Both the position numbers and the translations under genes were made by a program. A DNA stretch of 64,000 nucleotides, taken from Pedobacter sp. BMA (GTDB lineage Bacteria > Bacteroidota > Bacteroidia > Sphingobacteriales > Sphingobacteriaceae). The first letter of the stretch is position 1. Each line of letters starts with the position of its first letter. Of the stretch, positions 1-64,000 are shown in pieces. The stretch spans positions 62,001 through 126,000 of the forward strand of contig NZ_LECU01000006.1 in NCBI RefSeq assembly GCF_001027745.1. Direction: 5' to 3'. The notes under the pieces were generated by a model, which was given only the letters and a program-made list of their open reading frames with translations, made no database searches and was not told the origin of the DNA.

Positions 1-1
1 G

Positions 2-175
2 GTAGATGGCAAGGGCCGTATTGTTGATATCAAAATTGAAAAATCTGTTTTTCCTTCCCTGGATGAAGAAGCAAGGAGAGTATTGCAATATTCACCTAAA
101 TGGGAACCAGGCCGGCAAAGAGGAATTCCTGTTAGGGTAAAGTACAACCAAAGTTTTCACTTTAACCTCCGCTAA
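2..175 (+). CDS. TonB C-terminal domain protein (3' end only)
   Basis: The window opens inside this gene; 57 residues and a TAA stop remain. The fragment begins VDGKGRIVDIKIEKS and contains LDEEARRVLQYSPKWEPG, the usual pattern of a TonB C-terminal domain: a 'V.G.G.v.d..v..s' strand, a helix carrying an alternating acidic/basic stretch, then 'W.PG...G.PV.V.' before the last strand. TonB-family proteins link the inner-membrane ExbB/ExbD motor to outer-membrane receptors, and many Bacteroidota homologues carry the domain at the end of longer periplasmic or regulatory proteins. The N-terminal part is outside the window, so the full architecture is unknown. Confidence 0.8.
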   Translation, partial: VDGKGRIVDIKIEKSVFPSLDEEARRVLQYSPKWEPGRQRGIPVRVKYNQSFHFNLR

Positions 176-203
176 TATATTGATGAGTGCAATTTTCGAA
201 TAT

Positions 204-863
204 TCAAAAATCAAATTCAATAATATCATTGTCCTTTAGCATCTGCTCAACGAACTTCTTATGGTTTTTAGGGGTTCCGGTAGCAATCCAGTTGCCGGTA
301 ATGACGTTATTGACCAACGAATGCTTGCCACGGTTAGGCTTAAGTTTGTTTTCTCTGAATACATCCTCATAGCTCTCCAGATCGCCATGGGCATGTTGTT
401 TTTTGACTATTCTATAAACACGTTTGGTAAAGCGGCGGTCTCCGATTTCCTCTAAAAATGGAAAGATGATCAAAGCTAAAAGTACTACACCCGTAACGCC
501 TATTGCCTGTTCGTAATACCCGGAACCGATAGCCATTCCTATTGCAGCTACAATCCAGATAATACAGGCTGTTGTTAGGCCTTTAACTCTGTTTTCTTCC
601 TTAAAGATTACTCCCGCTCCTAAAAAGCCTATACCTGTAACAATATTCGAAGCAATGCGATCCTGGCTGGTAGGGCCTATTTTAATAGATAGAATAGTAA
701 ATAATGTGGCGCCTAAGCCAATCATCATCATGGTTTTTAAACCTGCAGACTTGCTTCTGTATTCCCTCTCAGCGCCTATTATACCACACAGGAGTGTAGC
801 CAGCAAAAATTTATTGACTTCACTTTGGGTAATAAAATGGCTGTTATCCAAAATATCGTTCAT
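204..863 (-). CDS. MgtC/SapB-family inner-membrane protein
   Basis: A 219-residue protein with an N-terminal block of about four to five hydrophobic segments (roughly residues 17-140) and a soluble C-terminal tail of about 75 residues. The segment CGIIGAEREYRSKSAGLKT near residues 26-44 and the later GIGFLGAGVIFK are the conserved MgtC/SapB signatures (G-x-ERE and GxGFLGAG). MgtC proteins are linked to growth at low Mg2+, acid tolerance and modulation of the F-type ATPase in pathogens; the role in free-living Bacteroidota is not established. The gene stands alone, ending 28 bp from the convergent TonB-family gene. The family call is secure; the substrate is not. Confidence 0.9.
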   Translation of the reverse strand: MNDILDNSHFITQSEVNKFLLATLLCGIIGAEREYRSKSAGLKTMMMIGLGATLFTILSIKIGPTSQDRIASNIVTGIGFLGAGVIFKEENRVKGLTTACIIWIVAAIGMAIGSGYYEQAIGVTGVVLLALIIFPFLEEIGDRRFTKRVYRIVKKQHAHGDLESYEDVFRENKLKPNRGKHSLVNNVITGNWIATGTPKNHKKFVEQMLKDNDIIEFDF

Positions 864-887
864 TGCCCTTATTTAATGAAAGGCAAA

Positions 888-1910
888 TTAATAAAAATCA
901 TAACACCTTAGGCCATTTGCCCTACCGCCGCTGGAACTATTTTTATAATATTTTTCATACCCTACTCCAATTTCAGATGTTCCGCCAGTATTGCTATAAT
1001 TGATTTTAGATGTGGTGGCATCATGGCTGATACCTAACCTGAATTTTTCACCATTGGTTCTGCGATTGAAGATATCAAAGATTACAGAAAAGACTATGGC
1101 ATCATTTCCGTTTGCATTTCCATCATTTCTATACCATATCCCCGCATTAATGCCGGCATATTTATATTGCAATCCTGCGCTATAAGAGCTTACATTTTGC
1201 TGTTTATAAGCCACAATAGATGGAATGATGTAACTGCCATCGCGATCATACTGATCAGGGATAAGCGTTAACTTGTAACTTAGGTTCCCAGAAATGCGAA
1301 CAGGGAGTTTTGCCTGAAAGCCTGAAATCGATTCATCAGGACGGTTTAAGTGATGCGCGGCCAGCCCCATCATAAATTTCCCGAATACCAGGTTGGTACC
1401 GGCATTCGCATCCAGATAAAAACGGCTGTCGACACTGGGCCTTTCTGCTCCCGAAATACTACCTGGCAAATATCCTGAGCCAATGTCAATCTGATCGCCA
1501 AATACAAGCTTATCCCAATTCAGCTTCTGATTCGTGATTCCCGCTTGTAATCCAAAAGACAGGGTAAAATCATCCCCATCAATAATGTAAGAATAGCTGG
1601 CTGCAATATTATTTTTAACCAGGTATGCTGTGCCTTCACTGCTTCGGTTAAATATCAGGCCGATACCGCTATTCATATTATGGAGATTTAAGTCTCCCGA
1701 CGCACTCATATAGGCATAGTCGCTCGCTAAACCGCTCCACTGGTTCCGATATAAGGCGTTAAAACGCATATCACCTTCAAACTGACCGGTTAAAGCTGGA
1801 TTTAGATAGATTGGCGCGTTATAGAACTGCGAAAAAATATGATCCTGCCCTAAAGCAATTAGTGGCCCTGCTATCAGCAGCAATAGTAAACTCACCCTCC
1901 TCATCATCAT
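888..1910 (-). CDS. PorP/SprF-family type IX secretion outer-membrane protein
   Basis: A 340-residue protein with a signal peptide (MMMRRVSLLLLLIAGPLIALG) followed by QDHIFSQFYNAPIYLNPALTG, the family hallmark. The rest alternates strands typical of a 14-16 strand barrel. In Flavobacterium and Porphyromonas such proteins help secrete or anchor a specific type IX substrate, usually the large adhesin encoded just upstream (SprF with SprB). I chose the ATG at 1908-1910 because it overlaps the TGA stop of the upstream adhesin in an ATGA, and because a longer reading from 2057 would put 49 non-family residues before the signal peptide. Translational coupling to the adhesin supports a dedicated partner role. 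Confidence 0.92.
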   Translation of the reverse strand: MMMRRVSLLLLLIAGPLIALGQDHIFSQFYNAPIYLNPALTGQFEGDMRFNALYRNQWSGLASDYAYMSASGDLNLHNMNSGIGLIFNRSSEGTAYLVKNNIAASYSYIIDGDDFTLSFGLQAGITNQKLNWDKLVFGDQIDIGSGYLPGSISGAERPSVDSRFYLDANAGTNLVFGKFMMGLAAHHLNRPDESISGFQAKLPVRISGNLSYKLTLIPDQYDRDGSYIIPSIVAYKQQNVSSYSAGLQYKYAGINAGIWYRNDGNANGNDAIVFSVIFDIFNRRTNGEKFRLGISHDATTSKINYSNTGGTSEIGVGYEKYYKNSSSGGRANGLRCYDFY

Positions 1911-4900
1911 CTGATTAAATATATTACACCTGTTTTTCGCGGCGGAGAGGAATCGAATGTCATCCCCTTCCAATCGCTTCCGTTTATGAACTTGACGTCT
2001 ATTTTCCAATAATAAACCCCCTGTGGCTGTTCCTGACCATTGTATGTACCATCCCATCCTTCCAAAGGTGCTCCATCATCAAGCTTCGTGGTTTCCCATA
2101 GTAGCTGACCCCATTTATTAAATACCGACATCGTCCATGATGCAATTCCCCTACCCTTAGCTTTAAATGTGCGGATTTCATTTTTAGCGCTTGCGGGCAT
2201 AAAGGAATTCGGAACACTTAAATTTCCGGGAACGCCTATAATCCTAACCGATTGGGTAGTGGCTGATGAGCAACCCTCCTTGTTTAAAGTTTTCAGCGTA
2301 ACGGTATATGTACCATTTTCAGCATAAGTGTGATTTGGATTTTGGAGCGTAGAAGATGCGCCATCGCCAAAGGTCCATTCCCAGCTAACAGCATTCATAC
2401 TAACATCTTTAAAACCGAAGGTATAATTCGGAATAGACAACTCATTTCCGGGACTAACAGTGAATGCAGCAACGGGAGGAGAAACAATGCTGATGAAATT
2501 GGATATTGTAGTGGTGTTGGTACAGCCAAGTGTATTGGTGGTGGTTAGCTTAACCGTATAGTTTACGCCCGTTCCGGCATAAGTGTGTTCGGGTTCAAAT
2601 TGTGTTGATGGTGTTGAACCGTCTCCGAAATCCCACAGGTAACCGACAGCTCCAACACTGGTATTTTTAAACTTGACTAACAAGTTAGTACAGCCACTGG
2701 TTTTGTCAGCAGAAAAAGCAGCAGTTGGTTGTGCCCTGACGGTTACCGTCTCAGTAGTGGTGTTTTTGGAACAATCGTTTTCTGCATCCAGCCTGATCGT
2801 GTATCTTCCGGGTTTAGTAAAGGTATAGGGATACACGCCAGCCGCGGTTGAGAATGCTGTATTCACCTCACCTGTATCTTCATTGGTAAAAGTATAAACA
2901 AAGCTGCTGGCGCCGCTGGTGTTATTGACAAAGTTTACGGTATGTGGCGCACAACCAATCTTCTCATTACCATTTACGACCAGTTCGGGCACAATGTTAT
3001 TGGGAGAAACCCTGATCGTATTAGATGTTGTTTGTTCCCCACAATCATTTTTCGCTGTCATCCTCACCACAAAATCCTTTACAACAAGTGTTTGGAAGGT
3101 ATGCGGAACCGTTCTTCTGTCGTTAAAAGTTTCAGGGTTAGTGCCATCTCCAAAATCATAGGTATAGGTTGTGCCTGTACTTTCAGGACCAGTATTGCTA
3201 AAATTCACGAGCAGAGCCGAACACCCTGTAGTTTTATCAGGAGAAAATCGTGAAACAGGACTAGCTTTGACCATCACAGTTGAAGTGAAAGTAGATGGTC
3301 CACATGGTGTTGTAGCGGTTAGTGTTACTGTATAGGTAATGTCTTTACCTGTAGGATCGGGCTGAAAAGTTACTGCGGGTGGTTGTGGAGCAGTTGAGGT
3401 AGTACCATTGCCGAAATTCCAGGCGAAGGTTGCATCGGTTAAAGAAGTTGAGGTATTGGTAAAAGTAACGTTCAATGGTCCGCAGCCTTGTGTAGCACTC
3501 TGGGTAAAAGAAGGTAGCACATCCTGGTAGGTAGAAAAGGTATGTGATGTTTCAGCAGTGCTACAGCCTAGGCTACTGGTAACAACCAGTTTGATTACAA
3601 CAGTTCTATTTGGCTCATTTATCGTGTAGCCAGGAAATACGGCCTGAACCCCAATCTGTACGTTATCGGCATACCAGGTGTAGGTGGCATTACGATCGGG
3701 ATATAAGGTTGCTGCGACATTGTTAGCACTAAGCTGGAAGGGCGCACATGCCTTATCGGTCAAAAAGGTTATTTCTGCCTTTGCAGGAGGATTTACCGTA
3801 AGTTTTACCTGGTTGCTTGTGGTGCCGGAACATGATCCACTGGAGACATTTCGTCTGTAATAGATTGTGGAAGTCGGTACGGGAGGTGTATAGTTTATTA
3901 TTGTTGCGCCCAATACATCACTCCAGGAAACCGCATCTAAGCTAGACTGCCATTGATAGTTATATGTGCCATTACCACCTGAAGGCGTAGAACCTGTCAA
4001 TGCTGCTGCGGCACTTCCCTGGCATATTTGCTGGTCTGCGCTAATGGTATTGTTACTTAAGGTTGGAAGTATATTAACCTGTACACTGTTGCTGACTGAA
4101 GTACAAATGGTACTATTTACAAGCCGCCTGTAATAGGCAGAAAGGGAGGCAACTATGGTCAGGTCTTTACCAGTCGCAGATGTTATATTTACCCACGTAT
4201 TCCCATCAGCACTACTTTGCCACTGGTAACTAAAACTGCCTGCTCCACCAGTTGGAACCTCCCCCAGTATGCTTACGCTTTGCCCTGCGCAAACCGGTGA
4301 CGACGAAACAGAAATATTATTGGTAACCGGAGGAAAATAAGTTATAGATGTTTCAGATGAGGAAGGTGGACACCCTGCGAACCCGTTAATTGTCCACCGG
4401 AATGTGTAAGTACTGCCCGGAGTTAAGCCCGTTACGGTAGTATTATTCAAGGATGGATTGGTTATGACAATACCTGTTTGTCCGGATGTAAGGGTCCATA
4501 TACCAGTATTAGGCGCGGGGTTATTCCCATTTAAGGTAATTCCATTGCCGCTACACAGGGATTGGTTTGGGCCGGCATTGGAGACTACCGTACCTGGATT
4601 CACGGTTATTGTTGTTGCGGTTGATGCGGCTTCAATACATGCACCACTCTGAACGATTGCGCGGTACTGAGTGGTTACAGTTAAACCAGAATATACCAGT
4701 GGATTAGCGGTTGAGGTAATCGTTGACCAGGTAATTCCATTATCGATTGACCTTTCCCAACGGATAATATCTCCAACCTGTCCCGCGAGCGTAATGCTTC
4801 CCCCATTGCTACCCGAGCAAACCGTAGCATCACCAGATGTACTCCCCCCTACACTTAAGGGGTTTACCGTTATTTGCACATCATCTGATGCAGTAGAGCA

Positions 4901-7855
4901 GGATGCATCGCTAATGGTCCATTTAAAAACATAGCTGTTTCCGGGCTGCAAACCTGAGACTACAGTGTTGGCTTGGGTATCATTGGCAAAATTCACCGTA
5001 TTTGATGCAGACACTACTGACCACTTACCCGAACCAACTATCGGAGTATTGCCTTTTAAGGTGTATGTGCTCGCATTGCAAACAGACTCATCCGGCCCGG
5101 CAGCAGGTAATGTTGCACGCGGCTGGACGGTTATGGTTACAGAAACCGGGTTTCCTGGACATCCCGCAGAAGAAACAGGAGTAAAAACATAGGTAACGGT
5201 GCCGGTTGTTGCACTTGAGTTAAGCAGAATATCATTTACAGTATTCACTGATGTTGGGCTGGCCATCTGACTGTTTCCTGTGATCAATCCTGTAACAGTA
5301 CTGGTGTAGCTATAATTAACTGCATTGATATTCGACGCTAAAGTAATTGCTGAAGAAGTATTGTCGCATATGGTTAATGCCGCAGGCGTGGCTGTCATTA
5401 CCGGATTGGGACTTACTGTAACTACTAAAGTAAAGGGCGTACCCTGGCAACCATCCTTTTCGGGCACTATGGTGTAGGTTACTGTTACATTGTTTACGGG
5501 ATCTGAATTGGTGATAACGTCATTAATCGCACCGCTTCCCGACGGTGAATATCCGGCTGCGCCCGGGGTTCCGGCGGCAGTCCAGTTATAAGTAACCCCT
5601 GCTACAGACGACGAGGGGGTGTATGAAACATTTGTGCCTGTGCAGATATTCTTTGATGATGCACTATTCAGGCTAATGTTTTCCTTTATTCTCAAAATCA
5701 CATCATCATTTATTTCATTGCAGGGCGTACCAAGTGTTGTAGTTGCCCTAAGCTGCAATGTGACCAGGCCGCTAGCCTTTTCTGCAGCCGTTGGCGTATA
5801 CACAGCGTTCAGCACGCCGCGTCCGGGTGAAAAAGTACCTGCCCCCCCTATCCAGGTCTGGCTGTTTACAGATCCTGTTATCGTTGCATTTAAGGTGAAG
5901 CTCGATTCATTAAAGCATATACTCTGATCAGGTCCTGCATTAACAACCGGAGCGGTGGTAAATGTGAGTTTCTGGCTGCTGGTAGCAGTTCCGCAATTAT
6001 TTTTGTGTACGATAGTGACGGTATAGCTATCATAGTTGTCAAATTTGATAGATGGATATTTCGAGTTTGCCGTTGTGCCGCCTGTAAAACTATAGGTTCC
6101 ACCCGCAGCCGCACTTACGGTCCAGGTATAAGTATCGGCCTGGTCTTGCGAAGTACCCGATATTGTGGTTTTAGTTGGACCGGTTGTGGTATTATTAAAA
6201 TCATATGTAGCCAGGTTACACAGCGTAAAATCGGGAGATAAAGTTGCAACTGGCGAAGCATTTACCACTACTGTTTGAGGTGCGGTAGTCACTATACCGC
6301 AGGAAGGCGTGGTAATGCTAAGCGTGATGGTATAAACACCTGCATTGGCAAAGCTAAACTCCGGTTCTTTACTTGCGGCGTTCGTTCCATTCACATAATT
6401 TACGGCAGGCGAGACATTCCAGGAATACACATTAGCTGCTTCACAAATGTTATCCAGCACGGATAGATCGGCCGCTTTTAAGGTAGAGTTACTACATATG
6501 GTATTAGTAGGCAAACTAAACGCTGGTTTTGGCGGGTCCTGAATACAGATTTCCATCTCTACAGGATCTGCCGGACATGCTCCGGAGCTGGTAGATTCCA
6601 GACGGATGATATGCTTTCCATGTGTAGGAAATTTATAAACAAGACTGTAAGAAATCGGTTTATTTACCGCTACGGCTGCACCATCAACAAACCAGTTGTA
6701 GGTTACCGTATTGGGCTTACATTCAGGCGTATTCGTGTTAGGATCCTCTCCTAAAACGGATGTATTGGCAAAAGTTATATCTGTATTTGTACAACCCGGA
6801 GAATTGAATGAAAAGGCGTTTATAGGCTTTACCACGACTTTAGCAGAAGAAGATATTGGTGTACCGATAGTTCCGCAAAAGGAATTCGAGAGGTTAATGG
6901 TAACCGGAAAGGCATTATAGATTGTTCCTGCACTGGTTGTTGAAACACTGCCACAAGAGGATCTGATATAGGAGTGGCTTACTGTTCCGCCACTTTTCTT
7001 AATATCACAAAGTGAATAAACTGAAGTGGTTTGGTCTCCCCAGGTAATGGTGTAACTATCGCCTGGAAAATTGTACTGTATTCCTGCGGGCGAAACGATG
7101 TCTACATTGAATGTAAGCATGCCCAGTGGCAGACATACAATGTTATTACCTGAAGTTCCAAATGCAGTTACAATTTTATTATTAACCAGCAAATAAGCTT
7201 TGGTGGCTACTGTTCCGTTAGGCATTATGGCCTTAACGAAAATGGTATAATGTGCGTACTGCGCTGTAAAAGATTGTATAGGTGTGGAAAAGCTGATGTT
7301 TGCAGGACTTCCTCCATTGAGCTCGTCAGTTACGGTTGCAGTAACATTACTGTTCGCAGTAGATTCATTGTTGAGGAAAAACTGATTGTTGTCTCTGCTG
7401 ATACAGGTACCAAAGGTTTCTGTGTTATTTGGGTTTAAATAATTGGAGGTGACTTTGGCCTCAATAGCTGAACCTGCCTTCACTTCAAAAGAGGCAGAGC
7501 CATTACTAACAGATGCGGGGTTAGTGGTTTTAACCCTTACTTTATAGCCTGTACCAGGTATTGTACCCGCGGGGATGATACCATTAACATAGGTACTATA
7601 AAAACCACTGTAACTTCCTATTAAAGTTTCGGATGCGAAGCTTCCATTCTGATCGGAAAGGTATAACTGAAACTGGTTGCCTGGATTGATGCAGTTTGTA
7701 CCCACATTGAACGGAACGGCAATTGTACTTCCAGGGGTATAGGGACCGCCATCAACAGTACCAATAGTTACCTGGGCAAAAGTTTTAGATGTAAAAAAAA
7801 CTGCCCCTAAAAAAAGGGCAAATAAAAGCCAATTCCTCTTACAACGAATCTTCAT
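1907..7855 (-). CDS. Giant SprB-like PKD/Ig-repeat surface protein with T9SS type B sorting domain
   Basis: A 1982-residue exported protein. The signal peptide covers about residues 1-28 (basic KRNW, hydrophobic core, FAQ cleavage site). The body is a chain of beta-sandwich modules: mid-region SprB-like repeats with 'GGxGxYxYQWQSS.D...W' patterns and repeated 'VCAGQSV'/'ICQGSA' turns, then at least four PKD domains marked by WNFGNGTTS, YDFGDGTNP, WDFGDGSTPS and WTFGDGASS. The last ~95 residues (VPNSFMPAS...WDGTYNGQEQPQGVYYWKIDV) are a gliding-motility-associated C-terminal (type B) domain, the type IX secretion sorting signal. It is probably a cell-surface adhesin used in gliding or attachment. 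It is followed with a 4-nt overlap by its PorP/SprF partner. Confidence 0.92.
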   Translation of the reverse strand: MKIRCKRNWLLFALFLGAVFFTSKTFAQVTIGTVDGGPYTPGSTIAVPFNVGTNCINPGNQFQLYLSDQNGSFASETLIGSYSGFYSTYVNGIIPAGTIPGTGYKVRVKTTNPASVSNGSASFEVKAGSAIEAKVTSNYLNPNNTETFGTCISRDNNQFFLNNESTANSNVTATVTDELNGGSPANISFSTPIQSFTAQYAHYTIFVKAIMPNGTVATKAYLLVNNKIVTAFGTSGNNIVCLPLGMLTFNVDIVSPAGIQYNFPGDSYTITWGDQTTSVYSLCDIKKSGGTVSHSYIRSSCGSVSTTSAGTIYNAFPVTINLSNSFCGTIGTPISSSAKVVVKPINAFSFNSPGCTNTDITFANTSVLGEDPNTNTPECKPNTVTYNWFVDGAAVAVNKPISYSLVYKFPTHGKHIIRLESTSSGACPADPVEMEICIQDPPKPAFSLPTNTICSNSTLKAADLSVLDNICEAANVYSWNVSPAVNYVNGTNAASKEPEFSFANAGVYTITLSITTPSCGIVTTAPQTVVVNASPVATLSPDFTLCNLATYDFNNTTTGPTKTTISGTSQDQADTYTWTVSAAAGGTYSFTGGTTANSKYPSIKFDNYDSYTVTIVHKNNCGTATSSQKLTFTTAPVVNAGPDQSICFNESSFTLNATITGSVNSQTWIGGAGTFSPGRGVLNAVYTPTAAEKASGLVTLQLRATTTLGTPCNEINDDVILRIKENISLNSASSKNICTGTNVSYTPSSSVAGVTYNWTAAGTPGAAGYSPSGSGAINDVITNSDPVNNVTVTYTIVPEKDGCQGTPFTLVVTVSPNPVMTATPAALTICDNTSSAITLASNINAVNYSYTSTVTGLITGNSQMASPTSVNTVNDILLNSSATTGTVTYVFTPVSSAGCPGNPVSVTITVQPRATLPAAGPDESVCNASTYTLKGNTPIVGSGKWSVVSASNTVNFANDTQANTVVSGLQPGNSYVFKWTISDASCSTASDDVQITVNPLSVGGSTSGDATVCSGSNGGSITLAGQVGDIIRWERSIDNGITWSTITSTANPLVYSGLTVTTQYRAIVQSGACIEAASTATTITVNPGTVVSNAGPNQSLCSGNGITLNGNNPAPNTGIWTLTSGQTGIVITNPSLNNTTVTGLTPGSTYTFRWTINGFAGCPPSSSETSITYFPPVTNNISVSSSPVCAGQSVSILGEVPTGGAGSFSYQWQSSADGNTWVNITSATGKDLTIVASLSAYYRRLVNSTICTSVSNSVQVNILPTLSNNTISADQQICQGSAAAALTGSTPSGGNGTYNYQWQSSLDAVSWSDVLGATIINYTPPVPTSTIYYRRNVSSGSCSGTTSNQVKLTVNPPAKAEITFLTDKACAPFQLSANNVAATLYPDRNATYTWYADNVQIGVQAVFPGYTINEPNRTVVIKLVVTSSLGCSTAETSHTFSTYQDVLPSFTQSATQGCGPLNVTFTNTSTSLTDATFAWNFGNGTTSTAPQPPAVTFQPDPTGKDITYTVTLTATTPCGPSTFTSTVMVKASPVSRFSPDKTTGCSALLVNFSNTGPESTGTTYTYDFGDGTNPETFNDRRTVPHTFQTLVVKDFVVRMTAKNDCGEQTTSNTIRVSPNNIVPELVVNGNEKIGCAPHTVNFVNNTSGASSFVYTFTNEDTGEVNTAFSTAAGVYPYTFTKPGRYTIRLDAENDCSKNTTTETVTVRAQPTAAFSADKTSGCTNLLVKFKNTSVGAVGYLWDFGDGSTPSTQFEPEHTYAGTGVNYTVKLTTTNTLGCTNTTTISNFISIVSPPVAAFTVSPGNELSIPNYTFGFKDVSMNAVSWEWTFGDGASSTLQNPNHTYAENGTYTVTLKTLNKEGCSSATTQSVRIIGVPGNLSVPNSFMPASAKNEIRTFKAKGRGIASWTMSVFNKWGQLLWETTKLDDGAPLEGWDGTYNGQEQPQGVYYWKIDVKFINGSDWKGMTFDSSPPRKTGVIYLIR

Positions 7856-8164
7856 AAATCTCTAACACTAGGGAATGATTTTATTGCGTTTTTAAAGCGA
7901 TGTTTTGTTGTTGTAAAGCTTTAATTATCCTACTTACTTATGTGTACGACATATACAACGCATGTAATAATTATTCGAGGACAAAGAACGTAATTTTTCC
8001 TTTACACTAACAAAAGTTTACATCAACTCGAACAAAATGAACGGCTTGCAAGCATCAAAAAAGGCCCATTGCGTTCTATTGAAGCATAAAAAAACCCCCA
8101 AGGGTTGTAAACCTTGGGGGTATATTTTTACACGAAATTATTTCTCGGTATTTGGATTTAATGA
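7856..8164. other. Intergenic region between groEL and the giant adhesin
   Basis: This 309-bp gap holds the groEL terminator (8088-8120) and about 230 bp of AT-rich DNA that must contain the leftward adhesin promoter. I see no convincing full TAnnTTTG box; the closest is GTTCTTTG on the minus strand near 7983-7990. Short open frames here lack family features. No RNA gene was recognised. Confidence 0.6.
8088..8120 (-). terminator. Strong intrinsic terminator after groEL
   Basis: CCCCCAAGG (8095-8103) and CCTTGGGGG (8112-8120) form a perfect 9-bp GC-rich stem with an 8-nt loop. On the minus strand the hairpin is followed by seven T residues (complement of 8088-8094), 45 nt past the groEL stop. 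On the plus strand it is followed by TATATTTTT, so it may work both ways. Confidence 0.9.
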
Positions 8165-9802
8165 TTACATCATTCCACCCATACCGCCACCGCCCATTGG
8201 CGGCATAGCAGGAGAACCACCTTCTTCAGGTTCATCAGCCAAAACAACTTCAGTTGTTAATAACATAGCCGCAATAGATGCTGCATTTTCCAATGCTACA
8301 CGGGAAACTTTAGTCGGGTCGATAACACCAGCACCGATTAAGTTTTCATAAACATCAGTACGTGCATTATAACCATAATCAGCTGTTCCTTCTTTAACTT
8401 TCTGAACCACGATAGAACCTTCAATACCTGCGTTTTCACAAATCTGACGTAAAGGTTCTTCAATAGCACGACGGATAATCTGGATACCAGTATTTTCATC
8501 TTCGTTAACACCTTTTAAATCAGCGATAGAAGCAACTGCACGAATGAAAGCAACACCTCCACCTGCAACTATACCTTCTTCAACAGCCGCACGCGTTGCA
8601 TGTAAAGCATCATCAACACGGTCTTTTTTCTCTTTCATCTCTACTTCGGAAGCAGCACCAACATAAAGAACTGCAACACCGCCGGCTAACTTAGCCAAAC
8701 GCTCCTGTAATTTTTCTTTATCGTAGTCAGATGTTGTTGTTTCGATTTGTGCTTTGATCTGGCTAACGCGAGATTTGATATCATCAGAATTACCAGCACC
8801 GTTGATTACAGTTGTATTGTCTTTATCCACTACAACTTTCTCAGCAGAACCTAAATAAGTTAAATCAGCATTTTCTAATTTGTAACCTCTTTCTTCAGAT
8901 ACAACGATACCGCCGGTTAAGATTGCGATGTCTTCTAACATAGCTTTTCTTCTGTCGCCGAAACCAGGTGCCTTAACAGCAACAACTTTCAGTGAACCAC
9001 GGATTTTATTAACTACTAATGTAGCTAATGCTTCGCCATCCAAATCTTCAGAAATAATTACTAATGGTTTACCAGTTTGAACCGTTTTTTCTAAAACAGG
9101 CAACAATTCTTTCATGTTGCTGATTTTTTTGTCGTAGATTAAAATGTAAGGATTATCTAATTCAGCCTCCATTTTATCAGCATTGGTTACGAAGTAAGGA
9201 GATAAATAACCTCTATCAAACTGCATACCTTCTACTGTTTTAACTTCAGTTTCAGTACCTTTTGCTTCTTCAACAGTAATTACACCATCTTTACCTACTT
9301 TACCCATTGCTTCGGCAATTAAAGCACCAATTACCTCATCGTTGTTTGCCGAGATTGAAGCTACCTGCTTAATTTTGTTGTTGTCTTCACCAACAGTTTG
9401 CGATTGCTCTTTTAGGTTTGCAACAACTGCAGCAACAGCTTTATCGATACCACGTTTTAAGTCCATCGGATTTGCACCTGCAGCTACGTTTTTAATACCT
9501 GTTGTGATAATCGCCTGTGCTAAAACAGTTGCAGTTGTAGTTCCATCACCTGCAATATCAGCAGTTTTAGAAGCTACTTCTTTAACCATTTGTGCGCCCA
9601 TGTTTTCAACCGCATCTTTCAATTCGATTTCTTTTGCAACAGTTACACCATCTTTAGTAATTGCAGGAGAACCGAATTTCTTATCGATAATTACATTACG
9701 TCCTTTTGGGCCTAAAGTTACTTTTACTGCATTTGCAAGAATATCCACACCACGTTTCAGGGCGTCGCGTGCTTCTACGTTATATTTTACTTGTTTTGAC
9801 AT
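8165..9802 (-). CDS. groEL: 60 kDa chaperonin GroEL
   Basis: A 545-residue chaperonin of normal length. It starts [18 protein letters not shown] and has the ATP-binding [11 protein letters not shown] and [12 protein letters not shown] motifs (about residues 30-38 and 86-97), the apical-domain segment with [14 protein letters not shown] near 190, and the Gly-Met-rich tail GGGGMGGMM. It forms the double heptameric ring that folds cytosolic proteins with GroES. groES lies 154 bp upstream on the same strand, and a strong terminator follows. No CIRCE operator (TTAGCACTC-N9-GAGTGCTAA) is visible upstream of the pair, so HrcA control is not supported. Confidence 0.99.
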
Positions 9803-9956
9803 TTCTTTTTAAATTTTGATTGATTGTTTGAGAGAATGATTGAATTGGATTTCGATGTATCCTATCATTCAAAAATCACTCATTCTATAATTTTTGATTA
9901 TTTCCTTGATCAATGCTGAATTCACCCGTTGAGGCATCCAGTCATTCAATCATTAT

Positions 9957-10247
9957 TTACCCCACTACTGCGTAGATATCAGTTTCACGCATAATTAAGT
10001 AATCTTTACCTTCGTAAGGGAATTCGGTACCGCCGTATTTACCATAAATTACAACATCACCCACTTTTACGCTTGCTTTTTTGCCATCGGCATCTTCCTC
10101 AGAAACGGAAACTACAGTTCCTTTTGATGGTTTTTCTTTAGCGGTATCAGGGATATACAAACCCGATGCAGTTTTTTCTTCTGCGGCAGCTGGTTCAACA
10201 ATTACTCTATTCGAACTGCCAGCAATTGGTTTTAGGTTTAACGCCAT
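9957..10247 (-). CDS. groES: 10 kDa co-chaperonin GroES
   Basis: A 96-residue protein of standard size. It contains the mobile-loop region (EEKTASGLYIPDTAKEKPSKG, about residues 23-43, typical of the segment that docks to GroEL), DVVIYGKYGGTEFPYEGKDY and the C-terminal strand LIMRETDIYAVVG. It caps the GroEL ring. It is the first gene of groES-groEL; the 154-bp gap to groEL is long for an operon but shows no terminator hairpin, so co-transcription is likely. Confidence 0.98.
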   Translation of the reverse strand: MALNLKPIAGSSNRVIVEPAAAEEKTASGLYIPDTAKEKPSKGTVVSVSEEDADGKKASVKVGDVVIYGKYGGTEFPYEGKDYLIMRETDIYAVVG

Positions 10248-10328
10248 AACTTTTATTATTTTTTATTTTGATTTTGTTTTTAACTAAGCTATCAATTAAC
10301 ACTTTTTATGCCAATAGCCTTTCGGGGA

Positions 10329-10336
10329 CAAATTTA
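10329..10336 (-). promoter_or_regulatory. Probable -7 box (TAAATTTG) of groESL
   Basis: On the minus strand TAAATTTG matches the Bacteroidota primary-sigma -7 consensus TAnnTTTG, 81 nt before the groES ATG. The nearest upstream TTTG (complement of 10361-10364) is 24 nt away, longer than the usual 19-21, so the assignment rests mainly on the -7 box. Confidence 0.5.
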
Positions 10337-10438
10337 CACCACTACTGTCAAATTTCTAAACAAATGGCGTATAAGGACAAAAATTAGATGCCAGCTTGGC
10401 AGATTGAATCAATGGATAATTCAACAAGCCCTGATTCC

Positions 10439-10472
10439 AAAAAAAAAGCTTTCCTTTTAGAGGAAAGCTTTT
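10439..10472 (-). terminator. Intrinsic terminator after secG
   Basis: AAAAGCTTTCCT (10444-10455) and AGGAAAGCTTTT (10461-10472) form a 12-bp perfect stem with a 5-nt loop. On the minus strand it is followed by a run of T (nine A residues at 10439-10447 on the plus strand). It closes the miaB-to-secG block and separates it from groES. Confidence 0.88.
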
Positions 10473-10492
10473 AAATAATTGCCATTATGATG

Positions 10493-10855
10493 TTATTTCT
10501 TTGTAGTATCTGTTGATGCCGGCGTTGTAGCAGCAGGTTTAGTGCTGTTTAAACCGCCACCTAGCGGAGAAGGAGATGGTGTTTTATCTAAACGCTCCTG
10601 AATAGCAGAGTTACCTACTGCGGCAGTACCGCCACTGGTTTTTGAAACTGTAGTTATACCTAATGTTAACACTACGATCGCGGCTAATAAAATCCAGGAG
10701 CCTTTTTCCAAAACATCGCCAGTACGTTGTACTCCAAACATATTGCTTGTGCCACCACCTGTAGCTAAACCACCACCTTTAGGGTTCTGTATCAATACAA
10801 ACAAACCTAAAGCTATACACGCAATAATTAATAAAATGATTAAAAAGGTTACCAT
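10493..10855 (-). CDS. secG: Preprotein translocase subunit SecG
   Basis: A 120-residue membrane protein with two hydrophobic segments (about residues 3-22 and 53-72) separated by NPKGGGLATGGGTSNMFGVQRTGDVL, the conserved SecG cytosolic loop. It assists SecYE-SecA in moving proteins across the inner membrane. The C-terminal 35 residues are a low-complexity Thr/Pro/Ser tail, common in Bacteroidota SecG. It is the last gene of the leftward block and lies 16 nt after the TPR-like gene. Confidence 0.95.
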   Translation of the reverse strand: MVTFLIILLIIACIALGLFVLIQNPKGGGLATGGGTSNMFGVQRTGDVLEKGSWILLAAIVVLTLGITTVSKTSGGTAAVGNSAIQERLDKTPSPSPLGGGLNSTKPAATTPASTDTTKK

Positions 10856-10871
10856 GGTAATATTATATTTT

Positions 10872-11774
10872 TTAAAATTTCTTTTCTATAGATTGGATAA
10901 GGTCGGCAAAGTAACCACTTTTTTCTGGATATTTCAAACTTAATTTTTTATAAGTATCTATGGCCTTGTGATAAAGCATTTGTTCGATGTAAATCTTAGC
11001 CAGAGTTTCGGAAACGAGGTCGTAGTGGTCTTCAGCGCTTTTCTTTGCTTTATTCTCATTATCGATCTGTTCAGGCTTTGGAGGCTTTATTGTTGGATCT
11101 TCCTTTAAGAACTTTTCTATAATTTCTGCCCCTTTGGTATCCTTAATCTCTGCCGGGTATTCTGCAAGGTGATCAGCAACCTCAAACGGTGTTTGTATAT
11201 GAAAAATATGTTCAACATATTGTTGCTGAAATTCTGCTGCATCAGGTTTTTGCTGTTTTTTGGAAACTTCATCCGACTTACGGTGTGCATAGGGCTGAAA
11301 AACCTGTTCGTGCTCTTTACGTGTTTTAGCTAACCACCACAAAAAAGTGTATGGAAGCTGATCATCATCATATTTAGAAACACGACTGAGTTCCGGTTCA
11401 TCAGGAATTACCGTTTCAATCTGCGGAACCTGTTGCACTGCTACTGTATCAATCTTTTTCTCAAATTCAAAAAAATCAATTGTCGCAACACTTTCTATAA
11501 ATAGTTCTTCTTCACCTTTCAAACCGGTGACTTCATGCTCCATTAGGGGTTTGTCCTCCTCAACGGATACCATATTCAAGACATGAAAGAGTACATTCCC
11601 CTGGCTATAGAGTGCTGCTTTGGGAACAAATGAAGCTTCAGCTCTGGCCAGCAACAAATGCAGAGGCTGTGCATAAGGATATTCGGCAACCATTTCTTTT
11701 AAAAAAGGTACATGCGACTTCCTCACCTTTCCAGGTTCGGCAATTAAATCAGCAAGTAGCTTTTTGTTATCCAT
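10872..11774 (-). CDS. Conserved hypothetical protein with TPR-like C-terminus
   Basis: A 300-residue soluble protein without signal peptide or membrane segment. The N-terminus has alternating helices (KLLADLIAEPGKVRKSHV, then PYAQPLHLLLARAEA), the middle is acidic and low-complexity, and the end (SETLAKIYIEQMLYHKAIDTYKKLSLKYPEKSGYF, shown in part) resembles one or two tetratricopeptide repeats. I recognise the arrangement between lptE and secG as common in this phylum but know no assigned function. A scaffolding role in envelope biogenesis is a guess from context only. Confidence 0.75.
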   Translation of the reverse strand: MDNKKLLADLIAEPGKVRKSHVPFLKEMVAEYPYAQPLHLLLARAEASFVPKAALYSQGNVLFHVLNMVSVEEDKPLMEHEVTGLKGEEELFIESVATIDFFEFEKKIDTVAVQQVPQIETVIPDEPELSRVSKYDDDQLPYTFLWWLAKTRKEHEQVFQPYAHRKSDEVSKKQQKPDAAEFQQQYVEHIFHIQTPFEVADHLAEYPAEIKDTKGAEIIEKFLKEDPTIKPPKPEQIDNENKAKKSAEDHYDLVSETLAKIYIEQMLYHKAIDTYKKLSLKYPEKSGYFADLIQSIEKKF

Positions 11775-11841
11775 GATCTGAGTTTGGTGCTAAGTTAAAA
11801 ATTGTAGTCGGTATAAAATATTTTGTTTCACATATGGACAC

Positions 11842-12339
11842 CTACCATTGGGCGAAAGCCCTGTTGAAGATATCTTCTGTAAGCTGCCGGTTGATATTTT
11901 CTATTGCTGCAGGTATGGCTGCTGCAGTGGGAGAATAATCAAGATACTTTGTAAAGCTCTCTTCAAAACTCTCTTTCTCATGATCTTTTACATTATTACG
12001 GTATTTCACAGATACGGTGATCGTTAATCTGTTTGCACCTGCTGTTGGCGTAGAAGTTCCCTGCAAAGCGACCGGCTTTATATCGTACCCTGTGATCCTG
12101 CCTTCAAAAACAGCATCGGCTTCTCCCGTACTTACGCTTAAACGGGTTTGGTTACGAATCCTTGTTTTTAAGGCTTCGGTAAGCGCATTGGCCAATGTTG
12201 GTACAACAAGTGGCGCATTATTTTCGAACACACGTACGTTCACGGATTTTAAGCCATCGGTAGATGCACCACTGAATTTATAAGTACAGGCCGAACTGAG
12301 GGTTAGGAGGGCAATTAAAGCAATAAGTCTGATTTTCAT
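11842..12339 (-). CDS. lptE: LptE-family LPS-assembly lipoprotein
   Basis: A 165-residue lipoprotein with signal peptide MKIRLIALIALLTLSSAC and lipobox LSSAC (Cys18). The mature part (CTYKFSGAS...SVNVRVFENNAPLVVPTL) has the pattern of the Bacteroidota LptE-like family: an early 'Y.F.G' motif, an amphipathic helix with LANALTEALKTRI, then strands with 'EGRITGYDI.P'. LptE plugs the LptD barrel and helps deliver LPS to the outer leaflet. It follows the sigma-54 activator by 74 nt, a gene order often seen in Bacteroidota. The call is by pattern; overall identity in this family is low. Confidence 0.8.
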   Translation of the reverse strand: MKIRLIALIALLTLSSACTYKFSGASTDGLKSVNVRVFENNAPLVVPTLANALTEALKTRIRNQTRLSVSTGEADAVFEGRITGYDIKPVALQGTSTPTAGANRLTITVSVKYRNNVKDHEKESFEESFTKYLDYSPTAAAIPAAIENINRQLTEDIFNRAFAQW

Positions 12340-12413
12340 CTATTTATATCTTAACACTTGTGTGAAATAGAAAGTGATTTTTAAGCTGGAATTATCTCAT
12401 AAAAGCTAAAGTA

Positions 12414-13658
12414 TTATAAATTTAACTCTTTAATTTTCCTGTATAGTGTACGTTCTGAAATACCTAACTCCTGAGCGGCAAACTTACGTTTACCTTTATG
12501 TTTCTTAAGTGCTTTTTTGATCAGGTCTGACTCTTTATCTACCAGTGATAAGGACTCTTCCACTTCCTCAGCATCGTGCGCGAAATATTCGGGGCTGCCA
12601 TTGCTGTTATTATTATTGTTTGGTGCCGGATGCTGAATGGTAAATGCATGATCATTTCCTCCAGGCAGCTCAACATCGCGGTAAAGCTGATTGATGTACT
12701 GAGGATTATCGGCCAGCACTGTTGCTGTATTCCCTCCATGCTGAATAATTTCAGCAACAAGTTTTTTCAACTCTACCATATCTTTTTTCATGTCGAAAAG
12801 CACCTTATACAAAATATCTCTTTCGGTAAAATCTTCTTTCGACTGTGCATTTATTGCCATTGGCAAATTGCTGCCTGCTTCATTTGGGATATAGTTCAGG
12901 ATAGCCTGTGCGTTAACATTTCTATCTTTTTCGAGCACACAGATTTGCTCAGCGATATTTTTCAACTGACGAACATTTCCGGGCCAGCTGTAATTGGTTA
13001 AAATCTGAACAGCTTCAGGCTCCAGGTGAAGCCCTGGCGAACGGTATTTATCACTAAAATCTGCTGCGAACTTTCTAAACAATAAGAAAATATCTTCCTT
13101 ACGCTCATGTAGCGCAGGGATACGTAGCGGAACCGTATTCAACCGGTAATATAAATCCTCGCGAAATTTTCCGTTTTTAACACGGGTATATACGTCAACA
13201 TTTGTAGCTGCGATAATGCGAACGTCTGTTTTCTGCACTTTGGACGAGCCTACTCTCAGGTATTCGCCACTTTCCAGAATCCTGAGTAAGCGTGCCTGCG
13301 TGCCCAGTGGCAGCTCGGCTACTTCATCCAAAAAAATAGTGCCGCCATTTGCTACCTCAAAGTATCCTTTTCGTGCTTCATGTGCACCGGTAAAAGACCC
13401 TTTTTCGTGTCCGAATAACTCTGAATCAATCGTTCCCTCTGGAATTGCACCGCAGTTTACGGCGATAAAAGTTCCATGTTTACGGGCGCTCATTTGATGG
13501 ATAATCTGAGAAAAAACCTCTTTACCGCTACCACTTTCACCAGTAATTAGCACAGACATATCCGTTGGGGCCACCTGACTGGCAATATCTATGGCACGAT
13601 TTAGTAATGGAGAATTTCCAATAATACCGAATCGTTGTTTAATATTTTGTGTATCCAT
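12414..13658 (-). CDS. Sigma-54-dependent transcriptional activator without receiver domain
   Basis: A 414-residue activator. The AAA+ domain spans about residues 10-245: Walker A GESGSGKE (40-47), the sigma-54 contact loop GSFTGA (87-92, a Ser variant of GAFTGA), Walker B FLDEVAEL (109-116), and the R-finger region with DLYYRLNTVPLRIPAL. After a variable linker (about 250-370) comes a Fis-type helix-turn-helix (KFAAQELGISERTLYRKI, about 393-410). No receiver, GAF or PAS domain precedes the AAA+ domain, so control must come from expression, the linker or a partner protein. It sits between miaB and lptE, which suggests that envelope or translation genes are its targets, but no sigma-54 promoter was identified. 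Confidence 0.93.
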   Translation of the reverse strand: MDTQNIKQRFGIIGNSPLLNRAIDIASQVAPTDMSVLITGESGSGKEVFSQIIHQMSARKHGTFIAVNCGAIPEGTIDSELFGHEKGSFTGAHEARKGYFEVANGGTIFLDEVAELPLGTQARLLRILESGEYLRVGSSKVQKTDVRIIAATNVDVYTRVKNGKFREDLYYRLNTVPLRIPALHERKEDIFLLFRKFAADFSDKYRSPGLHLEPEAVQILTNYSWPGNVRQLKNIAEQICVLEKDRNVNAQAILNYIPNEAGSNLPMAINAQSKEDFTERDILYKVLFDMKKDMVELKKLVAEIIQHGGNTATVLADNPQYINQLYRDVELPGGNDHAFTIQHPAPNNNNNSNGSPEYFAHDAEEVEESLSLVDKESDLIKKALKKHKGKRKFAAQELGISERTLYRKIKELNL

Positions 13659-13729
13659 TCTTTAGTATCAAGTATATAGTATCAGGACTGGCCGCAAATT
13701 AAGATCGTTTGCTTTTAAGTCTTGTGGTT

Positions 13730-15148
13730 CTACACCACGATCTTTCCTATTAGTGTTGCCGAGGTACACCTTTCGATATATACATTGGCATACTGGCCTG
13801 GTTTAACGTCCTCAATTGCCGGGAAAATGGCCATTGCACCACTATCCCCTCTTCCGCAATAATCTTTATCTGATTTTTTAGAAGTGCCCTCTATCAGGAC
13901 TCTAACTGTTTTGCCCACCCATTCCTGCAAGCGCATTAATGAATGCTCCTGCTGCTTAGCGAGTATTTCGGCTAAGCGACGTTTTTTGACGTCTTCAGGA
14001 ATATCATCTTCCAGTTTACGGGCAGCTAAAGTTCCAGGTCTTTCAGAATAAGTGAAGTTATAGGCAAAATCGTATTGCACATAATCCATCATACTCAGGG
14101 TTTCCTGGTGTTCCTCTTCTGTTTCAGTACAGAAGCCTGCGATGATATCTGTTGAAATTGCACAGCCCGGGATAATTTCTCTGATGGCATCGATGCGATT
14201 GATATACCATTCGCGGCTGTAAGTTCTGTTCATTAATTCCAGCACACGGGTATTGCCCGACTGGACCGGTAGGTGAATGTAATTGCAGATGTTATCGTAT
14301 TTAGCAATGGTACGTAAAACCTCATCGGTAATATCCTTGGGATGTGAAGTGGAGAAACGAACCCTTAATTCAGGACTAACCAAAGCTGTTTGCTCCAGTA
14401 GCTGAGCAAAGTTTACTGATTCTGTGCCGTCTTCAGAGGTCCAGGTATATGAATCTACGTTTTGTCCCAGCAGTGTAACTTCACGGTAGCCCGCATCAAA
14501 CAAAGCTATGGCCTCCTGAATAATTGAATGTGCATCACGGCTGCGTTCGCGACCTCTAGTAAATGGCACTACGCAGAAAGAGCACATATTGTTGCAACCA
14601 CGGGTTATAGAAATAAAAGCTGTAATTCCGTTACTATTTAAACGAACCGGGCTAATATCTGCGTATGTTTCCTCGCGAGACAGTAAAACGTTTACGGCTT
14701 TATGTCCACTTTCTACCTGCTCGATTAAATTTGGCAAATCCCGGTAAGCATCAGGACCCACTACTACATCGACCAGGCGTTCTTCCTCTAAAAATTTTGA
14801 TTTCAAACGCTCAGCCATGCAACCCAGCACGCCAACAATTAATTTTGGATTACGGCGTTTTTCCGCACCAAATTGCGACAGGCGATTTCGAACCCTTGTT
14901 TCCGCATTTTCACGAATAGAACAGGTATTAATGAATATCACATCTGCCTGATGGTAATCACCTGTAGTTTCAAATCCAGTTTCAGAAAGAATAGAGGCAA
15001 CAATCTCACTATCTGCAAAATTCATTGCACAGCCGTAACTTTCGATATATAATTTACGGGCATCGGCTTTAAGTGGTGTATCTAAAATTAAAGCTTCACC
15101 TTGCCTTGCTTCATCATGCGTCTTATCCTGTACTTGTAAATCAATCAT
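13730..15148 (-). CDS. miaB: tRNA-2-methylthio-N6-dimethylallyladenosine synthase MiaB
   Basis: A 472-residue radical-SAM methylthiotransferase. The N-terminal UPF0004 domain carries Cys40 (ESYGCAMN), Cys76 (NTCSIRENA) and Cys110 (GVLGCMAE), ligands of the auxiliary cluster. The radical-SAM motif CNNMCSFC gives Cys185, Cys189 and Cys192. The C-terminal ~65 residues form a TRAM RNA-binding domain. It converts i6A37 to ms2i6A37 in tRNAs that read codons starting with U. It is the first gene of the leftward block and has a good promoter 25 nt upstream. The NTCSIRENA sequence favours MiaB over MtaB or RimO. Confidence 0.97.
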
Positions 15149-15172
15149 TATTTAAAAACATTTGGAGGATTG

Positions 15173-15205
15173 CAAAAATACACAAATAAAATTAAAAGTG
15201 ACAAA
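15173..15205 (-). promoter_or_regulatory. Bacteroidota-type promoter of miaB
   Basis: On the minus strand TTTG (complement of 15202-15205), a 21-nt spacer and TATTTTTG (complement of 15173-15180) match the TTTG/TAnnTTTG promoter. The predicted start gives a leader of about 20 nt before the miaB ATG. Confidence 0.65.
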
Positions 15206-15284
15206 TTGACATATTTAGTTGTAATGTTTACAAACGAATTATTTTCGGATTGGTCGTATTGGATCAGGTGATGTCTGAACGAAC

Positions 15285-15332
15285 TAACAGATAGCGCATG
15301 AAGATACAAACCTTTCACAGTTCTATCTGTTA
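15285..15332. repeat. 10-bp inverted repeat upstream of the AsmA-like pair
   Basis: TAACAGATAG (15285-15294) and CTATCTGTTA (15323-15332) are perfect inverted copies separated by 28 bp and end 20 bp before the ATG at 15353. This could be an operator with two half-sites or a leader hairpin; no T-run follows, so it does not look like a terminator. Confidence 0.5.
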
Positions 15333-15352
15333 CCTATCGATAAGGCAATAAA

Positions 15353-17155
15353 ATGACTGCTCAAAAAAGAAATAAACTCTGGACCTGGATCGCGTGTATC
15401 ATTGGTGGATTAATATTAATCGGAGCTTTTGGTGCAATGTTCATTAGTGCGCGATGGAAGCCTATTCTAACGGAAAAAATAAAAGAGGGGGTTTATAATG
15501 GCTCTCATCATCTGTATACTATAGATTTTAAAAGCATTAACCTTAATATTATTACCGGAAGTCTGGCGCTGCGTGAGGTAACTTTAAAGCCAGACACTTC
15601 TGTGTACGATAGTTTGAAAAAGCTAAGTCTAGCTCCTGCGCACACCTTTGAACTGAAATTGAAAAAACTTCAGATTACACGTGTGGGGATTTTGACTGCA
15701 TATTTCAAAAAACGTGTGGATGTAAATGAAATCAGGCTAGACAAACCATCTATTAATATGATTTTTAGCAAGGTTCCAAAAAAGGCCGATACCGCCAAAG
15801 TAGAAAAATCCCTTTATGAGCAGATTTCCAAAACCTTTAAATCGATTCGGGTGCATAGTATCAAAATTGTTGATGCTGACTTTGATTATGTGAATAACTC
15901 CGGTGGTAAAAAGGTGAAAAATGACATTAAGCACCTTGATATAACAGTTGACGATTTTTTGCTGGATTCACTATCCGGACAGGACACATCACGCTTTTAT
16001 TACACCAAAGATATTGCTTTCAGATTGGCTGGTTATAAATCGGTAACCAAAGACAGAATGTACAATATGAAAGTTGACACCATTACAGGTTCATATGCTA
16101 CAAGTAATATTACAGTTAAAGGTTTTAAACTCACGCCACTTTATCCGGAATTAGCATTTGCCCGGAAATATAAAATTCAAAAAGACCGGTATAATCTTTC
16201 GTTTGTGAAAATCGAATTTAATGGTGTTGACTTTACTGGATTAAATACCGATCAAAGCCTGCATGCCAGGTTGTTAAAAATTGGTCCGGGAAAGGTTGAG
16301 GTTTTCATGAGCCGGGAGTCGCCTCCTCCTCCAGGACTAGACAAAGGGCGAAATTATCCACACATGGCGCTGAAGCGTTTGAATATTCCAACGATAATTG
16401 ATACGGTCAAACTGCAGCAAATAGATTTGAAGTATTCGGAATATAATCCGGCAAGTAAGAAAACGGGATCTGTAGAATTTAATTCCTTAACCGGAAATAT
16501 TCTGAATGTGACCAATGACAGTTTACGCCTGGCCAAAAACAATCATTCTAAGGCTAATTTTAATTCCCTTTTGATGGGCAGCGGTAGGCTGAATGTTAAG
16601 ATCGATTTCAACCTGACCGATAAAAACGGGGCATTTGATTACAGTGGCAGTCTGGGTAAATTTGACTTTAGAAAACTCAATTCACTATCAAAGAACCTTG
16701 GTTTAGTTGAAATTGAAAGCGGCTATGTTCAACATATTGATTTTAAAGCAAGTGGAAATCTGCGCTCTGCTACCGGATCAATGAATATGCTTTACAGTAA
16801 CCTTAAGGTCAAACTGCTATCGGACAACATTGATGGAAATGGCACTAAAGAAAAAGGGTTTCTATCATTATTGGCCAATGCGATACTGGTAAAGGATGAG
16901 AACCCAAAAAAGGGCGATGCGCCAAGAACAGCAACGATGACCAACAGCAGAATCAGCTCGGCCTCATTTTTCAACCTGATGTGGAAGACGATATTTGTGG
17001 GGATAAAAGATATTGTAGGTGTTGGTATTGTTCCGGAGAAGAACCCTGTAAAGCAACAGAAAGTCATTGCTAAGAAAATACGGCAACAAAAGCGTGAAGA
17101 CCGACGTGAGGCCCGGAAAGAAAAAAACAGGAAGAACAGGCAGGAGGATCAATAA
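15353..17155 (+). CDS. AsmA/DUF748-like envelope protein, copy 1
   Basis: A 600-residue protein with one N-terminal membrane segment (about residues 10-32, WIACIIGGLILIGAFGAMF) and a long region rich in beta strands. Patterns such as 'INLNIITGSLALREVTLKPD' near 55-75 and a C-terminal 'GSGRLNVKIDFNLTDKNGAFDYSG' block resemble AsmA/TamB-type proteins, which bridge the periplasm and affect outer-membrane lipid transport or assembly. The tail is strongly basic (KKIRQQKREDRREARKE). A paralogue follows 53 bp downstream. Membership of the AsmA clan is inferred from organisation, not from a decisive motif. Confidence 0.65.
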   Translation: MTAQKRNKLWTWIACIIGGLILIGAFGAMFISARWKPILTEKIKEGVYNGSHHLYTIDFKSINLNIITGSLALREVTLKPDTSVYDSLKKLSLAPAHTFELKLKKLQITRVGILTAYFKKRVDVNEIRLDKPSINMIFSKVPKKADTAKVEKSLYEQISKTFKSIRVHSIKIVDADFDYVNNSGGKKVKNDIKHLDITVDDFLLDSLSGQDTSRFYYTKDIAFRLAGYKSVTKDRMYNMKVDTITGSYATSNITVKGFKLTPLYPELAFARKYKIQKDRYNLSFVKIEFNGVDFTGLNTDQSLHARLLKIGPGKVEVFMSRESPPPPGLDKGRNYPHMALKRLNIPTIIDTVKLQQIDLKYSEYNPASKKTGSVEFNSLTGNILNVTNDSLRLAKNNHSKANFNSLLMGSGRLNVKIDFNLTDKNGAFDYSGSLGKFDFRKLNSLSKNLGLVEIESGYVQHIDFKASGNLRSATGSMNMLYSNLKVKLLSDNIDGNGTKEKGFLSLLANAILVKDENPKKGDAPRTATMTNSRISSASFFNLMWKTIFVGIKDIVGVGIVPEKNPVKQQKVIAKKIRQQKREDRREARKEKNRKNRQEDQ

Positions 17156-17208
17156 ATTCATTTTATAAATGTATATTGCTGGTAAAACAAGCACTCCCCG
17201 TTTATTAA

Positions 17209-19017
17209 ATGCCAGATACCAAGCGCAACCGTTATCAAGTTTATAAGTGGATTACAGGCGTACTATTCGCCATACTTATGTTGCTTTTTGGTTTGGCCTG
17301 GTTTTTAAATGTAAAATCGCGCCCGATTCTTACTGACCGGATCAAAACTTTGCTATACAAATCTACAGATAGCCTTTACACCATTAGTTTCTCTAATGTG
17401 TCGACGAATATACTGACAGGTAATGCCACACTGGAAAATGTTAGGATCAGGCCTGACACGACACGTTTTAAGCAGCTTATCGGATTAAAACGTGCGCCAA
17501 ATAATCTGTATACTGTTTCCCTGAAAAAGCTTTCGGTCAAACATTTCCATCCTTTAACTTTATATCAGGAGCAAAAGCTTCAGCTCGATGAGATTATTTT
17601 CGACAAGCCGGAAGTATCCATGCAGAATCAGCAATTTGCCTTCAATGAGGGGCGTGCACCAAGGCCGGTTAAATCACCATATGCCTTTATTTCGAAAAAC
17701 CTGAAAGAGTTTTCAATCAAAAACATTCTGTTCAGGGATGCCAGTTTCAAATACGTCAATAAAAATCGAACTGACAGCCAGCCATTTCTGATTGACGATT
17801 TAAACATCACCTTAACCGATCTTCTTGTGGATTCCACTTCTGCTGAGGATGAAAGCAGATTTTATTTATTAAAGGATATTGTTATTAATCTCAACAACTA
17901 TGTTTACACGACACCCAATAAAATGTACAACATTAAACTGGATCAGCTTGATTTCAGGGCTACGACAGGAAAGTTAAGGGTAAATAGTTTTGCTCTGGAA
18001 CCGCTTTACGATGAGATGCAGTTCAGCAAGATACATCCTGGTAAGGAACGGTTTGATATTCGCATGAATGATTTGCAATTAAACGGGATTGACTTACCGC
18101 TGTACATCAGCAAGCAGGAAATATGGGCAAAGGAAATGGCTATTGCGCATGGTCAGGTATCAGTATTCAATGGGAATGATGGACTTCCAAGCGCTAGTGA
18201 GCGTGCCAAGGAGAGCAAGGTTGGCCGCTTTCCGCATCAGTTATTGCAATTGGTGGAAGTGCCAATCCTGGTACAAAAAATTCAGCTTAAAGATATTAAC
18301 ATTAATTACGGTGTTTTCAATGGTGAAAGCCAGCAAAAGGGAAGAATTTCCTTTGAGAACACCTCCGGTATCATCAAAAACGCGACTAACCTGGATAAAA
18401 TCAAAGCCATAAATCCCATCATGGATGTTAACCTCAGGTCTTATCTTTTCGGTCAGGGAAAACTTGATGTAAACTTCAGATTTGACCTTAAAGCGAAAGA
18501 CGGTGCATTTCTTTACAATGGAGTGCTGCATGGTTTCAATGCCCGAATTCTGAACCAGATCACCAAACCGCTGGGACTGGTGAGAATTAACCGTGGGACG
18601 GTAGACCAGCTGAAGTTCAGTTTCAAGGCCAATGATGCAGGGGCTCATGGTAAAGTTGCTTTTTCGTACTATGATCTATCTGTGGCGCTAATGAAAAATG
18701 ATCCGACGAAAGACCATTTAATTACACGGGGATTTCTTTCCTTTTTAGCAAATGCGCTTATTATAAAATCGGAAAATCCAGGCCCAAGCGGAAAGCTGGT
18801 TACTGTTGACGTGGATTACCTGCGTCCCAACTACTCCTCTTTTTTCAACATGATCTGGAGAAGCCTGTTTGTTGGAATAAAGTATAGTGTGGGGATTACA
18901 GAAGAGAAACAGAATGAGATTAAAAAACACATTGCCAACTTTAAAGCCATGCAGGAAGGGCACCGCCTTCGCAAACTGAAACGGCTGGAACGCAGAAAAA
19001 AAACAGAGCAGCGTTAA
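17209..19017 (+). CDS. AsmA/DUF748-like envelope protein, copy 2
   Basis: A 602-residue paralogue of the preceding gene with the same plan: N-terminal membrane segment (about residues 13-30), 'SNVSTNILTGNATLENVRIRPD' near 58-80 matching copy 1's 'NLNIITGSLALREVTLKPD', the shared 'KMYNIKLDQLD' segment and 'FLSFLANALIIKSENP' near the end, then a basic tail (KLKRLERRKKTEQR). Conservation along the whole length with low identity points to an old tandem duplication in which the two products may act together. A role in inner-to-outer membrane lipid traffic is inferred from the fold class only. Confidence 0.65.
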   Translation: MPDTKRNRYQVYKWITGVLFAILMLLFGLAWFLNVKSRPILTDRIKTLLYKSTDSLYTISFSNVSTNILTGNATLENVRIRPDTTRFKQLIGLKRAPNNLYTVSLKKLSVKHFHPLTLYQEQKLQLDEIIFDKPEVSMQNQQFAFNEGRAPRPVKSPYAFISKNLKEFSIKNILFRDASFKYVNKNRTDSQPFLIDDLNITLTDLLVDSTSAEDESRFYLLKDIVINLNNYVYTTPNKMYNIKLDQLDFRATTGKLRVNSFALEPLYDEMQFSKIHPGKERFDIRMNDLQLNGIDLPLYISKQEIWAKEMAIAHGQVSVFNGNDGLPSASERAKESKVGRFPHQLLQLVEVPILVQKIQLKDININYGVFNGESQQKGRISFENTSGIIKNATNLDKIKAINPIMDVNLRSYLFGQGKLDVNFRFDLKAKDGAFLYNGVLHGFNARILNQITKPLGLVRINRGTVDQLKFSFKANDAGAHGKVAFSYYDLSVALMKNDPTKDHLITRGFLSFLANALIIKSENPGPSGKLVTVDVDYLRPNYSSFFNMIWRSLFVGIKYSVGITEEKQNEIKKHIANFKAMQEGHRLRKLKRLERRKKTEQR

Positions 19018-19026
19018 CCTATCATG

Positions 19027-19055
19027 TTGACTATTGTAACGTTTTATTATCTTTA
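19027..19055 (+). promoter_or_regulatory. Promoter of the LemA gene
   Basis: TTG (19027-19029), an 18-nt spacer and TATCTTTA (19048-19055, 7 of 8 to TAnnTTTG) lie 25 nt before the LemA ATG. The position and spacing fit a Bacteroidota primary-sigma promoter. Confidence 0.5.
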
Positions 19056-19080
19056 GTATCTAAATTAAAAAACACAAGTT

Positions 19081-19638
19081 ATGATTATTGCACTCATTAT
19101 CATCGCCCTGTTATTCATTATTGGGATTTCATTTTACAATTCGCTTATCGGAAAGAAAAACCAGGTTACCAACGCTTTTTCTGCCATTGATGTGATGTTA
19201 AAAAAACGCTTTGATCTAATACCCAATCTCGTTGAAGTGGTAAAACAGTACACCAACTATGAACAGGGTACTTTAACCAGGATTGTTGAGCTGAGAGCTA
19301 AAGCTACATCCGGAACGCTTAGTGATACTGAAAAAGCACAGCTCGACAGCCAATTAAGCAGCAGCGTAAACGGGTTGATGGTTAATGTTGAAAATTATCC
19401 TGATTTGAAAGCCAATACGAATTTCATTAACCTGCAAACCACCTGGACAGAAAGCGAGGAACAGATTGCCGCGGCCAGAAGAACCTACAATGCCACGGTA
19501 ACAGAATATAATAATGCCATCATGATGTTCCCAGGGAGCATTTTTGCAGGTATGCTCAACTACCAGACTGTTCCGGTACTGGAAACCGTAGCTGATGAGC
19601 GTAAAAATATTAGTGCCAGGGATCTCTTCAATAACTAA
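19081..19638 (+). CDS. LemA family protein
   Basis: A 185-residue protein with an N-terminal membrane segment (MIIALIIIALLFIIGISFYN) followed by the conserved NQVTNAFSAIDVMLKKRFDLIPNLVE region (shown in part elsewhere), the signature of LemA. The remainder is a long helical bundle ending near VPVLETVADERKN. LemA proteins are widespread and membrane-anchored; no enzymatic role is established. The stop overlaps the next gene's ATG by one base (TAATG), so the two are translationally coupled. Confidence 0.93.
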   Translation: MIIALIIIALLFIIGISFYNSLIGKKNQVTNAFSAIDVMLKKRFDLIPNLVEVVKQYTNYEQGTLTRIVELRAKATSGTLSDTEKAQLDSQLSSSVNGLMVNVENYPDLKANTNFINLQTTWTESEEQIAAARRTYNATVTEYNNAIMMFPGSIFAGMLNYQTVPVLETVADERKNISARDLFNN

Positions 19639-20594
19639 TGTCTTCCACTATCAATACAAATGTGGCTTTACAAAATGTGTTGGCTGCAATGGAAGTTGAG
19701 CGGAAAAAAATAGCTTCAGCTCAAACGAAAGGATATATTTTTATTGCAACCGGAATTGTTTTGGGGATTGTTGTCTTCTTTCTGGGTTTCCCTATAATTG
19801 GAATTATTTCGGGTTTACTACCTCTGGTATATGGCGGAATTTTACTATACCAGATCAATGATGAGTTGCAAGCCTATAAAAATTCCTATAAACATGATGT
19901 AATCGGTGCTGCACTGAAGTTTTTGGATCAGAGCTTAACCATTCAACCTAATATAGGTATTGAGGTTTCGGAGTTTATGTATACGCAATTATTTAACACT
20001 GAACCTGACCGGTACAACACAGAGGACCTGGTAAGCGGATCATCGGGGCAAACGAAGTTTTACTTTGCTGAGGTGCATGCTGAATACAAAACCGTTACGC
20101 AAACCAAGAATGGCACACGCACTGAGTGGCATGATATCTTTAAAGGAATTATTTTTGCGGCCGATTTTAATAAAGACTTTAATGGCATTACCATTGTCAG
20201 GCCGAAAGATTTTGGCAGCTCATTAGGTGCCTGGTTTTCCAAGCATATTTATTCGTTTGGAAATAAGGATGTGGTTCAGCTGGAGAATCCAGACTTCAGT
20301 AAAACCTTCGTAACCTATGGGAGCGATCAGGTTGAGGCCAGGTATATTCTGACACCATCTATGATGGAGCGTATTTTAAGTCTGAACAATCAAAGTAAGT
20401 ACAGCATTAGCCTTTCATTTGTACAATCCAGAATGTACATTGCCTTTCCGCTTATCCGAAATTACTTTGAGGCTCCTGTTTTTAAATCACTGCTCAACCC
20501 AGATGCATTAAATGATGATAGTAATGCCATCAGGTTTATGTATGATATTGTTCAGGAGCTGGATTTAAATACAAGAATCTGGGGGAAACGCTAA
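19638..20594 (+). CDS. DUF3137-family membrane protein
   Basis: A 318-residue protein with two adjacent hydrophobic segments (about residues 30-50 and 53-72) and a soluble domain of about 240 residues containing FYFAEVHAEYKTVTQTKNG, then FKGIIFAADFNKDFNG. This matches the DUF3137 family, which is often encoded next to LemA. The coupling to LemA suggests a shared membrane complex. No function is known, and no catalytic motif is visible. Confidence 0.82.
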   Translation: MSSTINTNVALQNVLAAMEVERKKIASAQTKGYIFIATGIVLGIVVFFLGFPIIGIISGLLPLVYGGILLYQINDELQAYKNSYKHDVIGAALKFLDQSLTIQPNIGIEVSEFMYTQLFNTEPDRYNTEDLVSGSSGQTKFYFAEVHAEYKTVTQTKNGTRTEWHDIFKGIIFAADFNKDFNGITIVRPKDFGSSLGAWFSKHIYSFGNKDVVQLENPDFSKTFVTYGSDQVEARYILTPSMMERILSLNNQSKYSISLSFVQSRMYIAFPLIRNYFEAPVFKSLLNPDALNDDSNAIRFMYDIVQELDLNTRIWGKR

Positions 20595-20616
20595 TTTTTA
20601 ATGCGTCAAATAGAAA

Positions 20617-20979
20617 TTAGCTAAGGTGTTTTTTCACGATTTCTTCCAATGCTAAAATGTCGAATGGTTTAGACAGATAGCTATCTGCTCCAGCTTCGTC
20701 AGCAAGAGCCGAAATATCATTATTGGCAGAGAAATATATTACCGGAATGTGTTTGAGATCGGGATGGCTTTTTAACGCTCTTGTAGCTTGTATTCCTCCT
20801 AAATCCGGTAACCAGTTGTCCATAAAAATCAAGTCGGGCATATACTCCGAAACTTGTTTTTCAATTTCATTAGCGCTTTCTGATGTTTTAATCTCATAAC
20901 CTGCATCTTCCAGAATAAAGGTGCACAAATCGAGAATATCCCGATTATCATCGAATACAAAAACCTTTTTCAAACTCAT
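20617..20979 (-). CDS. Single-domain response regulator
   Basis: A 120-residue lone receiver. The acidic pair is in VFDDNRD, the phospho-acceptor Asp in LIFMDNWLPD (about residue 56), and the conserved Lys in YLSKPFD (about 103). No output domain is attached, so it probably passes phosphate or controls a partner by binding. It is the last gene of the leftward signalling cluster, 20 nt after cheB. Confidence 0.93.
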   Translation of the reverse strand: MSLKKVFVFDDNRDILDLCTFILEDAGYEIKTSESANEIEKQVSEYMPDLIFMDNWLPDLGGIQATRALKSHPDLKHIPVIYFSANNDISALADEAGADSYLSKPFDILALEEIVKKHLS

Positions 20980-20999
20980 TTTAACCTCCAGAATAGCAA

Positions 21000-21584
21000 T
21001 TAATTATTTAATTTATTTATGTACTTAGCCATTTCAAAACTATGCAGTAAAACATGTGGCTTCACATTTAAAGCAGCCTGTTGTGGCATGTAAGGCATTA
21101 TAGCTGTGTCAGGATTCTGTATAACCACAATTCCCCCCAAATTGTTTACAGTTTTTAATCCCTCTACACCGTCCGCATTCGAGCCGGAGAGCAAAATACA
21201 AACCAACTTATCCCCAAATATATCTGCAGCAGACTGGAAAGTGACATCAATAGCAGGGCGGGAATAATTTATCTTCTCTGAATAATCTAACGATATACTT
21301 CTGTTTTGCTCAATAAGCAAGTGATAATCCGAAGGAGCCAGGTAAACTTGTCCGGGCTGCAATATTTCCTTTTCCTCGGCTTCAGATACCGGTAAAATGG
21401 TTCTGTTTCTTAGTAAATCACTCAGGAGCGATTCATTATTGGCTTTTCGGTGAATCACTAAAATAATGGGGAAAGTGATATTTGGACTGAGGTCGGGAAA
21501 TATTTCGAGCAATACATCTAAACTTCCTGCTGAACCGCCAATGACCAATGCCTCACATCTTGTAGAACCTATAGTTTGCGCCAT
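21000..21584 (-). CDS. CheB-type protein-glutamate methylesterase, catalytic domain only
   Basis: A 194-residue protein that is only the CheB methylesterase domain. The triad is visible: Ser18 in GGSAGS, His45 in LVIHRKA and Asp138 in SGSNADGVEG. The usual N-terminal receiver is absent, so phosphorylation control must come from another protein, perhaps one of the lone receivers beside it. CheB demethylates chemoreceptor glutamates, but no receptor gene is in the window. It overlaps cheR by 16 nt, indicating coupled expression. Confidence 0.93.
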   Translation of the reverse strand: MAQTIGSTRCEALVIGGSAGSLDVLLEIFPDLSPNITFPIILVIHRKANNESLLSDLLRNRTILPVSEAEEKEILQPGQVYLAPSDYHLLIEQNRSISLDYSEKINYSRPAIDVTFQSAADIFGDKLVCILLSGSNADGVEGLKTVNNLGGIVVIQNPDTAIMPYMPQQAALNVKPHVLLHSFEMAKYINKLNN

Positions 21585-22387
21585 ATTTTCTCCAGTTTCA
21601 CTCTTTTATATTCTTTTGATTTGGCCCAGAATTCCAGACTTTCTTTACTGCCTAGTGCGAGGTAGCCCAATTTTTCAATGCTGCTATCAAACAGGTTAAA
21701 TACCTTATGCTGAAGGTCTTTATCAAAGTAGATCAAAACATTTCTGCACATGATAAGCTGGAACTCGTTGAATGAGTGATCAGAAACTAAGTTATGCGTA
21801 GAAAATATCATTTTACTATTTAAGCTTTCATCAAATTTAGCCAGTGAATAATTAGCGGTATAGTAAGATGAAAAATCTTTTATTCCTCCAGATTGAATAT
21901 AGTTTTCAGAATACTGTTTCAGGTAGTTCATGGAAAACATCCCTTTTTTTGCTTTCTCTAAAACCGACGGGTTGATGTCGGTTGCGTAGATCAAAGACTT
22001 ACCCAATAAATTCAGTTCTTTCAACACTATTGCTAAGGAATACGCTTCCTCTCCTGTTGAACATCCAGCTACCCAAACCCTGATAAAAGGGTATGTACCT
22101 AACACGGGAAGTACCTCGTTTCTCAAGGCTTTGTAGAAGGATGGATCACGAAACATTTCGGTAACATTTACAGTGATTTCCTCTAAAAACCGTTTGAAAT
22201 ATTGTTTATCACTTCGAATGGTATACCTGAATTCTGCGAAACTCACAAAGTTGTCAAGTGCATACAGACGTGTAATCCTTCTTTTTATAGATGCATGAGA
22301 GTATTCCAGAAAATCGTACCCGTGAGTTTCGAGAACATCATTGAGCAATAATTCAATCTGCTCGTTATCTATTACATCACTTATCAC
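21569..22387 (-). CDS. CheR-type protein-glutamate methyltransferase
   Basis: A 272-residue SAM-dependent methyltransferase. It has the helical N-terminal domain (SHASIKRRITRLYALDNF), the SAM-binding motif VAGCSTGEEAYSLAI and the CheR signature MCRNVLIYFDKDLQ. The start codon is GTG (22385-22387), directly after the TAG stop of the upstream receiver gene with no gap. The N-terminal helices match the family from the first residues, so this start is likely right. With CheB it forms a methylation pair; the substrate is unknown, since no chemoreceptor is nearby. Confidence 0.93.
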   Translation of the reverse strand: MISDVIDNEQIELLLNDVLETHGYDFLEYSHASIKRRITRLYALDNFVSFAEFRYTIRSDKQYFKRFLEEITVNVTEMFRDPSFYKALRNEVLPVLGTYPFIRVWVAGCSTGEEAYSLAIVLKELNLLGKSLIYATDINPSVLEKAKKGMFSMNYLKQYSENYIQSGGIKDFSSYYTANYSLAKFDESLNSKMIFSTHNLVSDHSFNEFQLIMCRNVLIYFDKDLQHKVFNLFDSSIEKLGYLALGSKESLEFWAKSKEYKRVKLEKIWRKL

Positions 22388-22759
22388 CTAATTTGTAAAT
22401 TTTTCTATTTGTACTATTAACTCATCAACATTTATCGGTTTTGAAACATAACCTGAAGCTCCGGCACTCAGGCAGCGTTCTTTATCGCCTACCATTGCCT
22501 GTGCCGTAACAGCGAGTACGGGTATGTTCTGCATTTCCTGGGATTTTTTCATCGCAGCAATTGCCTGGTAACCATCCATGTCGGGCATCATCATATCCAT
22601 TAAAATGATGGATACATTTTCATTTTGTTGTATGATTGAAAAGCCTTCCCGGGCACTTGTTGCGGAGAGGCAATTGAAACCTTTGGCCTTTAGAACAGCT
22701 TTTAATGCAAAAATGTTTCGGTTATCATCATCAATAATCAGAATTGTTTTTTGAGGCAT
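22388..22759 (-). CDS. Single-domain response regulator
   Basis: A 123-residue lone receiver with IIDDDNRN, the phospho-acceptor in ILMDMMMPDMDGYQ (about residue 55) and the Lys in YVSKPINVD. It is very like the third receiver of the large hybrid kinase encoded 17 nt upstream (shared VTAxAMxGDxExCxxAGAS pattern), which suggests that it was copied out of that gene or that both receive phosphate from the same kinase. Confidence 0.94.
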   Translation of the reverse strand: MPQKTILIIDDDNRNIFALKAVLKAKGFNCLSATSAREGFSIIQQNENVSIILMDMMMPDMDGYQAIAAMKKSQEMQNIPVLAVTAQAMVGDKERCLSAGASGYVSKPINVDELIVQIEKFTN

Positions 22760-22776
22760 ATTAATTATAAAATGGT

Positions 22777-25700
22777 TTAAGATGTATGATGATTTTCATA
22801 AAGCCAGACACGCAAAAGCGAAATCAGCTGATCCATATCAACAGGTTTACTAATGTAATCAGAGGCTCCGGCGGCGATACATTTCTCTCTATCGCCCATC
22901 ATGGCTTTGGCCGTTACAGCAAGAATAGGGAGGTTTCTGTATTTCATGTCTTGTCTGATTGCCGTAGTGGTTTCATAACCATCTAACTCAGGCATCATCA
23001 TATCCATCAAAACCACATCAACGCCAGGATTTTCATTTAGCATTTTTAGCGCCTCTTTCCCATCTGTTGCAGGTAAGACCTTCATTTGATGTTGCTCCAG
23101 AATTTTTGTCAGGGAGAAAATGTTTCTTACATCATCATCAGCAACCAAAACGGTTTTACCTTTTAAAACATCCTGCAATTCTGAGAATCGTTTAGGCGCC
23201 TTGGTTTTCTCCTTGCTCTGTTCTTCCACCAGATGCAGGAACAGGCCTGCCTCATCTAATATACGCTGGTAAGAATGGGCTGTTTTTACCACAATCGAAT
23301 CAGCATATTGCTTAATGCGGTTTTCTTCACCTTTTGAAAGGTTTTTACCTGTAAATATAATAATTGGAAGGTTTTCCAGACCAGGTGTTTTCTTTACCAC
23401 TTCAAGTGTTTCATATGCATGCTTGTCGGGAATACCCATATCAAGAATTACGCAATTCACTTCAGGTTTATGCAATGCAGAAACACCATCATTTACCTGG
23501 CTTACAATTTCCGTCTGAATATTGAAGTTGCTTAAGAAATAACTTAAAGCCTTTGCATGCTGCTCATTCTCTTCAACGATCAATACTTTTTTGGGATGCC
23601 GGCTCAAAGCATGTTCCAGTTTAGAAAAGATTTCCTGCATGTGCTCGAAAGCAAATGGCTTGTTTATGAAATCGACAGCTCCTTTCAATAAACTTTCCTT
23701 CTTAACCTGTAATGATGACATGATATGAACAGGAATTGGTCTTGTTGCCGGGTCTGCCTTCAACTCTTCCATGACCTGCCATCCATCTTTAACGGGCAGC
23801 TGAATATCGAGGAGAATGGCCAATGGCTTATAAGATCTTGCCATTTCTATTCCCACATCACCTCTCACTGCAACTAGTCCCTTATAATTGCGTTTGCGGG
23901 TAAAATCGAGCAGGGTTTTCGCAAAAGGGGTATCATCTTCAACGATCAATATCACCTTATCATCGGGCGTGATATTATCTCTATCGTCATCGATTTCCTG
24001 AGGGATGTTTGCGACAGTTAAGCGTTCAATTTTCTTTGGTGCTGAGTCTGCTACCAGAATTGGTTTTCGTTCAACGATTTCAACCGTTCCTTCCAGGCCT
24101 TTATTTTTATCAACGGGAAGCGTAAGTGTAAAAATACTTCCTTCACCTTCTGTACTTTTCAGGTCGATATATCCTCCTAACAATTTGGCGAGTTCCCGGC
24201 TAATCGACAATCCAAGGCCCGTACCTCCAAACTTCCTCCTTGTTGAGCCATCTGCCTGCTGAAAAGCTTCAAATACCATCCCCTGTTTTTCCGGGGCAAT
24301 GCCCACACCAGTATCGGTAACCTTGAAAATCAAGGCTTGTTGTTTTTCAGATTTAGTGATATTTAGTTTAACTGAACCTTGCGTTGTAAATTTGATTGCA
24401 TTGGATAGCAGATTTTTAATGATCTGTTCCAGACGCATTTTATCAGTGTGGAAATACTCGGGAACATCCTCAGCTTTGTCGACTACGAAGTTCAGGTTCT
24501 TTTCTTTAGCCAAAGGATTAAAAAGCGAGCGCATGTTGAGCATGATATCATCTACTTTGATATTTGCCCTATCGAGCTCCATTTTGCCGGCCTCAATTTT
24601 CGAAAGATCTAAGATTTCATCAATCAAGCTCAGCAAACCCTGACCTGAGCTTTGTATCACCTCAGCATACTCCTGATGTTCGCGATCCATTTCTTCGTTT
24701 TCAGACATTAATCTGGACAGCAACAAAATGGAATTTAGCGGTGTTCTCAATTCGTGCGACATATTTGCCAGAAATTCAGACTTATATCGGGTACTTAATT
24801 CGAGTGCTTCAGCTTTCTGTTGAATTTCGATATTTCGTTCTTCGATTAATTCATTCTTTTCCTCGAGCAAGCTGCTCCGTTCTTCGAGCTCCTGGTTACT
24901 CTGTAATAACTCTTCCTGTTGCACCCTAAGCTCTTCCTCAGATGCCTGCAGCTTTTGCGCCTGGGCCTCAAGTTCAGCATTAAGTCCTTCCAGCTCATTA
25001 TGCTGAACCTGTAGCTCTTCAGATTGTGCCTGGGTTTCTTCAAGCAACTGTTGCAATTTCTGTCTGTTCTGAGCTCCCAGTAATGCCGTACCCACATCGG
25101 TTAGGACGAGATTTAAGAAATGGAGTTGCAGGTCCGTATAGTGGCCAACTGTACCCAGTTCAACACCTCCAATTGAAATTTCATTACGGATAATGGGTAA
25201 AACTACAAGTTGAGCGGGTTTGATATTTCCTGTGGCATGGGTAATGGTTAACTCATTCTGCGGAACATCTTCAATTAGAATCCGTTTGCCCGACTTTACC
25301 ACCTGGCCTATTAAGCCCTGACCAAGTTCAATGGTGTCTGCCAAATTTGTTCCCTTTAAGGCGTATTGTGCTTTCAGGTGTAAATATCCATCATCTTTAA
25401 AGAGGTAAATGGCGCCAACCTGGCTTTTGGTGTATACGGCCAAAAATTCAAGGATATCTTCGGCCAAATGAAATACATCTTTTTCGCCAACCATTTTGAT
25501 ATTGAGGTTTGCCACACCGGTTTGTAACCATTCATTGTCGGCAAGTGTATCAAAAGATTTCTTCAACGAGGTTGACATGCTATTCAATGAACCTGAAAGC
25601 TCGCCAATATCATCCTCCGACTGGCCATCTAACGTTACACCATAGTTACCAATGGAAATCTGATGTGCAATTTCTTTAATTGCCACAATCCGTTTTTCCA

Positions 25701-26364
25701 TCTCATATTTTTTATCTTCAATTTCCTGATGCAGTTTTACCCGCTCATCAAAATCTACGGAGACTTTTCTGTAGAAAAACAATGTGATCAGTATTGCGAG
25801 TAGGGCTGCAATGAGGATTAATATTGGTGTATATGCGCTAAGTTTGTTTAATTCTGCTGTACGTACATCTAACAGTCTTTTCTCTTCAGCAACCAATTTG
25901 CTTACAACCGAACGTGCCTGATCCATATATACCTTTCCCTGGAAAAGTACAGTAGGATCAATTGCGCCACCGAGTGTTTTGATTTCGATGGTGGAGCTGA
26001 TAATGCCCATTCGTTTGAAGAGAATAGCCCTTAATGCGGCAACATTTTTTTGCTGAACAACATTGTCTTTGGTTGCCGCTTCCACCCGCTTGAGAATAGC
26101 GGCAGCAGAATCGCTTGCGCCGTAGTAGGGAGCTAAAAAAACTTTATTACCGGTTAGAAGAAACCCTCTTTGTCCTGTTTCTGCATCTTTAAGGTAGGAG
26201 ATAATATTTTCGCTGTTTAATATAACCTCATCGCTATGCTTGACCAGCTCGGTACTTTGAATGAGGTTCCTGATGCTCACATATGAAGCGAGTGAGCTGA
26301 TGAAAAGAATAATTAGCGATAAACCGAGGCCTAAGCGTAAATTATTTTTAAGCGTTGTTTTCAT
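22777..26364 (-). CDS. Large hybrid sensor histidine kinase (CHASE3-HAMP-GAF-HisKA-HATPase-REC-REC-REC)
   Basis: A 1195-residue sensor kinase. Order: TM1 (about 10-32), periplasmic CHASE3-like helical domain with the AETGQRGFLLTG motif (61-72), TM2 (178-198), HAMP (about 200-270), GAF (about 290-430), a Glu/Gln-rich coiled coil (432-525), HisKA with His537 in MSHELRTPLN, HATPase (about 640-755, with DTGVGI and GTGLGLSI), then three receivers starting near 805, 930 and 1070. Receivers 1 and 3 have normal phospho-acceptors (LLDIQLP, LMDMMMP); receiver 2 begins IVEENEQ with LDMGIP and lacks a clear KP Lys (VVKTAHS), so it may be altered. It probably heads signalling through the lone receivers and CheB/CheR encoded after it. 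Confidence 0.95.
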   Translation of the reverse strand: MKTTLKNNLRLGLGLSLIILFISSLASYVSIRNLIQSTELVKHSDEVILNSENIISYLKDAETGQRGFLLTGNKVFLAPYYGASDSAAAILKRVEAATKDNVVQQKNVAALRAILFKRMGIISSTIEIKTLGGAIDPTVLFQGKVYMDQARSVVSKLVAEEKRLLDVRTAELNKLSAYTPILILIAALLAILITLFFYRKVSVDFDERVKLHQEIEDKKYEMEKRIVAIKEIAHQISIGNYGVTLDGQSEDDIGELSGSLNSMSTSLKKSFDTLADNEWLQTGVANLNIKMVGEKDVFHLAEDILEFLAVYTKSQVGAIYLFKDDGYLHLKAQYALKGTNLADTIELGQGLIGQVVKSGKRILIEDVPQNELTITHATGNIKPAQLVVLPIIRNEISIGGVELGTVGHYTDLQLHFLNLVLTDVGTALLGAQNRQKLQQLLEETQAQSEELQVQHNELEGLNAELEAQAQKLQASEEELRVQQEELLQSNQELEERSSLLEEKNELIEERNIEIQQKAEALELSTRYKSEFLANMSHELRTPLNSILLLSRLMSENEEMDREHQEYAEVIQSSGQGLLSLIDEILDLSKIEAGKMELDRANIKVDDIMLNMRSLFNPLAKEKNLNFVVDKAEDVPEYFHTDKMRLEQIIKNLLSNAIKFTTQGSVKLNITKSEKQQALIFKVTDTGVGIAPEKQGMVFEAFQQADGSTRRKFGGTGLGLSISRELAKLLGGYIDLKSTEGEGSIFTLTLPVDKNKGLEGTVEIVERKPILVADSAPKKIERLTVANIPQEIDDDRDNITPDDKVILIVEDDTPFAKTLLDFTRKRNYKGLVAVRGDVGIEMARSYKPLAILLDIQLPVKDGWQVMEELKADPATRPIPVHIMSSLQVKKESLLKGAVDFINKPFAFEHMQEIFSKLEHALSRHPKKVLIVEENEQHAKALSYFLSNFNIQTEIVSQVNDGVSALHKPEVNCVILDMGIPDKHAYETLEVVKKTPGLENLPIIIFTGKNLSKGEENRIKQYADSIVVKTAHSYQRILDEAGLFLHLVEEQSKEKTKAPKRFSELQDVLKGKTVLVADDDVRNIFSLTKILEQHQMKVLPATDGKEALKMLNENPGVDVVLMDMMMPELDGYETTTAIRQDMKYRNLPILAVTAKAMMGDREKCIAAGASDYISKPVDMDQLISLLRVWLYENHHTS

Positions 26365-26381
26365 TATAATATCTGAGGTAA

Positions 26382-27515
26382 TTATTCTTGATTTTTAGTG
26401 ATTTCTGCTTCGGTTATCGGGATGATAAAGTAAAATTCAGAGCCCTGATCGGGAGTGCTATTTACACCAATAGTACCATTGTGCCTTCTAATGATTTCTG
26501 AGCATATGTATAATCCAATACCTAAACCATTAAATCTGTTGCTGCTATCTTCTACACGATAAAATTTATCGAAGATTTTTTGCTGTTGTTCTTTGGAAAT
26601 ACCTATCCCAAAATCTTTCACCGCAAGATAAAGTTTTTCGTCTTTGATGTTGATGGTTACATTCACCTGGTTGGTTCCAGGTGCATATTTTATGGCATTT
26701 GTAATAAAGTTAATTACAACCTGTTCGAGCCTCATCTCATCACCAAAAATCATATCCCTGGTTTGTCCAAGCTTGGTTATGATAAAATCCGGATTTGATT
26801 GCTGCAACATTTCAATCGCGTTATTGACCATATTATCGGCGCAAAAAGGCTGCATATTGAACTTCATCTTGCCGCTTTCGATTTTAGAAATATCAAGCAA
26901 ATCGACAATCAGGTCGTTTAATTTTTCGAGCTGTATGCTGGCTTTATCCAAATGATTTTTGGCCAACTCCTTATTGTCTTTATCGAGGCTTCGCTGCAAG
27001 AGTTGAATATAGCCTTTAACACTCGTTAAAGGTGTTTTCAGTTCATGACTGGCTATACTGATAAATTCGTCTTTTTTATGCTCGGCTTCTTTTCTAAACT
27101 CTATTTCCTCAAGAAGTTTTTCCTGCACTTCGTTCAGTTTTCTGCTTTGCTCGTAAATGCGGTAGAAGGTTTTGATTTTAAGTAGCAAAACATTGATATC
27201 CACCGGTTTTGTGATGTAATCTAGTCCCCCGCTCAGGTATCCTTTGGTAATAAATTTGAGTTCTGTATTAACAGCTGAAAGGAAAATAATGGCGGTATCT
27301 TTTGCTTTACTGAACCCGGAAATGGCTTCTGCAACTTCGAATCCATCCATATCCGGCATCTGGACATCAAGAATGATTAACACATAATTGTTCTTTAAAA
27401 CCTTCTTTAGCGCCTCCTCTCCTGATGATGCCGTGTCGACATCAAAGTTATGTGCTTGTAATACTTTCTGTAACGAGATCAGGTTTTCAGGCCTGTCATC
27501 AACTATAAGAATCAT
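26382..27515 (-). CDS. Receiver-histidine kinase fusion protein
   Basis: A 377-residue soluble protein. Receiver at about 1-118 (Asp50 in ILDVQMPDMDG, Lys in YITKPVD), short coiled linker, HisKA with His157 in IASHELKTPLTS, and HATPase to the end (NFITNAIKYAPG, FGIGIS, GLGIGLYICSEII). Kinases with an N-terminal receiver usually act mid-way in a phosphorelay. It is the first gene of the leftward signalling cluster and lies 17 nt before the large hybrid kinase. Confidence 0.94.
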   Translation of the reverse strand: MILIVDDRPENLISLQKVLQAHNFDVDTASSGEEALKKVLKNNYVLIILDVQMPDMDGFEVAEAISGFSKAKDTAIIFLSAVNTELKFITKGYLSGGLDYITKPVDINVLLLKIKTFYRIYEQSRKLNEVQEKLLEEIEFRKEAEHKKDEFISIASHELKTPLTSVKGYIQLLQRSLDKDNKELAKNHLDKASIQLEKLNDLIVDLLDISKIESGKMKFNMQPFCADNMVNNAIEMLQQSNPDFIITKLGQTRDMIFGDEMRLEQVVINFITNAIKYAPGTNQVNVTINIKDEKLYLAVKDFGIGISKEQQQKIFDKFYRVEDSSNRFNGLGIGLYICSEIIRRHNGTIGVNSTPDQGSEFYFIIPITEAEITKNQE

Positions 27516-27618
27516 CTTTTTTAAAACAAATAAGAAGCTGGGATAATTATGTTTGGTTTAGAGACAAATATCTCATAACCGTAAACAAACAGGGAATATT
27601 GAAAAAGGTTTTAACTTT

Positions 27619-28461
27619 TTACAAATTATTTGAATTAAATGTATCGCCTTGTTTAAAGTCGCCCGTATCGAATCCTTTTTTAAACCAGTATACCCTTTGT
27701 TCTGAAGTTCCATGGGTAAAAGAATCTGGCTTTACCTCCCCTGTTGACTGTTTTTGTAGTTTATCATCCCCGATGGCATTGGCTGCTGTTAATGCTTCGT
27801 TAATATCTCCTTCTTCCAATCTAAAATCTTTTAGGTTTTGAGCATGATGTGCCCAAAGGCCTGCGAAGAAATCGGCTTGTAATTCAAGCTTAACCGAGAG
27901 GCGATTGTATTCAGTTTCGCTCACCTGCCCCCGTGCACGATCTAATTTTTCGGAAATTCCAAGAAGATTCTGCACATGGTGACCAACTTCGTGCGCGATT
28001 ACATAAGCCTGTGCAAAATCACCTGCAGCTCCGAAGCGGTCTTTAAGCTCATCGTAGAACGATAAATCAATATATACTTTACTATCTCCCGGGCAGTAAA
28101 ATGGTCCGACATTAGATTGTGCAAACCCACATGCGGTTTGTACTCCATCTCTAAATAACCATAGTTTCGGATATTCGTACTGTTTGCCCATGGCTTCGAA
28201 TTCCTTTGACCATACAAGTTCTGTAGATTCGAGTACACCGGACACAAAAACAGCCTGCGGGTCATCGGCAGGGACGCCTTTTTTCACCTCTTCAGTACCA
28301 GCGCCAGCAGGAATCTGGCTTACCACACCTGTTAAATCTTTACCGAAGATAAGACCCAGTATTACAACTATAATACCGATACCACCGCCCAACACGGTTT
28401 TTCCCCCACCACTACTTCTACCGTCCTCTACATTATTACTTCCTTTACCAAACCATTGCAT
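27619..28461 (-). CDS. YpfJ-type neutral zinc metallopeptidase
   Basis: A 280-residue protein with a Gly/Ser-rich N-terminus, one membrane segment (about residues 27-45, GGIGIIVVILGLIFG) and a catalytic domain carrying the zinc motif HEVGHH (in AYVIAHEVGHHVQNLLG) and downstream ELQADFFAGLWAHH, whose Glu may be the third ligand. FCPGD... is replaced here by FYCPGDSKVYIDLSFYDEL, a conserved family segment. The substrate is unknown. It stands alone, with about 100 bp before the signalling cluster. Confidence 0.92.
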   Translation of the reverse strand: MQWFGKGSNNVEDGRSSGGGKTVLGGGIGIIVVILGLIFGKDLTGVVSQIPAGAGTEEVKKGVPADDPQAVFVSGVLESTELVWSKEFEAMGKQYEYPKLWLFRDGVQTACGFAQSNVGPFYCPGDSKVYIDLSFYDELKDRFGAAGDFAQAYVIAHEVGHHVQNLLGISEKLDRARGQVSETEYNRLSVKLELQADFFAGLWAHHAQNLKDFRLEEGDINEALTAANAIGDDKLQKQSTGEVKPDSFTHGTSEQRVYWFKKGFDTGDFKQGDTFNSNNL

Positions 28462-28712
28462 AGCTTTTTCTTTTGTTTAATGAATAACCGTAACTGAGGG
28501 ACAATTGTTATGCTAAATTATAAATAATTTTCAGGATATTGTACCGGGCCTGATTTACATGCGGTGAATGATGCAAATCATATTTCACAGCAAACCCCTT
28601 TATCCCGAAAAGGCAAGAAACGAATACTGCGGACTTGGTGTGGAGTTTATGCGTTCCTGACCACACGGAAGCTAAGCGGAGACGGGCATTATATGCGGTT
28701 GAACAATAAGCG
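28462..28712. other. Intergenic DNA with a possible RNA hairpin and a 5S-like stretch
   Basis: About 250 bp between the metallopeptidase start and the gltX terminator. It contains GTGTGG (28638-28643) paired with CCACAC (28661-28666), and within it the stretch 28652-28677 (GTTCCTGACCACACGGAAGCTAAGC region) that resembles the loop B-helix III segment of bacterial 5S rRNA. A 72-codon frame on the plus strand here has no family features. I cannot assign a gene. Confidence 0.35.
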
Positions 28713-28750
28713 AAAGAAAAGCGGGCAATACTGGATTTGCATTACCCGCT
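28713..28750 (-). terminator. Intrinsic terminator after gltX
   Basis: On the minus strand AGCGGGTAAT and ATTGCCCGCT (plus-strand arms 28741-28750 and 28720-28729) form a 10-bp stem with one G-U pair and an 11-nt loop, followed by TTTTCTTT. It lies 11 nt past the gltX stop. Confidence 0.8.
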
Positions 28751-28761
28751 ATATTATATTT

Positions 28762-30270
28762 CTATGCACTGAAAGCTGTTAATGCTTTTGTAATTCTATC
28801 CTTTGTTTCTTCAATGCCCAGTAACACGGCAATATCAAAAACGCCAGGCCCGAATTTACCACCTACTAACATGATCCGGAAGGGCAACATTAATTCACCT
28901 GGTTTAAAGCCTTTTTCTTCTGCAAGGGCTTTAAAAGCAGCTTCTTCACTGGTTGCATCAGTAAGTGTTAAACGTTCAGCAAAAGAGTTGAAAAAATCAA
29001 CTTTTTCCTGGGTCCATTTTGGTTTGACAGCGTTGATGTCATATTCTACAGGGCTGGCAAAGAAATAGCTGCTTTGGGATACAAAATCAGGCAACAAGGT
29101 GCACCGATCTTTTATGAGATCAATTACGGTAGTGAGGAAGTCAAGACTGTTCACATCTATTCCGGCATTTCTAAGTTCAAGAGCAACTTCAGGTGCAATT
29201 TTTTCGGCGCTTTGCGCTTTAATCCATTCGTGGTTATACCATTTAGCTTTTTCAAAATCGAACTTTGCTCCCGCTTTGCTTATTCTATCTACTGAGAACT
29301 TTTCTTCCAGTTCTTTAAGGGAGAAAAGCTCCTGGTCGGTTCCATCATTCCACCCTAATAATGCCAGCATATTCACAAAAGCTTCCGGCATAAAGCCTAA
29401 CTCTTTGAAGCCTTTTGTAGTTTCATCCGTTTTAGGATCTGTCCAGTTCATGGCATAAACAGGAAAGCCTAGGCGATCACCATCGCGTTTGCTTAATTTG
29501 CCATGGCCATCGGGCTTTAAAATTAAAGGTAAATGTGCCCACTGTGGCATATCAGCCTCCCAGCCTAAATATTTCCAAAGTAAAATGTGAACCGGTGCTG
29601 AAGGCAGCCACTCTTCCCCGCGGAAAGCATGAGAAATCTCCATTGCTTTATCATCCACCACTACTGCCAGGTGATAGGTTGGCATTCCATCGGCTTTTAA
29701 CAATACTTTATCATCCACAAGAGATGTATCAAAACTTACGTCACCCCGGATGGCATCGTTGAAATGAACGATTTCATCTTCCGGAACTTTTATTCGGATG
29801 ACATGAGGTGTTTTTGCTGCAAGCAAATCTTCGACTTCGCTTAATGTTAATGTTAACGAGTTGCGCATTTGCATGCGTGTGGTTTGCCCATACTGAAAGT
29901 TGGGAATCTCTTTTCGTTTGACATCCAACTCTTCCGCGGTATCGAAAGCATAGTAAGCGTAACCATCATTAATAAGCTGTTCTGCAAATTTGCGATATCC
30001 GGGCTTGCGTTCGCTTTGGCGATAAGGGCCATAGGCACCTGGGTTTGCAGGGCTTTCATCTGGTGTAATTCCACACCAGTTTAAGCATGCTGTAATATAT
30101 TCTTCCGCGCCTTCTACAAAGCGCGTTTGATCAGTATCTTCTACACGAAGTACAAATGTTCCATTATTCTTTCTGGCAAACAGGTAATTAAATAATGCCG
30201 TACGAACGCCTCCTAAATGCAGCCCTCCTGTTGGACTTGGGGCAAATCTTACTCTAACTTTTTTATCCAT
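28762..30270 (-). CDS. gltX: Glutamyl-tRNA synthetase
   Basis: A 502-residue class I aminoacyl-tRNA synthetase. The HIGH-type motif is APSPTGGLHLGGVR at the N-terminus, and the KMSKS-type motif is KLSKRDGDRLG in the middle. The C-terminal helical domain binds the anticodon. I chose the ATG at 30268-30270 (MDKKVRVRFAPSPTGG), the usual family start; a reading from 30309 would add 13 unrelated residues over the upstream inverted repeats. It charges tRNA-Glu. The gene is single, with its own terminator. Confidence 0.97.
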   Translation of the reverse strand: MDKKVRVRFAPSPTGGLHLGGVRTALFNYLFARKNNGTFVLRVEDTDQTRFVEGAEEYITACLNWCGITPDESPANPGAYGPYRQSERKPGYRKFAEQLINDGYAYYAFDTAEELDVKRKEIPNFQYGQTTRMQMRNSLTLTLSEVEDLLAAKTPHVIRIKVPEDEIVHFNDAIRGDVSFDTSLVDDKVLLKADGMPTYHLAVVVDDKAMEISHAFRGEEWLPSAPVHILLWKYLGWEADMPQWAHLPLILKPDGHGKLSKRDGDRLGFPVYAMNWTDPKTDETTKGFKELGFMPEAFVNMLALLGWNDGTDQELFSLKELEEKFSVDRISKAGAKFDFEKAKWYNHEWIKAQSAEKIAPEVALELRNAGIDVNSLDFLTTVIDLIKDRCTLLPDFVSQSSYFFASPVEYDINAVKPKWTQEKVDFFNSFAERLTLTDATSEEAAFKALAEEKGFKPGELMLPFRIMLVGGKFGPGVFDIAVLLGIEETKDRITKALTAFSA

Positions 30271-30280
30271 AATTGGTTGT

Positions 30281-30328
30281 TTGAGCGCTAAGCATTTGAC
30301 GTTTGGCATATTAAGCGCTCAACGTCAA
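30281..30328 (-). repeat. Interleaved inverted repeats in the gltX leader
   Basis: Two inverted-repeat pairs cross each other: TTGAGCGCT (30281-30289) with AGCGCTCAA (30314-30322), and TTGACGTT (30296-30303) with AACGTCAA (30321-30328). They begin 10 nt upstream of the gltX ATG. Both pairs cannot form as simple nested stems, so they imply alternative hairpins, a pseudoknot or two overlapping operators. Confidence 0.5.
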
Positions 30329-30494
30329 GCACAAAACGCAAGACATTGCAAAGATAAGTTTTTCCTCTGTTTTATACCGTTTTCATGTTCGATGAAGGCT
30401 TATTGTTATAAAAAAGTTTGCATTTTGCTTTTGGAAAAAGGATAATGGTTTTATGTTTTTTCCGTTTTGTTATTGTAATTTGGCTACCCAAAGC

Positions 30495-31703
30495 ATGAAC
30501 CCATATCAAAAGAAACGCCGTTGGAAGTTTTTCCTTCTCATTTTTGCCATCCTAATTGGCATTGCTTCAGTATTTTATACAGATTCGTTTGTTAAGAAAA
30601 TGGAGCGTGAGGAAGCTATTCAGTTTCAGCTTTGGGTGAGAATACAGGAGCGTTCCATGTTTCTAATGGACAACGATAATTTTACTTCGATTGTTGAGAC
30701 AGTAAGGGCGAACACCAAGGTTTCGGCTATTATGGTTGACTCTACTGGTGTAATCACTTCATTTTTTGGCCTTGACACCACAAAGACGAACTACATTACT
30801 GCCGATGCAAAGTTGACTTATGACAGCCTTTACTTCGTGAGGCAACTGAAGGTTATGAAATCGCAGCATAAACCGCTGGAGATGAACATTCTGGGCACGA
30901 AGTATAAAGCTTACTACAAGGATTCATTTATACTTACGCAGCTACGTTATTTTCCATACATCCAAATGGGTGTAATATTTTTGTTTTTGCTGACAGCTTA
31001 TGCTGCATTTAGTTCGGCGCGAAGAGATGAGCAGGATCATGTCTGGGTTGGCCTTGCGAAAGAAACAGCCCATCAGCTTGGCACGCCTATATCCTCGCTA
31101 ATGGCCTGGACAGAACTCATGAAATCTAAGTTTGATGCTGAAGATGATCCATTGATTGCGGAAATGGAAAACGACATTAAAAGGCTGGAAATTATTACCG
31201 ACCGTTTTTCAAAAATCGGATCAAAACCTATACTGGAAGATCATACCGTTTATATCGTGATCAGTGATTTTATCAGATATTTCAAAGTTAGAACTTCAGA
31301 TAAAGTGAAGTTTTTTATTACGGGCGATGAGCAGGTACGTGCGATGCTTAACATTCCACTTTTCGATTGGGTTATTGAAAATCTCCTTAAAAATGCTGCA
31401 AATGCTATTGAAAACGAGGGCTCAATTTCTATTAATATTATAGAAAACCTGGCGAAAGAGCAGGTTTTTATTGATGTTACCGATACAGGTAAGGGAATTC
31501 CAAGATCGAAATTTGACGCGGTATTTCAACCCGGTTATACGACAAGAAAACGCGGTTGGGGACTGGGATTATCGCTCACCAAACGTATAGTAGAAAATTA
31601 TCACAGTGGGGAGATTTTTGTAAAAGACTCGGAGCTTGGTAAGGGTACCACATTCAGAATTATTTTAAAAAGCAGCTTGAGATATGAACCGACCACAGCC
31701 TAA
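30495..31703 (+). CDS. Membrane sensor histidine kinase
   Basis: A 402-residue kinase: TM1 at about 9-27, a periplasmic domain of about 120 residues, TM2 near 160-176 (MGVIFLFLLTAYAAFSS), then HisKA with AKETAHQLGTPISSLMAW (phospho-His in AHQLG), an N box NLLKNAANAIE, a G1 box DTGKGIP and a G2 box GWGLGLSL. I chose MNPYQKKRRW (ATG at 30495) rather than an upstream ATG at 30453, since basic residues right before TM1 fit better. No response regulator gene is adjacent. The 3' end overlaps the next gene by 20 nt. Confidence 0.9.
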   Translation: MNPYQKKRRWKFFLLIFAILIGIASVFYTDSFVKKMEREEAIQFQLWVRIQERSMFLMDNDNFTSIVETVRANTKVSAIMVDSTGVITSFFGLDTTKTNYITADAKLTYDSLYFVRQLKVMKSQHKPLEMNILGTKYKAYYKDSFILTQLRYFPYIQMGVIFLFLLTAYAAFSSARRDEQDHVWVGLAKETAHQLGTPISSLMAWTELMKSKFDAEDDPLIAEMENDIKRLEIITDRFSKIGSKPILEDHTVYIVISDFIRYFKVRTSDKVKFFITGDEQVRAMLNIPLFDWVIENLLKNAANAIENEGSISINIIENLAKEQVFIDVTDTGKGIPRSKFDAVFQPGYTTRKRGWGLGLSLTKRIVENYHSGEIFVKDSELGKGTTFRIILKSSLRYEPTTA

Positions 31704-32193
31704 TGAATATCCGATCTGGGGTGAAACCTACATCAGCAAAGTTGACAGGGAGATATTTGAGATTTTAACTGAGCAGATCACAACACTGCCTGCATTATTT
31801 GAGCGGAACGCTGAGAAAGCTGATTATGCTTATGCTGAGGGGAAATGGACTTTGAAGGAAATGCTTGGCCATATTATCGACACAGAGCGTGTCTTTGCCT
31901 ATCGAATTACCTGCTTTGCAAGAAATGAAGCGCAGCCTTTGCCTGGCTTTGATGAAGATGCCTATGTATTAAATGCGCGGTTTGCGACGCGTGACCTCAA
32001 GGATCTGATTGAGGAATTTGCGAGTCTCCGGAAGGCCAATTTATTTTTGTTCCGATCCTTAAATGAGGATGAGTTGAATAGAAAAGGGATTGCTTCCGGA
32101 AGAGAGATTAACGTTAAATCCATTTTATTTATCGCAGCAGGTCACGTGATCCATCATGTTGGTATATTAAAAGATCGTTATCATGTGGTATAA
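31684..32193 (+). CDS. DinB-family putative metal-dependent protein
   Basis: A 169-residue four-helix protein of the DinB/YfiT superfamily. The conserved histidines appear in LGHIIDTERVFAYRI (about residue 60) and GHVIHHVGILKDRY near the end, the three-His site that binds a divalent metal. Related enzymes transfer thiols such as bacillithiol or act as hydrolases; the substrate here is unknown. It overlaps the kinase by 20 nt and the thioesterase gene by 11 nt, so the three are probably co-translated. Confidence 0.88.
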   Translation: MNRPQPNEYPIWGETYISKVDREIFEILTEQITTLPALFERNAEKADYAYAEGKWTLKEMLGHIIDTERVFAYRITCFARNEAQPLPGFDEDAYVLNARFATRDLKDLIEEFASLRKANLFLFRSLNEDELNRKGIASGREINVKSILFIAAGHVIHHVGILKDRYHVV

Positions 32194-32605
32194 AAACTTT
32201 ACTGTAGAAGAATTGAATAGCCGCCCCAAAAATCACATCGGGGGATTGCTGGGCATCCAGTTTACTGAAATCGGTGATAATTATATTACAGGTATCATGC
32301 CTGTAGATGAACGCACGCACCAGCCTGCCGGCATTTTGCATGGTGGCGCTTCAGTGGTGTTAGCCGAAACCCTTGGAAGTATTGGTTCATATATGTGTAT
32401 TGACCCGGAGAAGCATGTGGCAGTTGGGCTGGAAGTAAACGCCAATCATTTAAGGCCTGTAAAAAGTGGTTTTGTGAAAGGCATTTGCACCATTGTACAT
32501 CGGGGGGCGAAGACTCACATCTGGGATATTAAACTTTATGACGAGCGGGGTAAAATGAGTTGCATCAGCCGTTTGACTGTTGCTATTATAAATAAACCTC
32601 AGTGA
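32183..32605 (+). CDS. Hotdog-fold thioesterase (PaaI/MenI-like)
   Basis: A 140-residue single hotdog domain. The segment ERTHQPAGILHGGASVVLAET contains the HGG-turn and the catalytic acidic residue of the PaaI/1,4-dihydroxy-2-naphthoyl-CoA hydrolase group. It hydrolyses an acyl- or aroyl-CoA; MenI-type action in menaquinone synthesis is possible because Bacteroidota make menaquinone, but no men genes are nearby. Last gene of the kinase/DinB/thioesterase run. Confidence 0.9.
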   Translation: MWYKNFTVEELNSRPKNHIGGLLGIQFTEIGDNYITGIMPVDERTHQPAGILHGGASVVLAETLGSIGSYMCIDPEKHVAVGLEVNANHLRPVKSGFVKGICTIVHRGAKTHIWDIKLYDERGKMSCISRLTVAIINKPQ

Positions 32606-32624
32606 TGGCCAAAAGGTGAAATGG

Positions 32625-32651
32625 TAAGCCGGATGTTAATAACCCGGCTTA
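32625..32651. terminator. Possible bidirectional hairpin between convergent genes
   Basis: TAAGCCGG (32625-32632) and CCGGCTTA (32644-32651) form a perfect 8-bp stem with an 11-nt loop, 20 nt past the thioesterase stop and 7 nt before the end of the opposite gene. The T-run is poor on both sides, so termination is uncertain. Confidence 0.4.
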
Positions 32652-32657
32652 TCAAAT

Positions 32658-33032
32658 TCAGACTTTCGGGTTATGTGATTGGGTATCCAACCATTTCTTC
32701 TCGATCAGATAAGATACAATTAAACCGAATCCTCCAAAAACGCCTAAACATCCGAAATAAACTGCAACAGACTGTGATTCTTCCTGATGTGTTAAATCGC
32801 TTCCATATATTCCCCGAACCGTAAATAAGGCTACCAATAAGCCTAGCCCTAAGCCCACGAGTAAGAGACCAAATTTTAAGCTGACAAAAGGCTTCGGCGT
32901 TGCTTTGTGGATACCCGGATCTATGCCACGCTCAATCATGGCCATTTTTTCTTTATTTGATAGATAACGAATTCCGAATACCATCGCGAATGCGCCTAAG
33001 AAAAGTGAAATTGGAACTAATATACCTTCCAT
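32658..33032 (-). CDS. Small membrane protein, DUF6249-like
   Basis: A 124-residue protein with three hydrophobic segments (about residues 4-21, 54-73, 90-110). The first is followed by LSNKEKMAMIERGID, a motif common in small membrane proteins of this phylum (DUF6249 type) whose function is unknown. It is encoded divergently from the ECF sigma gene, and an ECF-type promoter element on this strand lies about 60 nt upstream (33093-33121), so it may be a direct target of that sigma factor. Confidence 0.8.
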   Translation of the reverse strand: MEGILVPISLFLGAFAMVFGIRYLSNKEKMAMIERGIDPGIHKATPKPFVSLKFGLLLVGLGLGLLVALFTVRGIYGSDLTHQEESQSVAVYFGCLGVFGGFGLIVSYLIEKKWLDTQSHNPKV

Positions 33033-33092
33033 AACTATAATTTTTAACTGTTAATATTTAAACTCTTGCCTGAACCGTGTTCTGTGTATTAT

Positions 33093-33121
33093 GACTACAT
33101 GTTTCTTAACCAGGTTACACC
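33093..33121 (-). promoter_or_regulatory. ECF-type promoter element toward the DUF6249-like gene
   Basis: On the minus strand GGTGTAACCTG (complement of 33111-33121), a 10-nt spacer and ATGTAGTC (ending at 33093) repeat, at the same spacing, the element in front of the ECF sigma gene. TGTAACC fits an ECF -35 ('AAC' core) and AGTC a -10 near CGTC, 16 nt apart. Confidence 0.6.
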
Positions 33122-33173
33122 TAAAGTGAAAATCAGTCAACAACCGTATACTGCCGTAATGATTTAACCATTC

Positions 33174-33202
33174 GGTGTAACCTGATCATGATTGATGTCG
33201 TC
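33174..33202 (+). promoter_or_regulatory. ECF-type autoregulatory promoter of the sigma/anti-sigma pair
   Basis: GGTGTAACCTG (33174-33184), a 10-nt spacer and ATGTCGTC (33195-33202) give TGTAACC-N16-CGTC, the shape of ECF sigma promoters. The predicted start lies near 33209, 6 nt before the ATG at 33215. Its 11-bp 5' part is the exact inverse of 33111-33121. Confidence 0.65.
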
Positions 33203-33214
33203 TAATTGCTGAAG

Positions 33215-33793
33215 ATGGAGCAGACTACAGATTTAGCGATAATAGAGCAGGTATTGAGTGGTGATTCCACTCAATATGCCTTGTTGGTTAAGCGACATCA
33301 ACGGTTTGTATTTACACTTGCATTAAGATTTAGTAAAAACCGGGAAGATGCAGAAGAAATTGCCCAGGATTGCTTCGTAAAGGCTTATAAGGCACTTGGC
33401 ACTTTTAAGCAATCTTCCAAATTCACTACCTGGCTGTATACCATTACTTACACTACCGCAATGACCTTTTTGCGTAAAAAGCGGGTGGCAACTTCTTCGA
33501 TTAACGATGAGGAAACAGCTTTTCAGCTGGAGAACCACATCTCGGCTTTCAAAGCGGATCATTACGAAAGAAAGGACATCCATAATTTTTTGAACCAGGC
33601 CATTGAGCAGCTATTACCCGATGATGCCGCGATCATCACCTTATTTTATCAGGGAGAGCAAAGTTTGGAGGAGATTGGTGAGAGTTTGCATATGGAGCCG
33701 AATACGGTTAAAGTAAAATTACATCGGGCACGGCAGCGGCTTAAGGATAAGCTACAATATTTATTACAACATGAAGTAAATGAATTATTATGA
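33215..33793 (+). CDS. ECF RNA polymerase sigma factor
   Basis: A 192-residue sigma-70-family factor with region 2 (FVFTLALRFSKNREDAEEIA through FKQSSKFTTWLYTITYTTA, about residues 30-80) and region 4 (SLEEIGESLHMEPNTVKVKL, about 150-170), and no regions 1 or 3, typical of ECF factors. I chose ATG 33215 over an in-frame TTG at 33206, which would overlap the predicted transcription start. The stop overlaps the anti-sigma ATG (ATGA), so the two are coupled. The paired promoter elements suggest that it drives its own gene and the divergent one. Confidence 0.94.
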   Translation: MEQTTDLAIIEQVLSGDSTQYALLVKRHQRFVFTLALRFSKNREDAEEIAQDCFVKAYKALGTFKQSSKFTTWLYTITYTTAMTFLRKKRVATSSINDEETAFQLENHISAFKADHYERKDIHNFLNQAIEQLLPDDAAIITLFYQGEQSLEEIGESLHMEPNTVKVKLHRARQRLKDKLQYLLQHEVNELL

Positions 33794-34266
33794 ACAGAAT
33801 AGAAGAACAGCTTTGGGATTATATTGATGGGAACCTGGACGAGGCTCATGCAAAAACTATCGCAGATCAGATTCATTCGAACCCGGAGCTAAAACACCAG
33901 TATGAGCAGTTGGTAAGTTTAAATTTAACGCTGAATGCCTTATCGCAGGACGAACCTTCTTTGTCTTTCACGAGGAATGTTATGGAAAGCATTGCTCATG
34001 AACCGCAGCCAGTAGCTTTAACCACTAAAGTTAATAAAAAACTGATATATGGTATAGGTTTGATCCTGGTGCTTCCCCTTTTTTCTATGTTTGCCTATAT
34101 CGTTTATTATTCAGATTTGAGGTTGCCGGATTTTAATTTAAATCTGAACTTCAATTTAAAAAAGTTTTTTACGCCTACCGCTTTTAATATTTTTATTTTC
34201 TCTGACATCGTTATCGGGTTAATATTTCTGGATCATTTACTGAGAAGTAAAGCGGCAGGGAAATAG
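33790..34266 (+). CDS. Probable anti-sigma factor (membrane protein)
   Basis: A 158-residue protein. The cytoplasmic N-terminus (IEEQLWDYIDGNLDEAHAK, then 'I..NPELKHQYEQL') resembles the anti-sigma domain of zf-HC2-like proteins, but without the zinc His/Cys set. Two hydrophobic segments follow (about residues 93-114 and 133-150) with LPDFNLNLNFNLKKFF between them. Coupling to the ECF gene by an ATGA overlap makes an anti-sigma role likely. The signal is unknown. Confidence 0.8.
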   Translation: MNRIEEQLWDYIDGNLDEAHAKTIADQIHSNPELKHQYEQLVSLNLTLNALSQDEPSLSFTRNVMESIAHEPQPVALTTKVNKKLIYGIGLILVLPLFSMFAYIVYYSDLRLPDFNLNLNFNLKKFFTPTAFNIFIFSDIVIGLIFLDHLLRSKAAGK

Positions 34267-34296
34267 ACGGAAGCATTTGAGGGAGATAAGAAGTGT

Positions 34297-34329
34297 AAAA
34301 AAAAAGGCCCCGATTTGATTCGAAGCCTT
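34297..34329 (-). terminator. Intrinsic terminator after the cold-shock gene
   Basis: On the minus strand AAGGC and GCCTT arms (plus 34325-34329 and 34304-34308) plus an inner CGA/TCG pairing form a stem with a small internal loop, followed by nine T residues (A run at 34297-34305). It lies 21 nt past the stop codon. Confidence 0.75.
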
Positions 34330-34350
34330 ATTTGCAAATATGATAGTTAA

Positions 34351-34542
34351 TTAAATTACTTTCACATTAACGGCGTTTAAGCCTTTTTTACCGTTAGCAA
34401 CTTCGTACTGAACTTTGTCGTTTTCACGGATTTCGTCGATAAGACCTGTTGAATGAACAAAAATTTCGCTATCGCCGTTCGCAGGGATAATAAAGCCAAA
34501 ACCTTTAGTTACATTGAAGAATTTTACTGTGCCTTCTTGCAT
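34351..34542 (-). CDS. Cold-shock protein (CspA family)
   Basis: A 63-residue OB-fold protein with both RNA-binding motifs, RNP1 KGFGFI and RNP2 IFVHST, and GTVKFFNVTKGFGF at the N-terminus. It is slightly shorter than E. coli CspA (70). It binds single-stranded nucleic acid and acts as an RNA chaperone. A single gene with its own promoter and terminator. Confidence 0.97.
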   Translation of the reverse strand: MQEGTVKFFNVTKGFGFIIPANGDSEIFVHSTGLIDEIRENDKVQYEVANGKKGLNAVNVKVI

Positions 34543-34567
34543 TGTATTAAATATTAAATTAAGAACG

Positions 34568-34596
34568 CAAGGTAAGTTTTAATTTTTAAAATCAAA
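34568..34596 (-). promoter_or_regulatory. Promoter of the cold-shock gene
   Basis: On the minus strand TTTG (complement of 34593-34596), an 18-nt spacer and TACCTTGC (complement of 34567-34574, one T short of TACCTTTG) fit the Bacteroidota promoter. The predicted leader is only about 20 nt, so the long leader seen in E. coli cspA is absent here. Confidence 0.5.
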
Positions 34597-34645
34597 ATAA
34601 TTTTTAACATTATTTTAACGTTAAAATTTTGTAAACATCAGATTA

Positions 34646-35572
34646 TTAAGGCTTTTTAATTGCCTTACCAATCATAGTCAGCGTAATTTCGCTATTGTGT
34701 GGGATTCCGAGAGTAGTACCTGGTGCCACATCAAACAAATTTCTGAGGTAGATATCAGCTATCCCCTGCGCTACTTTCTTTTTGGCCTCCACACTTTCAG
34801 GAAGTACATTATAAATGGTTTTTACGTGAATGCCACCCTGGAAATCGACAACCGCGGCTACCTGATACGCAAAATCCTTATATGCTCTGTCTATCCGTAT
34901 AATGTATTGAGGAAACATATAATCGTAGGCTTCAGTTCTGTTATTGGAGCGATCTACGGTACTGATTTTTTCAACCTTGGCAATTTTACTTTTTGAAATA
35001 AACTGAACAGGGTCTGTCGCAGCAAAGGCGCTATCACTATTGTTATTCACTGTGGCACAACGGTGTTCTATATAAGCTGTATCTGCTTTTGTTGGTTTTT
35101 GTAGTTCTTCTGCTTTAGCTTTTAAGGTCTTAATGTAATCATTGGCGTAAAAAGTCATATTCACATCAGACCGGACATCTGAAGCGATAACCTTACCGTC
35201 GACCTGAATGCGCTGGAAAACCAGGCTATCTTTACTAATGTGTTTTACTTTAAAAAATTCAGCTGCAAAGTTATAAACATTGCCATGATCATACTGCAGG
35301 TAAAAATTCTGCATCCGATGCTTCTGCGGGCTCCATGCCGACATTGTATCTTCCGCAACTACCTCAATAATCCATGAGGGCTTTTGCATGAAGCCCTGGT
35401 CATTGAAAGAATAGCCGTCTTTAAATCTCCGTTTTACTTCTGTGTACCTGATTCCTTTAACAGGTTCAAAAGTAAAGTCTCTCAGCGTTGGATTGCTTGT
35501 TTTGGATCCACGGTTGCAGGCGGATAAGATCAGTACAAAAAAAAGCGGGTATAATATGTTTTTAAACATCAT
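34646..35572 (-). CDS. Hypothetical lipoprotein
   Basis: A 308-residue predicted lipoprotein: signal MFKNILYPLFFVLILSAC with lipobox LSAC. The body has no motif I recognise; it is a mixed alpha/beta sequence with a central Lys/Glu-rich helix (TLKAKAEELQKPTKAD). Either of two adjacent ATGs (35572 or 35569) could start it. It ends 54 nt from the opposite glycosidase gene. No function is proposed. Confidence 0.75.
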   Translation of the reverse strand: MMFKNILYPLFFVLILSACNRGSKTSNPTLRDFTFEPVKGIRYTEVKRRFKDGYSFNDQGFMQKPSWIIEVVAEDTMSAWSPQKHRMQNFYLQYDHGNVYNFAAEFFKVKHISKDSLVFQRIQVDGKVIASDVRSDVNMTFYANDYIKTLKAKAEELQKPTKADTAYIEHRCATVNNNSDSAFAATDPVQFISKSKIAKVEKISTVDRSNNRTEAYDYMFPQYIIRIDRAYKDFAYQVAAVVDFQGGIHVKTIYNVLPESVEAKKKVAQGIADIYLRNLFDVAPGTTLGIPHNSEITLTMIGKAIKKP

Positions 35573-35625
35573 AGAAAATATTGGCTAAAATAATCAAATT
35601 ACCATCAGAATCCTTGAAAACTGTT

Positions 35626-36492
35626 TTACCTTTTCTTGATCAGAATAACGTTGGCCACTTTGCGCTCGCCTTCATGATCCCACTTTTTATTATCGGTGGG
35701 ATAGTTCACAATTCCATTATCAGGAAAACCGTTTATCCAAAGGGTAGTAGAACCTCCGCCATCGAAATTGATCGCGCTTTCACAGCCTAGCCAGTGCATG
35801 AACCTGGTCAGTTCAAACAGACTCATCCCGGCAGAGAGATCATTACGGCCATCTACTGTAAGTAAGATAATTTTACCGTTTTTCTTTATTCCCAGGCAGG
35901 TTCGTGGATGCCTAAGACGATTGAAAGCAGTGGTATCAAGGTATTGGTCTGTATTGTTTATGGTTAACAGTGGTCCGTTTAACAAAACATCAGCAGCTGA
36001 AATCCTATTTTCCCAATCTGACGTACCATCCCATTTCGCAATTTCAATTTTTCCATTTTTAATCACTATGGCTGCCTGCTGATGACGTGCCCTAACCCCG
36101 TTTTTATCAAATTGGTTAGTATTTACTATTTTGCCGTTTACTTTTACAAAATCAACAGAACCTCCATTCTTTACATCAAAGAAATTACCATTTACAGCAG
36201 CTAAAGCAGTATCACGTTTTCCGAAATTACTGGTGGTGACCAGAACTTTTTCTTCGGCCGCAAGGGCAAAAAAAACCTTCTTTCCTGTGTTTTTGACTTC
36301 TAAAAAAGAAATATTCTGATTGGCTCCAAATAGATTATTCTGTTTAAAGTGATGCTGATACAAGGCTATTTGTCTGGCAATTTTAGTTTTCTGCCATTTC
36401 GTTTTAGTTACAATTATAGAATCTGATTGCTGTGCAAAAGCCTTAAATCCACAAAGGGATATGAAAATAAGAAGATGAATTTTTTTCAGCAT
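35626..36492 (-). CDS. Exported phosphodiester glycosidase-family (NAGPA-like) protein
   Basis: A 288-residue exported protein (signal MLKKIHLLIFISLCGFKAFA). The segments VNGNFFDVKNGGSVDFVKVNG and especially INFDGGGSTTLWINGFPDNG are the hallmarks of the phosphodiester glycosidase (NAGPA/DUF2233) family, whose human member uncovers mannose-6-phosphate tags and whose bacterial members cleave sugar phosphodiesters, perhaps wall-teichoic or exopolysaccharide linkages. The substrate is unknown. Confidence 0.9.
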   Translation of the reverse strand: MLKKIHLLIFISLCGFKAFAQQSDSIIVTKTKWQKTKIARQIALYQHHFKQNNLFGANQNISFLEVKNTGKKVFFALAAEEKVLVTTSNFGKRDTALAAVNGNFFDVKNGGSVDFVKVNGKIVNTNQFDKNGVRARHQQAAIVIKNGKIEIAKWDGTSDWENRISAADVLLNGPLLTINNTDQYLDTTAFNRLRHPRTCLGIKKNGKIILLTVDGRNDLSAGMSLFELTRFMHWLGCESAINFDGGGSTTLWINGFPDNGIVNYPTDNKKWDHEGERKVANVILIKKR

Positions 36493-36572
36493 GGTTACCT
36501 GTTTTGGATAAAATTAAGAAACACATTAAAACTCTATGTAACCTCTCAGAAATTATACATTCTTTGCTTTAC

Positions 36573-36608
36573 AAAAAAGGGAGCAGTTAACTGAATAACT
36601 GCTCCCTT
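36573..36608 (-). terminator. Intrinsic terminator after the large metalloprotease
   Basis: AAGGGAGCAGTTA (36577-36589) and TAACTGCTCCCTT (36596-36608) form a 13-bp perfect stem with a 6-nt loop. On the minus strand it ends in six T residues. It lies 41 nt past the gene at 36650. Confidence 0.9.
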
Positions 36609-36649
36609 CTAATGGGTGAGTGAATGAGTGATTACCCAACCACCCGGCT

Positions 36650-39163
36650 TTATTTCTTTGGATCTAAAATATCTTTGATCCTGATACTTAAGTCTTCGTA
36701 GTGGGCTTTTGTGATTGCATCACCAGCAGCAGATCTTGCTTTGGTTGTAGCCAAAAGGCTTTTCAGTTCGGCACGGACTAATGGACGAATATCAGATAGG
36801 CCAACATTGATTGGTGTTAAGCCGTAACTCGCTGCATATTCAAGTGGGAACCCTGCCAGAAGATCATTTTCTTTCGTCATCAAATCTGATAATCGATCTA
36901 CATAAGCACGTTGCAGGTTGCGTTTAAAGGCATCTGCCCTTCCCGCTACGAAAACGGAAGATTTCAGGTCTGTAAATAACTCAGGTAATGTGTAAGCTTT
37001 TACGGCACCATTTTTCACTTCATTATCTAACAAGCGGGCAATACGCGACGGAGACAATAAATTATTCAGGGTATTTGTTTGAACAGCTTTGATTCTGTTT
37101 AACAATACGCCATTATCGAATTTACTGAGTTGCTCGTTGCTGATTAACCAGAGTGGCGTCGTAAACAACTGTTGATTAAAGAATGTAATGGCTTCTTTTT
37201 GTTTGGTTTTTGGCAAGTAAGCATACACTGGACCTGACTGTTCATAAGTTTTGAAGTTCTCGCTCAAGCCACCAACATTGGTTGCCACGTGACCCATATA
37301 GCGGTTGAACTGACCAACGATTTCTCCATAAATTTCTTTTAAATCGCTGTAGTCTTTACCTTTCTGGTAGGTCCATTTTTCTACGTTTGGTAAAATGCGT
37401 TTTAAGTTAGCAATACCATAGGTACTGGCTTTCATCGCGTTATCACCCAAGTCTTCACTTTGCAACCGTGGGTCAAGGCTAGTTCCCTGGCGTCCATAGA
37501 AATAAAGTGGATTACCAGCATTCTTAAGTGTCCATTGATCGAGAACGTCTTTTTCCTGCTCTGCGGTTTTACCTCCGGGAATCCATGAGTATCCCCATTT
37601 AATTGACCATTTATCATACTCGCCGATTTGCGGATGTAGTTTGGTTACGCCATCACCTGGCTGAGCGATATAATTGAAACGTGCATAATCCATGATGGAT
37701 GGAGCAGTTCCGTGTTTATCAGTGAAAGCTTTAGAACGTAAAGAATCAACCGGATAGGCATAGCTTGATCCAAAGTTATGTGGCAAGCCCAGTGTATGAC
37801 CAATTTCGTGTGATGATACAAAGCGGATGAGCTCACCCATTTGCTCGTCAGTAAACTGTGCTTTACGTACAGCGGGGTTGATTGCAGCTGTTTGTACAAA
37901 GTACCAGTTTCGAAGCAGGTTCATCACGTTGTGATACCAACCGATATGCGTTTCTAAAATTTGTCCTGTCCTCGGGTCGCTAATGTGAGGGCCATAGGCA
38001 TTTGCGATGTCTGAAGCGAAATAACGTACAACTGAATATCGTGAATCTTCTACACTAAACTGAGGATCTTCCTGTGGTGTTGGCGCCTGTTTTCCGATAA
38101 TAGCATTTTTAAATCCAGCCGCTTCAAATGCAACCTGCCAATCGTTAATTCCCTGAATCAGGAACGGCACCCATTTTTTTGGCGTTGCCGGGTCTATATA
38201 AATGATGATTGGTTTTACCGGTTCAACCAACTCGCCGCGTTTGTATGCAACCGTATCTTTAGGCACTAAATTCCACCTGTGGATATAGGCTGTTCTTTCC
38301 GCTTTTTGTGCATTTGTTCCGTAGTCAATTTGCGACTGGCCGAAGAAGCCGACACGACTATCCATGATTCTAGCTTTAACCGGGGTTTTTGGCAATAGTA
38401 ACATGGATGTGTTAAATTCAAAGGTTACTGCAGCATTGCTATTGTCAGTTGGAGATTCTGTTGCACGATAAGTTTTAGCTGTTTTAACTTCTAGGTTAAT
38501 GGGGAAAGTTTTTACAGTATCTATGTAAGACCGTGTCGGATCGTAAGCGATCACTTTATAGGCTTTACGGATCTGGTCTGTTGCGCCGATGGCCATTACA
38601 TCGCCATTGTAAAAATCTGTTACATCAATTACTACACCTGTAGTATCTTTATTGTAAGCTTTAATTTCGAAGCTTGCCAGTATCTGCGCCAGGTTGGAGT
38701 TCTGAACAGATTCGTACATGTCGCTATTTGGATCAGCTTTGGTAGAATAGCTTGGTACACGGATATAAACCTGTTTTCCTCTGCGTTCCCATCTCCATAC
38801 CTGCTCATTAATTTCTTCACCACCATATTGCTGATTGCCCACTTTAACATTTGCAGGAACCTTGGCTAAGCGTGTAACCACTAACATTTCGCGGTTAATC
38901 ATGGAATCTGGTATCTCAAAGTACCATTTATCGTCTACTTTATGAGTTTTGAAAAGGCCGTTTGTAGTTCGGGCTTTTGCGGTAACCACTTCAGAAAAAG
39001 GCTTTATGCCTTCTTTTTTAGGCACAGCCGGTGTAGCCGCTGGAGTGGCGGGGCTACTCCCTTTCGGTGTTTTTGATTTTTTTTGAGCATAGACCGAATT
39101 TGATCCGGCAACACCCAGTGCTACAATACCGGCCAAGGCAAGTACTTTAAAGTTTCTCTTCAT
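36650..39163 (-). CDS. Large secreted zinc metalloprotease (DUF5117/DUF4953 type)
   Basis: An 837-residue exported protein with a signal peptide (KVLALAGIVALGVAGSNSVYA) and a Pro/Ala/Lys-rich linker. The zinc motif HEIGHTLGLPHNF (HExxHxxGxxH, metzincin type) is near residue 450, preceded by the ADPRTGQIL-like region (ISDPRTGQILETHIGW) and followed by SIMDYARFNYIAQPGDG, whose Met fits a Met-turn. The N-terminal part matches DUF5117/5118 and the catalytic part DUF4953, a common Bacteroidota combination. It probably degrades proteins outside the cell or in the periplasm. Single gene. Confidence 0.93.
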   Translation of the reverse strand: MKRNFKVLALAGIVALGVAGSNSVYAQKKSKTPKGSSPATPAATPAVPKKEGIKPFSEVVTAKARTTNGLFKTHKVDDKWYFEIPDSMINREMLVVTRLAKVPANVKVGNQQYGGEEINEQVWRWERRGKQVYIRVPSYSTKADPNSDMYESVQNSNLAQILASFEIKAYNKDTTGVVIDVTDFYNGDVMAIGATDQIRKAYKVIAYDPTRSYIDTVKTFPINLEVKTAKTYRATESPTDNSNAAVTFEFNTSMLLLPKTPVKARIMDSRVGFFGQSQIDYGTNAQKAERTAYIHRWNLVPKDTVAYKRGELVEPVKPIIIYIDPATPKKWVPFLIQGINDWQVAFEAAGFKNAIIGKQAPTPQEDPQFSVEDSRYSVVRYFASDIANAYGPHISDPRTGQILETHIGWYHNVMNLLRNWYFVQTAAINPAVRKAQFTDEQMGELIRFVSSHEIGHTLGLPHNFGSSYAYPVDSLRSKAFTDKHGTAPSIMDYARFNYIAQPGDGVTKLHPQIGEYDKWSIKWGYSWIPGGKTAEQEKDVLDQWTLKNAGNPLYFYGRQGTSLDPRLQSEDLGDNAMKASTYGIANLKRILPNVEKWTYQKGKDYSDLKEIYGEIVGQFNRYMGHVATNVGGLSENFKTYEQSGPVYAYLPKTKQKEAITFFNQQLFTTPLWLISNEQLSKFDNGVLLNRIKAVQTNTLNNLLSPSRIARLLDNEVKNGAVKAYTLPELFTDLKSSVFVAGRADAFKRNLQRAYVDRLSDLMTKENDLLAGFPLEYAASYGLTPINVGLSDIRPLVRAELKSLLATTKARSAAGDAITKAHYEDLSIRIKDILDPKK

Positions 39164-39254
39164 GAATAATAAAAAATTTGTTTGCTTGGTAATAAGAAGC
39201 TAAAGTTAACCGGTTGTTACAGGTGAAATGATGTTGTAACTATAAAATTACGCC

Positions 39255-40502
39255 CTAAATCCTTTTTTCCAGCGTTACAATTTTAAAATATACCTTATCT
39301 GCCCTAACGATTTCGAAAACAATGGTTCGATCTGATTTTGATTTAAAAAGTTCAGAGAGATCGTTGAGCGTATAAAATTCGACTGGTTTGAAATTGACAC
39401 CAATAATTTCATCATCGGGACATAACCCGGCTTTTTCTGCAGGGGAGTTTTCGTCTATTTCGGCAATGATAATTCTTTTAAAGCCTGCCTGATCGATATA
39501 AACTGTTAAGCCGGTCATATCGTGCTCGAAAGGTTGTTTATGATACTGATTGGGTTTCAGATACATGAACCCTTCCTGGTAGTTGAGCTGAATATCAAAT
39601 TTTTTCAGGATCTCTGCCCCAATATTTCCATTTCTAAATTTAAGATCTATTTTTCCGGAAATGGTTTCAAAATCCGGAAAACCAGACAGTACATTTTTGA
39701 ATGTAAAATGGCCAAGATTAATTTTCGCTATTCTACCCAGGTGTCCTTTGATTTTTCCACTTAAGCTCATTCCTAAACTTGCCGATATTGTTTTGACAGG
39801 GAGTGGAAAAGCTTTTCCATCCAACATTTCCATTGATAATGCATGACTGGCTCCAGTATCCATCAAAAATTTAGATTTGACTTTATTGCCTTGAGGGGTC
39901 TCCACTTGTGCATATACATAAGGTTTCAGCTTATCAATTTCAATGGGGATTTTGCTACCCCTATATCTGAGCTTTGCATGAGGGGAAGAAAAGATTATTC
40001 TGCTAGCGCTGTATCGGATATCTACCATAAAACTATTAAAAAAATGATATCCGATGAGGCCGTAAATTTTTACTCCTAAATATCCTGATAAATTGAACAA
40101 ATCCTCTTTAAGAATTGCAGTAGGAATATTTTCGATTTTCGCGTTGCCTACCTGTGCATTGATGTCATTAGAGACATATGCTTCTAAAGCCTCGGCACCT
40201 AAACCGGAGACATTTATTCTGCGGAGCAAGGCAAAGTTTAAATTGTCGATAATAGAAGAATCAGTTACAATCATCGGACCAACGCCTGTATCCAAAACGA
40301 AATCAAAAGGTCCTTTTTCATTTATCATCACAGGGATAATAACCAGATTTTTGATGTTTTTAAACCCTATAGATTGCCTGTCGCGATTGCCGGAAAATAA
40401 AAATTCCTGCGACTTCACGGCTATAAAACAAAATAATAGTCCACAGCAAAACATGATCTCGCGTAAACAGATTATTACAACTGGCTTATACCTGGTTAAC
40501 AT
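39255..40502 (-). CDS. Exported aspartyl protease-like protein with PDZ domain
   Basis: A 415-residue protein with an N-terminal signal or anchor (FCCGLLFCFIAVKSQ). Two retropepsin-like lobes each keep a catalytic DTG: FDFVLDTGVGPMIV (about residue 70) and SKFLMDTGASHALS (about 215). A PDZ domain closes the protein (PAEKAGLCPDDEIIGVNF, about 350-368). Such proteins are common in Bacteroidota; the substrate is unknown. The start may be the ATG at 40502 or the one at 40454, which begins directly at the signal core. Confidence 0.85.
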   Translation of the reverse strand: MLTRYKPVVIICLREIMFCCGLLFCFIAVKSQEFLFSGNRDRQSIGFKNIKNLVIIPVMINEKGPFDFVLDTGVGPMIVTDSSIIDNLNFALLRRINVSGLGAEALEAYVSNDINAQVGNAKIENIPTAILKEDLFNLSGYLGVKIYGLIGYHFFNSFMVDIRYSASRIIFSSPHAKLRYRGSKIPIEIDKLKPYVYAQVETPQGNKVKSKFLMDTGASHALSMEMLDGKAFPLPVKTISASLGMSLSGKIKGHLGRIAKINLGHFTFKNVLSGFPDFETISGKIDLKFRNGNIGAEILKKFDIQLNYQEGFMYLKPNQYHKQPFEHDMTGLTVYIDQAGFKRIIIAEIDENSPAEKAGLCPDDEIIGVNFKPVEFYTLNDLSELFKSKSDRTIVFEIVRADKVYFKIVTLEKRI

Positions 40503-40518
40503 TGAATTAAATTTAATA

Positions 40519-40547
40519 AATTAGTTGCTAATTCTTATCAACTAATT
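40519..40547. repeat. 9-bp inverted repeat between divergent protease and carboxypeptidase genes
   Basis: AATTAGTTG (40519-40527) and CAACTAATT (40539-40547) are perfect inverse copies 11 bp apart in a 52-bp divergent gap. Centre-to-centre spacing of two turns of DNA fits an operator for a dimeric regulator of both genes. Confidence 0.4.
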
Positions 40548-40554
40548 ACATACC

Positions 40555-41883
40555 ATGTTCCGATTTAAAAGCTGCTGCATCCTATTGATTTCCTGTATTT
40601 TTCTGACATCAGGCTTAACGGGCTGTTCGGCAGACAAAACTATATCCAGAAAAGTATCCAAAGCTTTTAAAAACTCAGAAGTAATAAAGCAGTACCAGGT
40701 TGGTTTTGCCTTATATAATATGGAGACAAGAAGAATGATCTTTCAAAAAGATGCAGATAAATACTTTACGCCTGCATCAAATACGAAGCTTTATACTTTT
40801 TTTGCCAGCCTGAAAATGATTCCGGAGCAAATGCCTGCACTAAAGTATATCGAAAAGAATGATTCATTAATATTCTGGGGAACCGGGGATCCTGCATTTT
40901 TACAATTTGCGGTTAAGGATCAATCGGCCTATCAATTTTTAAAAGCATCAGACAAAAAGCTTTTTTTTGCACCGGGTCGGTATTCTGGTACTTTCTTTGG
41001 CGATGGCTGGAGCTGGGATGATTACGATTATTACTATCAGCCTGAGATTACGGAAATGCCTATCATGGACAACATGGTCACGTCAAGTTATTTGTCGGAT
41101 AAAAAAATAAATATTGAACCAAAAGTTTTTGCCCCATGCTTTGAGCTTGATTCTAATAAGACTACCGGGGGGTTCCAGGTAACAAGAGACTTTCTCTCCA
41201 ACCATTTTAAGTATCCAAAGGTTGACGTTAAGGCTGGATATAGTCAGCAAAACCCTTATAAAACCAGCGTACAAACAACTATTGATGTCCTTTCAGATAC
41301 ATTGCATAAACCAGTAGGTGTTATTAAGATGAAAATTCCAACTTATGCGAAAACACTACAAGGCGCTAAGAGGGATTCGGTATTGAAACACATGATGCTG
41401 CCTAGCGACAATTTTATTGCGGAGCACCTGCTTCTGGTGTGCTCCAATCAAATAGGCGATACATTAAGCACAACAAAAGCGATAGCTCACATCAGTAAAA
41501 CCTACTTATCGTTTTTACCAGACCGGGTGAAATGGGCAGATGGTTCGGGTTTATCGAGACAAAACCTGTTTACGCCAAGAGATAATGTTTATTTACTGGA
41601 TTCTATCTATCATCTGGTTAATAACCAGGAAAAGTTATTTGATATGCTGCCTGCCGGAGGGAAGACCGGTACGCTGAAAAGCGCCTATCCAAAAACGGAT
41701 AAACCTTTTGTATATGGAAAAACAGGATCACTGGGAGGTGTGCACAATCAAAGCGGGTATGTGCTCACTAAAAAGGGAAAAACTTATATTTATTCATTTA
41801 TGAATAATAATTTTATTAAGCCAACATCGGAAGTGCGTGCTGAAATGGTTCGGATCATAACCTATATCCATGACAATTTTTAG
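40555..41883 (+). CDS. dacB: D-alanyl-D-alanine carboxypeptidase/endopeptidase, PBP4 type (S13)
   Basis: A 442-residue predicted lipoprotein (lipobox LTGC, Cys24). The penicillin-binding motifs are present: SxxK in TPASNTKLY (Ser75, Lys78), SxN in LPSDNFIAEHLL and KTG in GGKTGTLKSAYP; a second KTG occurs at YGKTGSLGG. It trims peptide cross-links or terminal D-Ala in the periplasm. It is shorter than E. coli PBP4 (477 in the precursor). It is followed 15 nt later by a PLP enzyme gene on the same strand. Confidence 0.92.
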   Translation: MFRFKSCCILLISCIFLTSGLTGCSADKTISRKVSKAFKNSEVIKQYQVGFALYNMETRRMIFQKDADKYFTPASNTKLYTFFASLKMIPEQMPALKYIEKNDSLIFWGTGDPAFLQFAVKDQSAYQFLKASDKKLFFAPGRYSGTFFGDGWSWDDYDYYYQPEITEMPIMDNMVTSSYLSDKKINIEPKVFAPCFELDSNKTTGGFQVTRDFLSNHFKYPKVDVKAGYSQQNPYKTSVQTTIDVLSDTLHKPVGVIKMKIPTYAKTLQGAKRDSVLKHMMLPSDNFIAEHLLLVCSNQIGDTLSTTKAIAHISKTYLSFLPDRVKWADGSGLSRQNLFTPRDNVYLLDSIYHLVNNQEKLFDMLPAGGKTGTLKSAYPKTDKPFVYGKTGSLGGVHNQSGYVLTKKGKTYIYSFMNNNFIKPTSEVRAEMVRIITYIHDNF

Positions 41884-41898
41884 CAATACCCGAAATAA

Positions 41899-42948
41899 AT
41901 GAGTTACGATTTTACTTCTATTGATCAGCCTTTTTCAAACCAAATTGAATTGGATGGTAAAACCTATTTATATTTCGGGGGTACAGCCTACCTTGGTTTG
42001 CCTAAAAACAGAGATTTTATAGAATTGTACGTTGAGGGTGTTAAACGTTATGGGTTAAATAACGGGACCAGCCGAAATAACAACATCCAGTTGGGGATTT
42101 ATGATGAAGCGGAGCAAGTTGCGGCCGACAGGTTTGGCAGCGAAAATGCATTGATCATTTCAAGCGGTTATCTGGCAGCGCAGCTGGCTATACAAACCCT
42201 GAGCTCATACGGTAAAGTCAGGTATTCGCCGGTATCGCATCCGGCGCTCTGGTTAAATACAGCACTGGATTTTAGCGCAGCCACATTCGCGGACTGGAAG
42301 GATGAAACTGTTGAGCTAATTAATCATTCGGATGAAAGTAACTGGGTTTTGATCAGCAATTCGATGAATAACCTTTTTCCTGAAATATTTAATTTTGAGT
42401 TCATATCGCTCATTGATGTGAAGAAGAAATTGATTTTGATTGTTGATGACTCGCACGGAATAGGCATCAATAACAATGGTTTGGGTGCGATTGCAAAGAT
42501 TCCAAGCAGAATAAATACAGAGGTGGTAGTAGTTGCTTCAATGGCAAAAGCATTGGGCGTGGATGCCGGAATCGTTTTAGGAAGTCGATTCATCATAAGT
42601 AAGCTAAAGGAGAGTCCAATTTTTTCAGGCGCATCTCCCCCTTCCGCAGCGGGGATGTATGCATTTGTTCATGCATCGGAAATTTATATTGATGCTCTTC
42701 AGAAATTACGGTCAAATCGGGATCAGTTCAAAAGGCAAATTTCCACAGGCTGGCAATATGAAACTGAGTTTCCCGTATTTTTGGTTAATTCACCGGGTAT
42801 CGACAGGGAGTTATTAAAAGAAAACATCCTGATCTCATCCTTTCCATATCCATACAAAAACAGCCCAACTTTAAACAGGATAGTTTTAAGTAGCTGGCAT
42901 ACTGATGAAAATATCGATCAATTGCTGGCGGTGCTTGCTAAAAAATAA
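41899..42948 (+). CDS. PLP-dependent alpha-oxoamine synthase-like enzyme (BioF/KBL fold)
   Basis: A 349-residue fold-type I PLP enzyme. Asp183 and His186 are in IVDDSHGIG, and the PLP Lys217 is in VASMAKALGVDAG, placed as in 8-amino-7-oxononanoate synthase and 2-amino-3-ketobutyrate ligase. The N-terminus (YLYFGGTAYLGLPKN) also fits this group. It is shorter than those enzymes (about 385-400), lacking part of the C-terminal domain, so its acyl-CoA and amino acid substrates cannot be told. It lies between a PBP4-type gene and a SixA-like gene and not near other biotin genes. Confidence 0.85.
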   Translation: MSYDFTSIDQPFSNQIELDGKTYLYFGGTAYLGLPKNRDFIELYVEGVKRYGLNNGTSRNNNIQLGIYDEAEQVAADRFGSENALIISSGYLAAQLAIQTLSSYGKVRYSPVSHPALWLNTALDFSAATFADWKDETVELINHSDESNWVLISNSMNNLFPEIFNFEFISLIDVKKKLILIVDDSHGIGINNNGLGAIAKIPSRINTEVVVVASMAKALGVDAGIVLGSRFIISKLKESPIFSGASPPSAAGMYAFVHASEIYIDALQKLRSNRDQFKRQISTGWQYETEFPVFLVNSPGIDRELLKENILISSFPYPYKNSPTLNRIVLSSWHTDENIDQLLAVLAKK

Positions 42949-42958
42949 CTTATTAAAA

Positions 42959-43459
42959 ATGAAGAAGCTACTTTTAATTTTATCATTTACATTACTATAT
43001 TCTGCAGCAGTACTGGCTCAAACAACAGAAATATGGATTGTTCGGCATGCCGAAAAGGATAAATCAGACCAAAAAAATAACGACCCTAATTTATCAGAAG
43101 AAGGAAAAATAAGGGCTGGGGATCTGGCTAACTACCTAAGTAAGGTAAATTTTGATGTTGCTTATAGTACTCCCTATAAAAGAACAAGGCAAACCCTTGA
43201 TTCCATTATTATACAGAAGGTTCTGACCTATAAACAACCTAAGTCTTTGACTGATTCAGTTAAGAAGAACTATACCGGCAAAACAATAATGGTTGCCGGC
43301 CATTCGAACACCGTTCTTGAAATTATCGAGGCTTTTGGGGGGATACGCCCTAAAGAAATGCTAACGGAAGATGATTATGATTACATTTTTCACCTGACCA
43401 TCAAAGACGATAAGGTAAAGGTAAAAATGGATCATTTTGGCAGACCGCATCATCTATAG
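42959..43459 (+). CDS. Exported SixA-like histidine phosphatase
   Basis: A 166-residue protein with signal peptide MKKLLLILSFTLLYSAAVLA and the histidine phosphatase motifs: RHAEK (VRHAEKDK), TPYKRTRQTL with the second catalytic Arg, and VAGHSNTV with the second His. I chose the ATG at 42959 because it opens a clear signal peptide; an upstream frame from 42905 would lie inside the preceding gene. The signal peptide puts it in the periplasm, unlike E. coli SixA, so small phosphate esters are more likely than HPt proteins as substrates. Confidence 0.9.
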   Translation: MKKLLLILSFTLLYSAAVLAQTTEIWIVRHAEKDKSDQKNNDPNLSEEGKIRAGDLANYLSKVNFDVAYSTPYKRTRQTLDSIIIQKVLTYKQPKSLTDSVKKNYTGKTIMVAGHSNTVLEIIEAFGGIRPKEMLTEDDYDYIFHLTIKDDKVKVKMDHFGRPHHL

Positions 43460-43499
43460 TACATTAATCTGCAAAAATGAAAGTTGATCTGCAGCTTGC

Positions 43500-44177
43500 T
43501 TAAAGTTTTTCAAAAGGAATATCCATCAACTCGTAACCCTGCCAGCCCGAAAAATCATAGTGCCACCACTCATTTTCCAAAACATTCATTTTGAATTTTT
43601 TCATGGTATTGATTAAAAGCTGCCGGTTTTTTCTGACCTCATTGCTTACAGGCTCATAGTTGGCTGCAGCGGCGGGTAAAAAACTATCATAGGGCGTTGC
43701 CATGGCTACATCCTTATTTGTTTTCAAGTTTACAATAGTAAGATCTATGGCACAACCCCTATTGTGCTTCGAGCCTTTCGCTGGGTTGGCGACGAAATTC
43801 TTATCGCTGGCTTTCTGATAAAATGCAATCGTTATGGCGTATGGGCGGTAACCATCAAAGATTTTTAATCCATAGCCCTTTTTATTTAATGCTCTCTGAA
43901 TCTTCTTCAATGCCTCTACAACCGGTTTCCGCGCAAAAGCCCTTGCCTGCTTGTACATCACTTGTTGCATAAAGTTGTTTTTAGTAGCGTATCTGATATC
44001 CAGTGTGATATTGGGAATTGATTTTTTAATTTCAATCAATTCGTTATCCGGATTCGCTTTTACAGAAGCCCTGTACTGGCTATAGGAACTAATTACAACT
44101 GGCTTTTGTATTGATTTTGTTTGTGCAAAAGCACAGGCAGAAAAAAACAGGCTGAAAAGAAAGATTCTGATTTTCAT
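43500..44177 (-). CDS. D-alanyl-D-alanine dipeptidase (VanX/DdpX family)
   Basis: A 225-residue exported enzyme (signal MKIRIFLFSLFFSACAFA). The M15 zinc motif is SKHNRGCAIDLTI (His and Asp ligands), with EWWHYDF giving the third His and the catalytic Glu. DGYRPYAI supplies the conserved Arg. VanX-type enzymes split D-Ala-D-Ala; outside resistance clusters they help recycle cell wall D-Ala. No vanA, vanH or vanS gene is near, so vancomycin resistance is not implied. Confidence 0.93.
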   Translation of the reverse strand: MKIRIFLFSLFFSACAFAQTKSIQKPVVISSYSQYRASVKANPDNELIEIKKSIPNITLDIRYATKNNFMQQVMYKQARAFARKPVVEALKKIQRALNKKGYGLKIFDGYRPYAITIAFYQKASDKNFVANPAKGSKHNRGCAIDLTIVNLKTNKDVAMATPYDSFLPAAAANYEPVSNEVRKNRQLLINTMKKFKMNVLENEWWHYDFSGWQGYELMDIPFEKL

Positions 44178-44270
44178 AAGGATGCAGCTTTAGAATTTCG
44201 TCTTGCGTGAGCGAATTGACCTGTTTTACTTTTTGCAGACTATGTATTCCTGCATTGAAGATAAGATTAT

Positions 44271-45497
44271 TTACTGGTTTGAAACCACCAGTAATTCTAA
44301 ATTTTTGAACGGAAGATTAAACATATCTGCAAGGTCTTTATTGGTACAATTGCCCTGATAAATATATAATGCTTCTCTTATTCCGGGATTGTTCCACACC
44401 ATATTGACCAATCCGCCATATTCTCCGATATCGAGCAAAATTGGCGCAAAAATATTGGTTAAGGCATATGAAGCTGTTCTTGGCACCCTTGAGGCAATAT
44501 TAGGCACACAATAGTGGATTACATCGTATTTTCTGAATACAGGATTAGTATGATTTGTTACCTCAGAGGTTTCAAAACAGCCTCCCTGATCGATGCTGAT
44601 ATCGATAACAACGGAATGAGGCTTCATTCTGGACACTGTTTCTTCCATTACCACACAGGGGCTTCTACCATGACTGGCCCGAATGGCACCAATTACGACA
44701 TCGCAAGTTACGATGGCCTTATTTAAAACGATAGGTTGCATTACAGAGGTAAAAACGCGGCTGCCTAAGTTATTCTGTAACCTGCGTAGGCGATAAATAG
44801 AACTATCGAAAACCTTTACTTCAGCACCAAGCGCCAAAGCCGTCCGTGCTGCATATTCACCTACTGTTCCTGCGCCTAAAATTACAATTTCTGTAGGTGG
44901 CACGCCTGTAAATCCACCGAGCATCAGTCCTTTCCCTCCAGTGACATTACTCAGGTATTCTGCAGCGATAAGGATTGAGGTTGAGCCTACAATTTCACTC
45001 ATCGCCCTGACAACGCTTAGCACATTTCCTTCATCACGCAGGTTTTCGAAACATAGTGCATTGATTTTTTTGTGCATTAATGACTTGAGGTATTCCTGTT
45101 TAAGCGTTCCGGTTTGAAGCGAAGATATCAGGGTTTGCCCTTTGTGCATCAATTCTATTTCATCCAATGTTGGCGGAGCAATTTTCACCAGAATATCTGA
45201 CTCAAAAACTTCTTTTTTGTCGTATGTGATTTTTGCACCCTGCTCCGCATATTCTGCGTCGGAGAAATTGGCGGCTATTCCAGCTCCACTTTCCAGTAAA
45301 ACATGATGTCCGTTATTAACCAATAATGCTACAGATAATGGCGTTAAAGCGATTCTATTTTCCTGAAAAGAAATTTCTTTAGGTATTCCAATGTTCAAAT
45401 TGTTTTTCCTGTTTCTGGTTTCGAGTGTTGCTTCCTGTGTTTGCAATAAGCCCTGACGGGCAATATCAGCCATTCCTTCGCGTAATCCTGTAGCCAT
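44271..45497 (-). CDS. ald: Alanine dehydrogenase
   Basis: A 408-residue NAD-dependent enzyme. The domain starts near residue 35 with NIGIPKEISFQENRIALTP and has the NAD-binding motif VILGAGTVGEYAARTAL. VIDISIDQGGCFETS is a conserved segment near the active site. It converts L-alanine and pyruvate with NADH/NAD+. The N-terminal extension of about 33 residues is unusual for ~370-residue relatives, but seems common in this phylum. It follows tsaE by 66 nt and may be co-transcribed. Confidence 0.92.
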   Translation of the reverse strand: MATGLREGMADIARQGLLQTQEATLETRNRKNNLNIGIPKEISFQENRIALTPLSVALLVNNGHHVLLESGAGIAANFSDAEYAEQGAKITYDKKEVFESDILVKIAPPTLDEIELMHKGQTLISSLQTGTLKQEYLKSLMHKKINALCFENLRDEGNVLSVVRAMSEIVGSTSILIAAEYLSNVTGGKGLMLGGFTGVPPTEIVILGAGTVGEYAARTALALGAEVKVFDSSIYRLRRLQNNLGSRVFTSVMQPIVLNKAIVTCDVVIGAIRASHGRSPCVVMEETVSRMKPHSVVIDISIDQGGCFETSEVTNHTNPVFRKYDVIHYCVPNIASRVPRTASYALTNIFAPILLDIGEYGGLVNMVWNNPGIREALYIYQGNCTNKDLADMFNLPFKNLELLVVSNQ

Positions 45498-45563
45498 GCT
45501 GCTTAAAAATGTATTAGTTTTAGGTTGTTCAAGATAAGCAAATTTCTGTTAATTAATTGAGAA

Positions 45564-45986
45564 TTAATTGTTATGCCTTAAGAATTTGAACAATCTTCTG
45601 TTATCATCAAGAATGTCGATTTTAACTTTAACGAAATGATCGGGTAATAATTCAGCTACTCTTTCCGGCCATTCAATTAAACATATTTCACCGCCGTAGA
45701 AGTATTCTTCGTAACCCAAATCAAAAGCCTCCTGAATGTGCTTTATTCTGTAGAAGTCGAAATGATAAACTGAACAATTTTCACCAAGATATTCATTTAC
45801 AATCGAATAGGTAGGACTTGATACGACTTCATCTACCCCAAGCATTTTACAGAATTCCTTTATGAAAGTGGTTTTGCCTGCACCCATATCGCCTTCGAAA
45901 ACGAAAATTTTTTCGCTGCCGGCAAAATCATTGAGCCGCTGAGCAACGAAAGGCAGGTCTGATAAATGATTGGCTGTTATTTCCAT
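45564..45986 (-). CDS. tsaE: tRNA threonylcarbamoyladenosine biosynthesis ATPase TsaE
   Basis: A 140-residue P-loop protein with Walker A GDMGAGKTTFIKEF, the SSPTYSIVNEY motif and a C-terminal LIEWPERVAELLP, all typical of TsaE. It acts with TsaB and TsaD in t6A37 formation on tRNAs that read ANN codons. I chose ATG 45986; a frame from 46016 would run through a hairpin and a promoter-like box (45999-46036). It stands between porX and ald. Confidence 0.95.
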   Translation of the reverse strand: MEITANHLSDLPFVAQRLNDFAGSEKIFVFEGDMGAGKTTFIKEFCKMLGVDEVVSSPTYSIVNEYLGENCSVYHFDFYRIKHIQEAFDLGYEEYFYGGEICLIEWPERVAELLPDHFVKVKIDILDDNRRLFKFLRHNN

Positions 45987-45998
45987 TGTAAAATAATA

Positions 45999-46036
45999 AA
46001 GGCAAAAGTAATACATATTTGTATCTCTTTTGCCTT
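45999..46036 (-). terminator. Hairpin after porX containing a -7 box for tsaE
   Basis: AAGGCAAAAG (45999-46008) and CTTTTGCCTT (46027-46036) form a 10-bp stem, with an inner ATACA/TGTAT pairing. On the minus strand it is followed by TATTATTTT, so it can end porX transcripts. Its downstream arm contains TACTTTTG (complement of 46003-46010), a match to the -7 consensus that would give tsaE a leader of about 13 nt. Confidence 0.65.
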
Positions 46037-46072
46037 CTTTTTGTTGTGAGATTTATCAAAAGAACGCTGTTA

Positions 46073-47626
46073 TTATCTCGGGGAATACGTTACGACCGGA
46101 ATAATCATTTCTTCCAATGAAATTCCACCATGCTGAAACGTTTCATTGTAGTAGTTGACAAACTGATTATAGTTATTGGGATATACAAAATAGCTGTCTT
46201 CCCTTGCGAAAATGTAACTGCTACTAATGTTTATTTTAGGCAACAATGCATCATGAGGGTTTTTAATTAGAAAGACATCTTTCGCATTGAAATTGAGGTT
46301 TCTTCCCTGCTTATATCTCAGGTTTGTATTCGTGGCGCGGTCGCCAATTACCTTAACCGCTTTTTTAACCCTGATGGTTCCATGGTCTGTTGTAATAATT
46401 ACTTTGATCTGCTTTTGTGAAATTTTCTTCAATAAGTCCCAGAGCGGAGAGTGTTCAAACCATGATAAGGTTAATGAACGGTAAGCAGCATCATCATTTG
46501 CCAGCTCACGTATCATTTGCATATCCGTACGTGCATGGCTAAGCATATCAACAAAATTAAAAACGATAGCATTAAAATCATTCTTCAACAGCTGATGAGT
46601 TTGTTCAACCAGTTCTTTTCCCTGTTCGAAGGTTAAGATTTTGTTGTAACTGAACTTACAATCTTTTCTTAAACTGCGTTTGATGTTATCGGCCAGAAAA
46701 GCTTCCTCATGCATGTTTTTACCTCCTTCGTCGTCGTCGTTCTGCCACAGCTGAGGGAACCGTTTTTCCATTTCCAAAGGCATCAATCCAGAGAAAATCG
46801 AATTTCGTGCGTACTGTGTTGCCGTTGGCAGAATACTCGTATACATATCTTCTTCCTCTATTCTAAAATATTCTGAAATTAAGGGGTTGATAATTTTCCA
46901 CTGATCATAACGCAGGTTATCGATAAGGATGAAAAATACCGGGGTTGTATCATTAATATGTGGGAAAGCCTTTTTCTTTAACAGTTCGTTTGAAAGCAGC
47001 GGAGCCTTATCTTTATCTTTAATCCAGTCAAGATAGTTTTCTTCAATAAATTTAGAGAACTGGGTATTTGCCTCTTGTTTTTGCATGGTTAAAATTTCAT
47101 GCATCTGTGGATCATCCAGCTTTTCGAGTTCGAGCTCCCAAAAGACGATCTTTTTATAAGTTTCAATCCACTCCTCATAATTCAGGCGATCACTAAGCGT
47201 CATTCCCAGGCGACGGAATTCCTGCTGATACGCCATTGACGTTTTTTCACTCACCAGGCGTTTGTTATCAATCAATTTCTTGATGGTTAGTAAAACCTGT
47301 TTTGGATTTACAGGCTTGATCAGATAGTCGTCGATTTTACTACCAATGGCATCCTCCATTAAATTTTCCTCTTCACTCTTTGTAATGAGTACGACAGGAA
47401 CATCAGGATTTAAATTTTTAATTGCCGATAAGGTTTCTATGCCACTCATTCCTGGCATGTTTTCATCTAAGAAGACTAAATCGAAATGAGATTTACCAAA
47501 AGCTTCGAGTGCGTCATTTCCGTTTGTGAATGTTGTTACGTGGTAACCTTTGTCATTCAATAATAATATATGTGGCTTAAGTAAGTCGATTTCGTCATCG
47601 GCCCACAATATCTTTGTTTCTTGCAT
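46073..47626 (-). CDS. porX: Type IX secretion regulator PorX
   Basis: A 517-residue protein: receiver at about 1-120 (acidic pair in WADDEID, Asp54 in VFLDENMPG, Lys104 in YLIKPVN), a helical linker, then a PglZ-type alkaline-phosphatase-like domain (TPVFFILIDNLRYDQWK near 225 and IITTDHGTIRVK near 410 with metal ligands). PorX with the PorY kinase regulates type IX secretion genes, and its phosphatase domain acts on oligonucleotides. Its presence fits the T9SS substrate and PorP/SprF genes at the left of the window. porY is not in the window. Confidence 0.94.
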   Translation of the reverse strand: MQETKILWADDEIDLLKPHILLLNDKGYHVTTFTNGNDALEAFGKSHFDLVFLDENMPGMSGIETLSAIKNLNPDVPVVLITKSEEENLMEDAIGSKIDDYLIKPVNPKQVLLTIKKLIDNKRLVSEKTSMAYQQEFRRLGMTLSDRLNYEEWIETYKKIVFWELELEKLDDPQMHEILTMQKQEANTQFSKFIEENYLDWIKDKDKAPLLSNELLKKKAFPHINDTTPVFFILIDNLRYDQWKIINPLISEYFRIEEEDMYTSILPTATQYARNSIFSGLMPLEMEKRFPQLWQNDDDEGGKNMHEEAFLADNIKRSLRKDCKFSYNKILTFEQGKELVEQTHQLLKNDFNAIVFNFVDMLSHARTDMQMIRELANDDAAYRSLTLSWFEHSPLWDLLKKISQKQIKVIITTDHGTIRVKKAVKVIGDRATNTNLRYKQGRNLNFNAKDVFLIKNPHDALLPKINISSSYIFAREDSYFVYPNNYNQFVNYYNETFQHGGISLEEMIIPVVTYSPR

Positions 47627-47697
47627 GTTTCTAATAATAGGTATGAACTCCCTTTTATTTGGGTAGTTAAATCAAACTATCAATAAAAATAGCAATT

Positions 47698-47730
47698 TTT
47701 GTACCGTATCTATCTATTTAACTATTTTTA
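47698..47730 (+). promoter_or_regulatory. Promoter ending 4 nt before the HD-protein TTG start
   Basis: TTTG (47698-47701), a 21-nt spacer and TATTTTTA (47723-47730, 7 of 8) are followed by ACGA and the TTG start at 47735. This spacing predicts a transcript that starts at or next to the start codon. Confidence 0.45.
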
Positions 47731-47734
47731 ACGA

Positions 47735-48958
47735 TTGAATAAGAAGAAAATAATAAATGATCCCGTTTACGGTTTCATTAACATTCCATCAGCGTTAGTT
47801 TACGATGTTATTTCACATCCATACTTTCAGCGTTTACGTTACATTAAACAGCTTGGAATGACCCATCTGGTATATCCAGGCGCTTTACATACCAGGTTTC
47901 ACCATGCATTGGGTGCCATGCACCTGATGAGTTTAGCCATTGAGGTATTAAGGAGTAAAGGGCATTTGATTACAGCGGGTGAGGAAGAAGCCGCTACACT
48001 GGCTATTTTACTGCACGATATTGGCCACGGTCCATTTTCTCATGCATTGGAACACTCCCTGGTTACCGGAATCAGGCATGAAGACATATCATTAAAACTG
48101 ATGCATGATTTAAATGTGCATTTTGAAGGAAAGTTAACGCATGCCATTGAAGTTTTCAATGGTACTTATCCTAAGAAATTCCTTCATCAGTTGATTTCAG
48201 GCCAGTTGGATCTGGACCGGATGGACTACCTGAACCGCGACAGCTTTTTTACCGGTGTTAGTGAAGGGGTTATCAGCTTTGACCGGATTATCAAAATGTT
48301 TAATGTTGACGATGACAACTTAGTCATCGATGAAAAAGGTATATATTCGATTGAAAAGTTTCTGATTGCCAGACGTTTAATGTACTGGCAGGTTTACCTT
48401 CACAAAACGGTTATTTCCGGTGAAATGATTCTGGTAAAATTATTAGAGCGTGCAAAGGAACTGACCGGGCATGGAGAAAATTTATTTGCGTCCCCATCTT
48501 TAAGCTATTTTCTGAAAAATGATATCAACCAGGATAACTTTTTTTTAAACCACCAGAACCTGGAGCATTTTACTAATCTTGATGATCAGGACATTTATGC
48601 GGCCGTGAAAGTATGGGTAACTCATCCCGATAAGATACTTGCAAAACTTTGCCAGATGCTAACATCGCGAAATCTATACAAGGTAGAAATGGGTAACGAG
48701 ATGGCAAGTAAAGACCGTGTTGATTTTTTAAAGGATGCCGCCATTAATATACTAGAAATTAAAGCCGAGGAAGCCCGGTATTTCGTTTTTACTAATGCGA
48801 TACAAAACAGGGCATATAATGCGGGTGTGGGAAACATTAAGATTCTGATGAAAAATAATGACATCGTTGACATAGCAAAGGCCTCGGATTTATCGAACCT
48901 TGAATCGCTACAGAAAACGGTTGAGAAGTACATTCTGTGCTACCCAAGGGGTATTTAA
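47735..48958 (+). CDS. HD-domain phosphohydrolase (dGTPase/SAMHD1-like)
   Basis: A 407-residue metal-dependent phosphohydrolase. The HD motifs are RFHHALGAMHLM (first His), LLHDIGHGPFSHALEHS (His-Asp pair) and LDLDRMDYLNRD (distal Asp), as in the dGTPase/SAMHD1 group. It may hydrolyse dNTPs or other nucleotides. The only start is TTG at 47735, since a TAA precedes it in frame and the protein matches the family from NDPVYGFI on. It is divergent from porX, with 108 bp between. Confidence 0.93.
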   Translation: MNKKKIINDPVYGFINIPSALVYDVISHPYFQRLRYIKQLGMTHLVYPGALHTRFHHALGAMHLMSLAIEVLRSKGHLITAGEEEAATLAILLHDIGHGPFSHALEHSLVTGIRHEDISLKLMHDLNVHFEGKLTHAIEVFNGTYPKKFLHQLISGQLDLDRMDYLNRDSFFTGVSEGVISFDRIIKMFNVDDDNLVIDEKGIYSIEKFLIARRLMYWQVYLHKTVISGEMILVKLLERAKELTGHGENLFASPSLSYFLKNDINQDNFFLNHQNLEHFTNLDDQDIYAAVKVWVTHPDKILAKLCQMLTSRNLYKVEMGNEMASKDRVDFLKDAAINILEIKAEEARYFVFTNAIQNRAYNAGVGNIKILMKNNDIVDIAKASDLSNLESLQKTVEKYILCYPRGI

Positions 48959-49045
48959 ACAATTTTAACAAAATATTTGACTTCTACTGCCGTTTTAAGT
49001 CTTACTATTGTGTAAAATATACAAGGCTTAACCTTCGCAGGTTTT

Positions 49046-49076
49046 TTTGTTCATATCAATTTAACATATACCTTTG
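49046..49076 (+). promoter_or_regulatory. Canonical promoter of the lpx operon, directly before the lpxD ATG
   Basis: TTTG (49046-49049), a 19-nt spacer and TACCTTTG (49069-49076) match the Bacteroidota consensus fully. The lpxD ATG begins at 49081, only 4 nt after the -7 box, so the transcript should be leaderless or carry one or two leader bases. Confidence 0.75.
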
Positions 49077-49080
49077 TACG

Positions 49081-50157
49081 ATGCAATTTACTGCAAAGCA
49101 GATAAGCGAGTTTTTAGATGGTTCCATTGATGGCAACCCTGATGTCGCCGTTACCGAACTTTCTAAAATAGAAGATGGAAAAGAAGGTTCTTTGTCTTTT
49201 CTTTCCAATCCTAAATACGAGAATTTTTTATATTCCACTCGGGCATCTGTTGTAATTGTATCAAAAGACTTCGCTCCTGCCCAATCTTACACGAGCACGC
49301 TGATTCGTGTTGACAACCCTTACAGCTCTTTTACGATATTGCTTGATAAGTATAATGAGGCGATGAACGCACAGTCGGCACAATCAGGTATTGATAAGCT
49401 TGCTTTCGTTCACCCAAGTGCGAAGATTGGCAAGAATGTATTTATAGATGCTTTTGCCTATGTAGCTGAAGGTGTAATTATTGGGGATGGATGCCGGCTT
49501 AACGCACAGACCTTTGTTGGTGCAAACTCGAAGGTTGGGGACAACAGCACCTTTTTTCCAGGCGTTAAAGTATACCATAACTCGATCATTGGAAGCCGGG
49601 TAACCGTACATTCGAATACTGTAATTGGTAGTGATGGTTTTGGCTTCGCTCCCCAGAAAGACGGAACATACAATAAGATCCCTCAAATTGGCAACGTCAT
49701 TATAGAGGACGATGTTGAGATTGGAGCCAATACAACTGTTGACCGTGCCACAATGGGCTCTACGATTGTAAAAAAAGGGGCAAAAATTGATAATCTTATC
49801 CAAATTGCACACAATGTGGAGATTGGTGAGAATACAGTTCTTGCTGCTCAATCGGGTATATCAGGCAGTACTAAAATCGGCCCGAACAGTGTTGTTGGCG
49901 GCCAGGTGGGCATTGCAGGCCACTTAACGCTGGCGAAAGGAACGCAAATTGGTGCACAGGCGGGGATAAATTTTAACATTACCGAAGAAGACAAGCAGTG
50001 GCATGGTAGTCCAGCCCAACCGTTGCGCAACTGGATGCGTGCATCTGTTATCTTCAAGCATTTACCTGCTATTGAAAAAAGAATAAATACGCTCGAAGAA
50101 GAATTGAAAAAGCTAACTGCTGAACTGGAAAAGAACACATTACATAATGAACGTTAG
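49081..50157 (+). CDS. lpxD: UDP-3-O-acylglucosamine N-acyltransferase LpxD
   Basis: A 358-residue acyltransferase. The N-terminal uridine-binding domain (MQFTAKQISEFLDG to about 100, with SFLSNPKYENFLY) precedes a left-handed beta helix of hexapeptide repeats (about 100-310, for example IGKNVFIDAFAYVAEGVIIG) and a C-terminal helix. IQIAHNVEIGENT contains the catalytic His. It adds the second hydroxyacyl chain in lipid A synthesis. The start at 49081 matches LpxD N-termini; a frame from 48937 would add 48 residues overlapping the HD gene. It overlaps lpxC by 11 nt. Confidence 0.97.
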   Translation: MQFTAKQISEFLDGSIDGNPDVAVTELSKIEDGKEGSLSFLSNPKYENFLYSTRASVVIVSKDFAPAQSYTSTLIRVDNPYSSFTILLDKYNEAMNAQSAQSGIDKLAFVHPSAKIGKNVFIDAFAYVAEGVIIGDGCRLNAQTFVGANSKVGDNSTFFPGVKVYHNSIIGSRVTVHSNTVIGSDGFGFAPQKDGTYNKIPQIGNVIIEDDVEIGANTTVDRATMGSTIVKKGAKIDNLIQIAHNVEIGENTVLAAQSGISGSTKIGPNSVVGGQVGIAGHLTLAKGTQIGAQAGINFNITEEDKQWHGSPAQPLRNWMRASVIFKHLPAIEKRINTLEEELKKLTAELEKNTLHNER

Positions 50158-51559
50158 ACAAAAAACGATTAAAAAAGAGATATCAGCATCGGGTGTTGGT
50201 TTACACACCGGAGCTAATGTTACCCTTACCTTTTGCCCTGCACCAGAAAACCATGGTTTTAAATTTCAACGTGTTGATTTAGACGGACATCCAATTATTG
50301 ATGCTGATGCGGATAACGTAACTGACACATCAAGAGGGACTACCATTACACAAAACGGAGCGAGTGTAAGTACCGTGGAGCATGTGATGGCTTCGTTAGT
50401 TGGTATGGATCTGGACAATGTTTTGATCAAACTTGACGGACCTGAAACGCCAATTATGGATGGCAGTTCGATTCAGTTTATTGATTTACTGGAAGAAGTT
50501 GGTTCGATTGAACAAAATGCGGATCGTGAATATTTTACGATCCCACATAACATTACGTATACGGAGGCCGACAGAAAGGTAGAGATTGTGGCGATGCCAT
50601 TAGATGACTACCGTTTTACGTGCATGATTGATTACAACTCACCTGTACTTGGGAGCCAGCATGCGGGCATTAATACCATTGCTGAGTTTAAAAAAGAGAT
50701 TGCTTCATGCCGTACTTTTTGCTTTCTACACGAACTGGAGTATCAATTACAGCATAACCTGATTAAAGGCGGTGATTTAAACAATGCCATTGTTATTGTT
50801 GATAAAGAGGTAACGAAGGCTGAACTGAGTCATTTGGCCAAACTATTTAACCGTGCAGATATTGACGTTGCCCCTCAGGGAATTTTAAACAATATGGAGC
50901 TGCGTTACCAGAATGAGCCTGCAAGACATAAATTGCTGGATATGATTGGCGATCTGGCGCTTGTTGGAATGCATCTGAAAGGACACATTATGGCTGCGCG
51001 TCCGGGTCATGCAGCGAATGTTGCCTTTGCAAAGAAAATAAAAGCTGCTATCAAAAAAGAAAAGAACAAAAAAATACAGAAGGTTTACGATCCAAGTGCC
51101 AAACCACTTTTCGACGTGGTGAAGATCATGGAAATATTACCTCACCGTCAGCCATTTCTATTTGTTGACAAGATCCTTGAATTATCAAAAAACCATGTTG
51201 TGGGCGTTAAAAACGTTACCATGAACGAGGAATTTTTCAAGGGGCATTTTCCTGGGGCACCTGTTTTCCCAGGAGTAATTCAAATTGAGGCTATGGCTCA
51301 GGTAGGTGGGATTTTAGTTTTATGCACTGTTCCGGATCCTGAAAACTACCTTACTTATTTCTTAAAAATAGATAATGTGCGATTCCGGGCGCAGGTGTTA
51401 CCAGGTGACACGATTGTTTTCCGTTGCGACTTACTTGAACCGATCAGGAGGGGTATTGCCCAAATGAAAGGCGTGGGTATGGTTGGTGAAAAAATCGTAG
51501 TAGAAGCCGAAATGATGGCTCAAATTTCAAAAGTTAAACAAGCAGAACCAGCCCAATAA
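50147..51559 (+). CDS. lpxC/fabZ: Bifunctional LpxC-FabZ (UDP-3-O-acyl-GlcNAc deacetylase / hydroxyacyl-ACP dehydratase)
   Basis: A 470-residue fusion. The LpxC part (about 1-305) has GVGLHTGANVTL, zinc His in STVEHVMASL and in HKLLDMIGDLAL, and the active loop with GPETPIMDGSS. After a Lys-rich linker (IKKEKNKKIQ) the FabZ part (about 320-470) has LPHRQPFLFVDKI and FKGHFPGAPVFPGVIQ, with catalytic His and Glu. LpxC is the committed step of lipid A synthesis; FabZ works in fatty acid elongation. The fusion is characteristic of Bacteroidota. It overlaps lpxA by one base. Confidence 0.98.
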   Translation: MNVRQKTIKKEISASGVGLHTGANVTLTFCPAPENHGFKFQRVDLDGHPIIDADADNVTDTSRGTTITQNGASVSTVEHVMASLVGMDLDNVLIKLDGPETPIMDGSSIQFIDLLEEVGSIEQNADREYFTIPHNITYTEADRKVEIVAMPLDDYRFTCMIDYNSPVLGSQHAGINTIAEFKKEIASCRTFCFLHELEYQLQHNLIKGGDLNNAIVIVDKEVTKAELSHLAKLFNRADIDVAPQGILNNMELRYQNEPARHKLLDMIGDLALVGMHLKGHIMAARPGHAANVAFAKKIKAAIKKEKNKKIQKVYDPSAKPLFDVVKIMEILPHRQPFLFVDKILELSKNHVVGVKNVTMNEEFFKGHFPGAPVFPGVIQIEAMAQVGGILVLCTVPDPENYLTYFLKIDNVRFRAQVLPGDTIVFRCDLLEPIRRGIAQMKGVGMVGEKIVVEAEMMAQISKVKQAEPAQ

Positions 51560-52344
51560 TGATACAACCATTAGCATATATACATCCACAGGCAAAAATA
51601 GCCGAAAACGTAGTTATTGAACCTTTTGTAGTGATACATAAAGACGTTGTAATTGGCGAAGGTACCTGGATTGGCTCGAATGTTACCATTATGGATGGTG
51701 CACGCATTGGTAAAAACTGCCGTATCTTCCCCGGAGCTGTGATCTCAGGTGAACCTCAGGATTTGAAATTTGCCGGCGAGGTAACTACTGCAGAAATTGG
51801 CGATAATACTACTATACGTGAGTGTGTAACCATAAACCGCGGGACGAAGGATAAATGGAAAACTGTTATTGGCAGTAACTGTTTAATTCAAGCCTATTCT
51901 CATATTGCCCACGATTGTGAAGTTGGTAATAACTGTATATTCTCAAACAGCACCACGCTCGCCGGACACATCACTATTGGCAACAATGTTGTACTTGCCG
52001 GTTTGGTTGCGATACATCAATTTGTAAAGGTTGGTTCATATGCTTTCGTAACCGGAGGTTCATTAGTACGTAAAGATGTTCCTCCTTATGTTAAAGCGGC
52101 GCGTGAACCTCTTTCATATGCAGGGATCAATTCTGTCGGTTTACGCAGGAGAGGTTTTACGAATGAGCAAATTGACGAGATTCAGGAAATTTATCGCGTT
52201 TTATTTGTGAAACACAATAACGTAACGAAGGCACTGGATATGATAGAGGCTGAATTTAAACCGACTGAAATTCGTGATGAGATCGTTGATTTTATCCGAA
52301 ATTCGAACAGAGGGGTAATGAAGGGCTTCGGAATGGGAAGTTAA
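51559..52344 (+). CDS. lpxA: Acyl-ACP--UDP-GlcNAc O-acyltransferase LpxA
   Basis: A 261-residue left-handed beta-helix protein. It has hexapeptide repeats from the start (YIHPQAKIAENVVIEPF), ISGEPQDLKFAGE, the catalytic His region AYSHIAHDCEVGN, AIHQFVKVG and a C-terminal helical part with SVGLRRRGFTNEQIDEI. It carries out the first step of lipid A synthesis. Its start ATG shares a base with the lpxC/fabZ stop (TAATG). Confidence 0.98.
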   Translation: MIQPLAYIHPQAKIAENVVIEPFVVIHKDVVIGEGTWIGSNVTIMDGARIGKNCRIFPGAVISGEPQDLKFAGEVTTAEIGDNTTIRECVTINRGTKDKWKTVIGSNCLIQAYSHIAHDCEVGNNCIFSNSTTLAGHITIGNNVVLAGLVAIHQFVKVGSYAFVTGGSLVRKDVPPYVKAAREPLSYAGINSVGLRRRGFTNEQIDEIQEIYRVLFVKHNNVTKALDMIEAEFKPTEIRDEIVDFIRNSNRGVMKGFGMGS

Positions 52345-52363
52345 CTGAGGCAGCTACTTAACA

Positions 52364-52978
52364 ATGAAAATAGCTTTAAACAATGTGGGCCGGAGATTCA
52401 ATAAAGAGTGGATTTTCAGGTCATTAACCACAACGTTTAATTCTGGAAGCAGCTACGCAATCCTGGGCCCAAACGGCTCAGGAAAATCGACTTTATTAAG
52501 TATTTTAACCGGAAGCCTGGTTCCTTCAGAGGGAGCTATACTATTTTCTGATGGCAAAGATTTGCCGGTAGAGGTGGTATATCAGTATATTAGTTTAGCG
52601 GCTCCGTATCTCGAGCTTGTTGAGACCTTTACACTTAGGGAGATTATTGATTTTCACTTTAAATTTAAGGCCTTTGCGGATGGCGTTGATTCAAAATCGC
52701 TTGTTTCCATTTTAGGATTGGAAAAGGCGGCTAATAAACAAATCAAATACTTCTCATCTGGGATGAAACAAAGAACCAAACTTGCTTTGGCCTGCTGCTC
52801 TGATTCTCCTATATTGTTTCTGGATGAGCCAACAAGTAATTTAGATGTACAGGGTATTAACTGGTATCGTGAACTGATAGAGCAATTCACAAAAGACCGA
52901 CTAACCATCATTGGTTCGAATCAAATTCTGGAATACGATTTCTGTGACATCCAGCTACAAATATCTGACTATAAGTAA
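52364..52978 (+). CDS. ABC transporter ATP-binding protein
   Basis: A 204-residue ATPase with Walker A LGPNGSGKSTLLS, signature FSSGMKQRTKLALA (SSGM in place of LSGGQ) and Walker B ILFLDEPTSNLD. It is short and has no membrane domain, and no permease gene is adjacent. It is 19 nt after lpxA and so probably in the lpx operon. Linkage to lipid A suggests a role in lipid or heme-exporter-like (CcmA-type) transport, but the sequence alone does not decide. Confidence 0.9.
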   Translation: MKIALNNVGRRFNKEWIFRSLTTTFNSGSSYAILGPNGSGKSTLLSILTGSLVPSEGAILFSDGKDLPVEVVYQYISLAAPYLELVETFTLREIIDFHFKFKAFADGVDSKSLVSILGLEKAANKQIKYFSSGMKQRTKLALACCSDSPILFLDEPTSNLDVQGINWYRELIEQFTKDRLTIIGSNQILEYDFCDIQLQISDYK

Positions 52979-53079
52979 ATTGTTAAGTATTAAAGATGTC
53001 TACACAGACTTACATTTGTCATCCATTTGTATTATAAAAATATTTTATTAAAAACATTTCGGAATTAACAAATTCTTCT

Positions 53080-53087
53080 TACCTTTG
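53080..53087 (+). promoter_or_regulatory. -7 box TACCTTTG of an orphan transcript
   Basis: TACCTTTG matches the Bacteroidota -7 consensus exactly, with TTTC 19 nt upstream (53057-53060) as a near -33 box. No plus-strand gene follows before the hairpin at 53225-53252. Confidence 0.65.
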
Positions 53088-53091
53088 CACC

Positions 53092-53258
53092 ACCAAAACG
53101 AGAAACAAATATTAATTATTTCATCGTTTAGAGAAGACAATTTTTTCCATTAATCCGGAATTGAATATATAGCTGTAAAAGGCAAAAGATTTTTTCATAG
53201 TTTAGTTTGAGGTTTAGGTTGATTATGCCTTTGGAGTGGTTCCCAAAGGCATTTCTTT
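53092..53258 (+). ncRNA. Putative small non-coding RNA
   Basis: A unit of about 165 nt bounded by a consensus promoter (53057-53087) and a terminator-like hairpin (53225-53258), in a 348-bp gap with no coding frame of note. An internal AAAAGGCA (53177-53185 region) can also pair with TGCCTTT in the left arm of the terminator stem, giving an alternative fold. I cannot match it to tmRNA, RNase P RNA, SRP RNA or a tRNA. A 6S-type RNA is possible; the ends are inferred. Confidence 0.5.
53225..53258 (+). terminator. Terminator of the putative small RNA
   Basis: ATGCCTTTGG (53225-53234) and CCAAAGGCAT (53243-53252) form a 10-bp perfect stem with an 8-nt loop, followed by TTCTTTTG. Confidence 0.75.
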
Positions 53259-53285
53259 TGCGCTCAACTTTATTTACCGCATTTT

Positions 53286-53325
53286 AAAATAGCCCTGCTG
53301 ATGGTGATCAGCAGGGCTATTTTTT
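53286..53325. terminator. Strong bidirectional terminator
   Basis: AAAATAGCCCTGCTGAT (53286-53302) and ATCAGCAGGGCTATTTT (53307-53323) form a 17-bp perfect stem with a 4-nt loop and a T-run on the plus strand; on the minus strand TTTT also follows the GC core. It ends the S9 peptidase gene (stop at 53327) and insulates the upstream unit. Confidence 0.9.
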
Positions 53326-53326
53326 G

Positions 53327-55708
53327 TTATTTCAGCGTTTTTTCAAAAAGCTTAAAAATCCGTTTATATTCATCAGTCCAGCTGGACGGTTCAACAAAAC
53401 CATGATCCTCTACGGGGTAAACTGCGAGCTCCCAGTTATTTTTACCGAGTTCAATGAAACGCTGGGTAAGGCGAACGATGTCCTGAAAGTGAACATTAAC
53501 ATCAACCATTCCGTGGGCCATAAGCAGATTGCCTTTTAATTTATCAGCAAAGTATATTGGTGAACTTTTTTTATAAGCAATAGGATCGTTGAAAGGTTCA
53601 TTGAGGATATTAGATGTATATCCATGATTGTAATGTGCCCAATCGGTAACCGAGCGTAATGCTGCTCCGCTGGCAAAAACATCGGCTTCGTTGAACATGG
53701 CCATCAATGTAATGAAACCTCCGTACGAACCGCCATATAATCCTACATGTTTAGGATTTACACCATATTTCTCTACCAGAAATTTGACGCCGTCAACCTG
53801 GTCAGTTAAATCCTTTCCGCCCATAAAACGATAAATACCGGTCCGGTGGTCTCTTCCATAACCAGAACTAGCAGTATAATCAATGTCTATTACCGTGTAT
53901 CCGTGATCTGCAAGCAGGTTATTGAACATAAATTCCCTGAAGTAAGTGCTCCAGCCGAAGTGAACATTCTGCAGGTAGCCTGCACCATGCACAAATACCA
54001 CTGCCGGATGATTGGCGGCAGGCTGATCGGACTTATAAACCCGTGCATATACATCGGCACCATAACGGTTCTTGAAAGACACTAAATCGGGTTCTCTCCA
54101 TTTATATGAATTAAATTCCGGAGATGTTGATGAAGTAATTTTTGTGGCCTTTGCGCCAGCCTTATTTTGCTGAAGATAAAGCTCACCCGGCTTATTCATA
54201 TAAGAGTAGTTAATTGCGATGTATTTTTCATCAGGAGAAAGCGTAATATCACTTAATCCCTTCATGGCAGTAATCTGAATAATTTCTCCTCCGTTTACGC
54301 TAATCTTGAAGAAATTCGTAATTCCGGGATGTTCCTTATTGGCCTTGAAATAAAAATAGTTTTTGTCTTTCGAGAGTTCAAGCGTTTGAACTTCCCATTT
54401 ACCTGAAGTGAGTTGCTTTTTGTCGCCACTGGAAACATTTGCGACATATAAATGAGAATATCCGGATGCCTCACTTTGATAATAAAAGCGATTATTGTCT
54501 ATCCATCCCGAACTGCCCTGGTAAAAACCACTGATTCCAGGTCCGCCTATCCATGCCTCATCATGCTGCCTGTCGATGAGGTTGAATTTGCCAGTCGAAG
54601 CATCAAGTTTTAAAATCCAGCGATCCTTGTTATCCAGAGAGGATGCAATTACTACCGCAGCTGTACCATTCTGATTCCAAACAGGGCCGAAAAAATTAAC
54701 AGGCCTATCAGCATTCTTCTTTTTTAGACTATCCAATTCCTTTGGATAATCTTTATAGAATTCCGGGATATCTTTTATTCCGGTGATTGTTGAAGTTTGA
54801 AGGGCGTAAACAGAATCCTTTACCGTATCGTAAATAAAGCCCTGTGAAAGGTTTTCGGTTTCGCCAACCTTTGTCCTGCCAGGGATATCTTCAGTATATC
54901 CTGAAGCAGTTACATAATTAGGGACTATGGTATTGTGGTTACCAGTGGCAGGCGAGGTAAGCTTATAGGTGATAAAATGACCATCGGGACTGATTACTAC
55001 GCTCGTTAGTGATTTATCATCAGTATAAAGCGGTTTAAGGGGCTTTGAATCAGCAGAGGAAGCACCGAAACGGCCTCTGCCACCACGACCAGCATTCCGT
55101 GTTTCTGCATTTCGCTTTTTAATGATATCAAAAAGCTCAGTTTGCTGAGACTTCAGCCAACTTTCCTGTTCGGTGGCCGACTTTGTTGCAGACTTACCAG
55201 CGGGCTTTCCTTTGATAAAATTAGTTAGCTGCTTTGTTTCCGCAGTGTTAAGGCCTAACTGAAAGAGATTATCGCCCAGCTGATAAATGACATCTCCATT
55301 TGTCAGGAAGGCTGGATTGCTTTCTCTTTCTATGGTATTGGTTAACCGCATTTCTTTTTTGCTATTGAAATTCTGCAGATAAATGTCGCCTCCTTTCTCG
55401 ATCAGACCGAGTGTTTTATCCTTGTTATAGACATAATTCAGGCTTAAAAGCTTCTCATCTTCTTTATCTACAGCTTTTAAAGGCTTTGTTGCCGTGGGAG
55501 CGATTTTAAAAAGTTCTTCTTTAGTCTTATTTTCCGGATTCCAGTTAAAGTATAATGTTTTGCTATCTGCTGTCCATCTGAAGTTTGCAGGTGAAACGCC
55601 CATCCACTTTGGATCGCGCATGATTTTTTCGACAGTTAGTGGAGCAATTTGTTGCGCAAAAGCATAGTTGCCCGTGCAAAGCAATAGGAAAAGTAAAGAT
55701 TTCTTCAT
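53327..55708 (-). CDS. S9 family prolyl oligopeptidase (DPP-IV-like)
   Basis: A 793-residue exported peptidase (signal MKKSLLFLLLCTGNYAFA). An N-terminal beta-propeller (about 40-520) carries WD-like repeats with 'SPD' motifs (ISPDGHFITYKL, LSPDEKYIAINY). The C-terminal alpha/beta hydrolase has VFVHGAGYLQ, the nucleophile in GLYGGSYGGFITL and the His in PVEDHGFVEPS; Asp of MVDVNVHFQD completes the triad. A 35-residue Gly/Arg-rich insertion (NAGRGGRGRFGAS) interrupts the propeller. It probably cleaves X-Pro or short peptides in the periplasm. Confidence 0.95.
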   Translation of the reverse strand: MKKSLLFLLLCTGNYAFAQQIAPLTVEKIMRDPKWMGVSPANFRWTADSKTLYFNWNPENKTKEELFKIAPTATKPLKAVDKEDEKLLSLNYVYNKDKTLGLIEKGGDIYLQNFNSKKEMRLTNTIERESNPAFLTNGDVIYQLGDNLFQLGLNTAETKQLTNFIKGKPAGKSATKSATEQESWLKSQQTELFDIIKKRNAETRNAGRGGRGRFGASSADSKPLKPLYTDDKSLTSVVISPDGHFITYKLTSPATGNHNTIVPNYVTASGYTEDIPGRTKVGETENLSQGFIYDTVKDSVYALQTSTITGIKDIPEFYKDYPKELDSLKKKNADRPVNFFGPVWNQNGTAAVVIASSLDNKDRWILKLDASTGKFNLIDRQHDEAWIGGPGISGFYQGSSGWIDNNRFYYQSEASGYSHLYVANVSSGDKKQLTSGKWEVQTLELSKDKNYFYFKANKEHPGITNFFKISVNGGEIIQITAMKGLSDITLSPDEKYIAINYSYMNKPGELYLQQNKAGAKATKITSSTSPEFNSYKWREPDLVSFKNRYGADVYARVYKSDQPAANHPAVVFVHGAGYLQNVHFGWSTYFREFMFNNLLADHGYTVIDIDYTASSGYGRDHRTGIYRFMGGKDLTDQVDGVKFLVEKYGVNPKHVGLYGGSYGGFITLMAMFNEADVFASGAALRSVTDWAHYNHGYTSNILNEPFNDPIAYKKSSPIYFADKLKGNLLMAHGMVDVNVHFQDIVRLTQRFIELGKNNWELAVYPVEDHGFVEPSSWTDEYKRIFKLFEKTLK

Positions 55709-55786
55709 GAATATTGGTTTGGATACCGCAATTTAGACAATGCGAAAACTAAATCATGAAGGAAATGGAAATGTTACAAGTTTGGG

Positions 55787-56974
55787 CTATCTGATTACCC
55801 TTCCTGTTCGATCCACATTCACTATATCAAATGGTTTCAGGTATTCGTTTATGATTACAGAAAATTCCCTGCGGGTTAAGACTTTGTTCATATTGTATTT
55901 CGAACTGAATTTGTATTGTTTGACCCATTTCTTCTCGATTTCTGCTTTCGTTGTTTCCGGCGCTTTGTTACCGACATAACACACCAGGGATATCGTATTT
56001 TCGAGATTAACCGCGACATCTTTGTGGTCGTCGAACCAGATCTGTGCTTTGTAGTAGTAATCTTTTACCGGCTGTTTGATTTCCTCATACAAAACTGCTT
56101 TTTCCGGATTAAAGAACAATTTTTCGTTTTTCAATTCTGCCTTTAAAATACCTGTAATACCTACCTTTTGAATGGCCAGCCAGTTTGAATCTGCAATTTT
56201 AACATCTTCGAAAGGCATTAGGGGTAGTTTATAACTTAATAATTCACCCTGTATTCTCTTCAAGTTCGATAAGCTGGTTTTAGTTTGGAAAAAGGCCGCA
56301 TAAGCAGCCGTTGCGCCAGCAGCCTGACCTGTTTCTAAATGATCAGGCTCAATGTATAGGATGTTTTCCTGATCGGGGATGAGTAAATTGTAAAGCGAAA
56401 TAAAGTTGACACTTTCCCCTATTGCACCAACTGTGGTTCGGTATGAATTTTCATAATAATTAACCGGGGTAGTTTCTGCCGGCTTTAAGGTTTGAATTTT
56501 TAAAGCCGCGTAAACTTGTTCAGGGCGATCAGTGATAATCAGAATTTTTGCCCTGATGCTTCTGTCTTTATTAATTTTAGCCTCCCAATTACTCCCCGAT
56601 CTTTTAATCTCAATTATTGAGGTATTATTAATCACATCGAAAAGTTTCGAACTATCAGACCATGTTTTAACCACGGCATTGAAAATCTGACTCGTTATTA
56701 CGGGGAGCGGAATACTATCTGCCAGTTTTAAAGATTTTCTGGCTCTTTTCTCAAAAGCTCCCGTTACGCCACTTTGTATAAATTTTCTATAGTCATCTGT
56801 TTTAAACCCATCGCTTTGTGTCAAAACAATCGAATTTACACCCGACTCAGATGCCTGTACACCTGCCGCAAAGGCGGCATTTCCATTGCCTAAAATTAAT
56901 ACATCTGTTCTGGTAGTCTGAGCATCCGCAATTAAAGGAATCAACAGTGCAAAAACAAGAAACAACTTCTTCAT
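55787..56974 (-). CDS. Exported FAD-dependent oxidoreductase-like protein
   Basis: A 395-residue protein with a signal peptide (MKKLFLVFALLIPLIADA) followed at once by a dinucleotide fold, VLILGNGNAAFAAGVQAS, which is a variant of GxGxxG with Asn in place of the middle Gly. The pattern resembles the FAD-dependent oxidoreductase (FAD_oxidored) group of Bacteroidota, often secreted. LETGQAAGATAAYAAF is the typical second motif of that group. The electron donor and substrate are unknown, and the altered GxG site leaves FAD binding uncertain. Confidence 0.75.
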   Translation of the reverse strand: MKKLFLVFALLIPLIADAQTTRTDVLILGNGNAAFAAGVQASESGVNSIVLTQSDGFKTDDYRKFIQSGVTGAFEKRARKSLKLADSIPLPVITSQIFNAVVKTWSDSSKLFDVINNTSIIEIKRSGSNWEAKINKDRSIRAKILIITDRPEQVYAALKIQTLKPAETTPVNYYENSYRTTVGAIGESVNFISLYNLLIPDQENILYIEPDHLETGQAAGATAAYAAFFQTKTSLSNLKRIQGELLSYKLPLMPFEDVKIADSNWLAIQKVGITGILKAELKNEKLFFNPEKAVLYEEIKQPVKDYYYKAQIWFDDHKDVAVNLENTISLVCYVGNKAPETTKAEIEKKWVKQYKFSSKYNMNKVLTRREFSVIINEYLKPFDIVNVDRTGRVIR

Positions 56975-57094
56975 TCAGCGTGATTTAAATTAATTGCAAT
57001 ATGCTTTAAATGAATGAATTTTTAATAAAATGAAATTATTTTAACTAAATTTAATAGGCACACCGATAGGTTAACCTGTTTCTATAAAAATAAG

Positions 57095-57102
57095 TACCTT
57101 TC
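57095..57102 (+). promoter_or_regulatory. -7-like box 4 nt before the DinB-like gene
   Basis: TACCTTTC (7 of 8 to TAnnTTTG) ends 4 nt before the ATG at 57107, the same spacing as at lpxD. No clear TTTG lies at the right distance upstream. Confidence 0.4.
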
Positions 57103-57106
57103 GGAT

Positions 57107-57634
57107 ATGGATATAGAACTACTTAAATACCCTATTGGACAATTTATCATGCCCGATGTCTTTGATCAGCAACTGGCAGAAATCTGGATTTCGGAGATTG
57201 AGCATTTGCCCAATCAGATCAAAAAAGTAACAGACAATTTGAGCGTTGAGGAACTGAATCGAACCTATCGTCCAGGCGGGTGGACTCTAAGACAGGTTGT
57301 ACACCATATTCCAGACAGCCACATGAACGCTTACATTCGTTTTAAGCAAGCAGTTACTGAAGAAACTCCTGTAATCAGACCTTACTACGAAGAGCGCTGG
57401 GCAGAAACAGAAGAAGCGAAAAACGGTGACATTGAACTGTCGGTTACATTACTTGGTGCTTTACACCGTAGGTGGGTAACTTTCCTAAGAACCCTGCAAC
57501 CGGAAGATTATCAAAAGAAGTACATTCACCCGGCACAGGATAGAGAGCTTACTTTGGCTAATATGTTAGGAATGTATGCATGGCACGGTAAGCATCATTT
57601 AGCACATATCACAACAACCATAAACACCAGATAG
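57107..57634 (+). CDS. YfiT/BstA-type DinB-superfamily putative metal-dependent transferase
   Basis: A 175-residue protein of the YfiT branch of the DinB superfamily: LKYPIGQF at the start, then GWTLRQVVHHIPDSHMNAY (first His pair) and MYAWHGKHHLAHI (last His pair), the three-His metal site. In Bacillus the relative BstA joins bacillithiol to electrophiles; many Bacteroidota also make bacillithiol, so a similar detoxification role is plausible. Single gene. Confidence 0.92.
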   Translation: MDIELLKYPIGQFIMPDVFDQQLAEIWISEIEHLPNQIKKVTDNLSVEELNRTYRPGGWTLRQVVHHIPDSHMNAYIRFKQAVTEETPVIRPYYEERWAETEEAKNGDIELSVTLLGALHRRWVTFLRTLQPEDYQKKYIHPAQDRELTLANMLGMYAWHGKHHLAHITTTINTR

Positions 57635-57675
57635 CAGAAGTATGCATTTCGTTTATTGGCTTTCATTGCAGTGAT

Positions 57676-58401
57676 TTACATCATGACCAGCATGGTTGCA
57701 CTCATGGCAATCATTATTGCATCTTCTACAATGGTAACCGTACTCATTGGTAAATTAAACACTGCACCTAAACAGGCGCATCGAATTTTCTTTTTATTTA
57801 TTACGCTTTCCAATACACCGAGAATACTAACAGTCATTACAACCAGTGTTACCCAGTTTAAGATCACCGGAGATAAATTACAAGCAAAACCTAAGCCTAA
57901 ACCCAGTTCAATGAATGCGTAAACATAACCCCACAGGCTAAGCTTTTTAGCGACGATATCGTACATCGCATAACTTTCGGCAAATGCCTTCAGGTCGAGG
58001 AATTTGAAGAAGGAGAATACGAGGAAAAATCCTGCCATAAATACCCGCATAAAAGTCATCAAATTCAGGGTACTGTTTTGCCATGAAACGATGAATGAAA
58101 TTGCAGTTACATAACCAAAAATCAATAAGATTGGCTTATAGGTTTGTATCCATGATTTGCTTTCTTGCATCACGTCATGAGGGGTATTTGCAGAAATCTG
58201 ATATTTACTGTTTATTCCGCCGAGTGCATGCTGCAGATCAGATAAACCTATGTGCTTAGCCATGCCGATGGTCGCCGAGTTATTCTCCTTCGAAACCTCG
58301 ACAGAAGTTACATCGGGTAAAACGAGTAGATTATTTTTAACTTTATTTTCGCAACCACTGCAGGTCATGCCGGTAAGTTGATAGGTATGTGTCATCATCA
58401 T
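57676..58401 (-). CDS. HMA domain-MauE/DoxX-like membrane protein
   Basis: A 241-residue fusion. The N-terminal HMA domain (about 1-70) has TGMTCSGCENKVKNNL with the CxxC metal site. After a linker, four hydrophobic segments (about 88-108, 113-133, 145-172, 178-200) resemble the MauE/DoxX group. The C-terminus contains IRCACLGAVFNLPMSTVTIVED, with CxC near membrane segment 4. I placed the start at 58401 because a -7 box (58411-58418) overlaps the longer frame. A metal (probably Cu+ or Hg2+) handling or reducing role is inferred from the HMA domain and neighbours. Confidence 0.82.
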   Translation of the reverse strand: MMMTHTYQLTGMTCSGCENKVKNNLLVLPDVTSVEVSKENNSATIGMAKHIGLSDLQHALGGINSKYQISANTPHDVMQESKSWIQTYKPILLIFGYVTAISFIVSWQNSTLNLMTFMRVFMAGFFLVFSFFKFLDLKAFAESYAMYDIVAKKLSLWGYVYAFIELGLGLGFACNLSPVILNWVTLVVMTVSILGVLESVINKKKIRCACLGAVFNLPMSTVTIVEDAIMIAMSATMLVMM

Positions 58402-58410
58402 AATTTTAAA

Positions 58411-58418
58411 CAAAAATA
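58411..58418 (-). promoter_or_regulatory. -7 box TATTTTTG before the HMA-MauE gene
   Basis: On the minus strand TATTTTTG matches TAnnTTTG and lies 9 nt before the ATG at 58401. It favours that start over one at 58413. Confidence 0.45.
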
Positions 58419-58514
58419 CCTGATTAGCTGGTTAATAACGTTACAGAATAATCATAAAATGTTACAGGATTTTAAGTGGCATACGCTGTATAGAAATAAA
58501 GGGACAAGGTGTGA

Positions 58515-59339
58515 CTAGCCGACCAGAACCGAAGTCATGGTTAACGAGCCGCCTACAGCCTTATCGTTAAAGAAAGAAATATCCTCCCTTTCGTTTTTCA
58601 TTCCTAAGGTATAAATAAGTGGTAGATAATGTTCAGGGGTCGGAATGGCAAGCATTGCTTCAGCACCTAAATTTCTATAATCGATTAGGGGCTTATGGTC
58701 GCCGTTCATGATCAGGTTTTTAAATTTACCATTCATTTCGTTAGCCCAATCGTAGCCTCCTCCGTTAATCATTTCCCAACTCAGCATACGCAGGTTATGA
58801 ACCATGTTTCCGCTCCCGATAACCAAAACACCTTTTTTACGAAGGGCGTAAATCTCTTGTGCAATTTCGTAGTGTTGTTCCGGTGATTTCGTATAATCAA
58901 TACTTAATTGCAACACAGGGATGTTAGCTTCAGGATACATATGCCTTACTACGGTCCAGGTTCCATGATCTAAACCCCAATCATGATCTAAGCCAACATT
59001 AGTACTGTGTATGAGAGATGGTATTTCTTCAGCAAGTTTTGCATCACCGGGAGCAGGATACTGCACATCAAAAAGCGCTTGGGGGAAGCCTCCGAAATCA
59101 TGAATGGTTGATGGAAAATCCATCGCTGTGACGAAAGTGCCACGGGTATACCAATGCGCTGAAACAACGAGAACTGCTTTGGGTACCGGAATATGTTTTG
59201 CCAAATCCGCCCAACTCTGGCTAAACTCATTGTGCTCAATACCATTCATCGGCGAGCCATGACCAATAAAAATGGTTGGCATTAGCTCCGTTTGTGGCAA
59301 ACGCTGTGTGAAGTTGTTGAATTGTGATAATGCTGACAT
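58515..59339 (-). CDS. Extradiol dioxygenase (YgiD / 4,5-DOPA dioxygenase family)
   Basis: A 274-residue protein of the class III extradiol dioxygenase (LigB) family. Zinc or iron ligands appear in MPTIFIGHGSPMNGIE (His), VVSAHWYTRG (His) and LDHDWGLDHGTWTVV (His), as in YgiD. Members open catechol-type rings such as L-DOPA. I chose ATG 59339 over a TTG two codons earlier. It has its own -7 box TAATTTTG (59359-59366) and lies 101 nt after the AraC-like gene. Confidence 0.93.
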   Translation of the reverse strand: MSALSQFNNFTQRLPQTELMPTIFIGHGSPMNGIEHNEFSQSWADLAKHIPVPKAVLVVSAHWYTRGTFVTAMDFPSTIHDFGGFPQALFDVQYPAPGDAKLAEEIPSLIHSTNVGLDHDWGLDHGTWTVVRHMYPEANIPVLQLSIDYTKSPEQHYEIAQEIYALRKKGVLVIGSGNMVHNLRMLSWEMINGGGYDWANEMNGKFKNLIMNGDHKPLIDYRNLGAEAMLAIPTPEHYLPLIYTLGMKNEREDISFFNDKAVGGSLTMTSVLVG

Positions 59340-59358
59340 CGCCAAGAAGTTTGAATAA

Positions 59359-59366
59359 CAAAATTA
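59359..59366 (-). promoter_or_regulatory. -7 box TAATTTTG before the dioxygenase gene
   Basis: On the minus strand TAATTTTG fits TAnnTTTG and ends 19 nt before the ATG at 59339. No good -33 box is visible. Confidence 0.4.
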
Positions 59367-59440
59367 CAGCGCCAGATGAGGTTAAGTCTTGATTTATGAT
59401 AAGAAAAATAATCCTTTGGGAGGTTGATGTTAAATATAGG

Positions 59441-59995
59441 CTACACTTCATCCAAAGGTTTTCTATCATTTAAATGTTTATAGGCGGAAGGTGTAAGACC
59501 TGTAACCTTTTTAAATTGAGATGAAAGGTGTGCAACGCTGCTATAATTGAGTTCGAAAGCAATCTCGCTTAAGGTAAGTTCTCCATAAGTGAGCATTTCT
59601 TTGGCCTTCTCTATTTTTTGTGCGATAAAATACTTTTCGATTGTTTGATTTTCAACTTCTGAAAAGATAGTGCTCAATTGGTGATATTCGAGATTTAGCA
59701 AGCTGCTTAAATAGGCAGAAAGATTAATTTTTAATGGTTCCATGGAATAGTGAACGAGATTAATAATTGAGGTTTTAATCTGCTCTGAAAGCTGCGTTCG
59801 TTTATCCTCCAAAAGTTCGAAACCAAAAGCATTCAACTGATCTCCTATTTTAGATTTATCGGTTGCAGAGATACCTTCCTGTAAAGAAACCCGACCCAGT
59901 TCGACAGAAACAGGGTTAAAGCCGAGTTTCTGCAACTCTGCTTTAACCACCATTTTGCAACGGTTGCATACCATGTTTTTGATATGCAGATTCAT
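59441..59995 (-). CDS. AraC-family regulator with N-terminal HMA-like domain
   Basis: A 184-residue protein. Residues 1-65 are HMA-like: MNLHIKNMVCNRCKMVVKAEL with the CxxC pair (Cys10, Cys13) and a ferredoxin-like pattern. Residues about 80-178 are the AraC HTH (EKAKEMLTYGELTLSEIAF, then LSSQFKKVTGLTPSAYK). So metal binding probably controls DNA binding directly in one protein. It is the last gene of the metal operon; its ATG overlaps the DUF3347 stop by one base (TAATG). Confidence 0.88.
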   Translation of the reverse strand: MNLHIKNMVCNRCKMVVKAELQKLGFNPVSVELGRVSLQEGISATDKSKIGDQLNAFGFELLEDKRTQLSEQIKTSIINLVHYSMEPLKINLSAYLSSLLNLEYHQLSTIFSEVENQTIEKYFIAQKIEKAKEMLTYGELTLSEIAFELNYSSVAHLSSQFKKVTGLTPSAYKHLNDRKPLDEV

Positions 59996-60498
59996 TATTT
60001 TGATTTTATCGTTTCAGACACATTACCACAATCAAACATCATGCTTCCATAGTATGGATTTTCAATGTTTTCCTTTTCATTTAACCAGCTGGCTTTTGCC
60101 ATCGGGCAATGCTGAACATATACCGTAGCATTATTAAATTTGATATTTCTTACCGTTTTAATCATTGCCGAAGAAAGACTTTCGAAAGATTTTCGCTGTG
60201 CTTTGATATCTTTTCCGGCAGCTAATTCGATTGACTTTGCTTTGATAATTTTTGATTGCTCCATCCAAAGCATATGTTGAGCAGCAGGAAGGTCTTTGTG
60301 TTGTATCGCATCAACCTTGTTAGAAAGCGCATTTGCTTTTACTTTTGCTACATCTTGTTTGTCGAAAGCCAGTGCATTTTTCACGTCGTAATAAGCTGCA
60401 AGCAATTGGTTAAAAGCCGCATCAGTTTTACTTTGTGCAAATGTTGTTTTGGTCATTGAGATAGCAAATACAGCTATCAGTACTATTATTTTTTTCAT
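59995..60498 (-). CDS. DUF3347 copper-associated periplasmic protein
   Basis: A 167-residue exported protein (signal MKKIIVLIAVFAISMTKTTFA). The helical body (FNQLLAAYYDVKNAL) and C-terminal YVQHCPMAKASWLNEK ... NPYYGSMMFDCGNV give the DUF3347 pattern with His, Cys and Met residues suited to copper binding; DUF3347 also occurs at the end of CusB-type efflux adaptors. It lies 8 nt after the outer-membrane gene and is coupled to the AraC regulator. Confidence 0.88.
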   Translation of the reverse strand: MKKIIVLIAVFAISMTKTTFAQSKTDAAFNQLLAAYYDVKNALAFDKQDVAKVKANALSNKVDAIQHKDLPAAQHMLWMEQSKIIKAKSIELAAGKDIKAQRKSFESLSSAMIKTVRNIKFNNATVYVQHCPMAKASWLNEKENIENPYYGSMMFDCGNVSETIKSK

Positions 60499-60506
60499 AT
60501 TATCAA

Positions 60507-61319
60507 TTATTTTAAAGCATTAAAAAAGTTAAATTCTGCCCTTAAAAGGTACATATTTTTGGTGTATCTGTTTACCATGTTTCCTGTAGCCTGGAAACGA
60601 TATCCAAGGTCAATCCTTGTTCTGCTGTTTAAAATCAGCTGAACTGCCGGAGCTAAATCCAGGTATGACTGACCAGAGGATGGATCGGTTTTACCCAGCA
60701 TCTCAAAGTAGAAATTAAAATTAGGCTCCTTGTAATTTTTGTACACCAGGGGGAAAAGCAAATATCCTGAAGACAGGCTGTAAGATAACATATTATTGGG
60801 TCGGGGCATTCCTGCGATCTGGCTTTCACTATCCTTAAAAGCATGAGCATAGCCGAGTGTCGCAGAAAGGGCCAGTTTATGCAGCAATTGCGTAAAAATC
60901 AGGCCTCCCTGTACCCCACTGTTATCTCCTTCCAGATTAATATCTCTCGTGTAGGTTGGCCGCTTGCTTGTACTTATCCTTCCGAAGGCAGCAGCCCTGA
61001 AATGGCTCTGTGCTTCATCTATTGATAAAAACCTGTATTTAACATATAAGCTCCCCCCTTCCAAACGATATTTTCCATCCATATCCGAAAGAAAAGCCTG
61101 TGCATGTGCCATCAGGTTTTTGTTAAAGCCAAACATCACTTCGGGAATTGTTCTGCTTACAAAATCAGGATTGTTAAACATACCTTCATTGGTTAGCCTA
61201 ACCCCGATGGATTTAGTTGGCATATTGCTGGCCGGCTCAGTAAACACATATAATTCCTGGGCTACAACATGACCGACTGTACCGGCCAAAACCAGCACAA
61301 CAAATAGTAATTTCTTCAT
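60507..61319 (-). CDS. Predicted outer-membrane beta-barrel protein of the metal operon
   Basis: A 270-residue exported protein (signal MKKLLFVVLVLAGTVGHVVA). The mature part is rich in alternating strands with aromatic girdles (EGGSLYVKYRFLS, LIFTQLLHKLALSATLGYAHAF, LRAEFNFFNA) and ends in Phe-rich strands, as a small barrel would. I know no assigned function. Its place between an HMA protein and DUF3347 suggests a role in moving or sensing metal at the outer membrane. Confidence 0.7.
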   Translation of the reverse strand: MKKLLFVVLVLAGTVGHVVAQELYVFTEPASNMPTKSIGVRLTNEGMFNNPDFVSRTIPEVMFGFNKNLMAHAQAFLSDMDGKYRLEGGSLYVKYRFLSIDEAQSHFRAAAFGRISTSKRPTYTRDINLEGDNSGVQGGLIFTQLLHKLALSATLGYAHAFKDSESQIAGMPRPNNMLSYSLSSGYLLFPLVYKNYKEPNFNFYFEMLGKTDPSSGQSYLDLAPAVQLILNSRTRIDLGYRFQATGNMVNRYTKNMYLLRAEFNFFNALK

Positions 61320-61323
61320 TTTT

Positions 61324-61860
61324 TTAAGAAAGAACTAAGTGAAAAACACGGGTTTTCTTACCATTAACAACGGCAGCGCCGCTTGAATAAGCATCAGAGT
61401 TTACCGTTGCAGCTTGTTTTTTAAATGCAGATCCTGAGATAAAATCTTTATCAACTACAGCTGCCTTTACTGTTCCGTTAAGCGTTTTGTTTTTAGCATT
61501 TACAAACCGGTAAACATTTCCATCCACAATTGCCTGGCCTTTATCGTCTACCTTAACCTGATTAAAAGTAAACTCAGCCATTAGTCCTCCTACCGAAAAG
61601 CCTGCATCCTGAACTTTTTTACGAACCATGTCAAGATTAATGTCAGCCCCTTTTTTAAAAGTCAGGACAAAAATATTTTTATTAAGATCGGGCTTTACTG
61701 AATTGATGAAGCCGAGTGTTTCAAGTGATTTTTGTGTTGCATTTGAACACATAGAGCAGGTTAAACCGGTAACCTTTAAATCGGCTGTTGAAATTTGTTG
61801 TGCCGAAACGTTAACGGCAAAAAGAAGCATAATAATGCTGAATAATTTTATTGTTTTCAT
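61324..61860 (-). CDS. Exported HMA-domain metal-binding protein
   Basis: A 178-residue exported protein (signal MKTIKLFSIIMLLFAVNVSA). An HMA domain covers about residues 25-95, with VTGLTCSMCSNATQKSLETLGF giving the CxxC site (C-S-M-C). The remaining strands (GNVYRFVNAKNKTLNG) are family-specific. It starts the operon that continues, after 4 nt, with the outer-membrane gene. A periplasmic copper chaperone role is inferred. Confidence 0.87.
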   Translation of the reverse strand: MKTIKLFSIIMLLFAVNVSAQQISTADLKVTGLTCSMCSNATQKSLETLGFINSVKPDLNKNIFVLTFKKGADINLDMVRKKVQDAGFSVGGLMAEFTFNQVKVDDKGQAIVDGNVYRFVNAKNKTLNGTVKAAVVDKDFISGSAFKKQAATVNSDAYSSGAAVVNGKKTRVFHLVLS

Positions 61861-61936
61861 GATTTTTGAAATTAGAATTTAAGAAATAAACTATTCCTAA
61901 GGGATGTTGAACACCCTTTAAGGTTTACTAATTATC

Positions 61937-62338
61937 CTAATTCCTGAAAATGCAATTGAAAACGTGCAGTGCTACACCAAGCCTGAGCGGAGGTGCTTTG
62001 TTGCTTATTTTATTAAAGAAACTTGATTTTAAATCACTAAAGAAAGTAATAACCGGTGGATGAAGAAAAAGTTGAATTGAAAACAACTTAGGCATTTCCA
62101 CCTTCGCTTCAACCTGATGGCTATCTTTGACTTTTACCGTTACCTGTGTATTTTTACAGCAACCATCGTCTTTCTTTTCAGCAGGAATATCTTTGCAGAA
62201 CTTACAGGATACAGCATTACTGAACAGTTTAACATTTTCGAGCTTCCCGCCGCAAAAATGTAAACTTAAAGCCAAACCCATAACACTTACCGTATACAAT
62301 ACGGCTAAAGAAAGTGCTATTTTTTGTTTTAACTTCAT
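61937..62338 (-). CDS. Small Cys-rich exported protein (HYC_CC_PP-like)
   Basis: A 133-residue protein with a signal (KIALSLAVLYTVSVMGLAL) followed by LHFCGGKL, SCKFCKD and DGCCKN, then a C-terminal segment with HPPVIT. The order of HxC, CxxC, CC and PP fits the HYC_CC_PP group, of unknown function but often near metal genes. I chose the ATG at 62338 because the longer frame would overlap a consensus -7 box at 62344-62351. Confidence 0.8.
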   Translation of the reverse strand: MKLKQKIALSLAVLYTVSVMGLALSLHFCGGKLENVKLFSNAVSCKFCKDIPAEKKDDGCCKNTQVTVKVKDSHQVEAKVEMPKLFSIQLFLHPPVITFFSDLKSSFFNKISNKAPPLRLGVALHVFNCIFRN

Positions 62339-62343
62339 TATTA

Positions 62344-62351
62344 CAAAGGTA
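62344..62351 (-). promoter_or_regulatory. -7 box TACCTTTG 5 nt before the Cys-rich gene
   Basis: On the minus strand TACCTTTG is a full match to TAnnTTTG, followed by TAATA and the ATG at 62338. The transcript would have at most one or two leader bases. No strong -33 box is seen. Confidence 0.6.
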
Positions 62352-62433
62352 AAGCAAAAAAAACCGAATAACATTGCCTTTTATTTATTGAATTTCATTT
62401 TTTAAAGTAATTTAGCCTTAAACACCGTTTAAA

Positions 62434-63138
62434 ATGAAGAAATTACTCCTGCTGATTGGGTTACTTACCACATTATCTACTTTTGCCTCAAAGCCAAAAA
62501 ATCAATATATCAAGATTAAATCTGAGTTTGGTGAATGCATTATCAAACTGTATAATGAAACGCCTCTTCACCGCGATAACTTTTTAAAGCTGACAAAAGA
62601 TGGTTATTTTAACGGTACTTTATTTCACCGGGTGATTAAGGATTTTATGATACAGGGCGGCGATCCCGATTCAAGGAATGCAAAACCTGATAGTTTGCTG
62701 GGCGAAGGTGGGCCGAAATATACCATCCCTGCAGAATTCAGAGACAGCCTGTTCCATAAAAAGGGTGTGCTTGCTGCTGCCAGAGAAGGCGATATAATCA
62801 ATCCTGAAAAAGCATCAAGCGGAAGCCAGTTCTATCTGGTGCAGGGAAAGGTTTTTACCGATGAGCAGTTAAATAGTCTCGAAGAAAAAAGACTGAAACA
62901 TAAAATTCCTGACTGGCAAAGACTCGTATATAAAACTATTGGTGGTACACCTCATTTAGACCGGAACTACACTGTTTTCGGGGAGATTATTTCGGGGTTG
63001 GATATGGTAGATAAAATTGCAATGCTAACTACTGACAAAAATAACAGGCCTAAACAGGATGTTAAAATGGATATCACAATTTTAAAGAAACGGGAAGTTA
63101 AGAAACTTGAGAAGGCATTAGCAAGTCAGCTTTCGTAA
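62434..63138 (+). CDS. Exported peptidylprolyl isomerase (cyclophilin)
   Basis: A 234-residue exported cyclophilin (signal MKKLLLLIGLLTTLSTFA). It has FHRVIKDFMIQGGDP with the catalytic Arg and Phe, ASSGSQFYLVQG in the active-site loop, and FGEIISGLDMVDKIA near the end. It has a roughly 30-residue insertion (VFTDEQLNSLEEKRLKHK) common in Bacteroidota cyclophilins. It speeds proline isomerisation in periplasmic proteins. Confidence 0.96.
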   Translation: MKKLLLLIGLLTTLSTFASKPKNQYIKIKSEFGECIIKLYNETPLHRDNFLKLTKDGYFNGTLFHRVIKDFMIQGGDPDSRNAKPDSLLGEGGPKYTIPAEFRDSLFHKKGVLAAAREGDIINPEKASSGSQFYLVQGKVFTDEQLNSLEEKRLKHKIPDWQRLVYKTIGGTPHLDRNYTVFGEIISGLDMVDKIAMLTTDKNNRPKQDVKMDITILKKREVKKLEKALASQLS

Positions 63139-63149
63139 AAATGAGACCG

Positions 63150-63440
63150 TTATTTAGATATTAGTGGTTCCCGACGGTTGTCATAGAAATATAATAAGTA
63201 TATTCTATCGTTTTGGATCTCGTAAAAGATAGAAGTCAAACTGGTTATATTTCCTTTTCTAAATCTTTCTGATGAAAGGGATTCAAAAATTTCCGGGTGA
63301 CTTCTGATTATAGAAATAACTTTATTGGTCTGTTTCAAAAATTTCTTTGATGAGGTTTCTCCAAATCGGTCGTAAATAAACCAAAAAATCGCATCAAAAG
63401 TCTCTTTTGCCTCATCACTCCAAAATATTTCAAAAGTCAT
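63150..63440 (-). CDS. RelE/ParE-family toxin
   Basis: A 96-residue ParE/RelE-fold protein: EIFWSDEAKETFDAIFWFI at the start, then KVISIIRSHPEIFESLS and IYLLYFYDNRREP, the usual strand pattern. RelE-type toxins cut mRNA on ribosomes and ParE-type toxins poison gyrase; the sequence does not decide. It overlaps the antitoxin stop by an ATGA, so antitoxin is made first from one mRNA. Confidence 0.88.
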   Translation of the reverse strand: MTFEIFWSDEAKETFDAIFWFIYDRFGETSSKKFLKQTNKVISIIRSHPEIFESLSSERFRKGNITSLTSIFYEIQNDRIYLLYFYDNRREPLISK

Positions 63441-63664
63441 AGGTATTTGTTATACAATTTCATCACCTCGTCATGAGGTGTAAATTTTCCCTCTTCAACT
63501 TGTTTCATTCCTCTTTTAATACCCTCCTGAACGTGTAATGGTAAATCTTCCAAAATAAACTTCTCATTACTGCTTAAAAGCATGTCTAATTCCGACAAAA
63601 GATTTTCATCATTAGTTTCGAAGACTTTTTTAGCGATTTCAATTTTTAATTCTTCTATGCTCAT
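63437..63664 (-). CDS. Antitoxin partner of the RelE/ParE toxin
   Basis: A 75-residue acidic, helical protein (MSIEELKIEIAKKVFETNDE) with a C-terminal stretch LHVQEGIKRGMKQVEEGKFT typical of small antitoxins beside RelE/ParE toxins in Bacteroidota. It probably wraps and blocks the toxin. I chose ATG 63664 over a TTG at 63670. DNA-binding at the N-terminus is not evident. Confidence 0.82.
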   Translation of the reverse strand: MSIEELKIEIAKKVFETNDENLLSELDMLLSSNEKFILEDLPLHVQEGIKRGMKQVEEGKFTPHDEVMKLYNKYL

Positions 63665-63733
63665 AAACAAATTTAACGAAATGAAACTTCAATTACTATA
63701 GCCTGTCATCATTAATTTCTAAATTTACCACCA

Positions 63734-64000
63734 ATGAAAATCATCTCCTACAACGTTAATGGCATTCGGGCAGCCAGTACAAAAAATTTTTTCGGATGGT
63801 TACAAGCCACGGATGCAGACATGGTATGCTTGCAGGAGGTGAAAGCCTTGCCTGTGCAGATTCCTGAAATAATTGCTTTAATAGAGCAGCTAGGTTACCA
63901 TCATTATTGGTTTCCTGCTGAAAAAAAGGGATATAGTGGCGTGGCGATTCTTACGAGAATCAAACCTAATCATGTAGAATATGGTTGTGGAGAAGAATGG
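63734..64000 (+). CDS. xth: Exodeoxyribonuclease III (5' part only)
   Basis: The first 89 residues of an AP endonuclease/exonuclease III. MKIISYNVNGIRAA, then DMVCLQEVKA with the metal Glu, and GYHHYWFPAEKKGYSGVAILTR are the conserved N-terminal motifs of the family. It cuts DNA at abasic sites and degrades 3' ends in base excision repair. A 7-of-8 -7 box TAAATTTA (63720-63727) ends 6 nt before the ATG. The C-terminus is beyond the window. Confidence 0.95.
   Translation, partial: MKIISYNVNGIRAASTKNFFGWLQATDADMVCLQEVKALPVQIPEIIALIEQLGYHHYWFPAEKKGYSGVAILTRIKPNHVEYGCGEEW

What the first reader, a model, noticed from the sequence alone, without database searches (positions are those of the whole stretch)
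33093..33202. Two matching, divergent ECF-type promoters between an ECF sigma gene and a small membrane protein gene
The 11-bp inverted repeat GGTGTAACCTG (33111-33121 inverted, 33174-33184 direct) is not just an operator: each copy is followed at the same distance by ATGT[C/A]GTC, giving TGTAACC-N16-[C/A]GTC on both strands. AAC-containing -35 boxes and CGTC-type -10 boxes are typical of ECF sigma factors. One element faces the sigma/anti-sigma operon, the other the DUF6249-like gene. This predicts that the sigma factor activates its own operon and a membrane protein, and it gives a motif for finding the regulon.
Basis: partly seen in the sequence, partly recalled or inferred. Interest (0 to 1): 0.65.

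Follow-up and report, generated by a model that had tools for sequence, protein, structure and literature searches.

The report
Self-activating sigma switch with membrane partner
In this soil-bacterium genome (Pedobacter), two matching start signals for gene reading face away from each other, one for a stress-type sigma factor and its probable inhibitor and one for a small membrane protein of unknown function; both signals are kept in nearly all relatives examined, so the sigma factor very probably switches on itself and that membrane protein.

Summary
GTAAC[C]-N16-NGTC lies upstream of the sigma gene in 46 of 49 loci and of DUF6249 in 47 of 47 (one locus has GTAACT, one a 17-bp spacer); 91 sites in 12,480 nt of upstream windows against 2 in 474,558 nt elsewhere (one of the two is itself a DUF6249 promoter). 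Where DUF6249 sits directly upstream on the same strand, only the sigma site is missing, as expected for one operon. In 37 of 47 loci the two genes are 0.5-2.6 kb apart, so the inverted repeat is a pair of promoters, not an operator. Of 30 sigma genes checked in this genome, only this one carries the element. 29 of the 30 best-scoring DUF6249 loci of a phylum sample have a sigma gene alongside. The motif does not reveal a broad regulon: genome-wide counts do not exceed controls. One further intergenic site precedes an outer-membrane beta-barrel gene, but it also stands in two genomes lacking the sigma. Autoregulated ECF sigma/anti-sigma pairs are a known kind; the constant DUF6249 partner is the new element. 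Transcription was not measured.

The parts
33174..33202 (+). ECF-type promoter of the sigma/anti-sigma operon: -35 TGTAACC (33176-33182), 16-bp spacer, -10 CGTC (33199-33202); 12 nt from GTC to the ATG, so the mRNA is probably leaderless or nearly so (inferred)
   Evidence: conserved 34-47 bp before the sigma start in 46 of 49 loci and within 130 bp in 68 of 76 named loci with a sigma hit
33093..33121 (-). ECF-type promoter of the DUF6249 gene: -35 TGTAACC (33119-33113), 16-bp spacer, -10 AGTC (33096-33093)
   Evidence: conserved 60-91 bp before the DUF6249 start in 46 of 47 loci, the 47th also has it; 80 of 80 named loci
33215..33793 (+). ECF sigma factor, 192 aa (Sigma70_r2 and Sigma70_r4_2)
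   Evidence: PF04542 E 1.2e-17, PF08281 E 3e-12; closest solved chains include AlgU, E. coli sigma-E and SigW
33790..34266 (+). probable anti-sigma factor, 158 aa: N-terminal helical domain plus two long C-terminal helices read as membrane helices; no zinc-finger match
   Evidence: overlaps the sigma stop; no Pfam or NCBIfam hit itself, but of 5 HMM-related proteins at the same place in other loci 3 pass the zf-HC2 cut-off, 1 matches below it and 1 has no hit; low-confidence model (pTM 0.30) whose top matches are RsiW, MucA, ChrR, RslA, best E 0.84
32658..33032 (-). DUF6249 small membrane protein, 124 aa, long helices 5-25, 49-76 and 82-120 with a conserved NKEKMAMIERG stretch
   Evidence: PF19762 E 5.4e-18; alignments; model mean pLDDT 78
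33072..33082 (-). short inverted repeat GAAC-ACG-GTTC near the predicted 5' end of the DUF6249 mRNA
   Evidence: GAAC-N2..4-GTTC exactly 10 nt after GTC in 36 of 45 examined 5' regions, shuffled mean 0.04 per set; folding energy itself not unusual (z 0.56)

Best explanation
The two elements are the start signals of one small positive-feedback circuit. The membrane-anchored anti-sigma factor holds the ECF sigma factor. When an unknown envelope signal frees it, sigma directs RNA polymerase to TGTAACC-N16-NGTC at its own operon (making more sigma and more inhibitor) and at the neighbouring DUF6249 gene. DUF6249 is the constant, perhaps principal, target. Shown here: the elements, their position, their conservation, their loss exactly where an operon makes the second promoter unnecessary, and the co-inheritance of the genes. 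Inferred: that this sigma is the one that reads them, the direction and sign of control, release from the anti-sigma, and any role of DUF6249.
For: Both elements conserved in place and spacing. The sigma-side element is missing in six same-strand loci with DUF6249 only 42-97 bp upstream (L300, L301, L309, L311, L312, L313; L072, L077 and L071 are three of these same contigs by length) and kept in the same-strand loci with gaps over 500 bp (L065, L069, L075). Only 1 of 30 examined sigma genes of this genome (of 48 found) carries the element; one other, L217, has a GTAACC-N14-AGTC at -144. In 25 Pedobacter genomes searched with both proteins, 17 have DUF6249; 16 of these have a sigma of 64% identity or more, and the 17th (G018) has a diverged adjacent sigma (32%) with both sites; the 8 without a DUF6249 hit have no such sigma ortholog. 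In the phylum sample 29 of 30 loci have a sigma gene nearby, and GTAAC[CT]-N15..17-NGTC precedes both genes in 15 of 29, the relaxed G[ACT]AAC[CT] form (chosen after looking) in 20 of 29, against 0 of 29 for the reversed patterns. AAC at -35, CGT at -10, cotranscribed anti-sigma and positive autoregulation are listed as hallmarks of early-studied ECF factors in PMC8103513 (passages).
Against: No transcript data. The genome has 48 sigma-region-2 matches, 18 of them not examined for the element, and another ECF factor could share the -35 preference: an outer-membrane gene carries GTAAC-N15-CGTC even in two genomes without this sigma. 9 of 29 phylum loci do not show the pair even with the relaxed pattern. 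One genome (G019) has a 34%-identical sigma with a similar site but no DUF6249 hit. The anti-sigma assignment rests on distant homologs, and its fold matches are not significant (best E 0.84).
Confidence: 0.87

Rival explanations
1. The promoters are real but are read mainly by a different ECF sigma factor of the genome, or by several with overlapping specificity; the neighbouring sigma gene is only one of the targets.
For: Related GTAAC...CGTC elements stand before an outer-membrane gene in G005 and G010, which have no ortholog of this sigma and no DUF6249 hit. PMC9723704 (passages and section 15, part 1) warns that its CGT-type motif may be shared by several ECF factors.
Against: None of the other 29 sigma genes examined has the element with this spacing upstream (18 of 48 not examined). 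Sigma and DUF6249 are present or absent together in 25 of 25 Pedobacter genomes compared. The pairing reaches across the phylum.
Confidence: 0.1
2. The 11-bp inverted repeat is an operator for a dimeric repressor or activator acting between divergent genes.
For: Exact inverted repeat in a divergent intergenic region.
Against: In 37 of the 47 loci with both genes the genes are more than 500 bp apart (34 of them divergent, 28 of 47 over 1 kb, up to 2.6 kb), in 27 of 47 with a cNMP-binding regulator and an SMR gene between, yet each element keeps its place. In close same-strand neighbours only one copy remains. Each copy is followed at fixed distance by GTC.
Confidence: 0.02
3. Chance similarity in an AT-rich intergenic region.
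For: Genome-wide counts of the motif do not exceed reversed controls.
Against: 91 sites in 12,480 nt of upstream windows against 2 in 474,558 nt elsewhere.
Confidence: 0.01

Closest known systems
Autoregulated ECF sigma/anti-sigma operons such as E. coli rpoE-rseA or B. subtilis sigW-rsiW (operon facts recalled; rpoE autoregulation in a passage of PMC8103513)
   Same: Sigma followed by an overlapping probable membrane anti-sigma gene; AAC-containing -35 and GTC-containing -10; sequence closest among solved structures to AlgU, sigma-E and SigW
   Different: -35 is TGTAACC with a 16-bp spacer; no wide regulon visible; a DUF6249 gene is the constant partner; no zinc-finger match in the window's anti-sigma while some distant ones have it
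SM6 promoters and the ECF/anti-sigma pair THC0290_1774-1773 of Flavobacterium psychrophilum (PMC9723704; passages and section 15, part 1)
   Same: Same phylum; mapped starts with a CGT -10 box; an ECF/anti-sigma operon among the targets
   Different: The printed selection of SM6 promoters lists T9SS, Band-7 and other genes and names no DUF6249 gene; orthology of that sigma with this one was not tested
SigH-1 (ECF114) and SigW-1 (ECF251) of Bacteroides thetaiotaomicron (PMC12596196, passages)
   Same: Bacteroidota ECF factors
   Different: Reported promoters resemble a TGTT-type or -30/-10 non-canonical motif; membership of this sigma in any ECF group was not tested (the classification paper is not held)

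Membership tests
ECF (group IV) sigma factor | Only regions 2 and 4 of the sigma-70 family | tested here: met
   PF04542 at 24-90 and PF08281 at 127-176 of 192 aa
ECF (group IV) sigma factor | Promoter with AAC at -35 and CGT at -10 (hallmark quoted from PMC8103513) | tested here: met
   GTAACC-N16-CGTC before sigma, GTAACC-N16-AGTC before DUF6249; the base before GTC varies among relatives. Sequence only; promoter activity not measured
[quoted passage not shown]
   Next gene overlaps the sigma stop and is detected in 46 of 49 loci; some distant counterparts carry zf-HC2; binding and cotranscription not tested
ECF (group IV) sigma factor | Positive autoregulation | tested here: inconclusive
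   Conserved matching promoter; transcription not measured
Class I anti-sigma factor (ASDI) | N-terminal three-to-four-helix domain that binds sigma | tested here: inconclusive
   Model helices 4-13, 18-30, 32-53, 58-69; top fold matches RsiW, MucA, ChrR, but E 0.84 or worse and pTM 0.30
Class I anti-sigma factor (ASDI) | Hx3Cx2C zinc motif (present in about 56% of the class per PMC7406223) | tested here: not met
   No Pfam hit for the window protein; of five counterparts scanned three pass the zf-HC2 cut-off, one is below it, one has none. The motif is not required for membership
DUF6249 (PF19762) | Match over the curated cut-off | tested here: met
   65.3 bits against cut-off 33
A numbered ECF group (ECF Hub) | Group HMM score | not testable with these tools
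   Classification paper not held; no group models on hand

The most novel reading that the evidence does not exclude
Sigma, anti-sigma and DUF6249 form an ancient three-part signalling unit of the Bacteroidota whose conserved regulon is essentially the unit itself, with DUF6249 acting as a membrane component of the sensing or feedback step rather than as an ordinary downstream effector.
Probability: 0.35. Interest if true: 0.68.

Novelty: new member of a known kind. Interest (0 to 1): 0.5.

Why it matters
It gives an experimentally tractable promoter pair and a partner gene for an uncharacterised ECF system in a phylum where, per PMC7406223 (passages), only 6% of ECF factors are associated with a recognised class I anti-sigma factor. 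It also gives a functional lead for DUF6249: in the held library one paper holds the name, a plant receptor-kinase study (listing), and DUF6249 genes stand next to an ECF sigma gene in 29 of the 30 best-scoring loci of a phylum sample.

Tried and rejected
Wider regulon: strict, relaxed and two-mismatch patterns in the own genome and a strict pattern in 99 Pedobacter genomes gave no excess over reversed controls. Of the own-genome hits, those outside the locus lie inside ORFs except one. The non-locus hits (up to 2 mismatches) were not placed relative to genes, and of the hits only 20 regions were looked at.

Third site: TGTAACC-N15-CGTC before an outer-membrane beta-barrel gene (G000:C6:760192-760217). 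A GTAAC...CGTC site is present in 22 of 22 orthologs of 59% identity or more (with L351 found on recheck); the spacer is 15 bp in 18 and 16 bp in 4. It also stands in G005 and G010, which lack the sigma ortholog and a DUF6249 hit. The pattern was not found before 8 of 8 more distant relatives of 46-49% identity. I therefore do not count it as a proven member of the regulon; L271 shows that a 15-bp spacer can occur at the sigma gene itself (by eye).

Other recurrent hits: TGTAACCTTCGCTACCACGTCCGCGTC lies antisense in a 634-aa ORF. Sites 49-51 bp before related genes in G022 and G127 (alpha/beta hydrolase in G022) and 50 bp before a beta-lactamase-like gene (by eye) in G017 were not pursued.

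Structure of DUF6249: all-helical model without a meaningful fold match. RNA fold of its 5' region not unusual.

Phylum control: the reverse-complement of the same upstream windows also scores (GTAAC[CT] both sides in 5 of 29, relaxed form 8 of 29). I read this as the partner promoter on the other strand of short gaps, so it is no clean control; the reversed pattern gave 0 of 29 for both sides (1 of 29 for DUF6249 alone with the relaxed form).

Literature: the listings of searches show nothing on this sigma/DUF6249 pairing; the main ECF classification paper is not held, so prior notice there cannot be excluded.

Rows and sets: the 49-locus set (L064-L112) is 45 of the 46 Pedobacter loci of 64% identity or more (G021 was not refetched) plus 4 same-class loci. 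The named set (80 best of 293) overlaps it in genomes, so the two are not independent. The phylum set is the 30 fetched, best-scoring genomes of 62 with a match and includes 3 of the genus and 2 more of the family.

Full report
What is there. Between the ECF sigma gene (33215-33793, +) and a DUF6249 gene (32658-33032, -) lie two copies of GGTGTAACCTG in inverted orientation, with AGTC or CGTC 16 bp after TGTAACC. The sigma gene is followed by an overlapping gene for a 158-aa protein with two long C-terminal helices that I read as membrane helices. Pfam gives Sigma70_r2 and r4_2 for the first, DUF6249 for the divergent gene, and nothing for the third. The window lies in a 5.04-Mb genome whose closest named relatives for this locus are Pedobacter species.

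Conservation. I collected 49 loci with the sigma gene (45 Pedobacter including the own one, 4 from other families of the class). GTAAC-N17-NGTC (GTAACC-N16-NGTC in all but L080, which has GTAACT) stands 34-47 bp before the sigma start in 46 of 49. It stands 60-91 bp before DUF6249 in 46 of the 47 loci with a detectable DUF6249, one of these with a spacer longer by 1 bp (L083). The 47th (L064) also has it, displaced in my count by a shortened gene. In one of the two loci without DUF6249 nearby (G064) the gene lies 15 kb away and again carries the site. Density is 91 sites in 12,480 nt of upstream windows against 2 in 474,558 nt elsewhere; one of those two is the L064 DUF6249 promoter. In 80 named loci the DUF6249 site is present in 80 of 80 and the sigma site in 68 of the 76 with a sigma hit. 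Of the eight misses, six are same-strand neighbours 42-97 bp apart, one has a 15-bp spacer (L271, by eye), and one (L295) has the site but a sigma gene of which only the C-terminal half aligned. The named and unnamed sets share genomes.

A natural experiment. DUF6249 is divergent from sigma in 41 of 47 loci and upstream on the same strand in 6. Where it exceeds 500 bp both remain: L065, L069, L075 (L310 and L306 repeat L065 and L075). In 27 of 47 loci a cNMP-binding regulator gene and an SMR-family gene, and in 7 more the SMR gene alone, lie between DUF6249 and sigma; the window has neither (families named by Pfam on L084 only). Gene gaps exceed 500 bp in 37 of 47 and 1 kb in 28. This rules out a palindromic operator and fits two independent promoters.

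Which sigma. 48 sigma-region-2 matches were found in the genome (47 over the cut-off); of the 30 fetched, only this gene has the element upstream, and one other (L217) has GTAACC-N14-AGTC at -144. DUF6249 and sigma go together: 17 of 25 Pedobacter genomes have a DUF6249 hit and all 17 have the sigma (one pair much diverged, with both sites); the 8 without a DUF6249 hit have no sigma of 64% identity or more. One of these (G019) has a 34%-identical sigma with a similar site.

Depth. A phylum sample of 198 genomes had DUF6249 in 62 (57 over the cut-off). Of the 30 best-scoring loci fetched, 29 have a sigma gene within the 1.5-kb flanks. GTAAC[CT]-N15..17-NGTC precedes both genes in 15 of 29 and the relaxed G[ACT]AAC[CT] form, chosen after looking, in 20 of 29, against 0 of 29 for the reversed pattern in either case. 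The reverse complement of the windows scores 5 and 8 of 29, which I attribute to the partner promoter in short gaps. The remaining 9 include three same-strand arrangements and loci with no recognisable pair.

The anti-sigma. The window protein has no zinc-finger match, but of five HMM-related proteins at the same position in other loci three pass the zf-HC2 cut-off, one is below it and one has no hit. The model has helices consistent with a class I anti-sigma domain and its best fold matches are RsiW, MucA, ChrR and RslA, none significant. PMC7406223 (passages) says zinc and non-zinc versions mix within groups and that only 6% of Bacteroidetes ECF factors are associated with such a protein.

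Regulon. The motif does not reveal one. Counts do not exceed reversed controls in the own genome (12 v 17; 12 v 26; 28 v 33 with two mismatches) or over 99 genomes (282 v 295). In the own genome the only other hit outside ORFs precedes an outer-membrane beta-barrel gene (OMP_b-brl_3 and CarboxypepD_reg by Pfam on its ortholog in L155). That site is present in 22 of 22 close orthologs, with a 15-bp spacer in 18 and 16 bp in 4, and stands also in two genomes without this sigma, so I leave its owner open.

Transcript anatomy (inferred). GTC to the sigma start is 8-21 nt, most often 12, implying a leader of a few bases; GTC to the DUF6249 start is 34-65 nt. The DUF6249 leader begins with GAAC-N2..4-GTTC exactly 10 nt after GTC in 36 of 45 cases, of unknown meaning.

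Verdict. The finding is real and its promoter reading is very likely right. As a kind of system it is known: an autoregulated ECF sigma/anti-sigma pair with an adjacent target; the hallmarks are quoted from PMC8103513 (passages). What is new is the deep, almost invariant association with DUF6249, for which no function was found in the library (listing). Whether earlier ECF classification work lists this neighbour could not be checked.

Noticed in passing
G000:C6:760192-760217 (locus L009), own genome, outside the window: TGTAACC-N15-CGTC before an outer-membrane beta-barrel gene; a like site in 22 of 22 close orthologs, also in two genomes lacking the sigma factor.
   Followed up: partly
33072-33082: Inverted repeat GAAC-N2..4-GTTC at a fixed 10 nt after the -10 box of the DUF6249 promoter in 36 of 45 loci; possible 5'-terminal hairpin or binding site.
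   Followed up: partly
33203-33214: Only 12 nt separate the -10 GTC from the sigma ATG, and 8-21 nt in relatives: the sigma mRNA is probably leaderless or nearly so, unlike the DUF6249 mRNA.
   Followed up: partly
for example L084:2419-3378, between DUF6249 and sigma: In 27 of 47 loci a cNMP-binding regulator gene and an SMR-family multidrug-resistance gene lie between the two, in 7 more the SMR gene alone; the window has neither.
   Followed up: partly
L370, L371, L373, L374, L376 upstream of beta-barrel relatives: TGTAACCTTTT followed about 15 bp after TGTAACC by CATCTTA, seen by eye: looks like the promoter of another ECF factor with a similar -35 box.
   Followed up: no
L300, L301, L311, L313, upstream of sigma: GACGCGCGTC palindrome just before the sigma start in four of the six loci where DUF6249 lies directly upstream of sigma on the same strand (by eye).
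   Followed up: no
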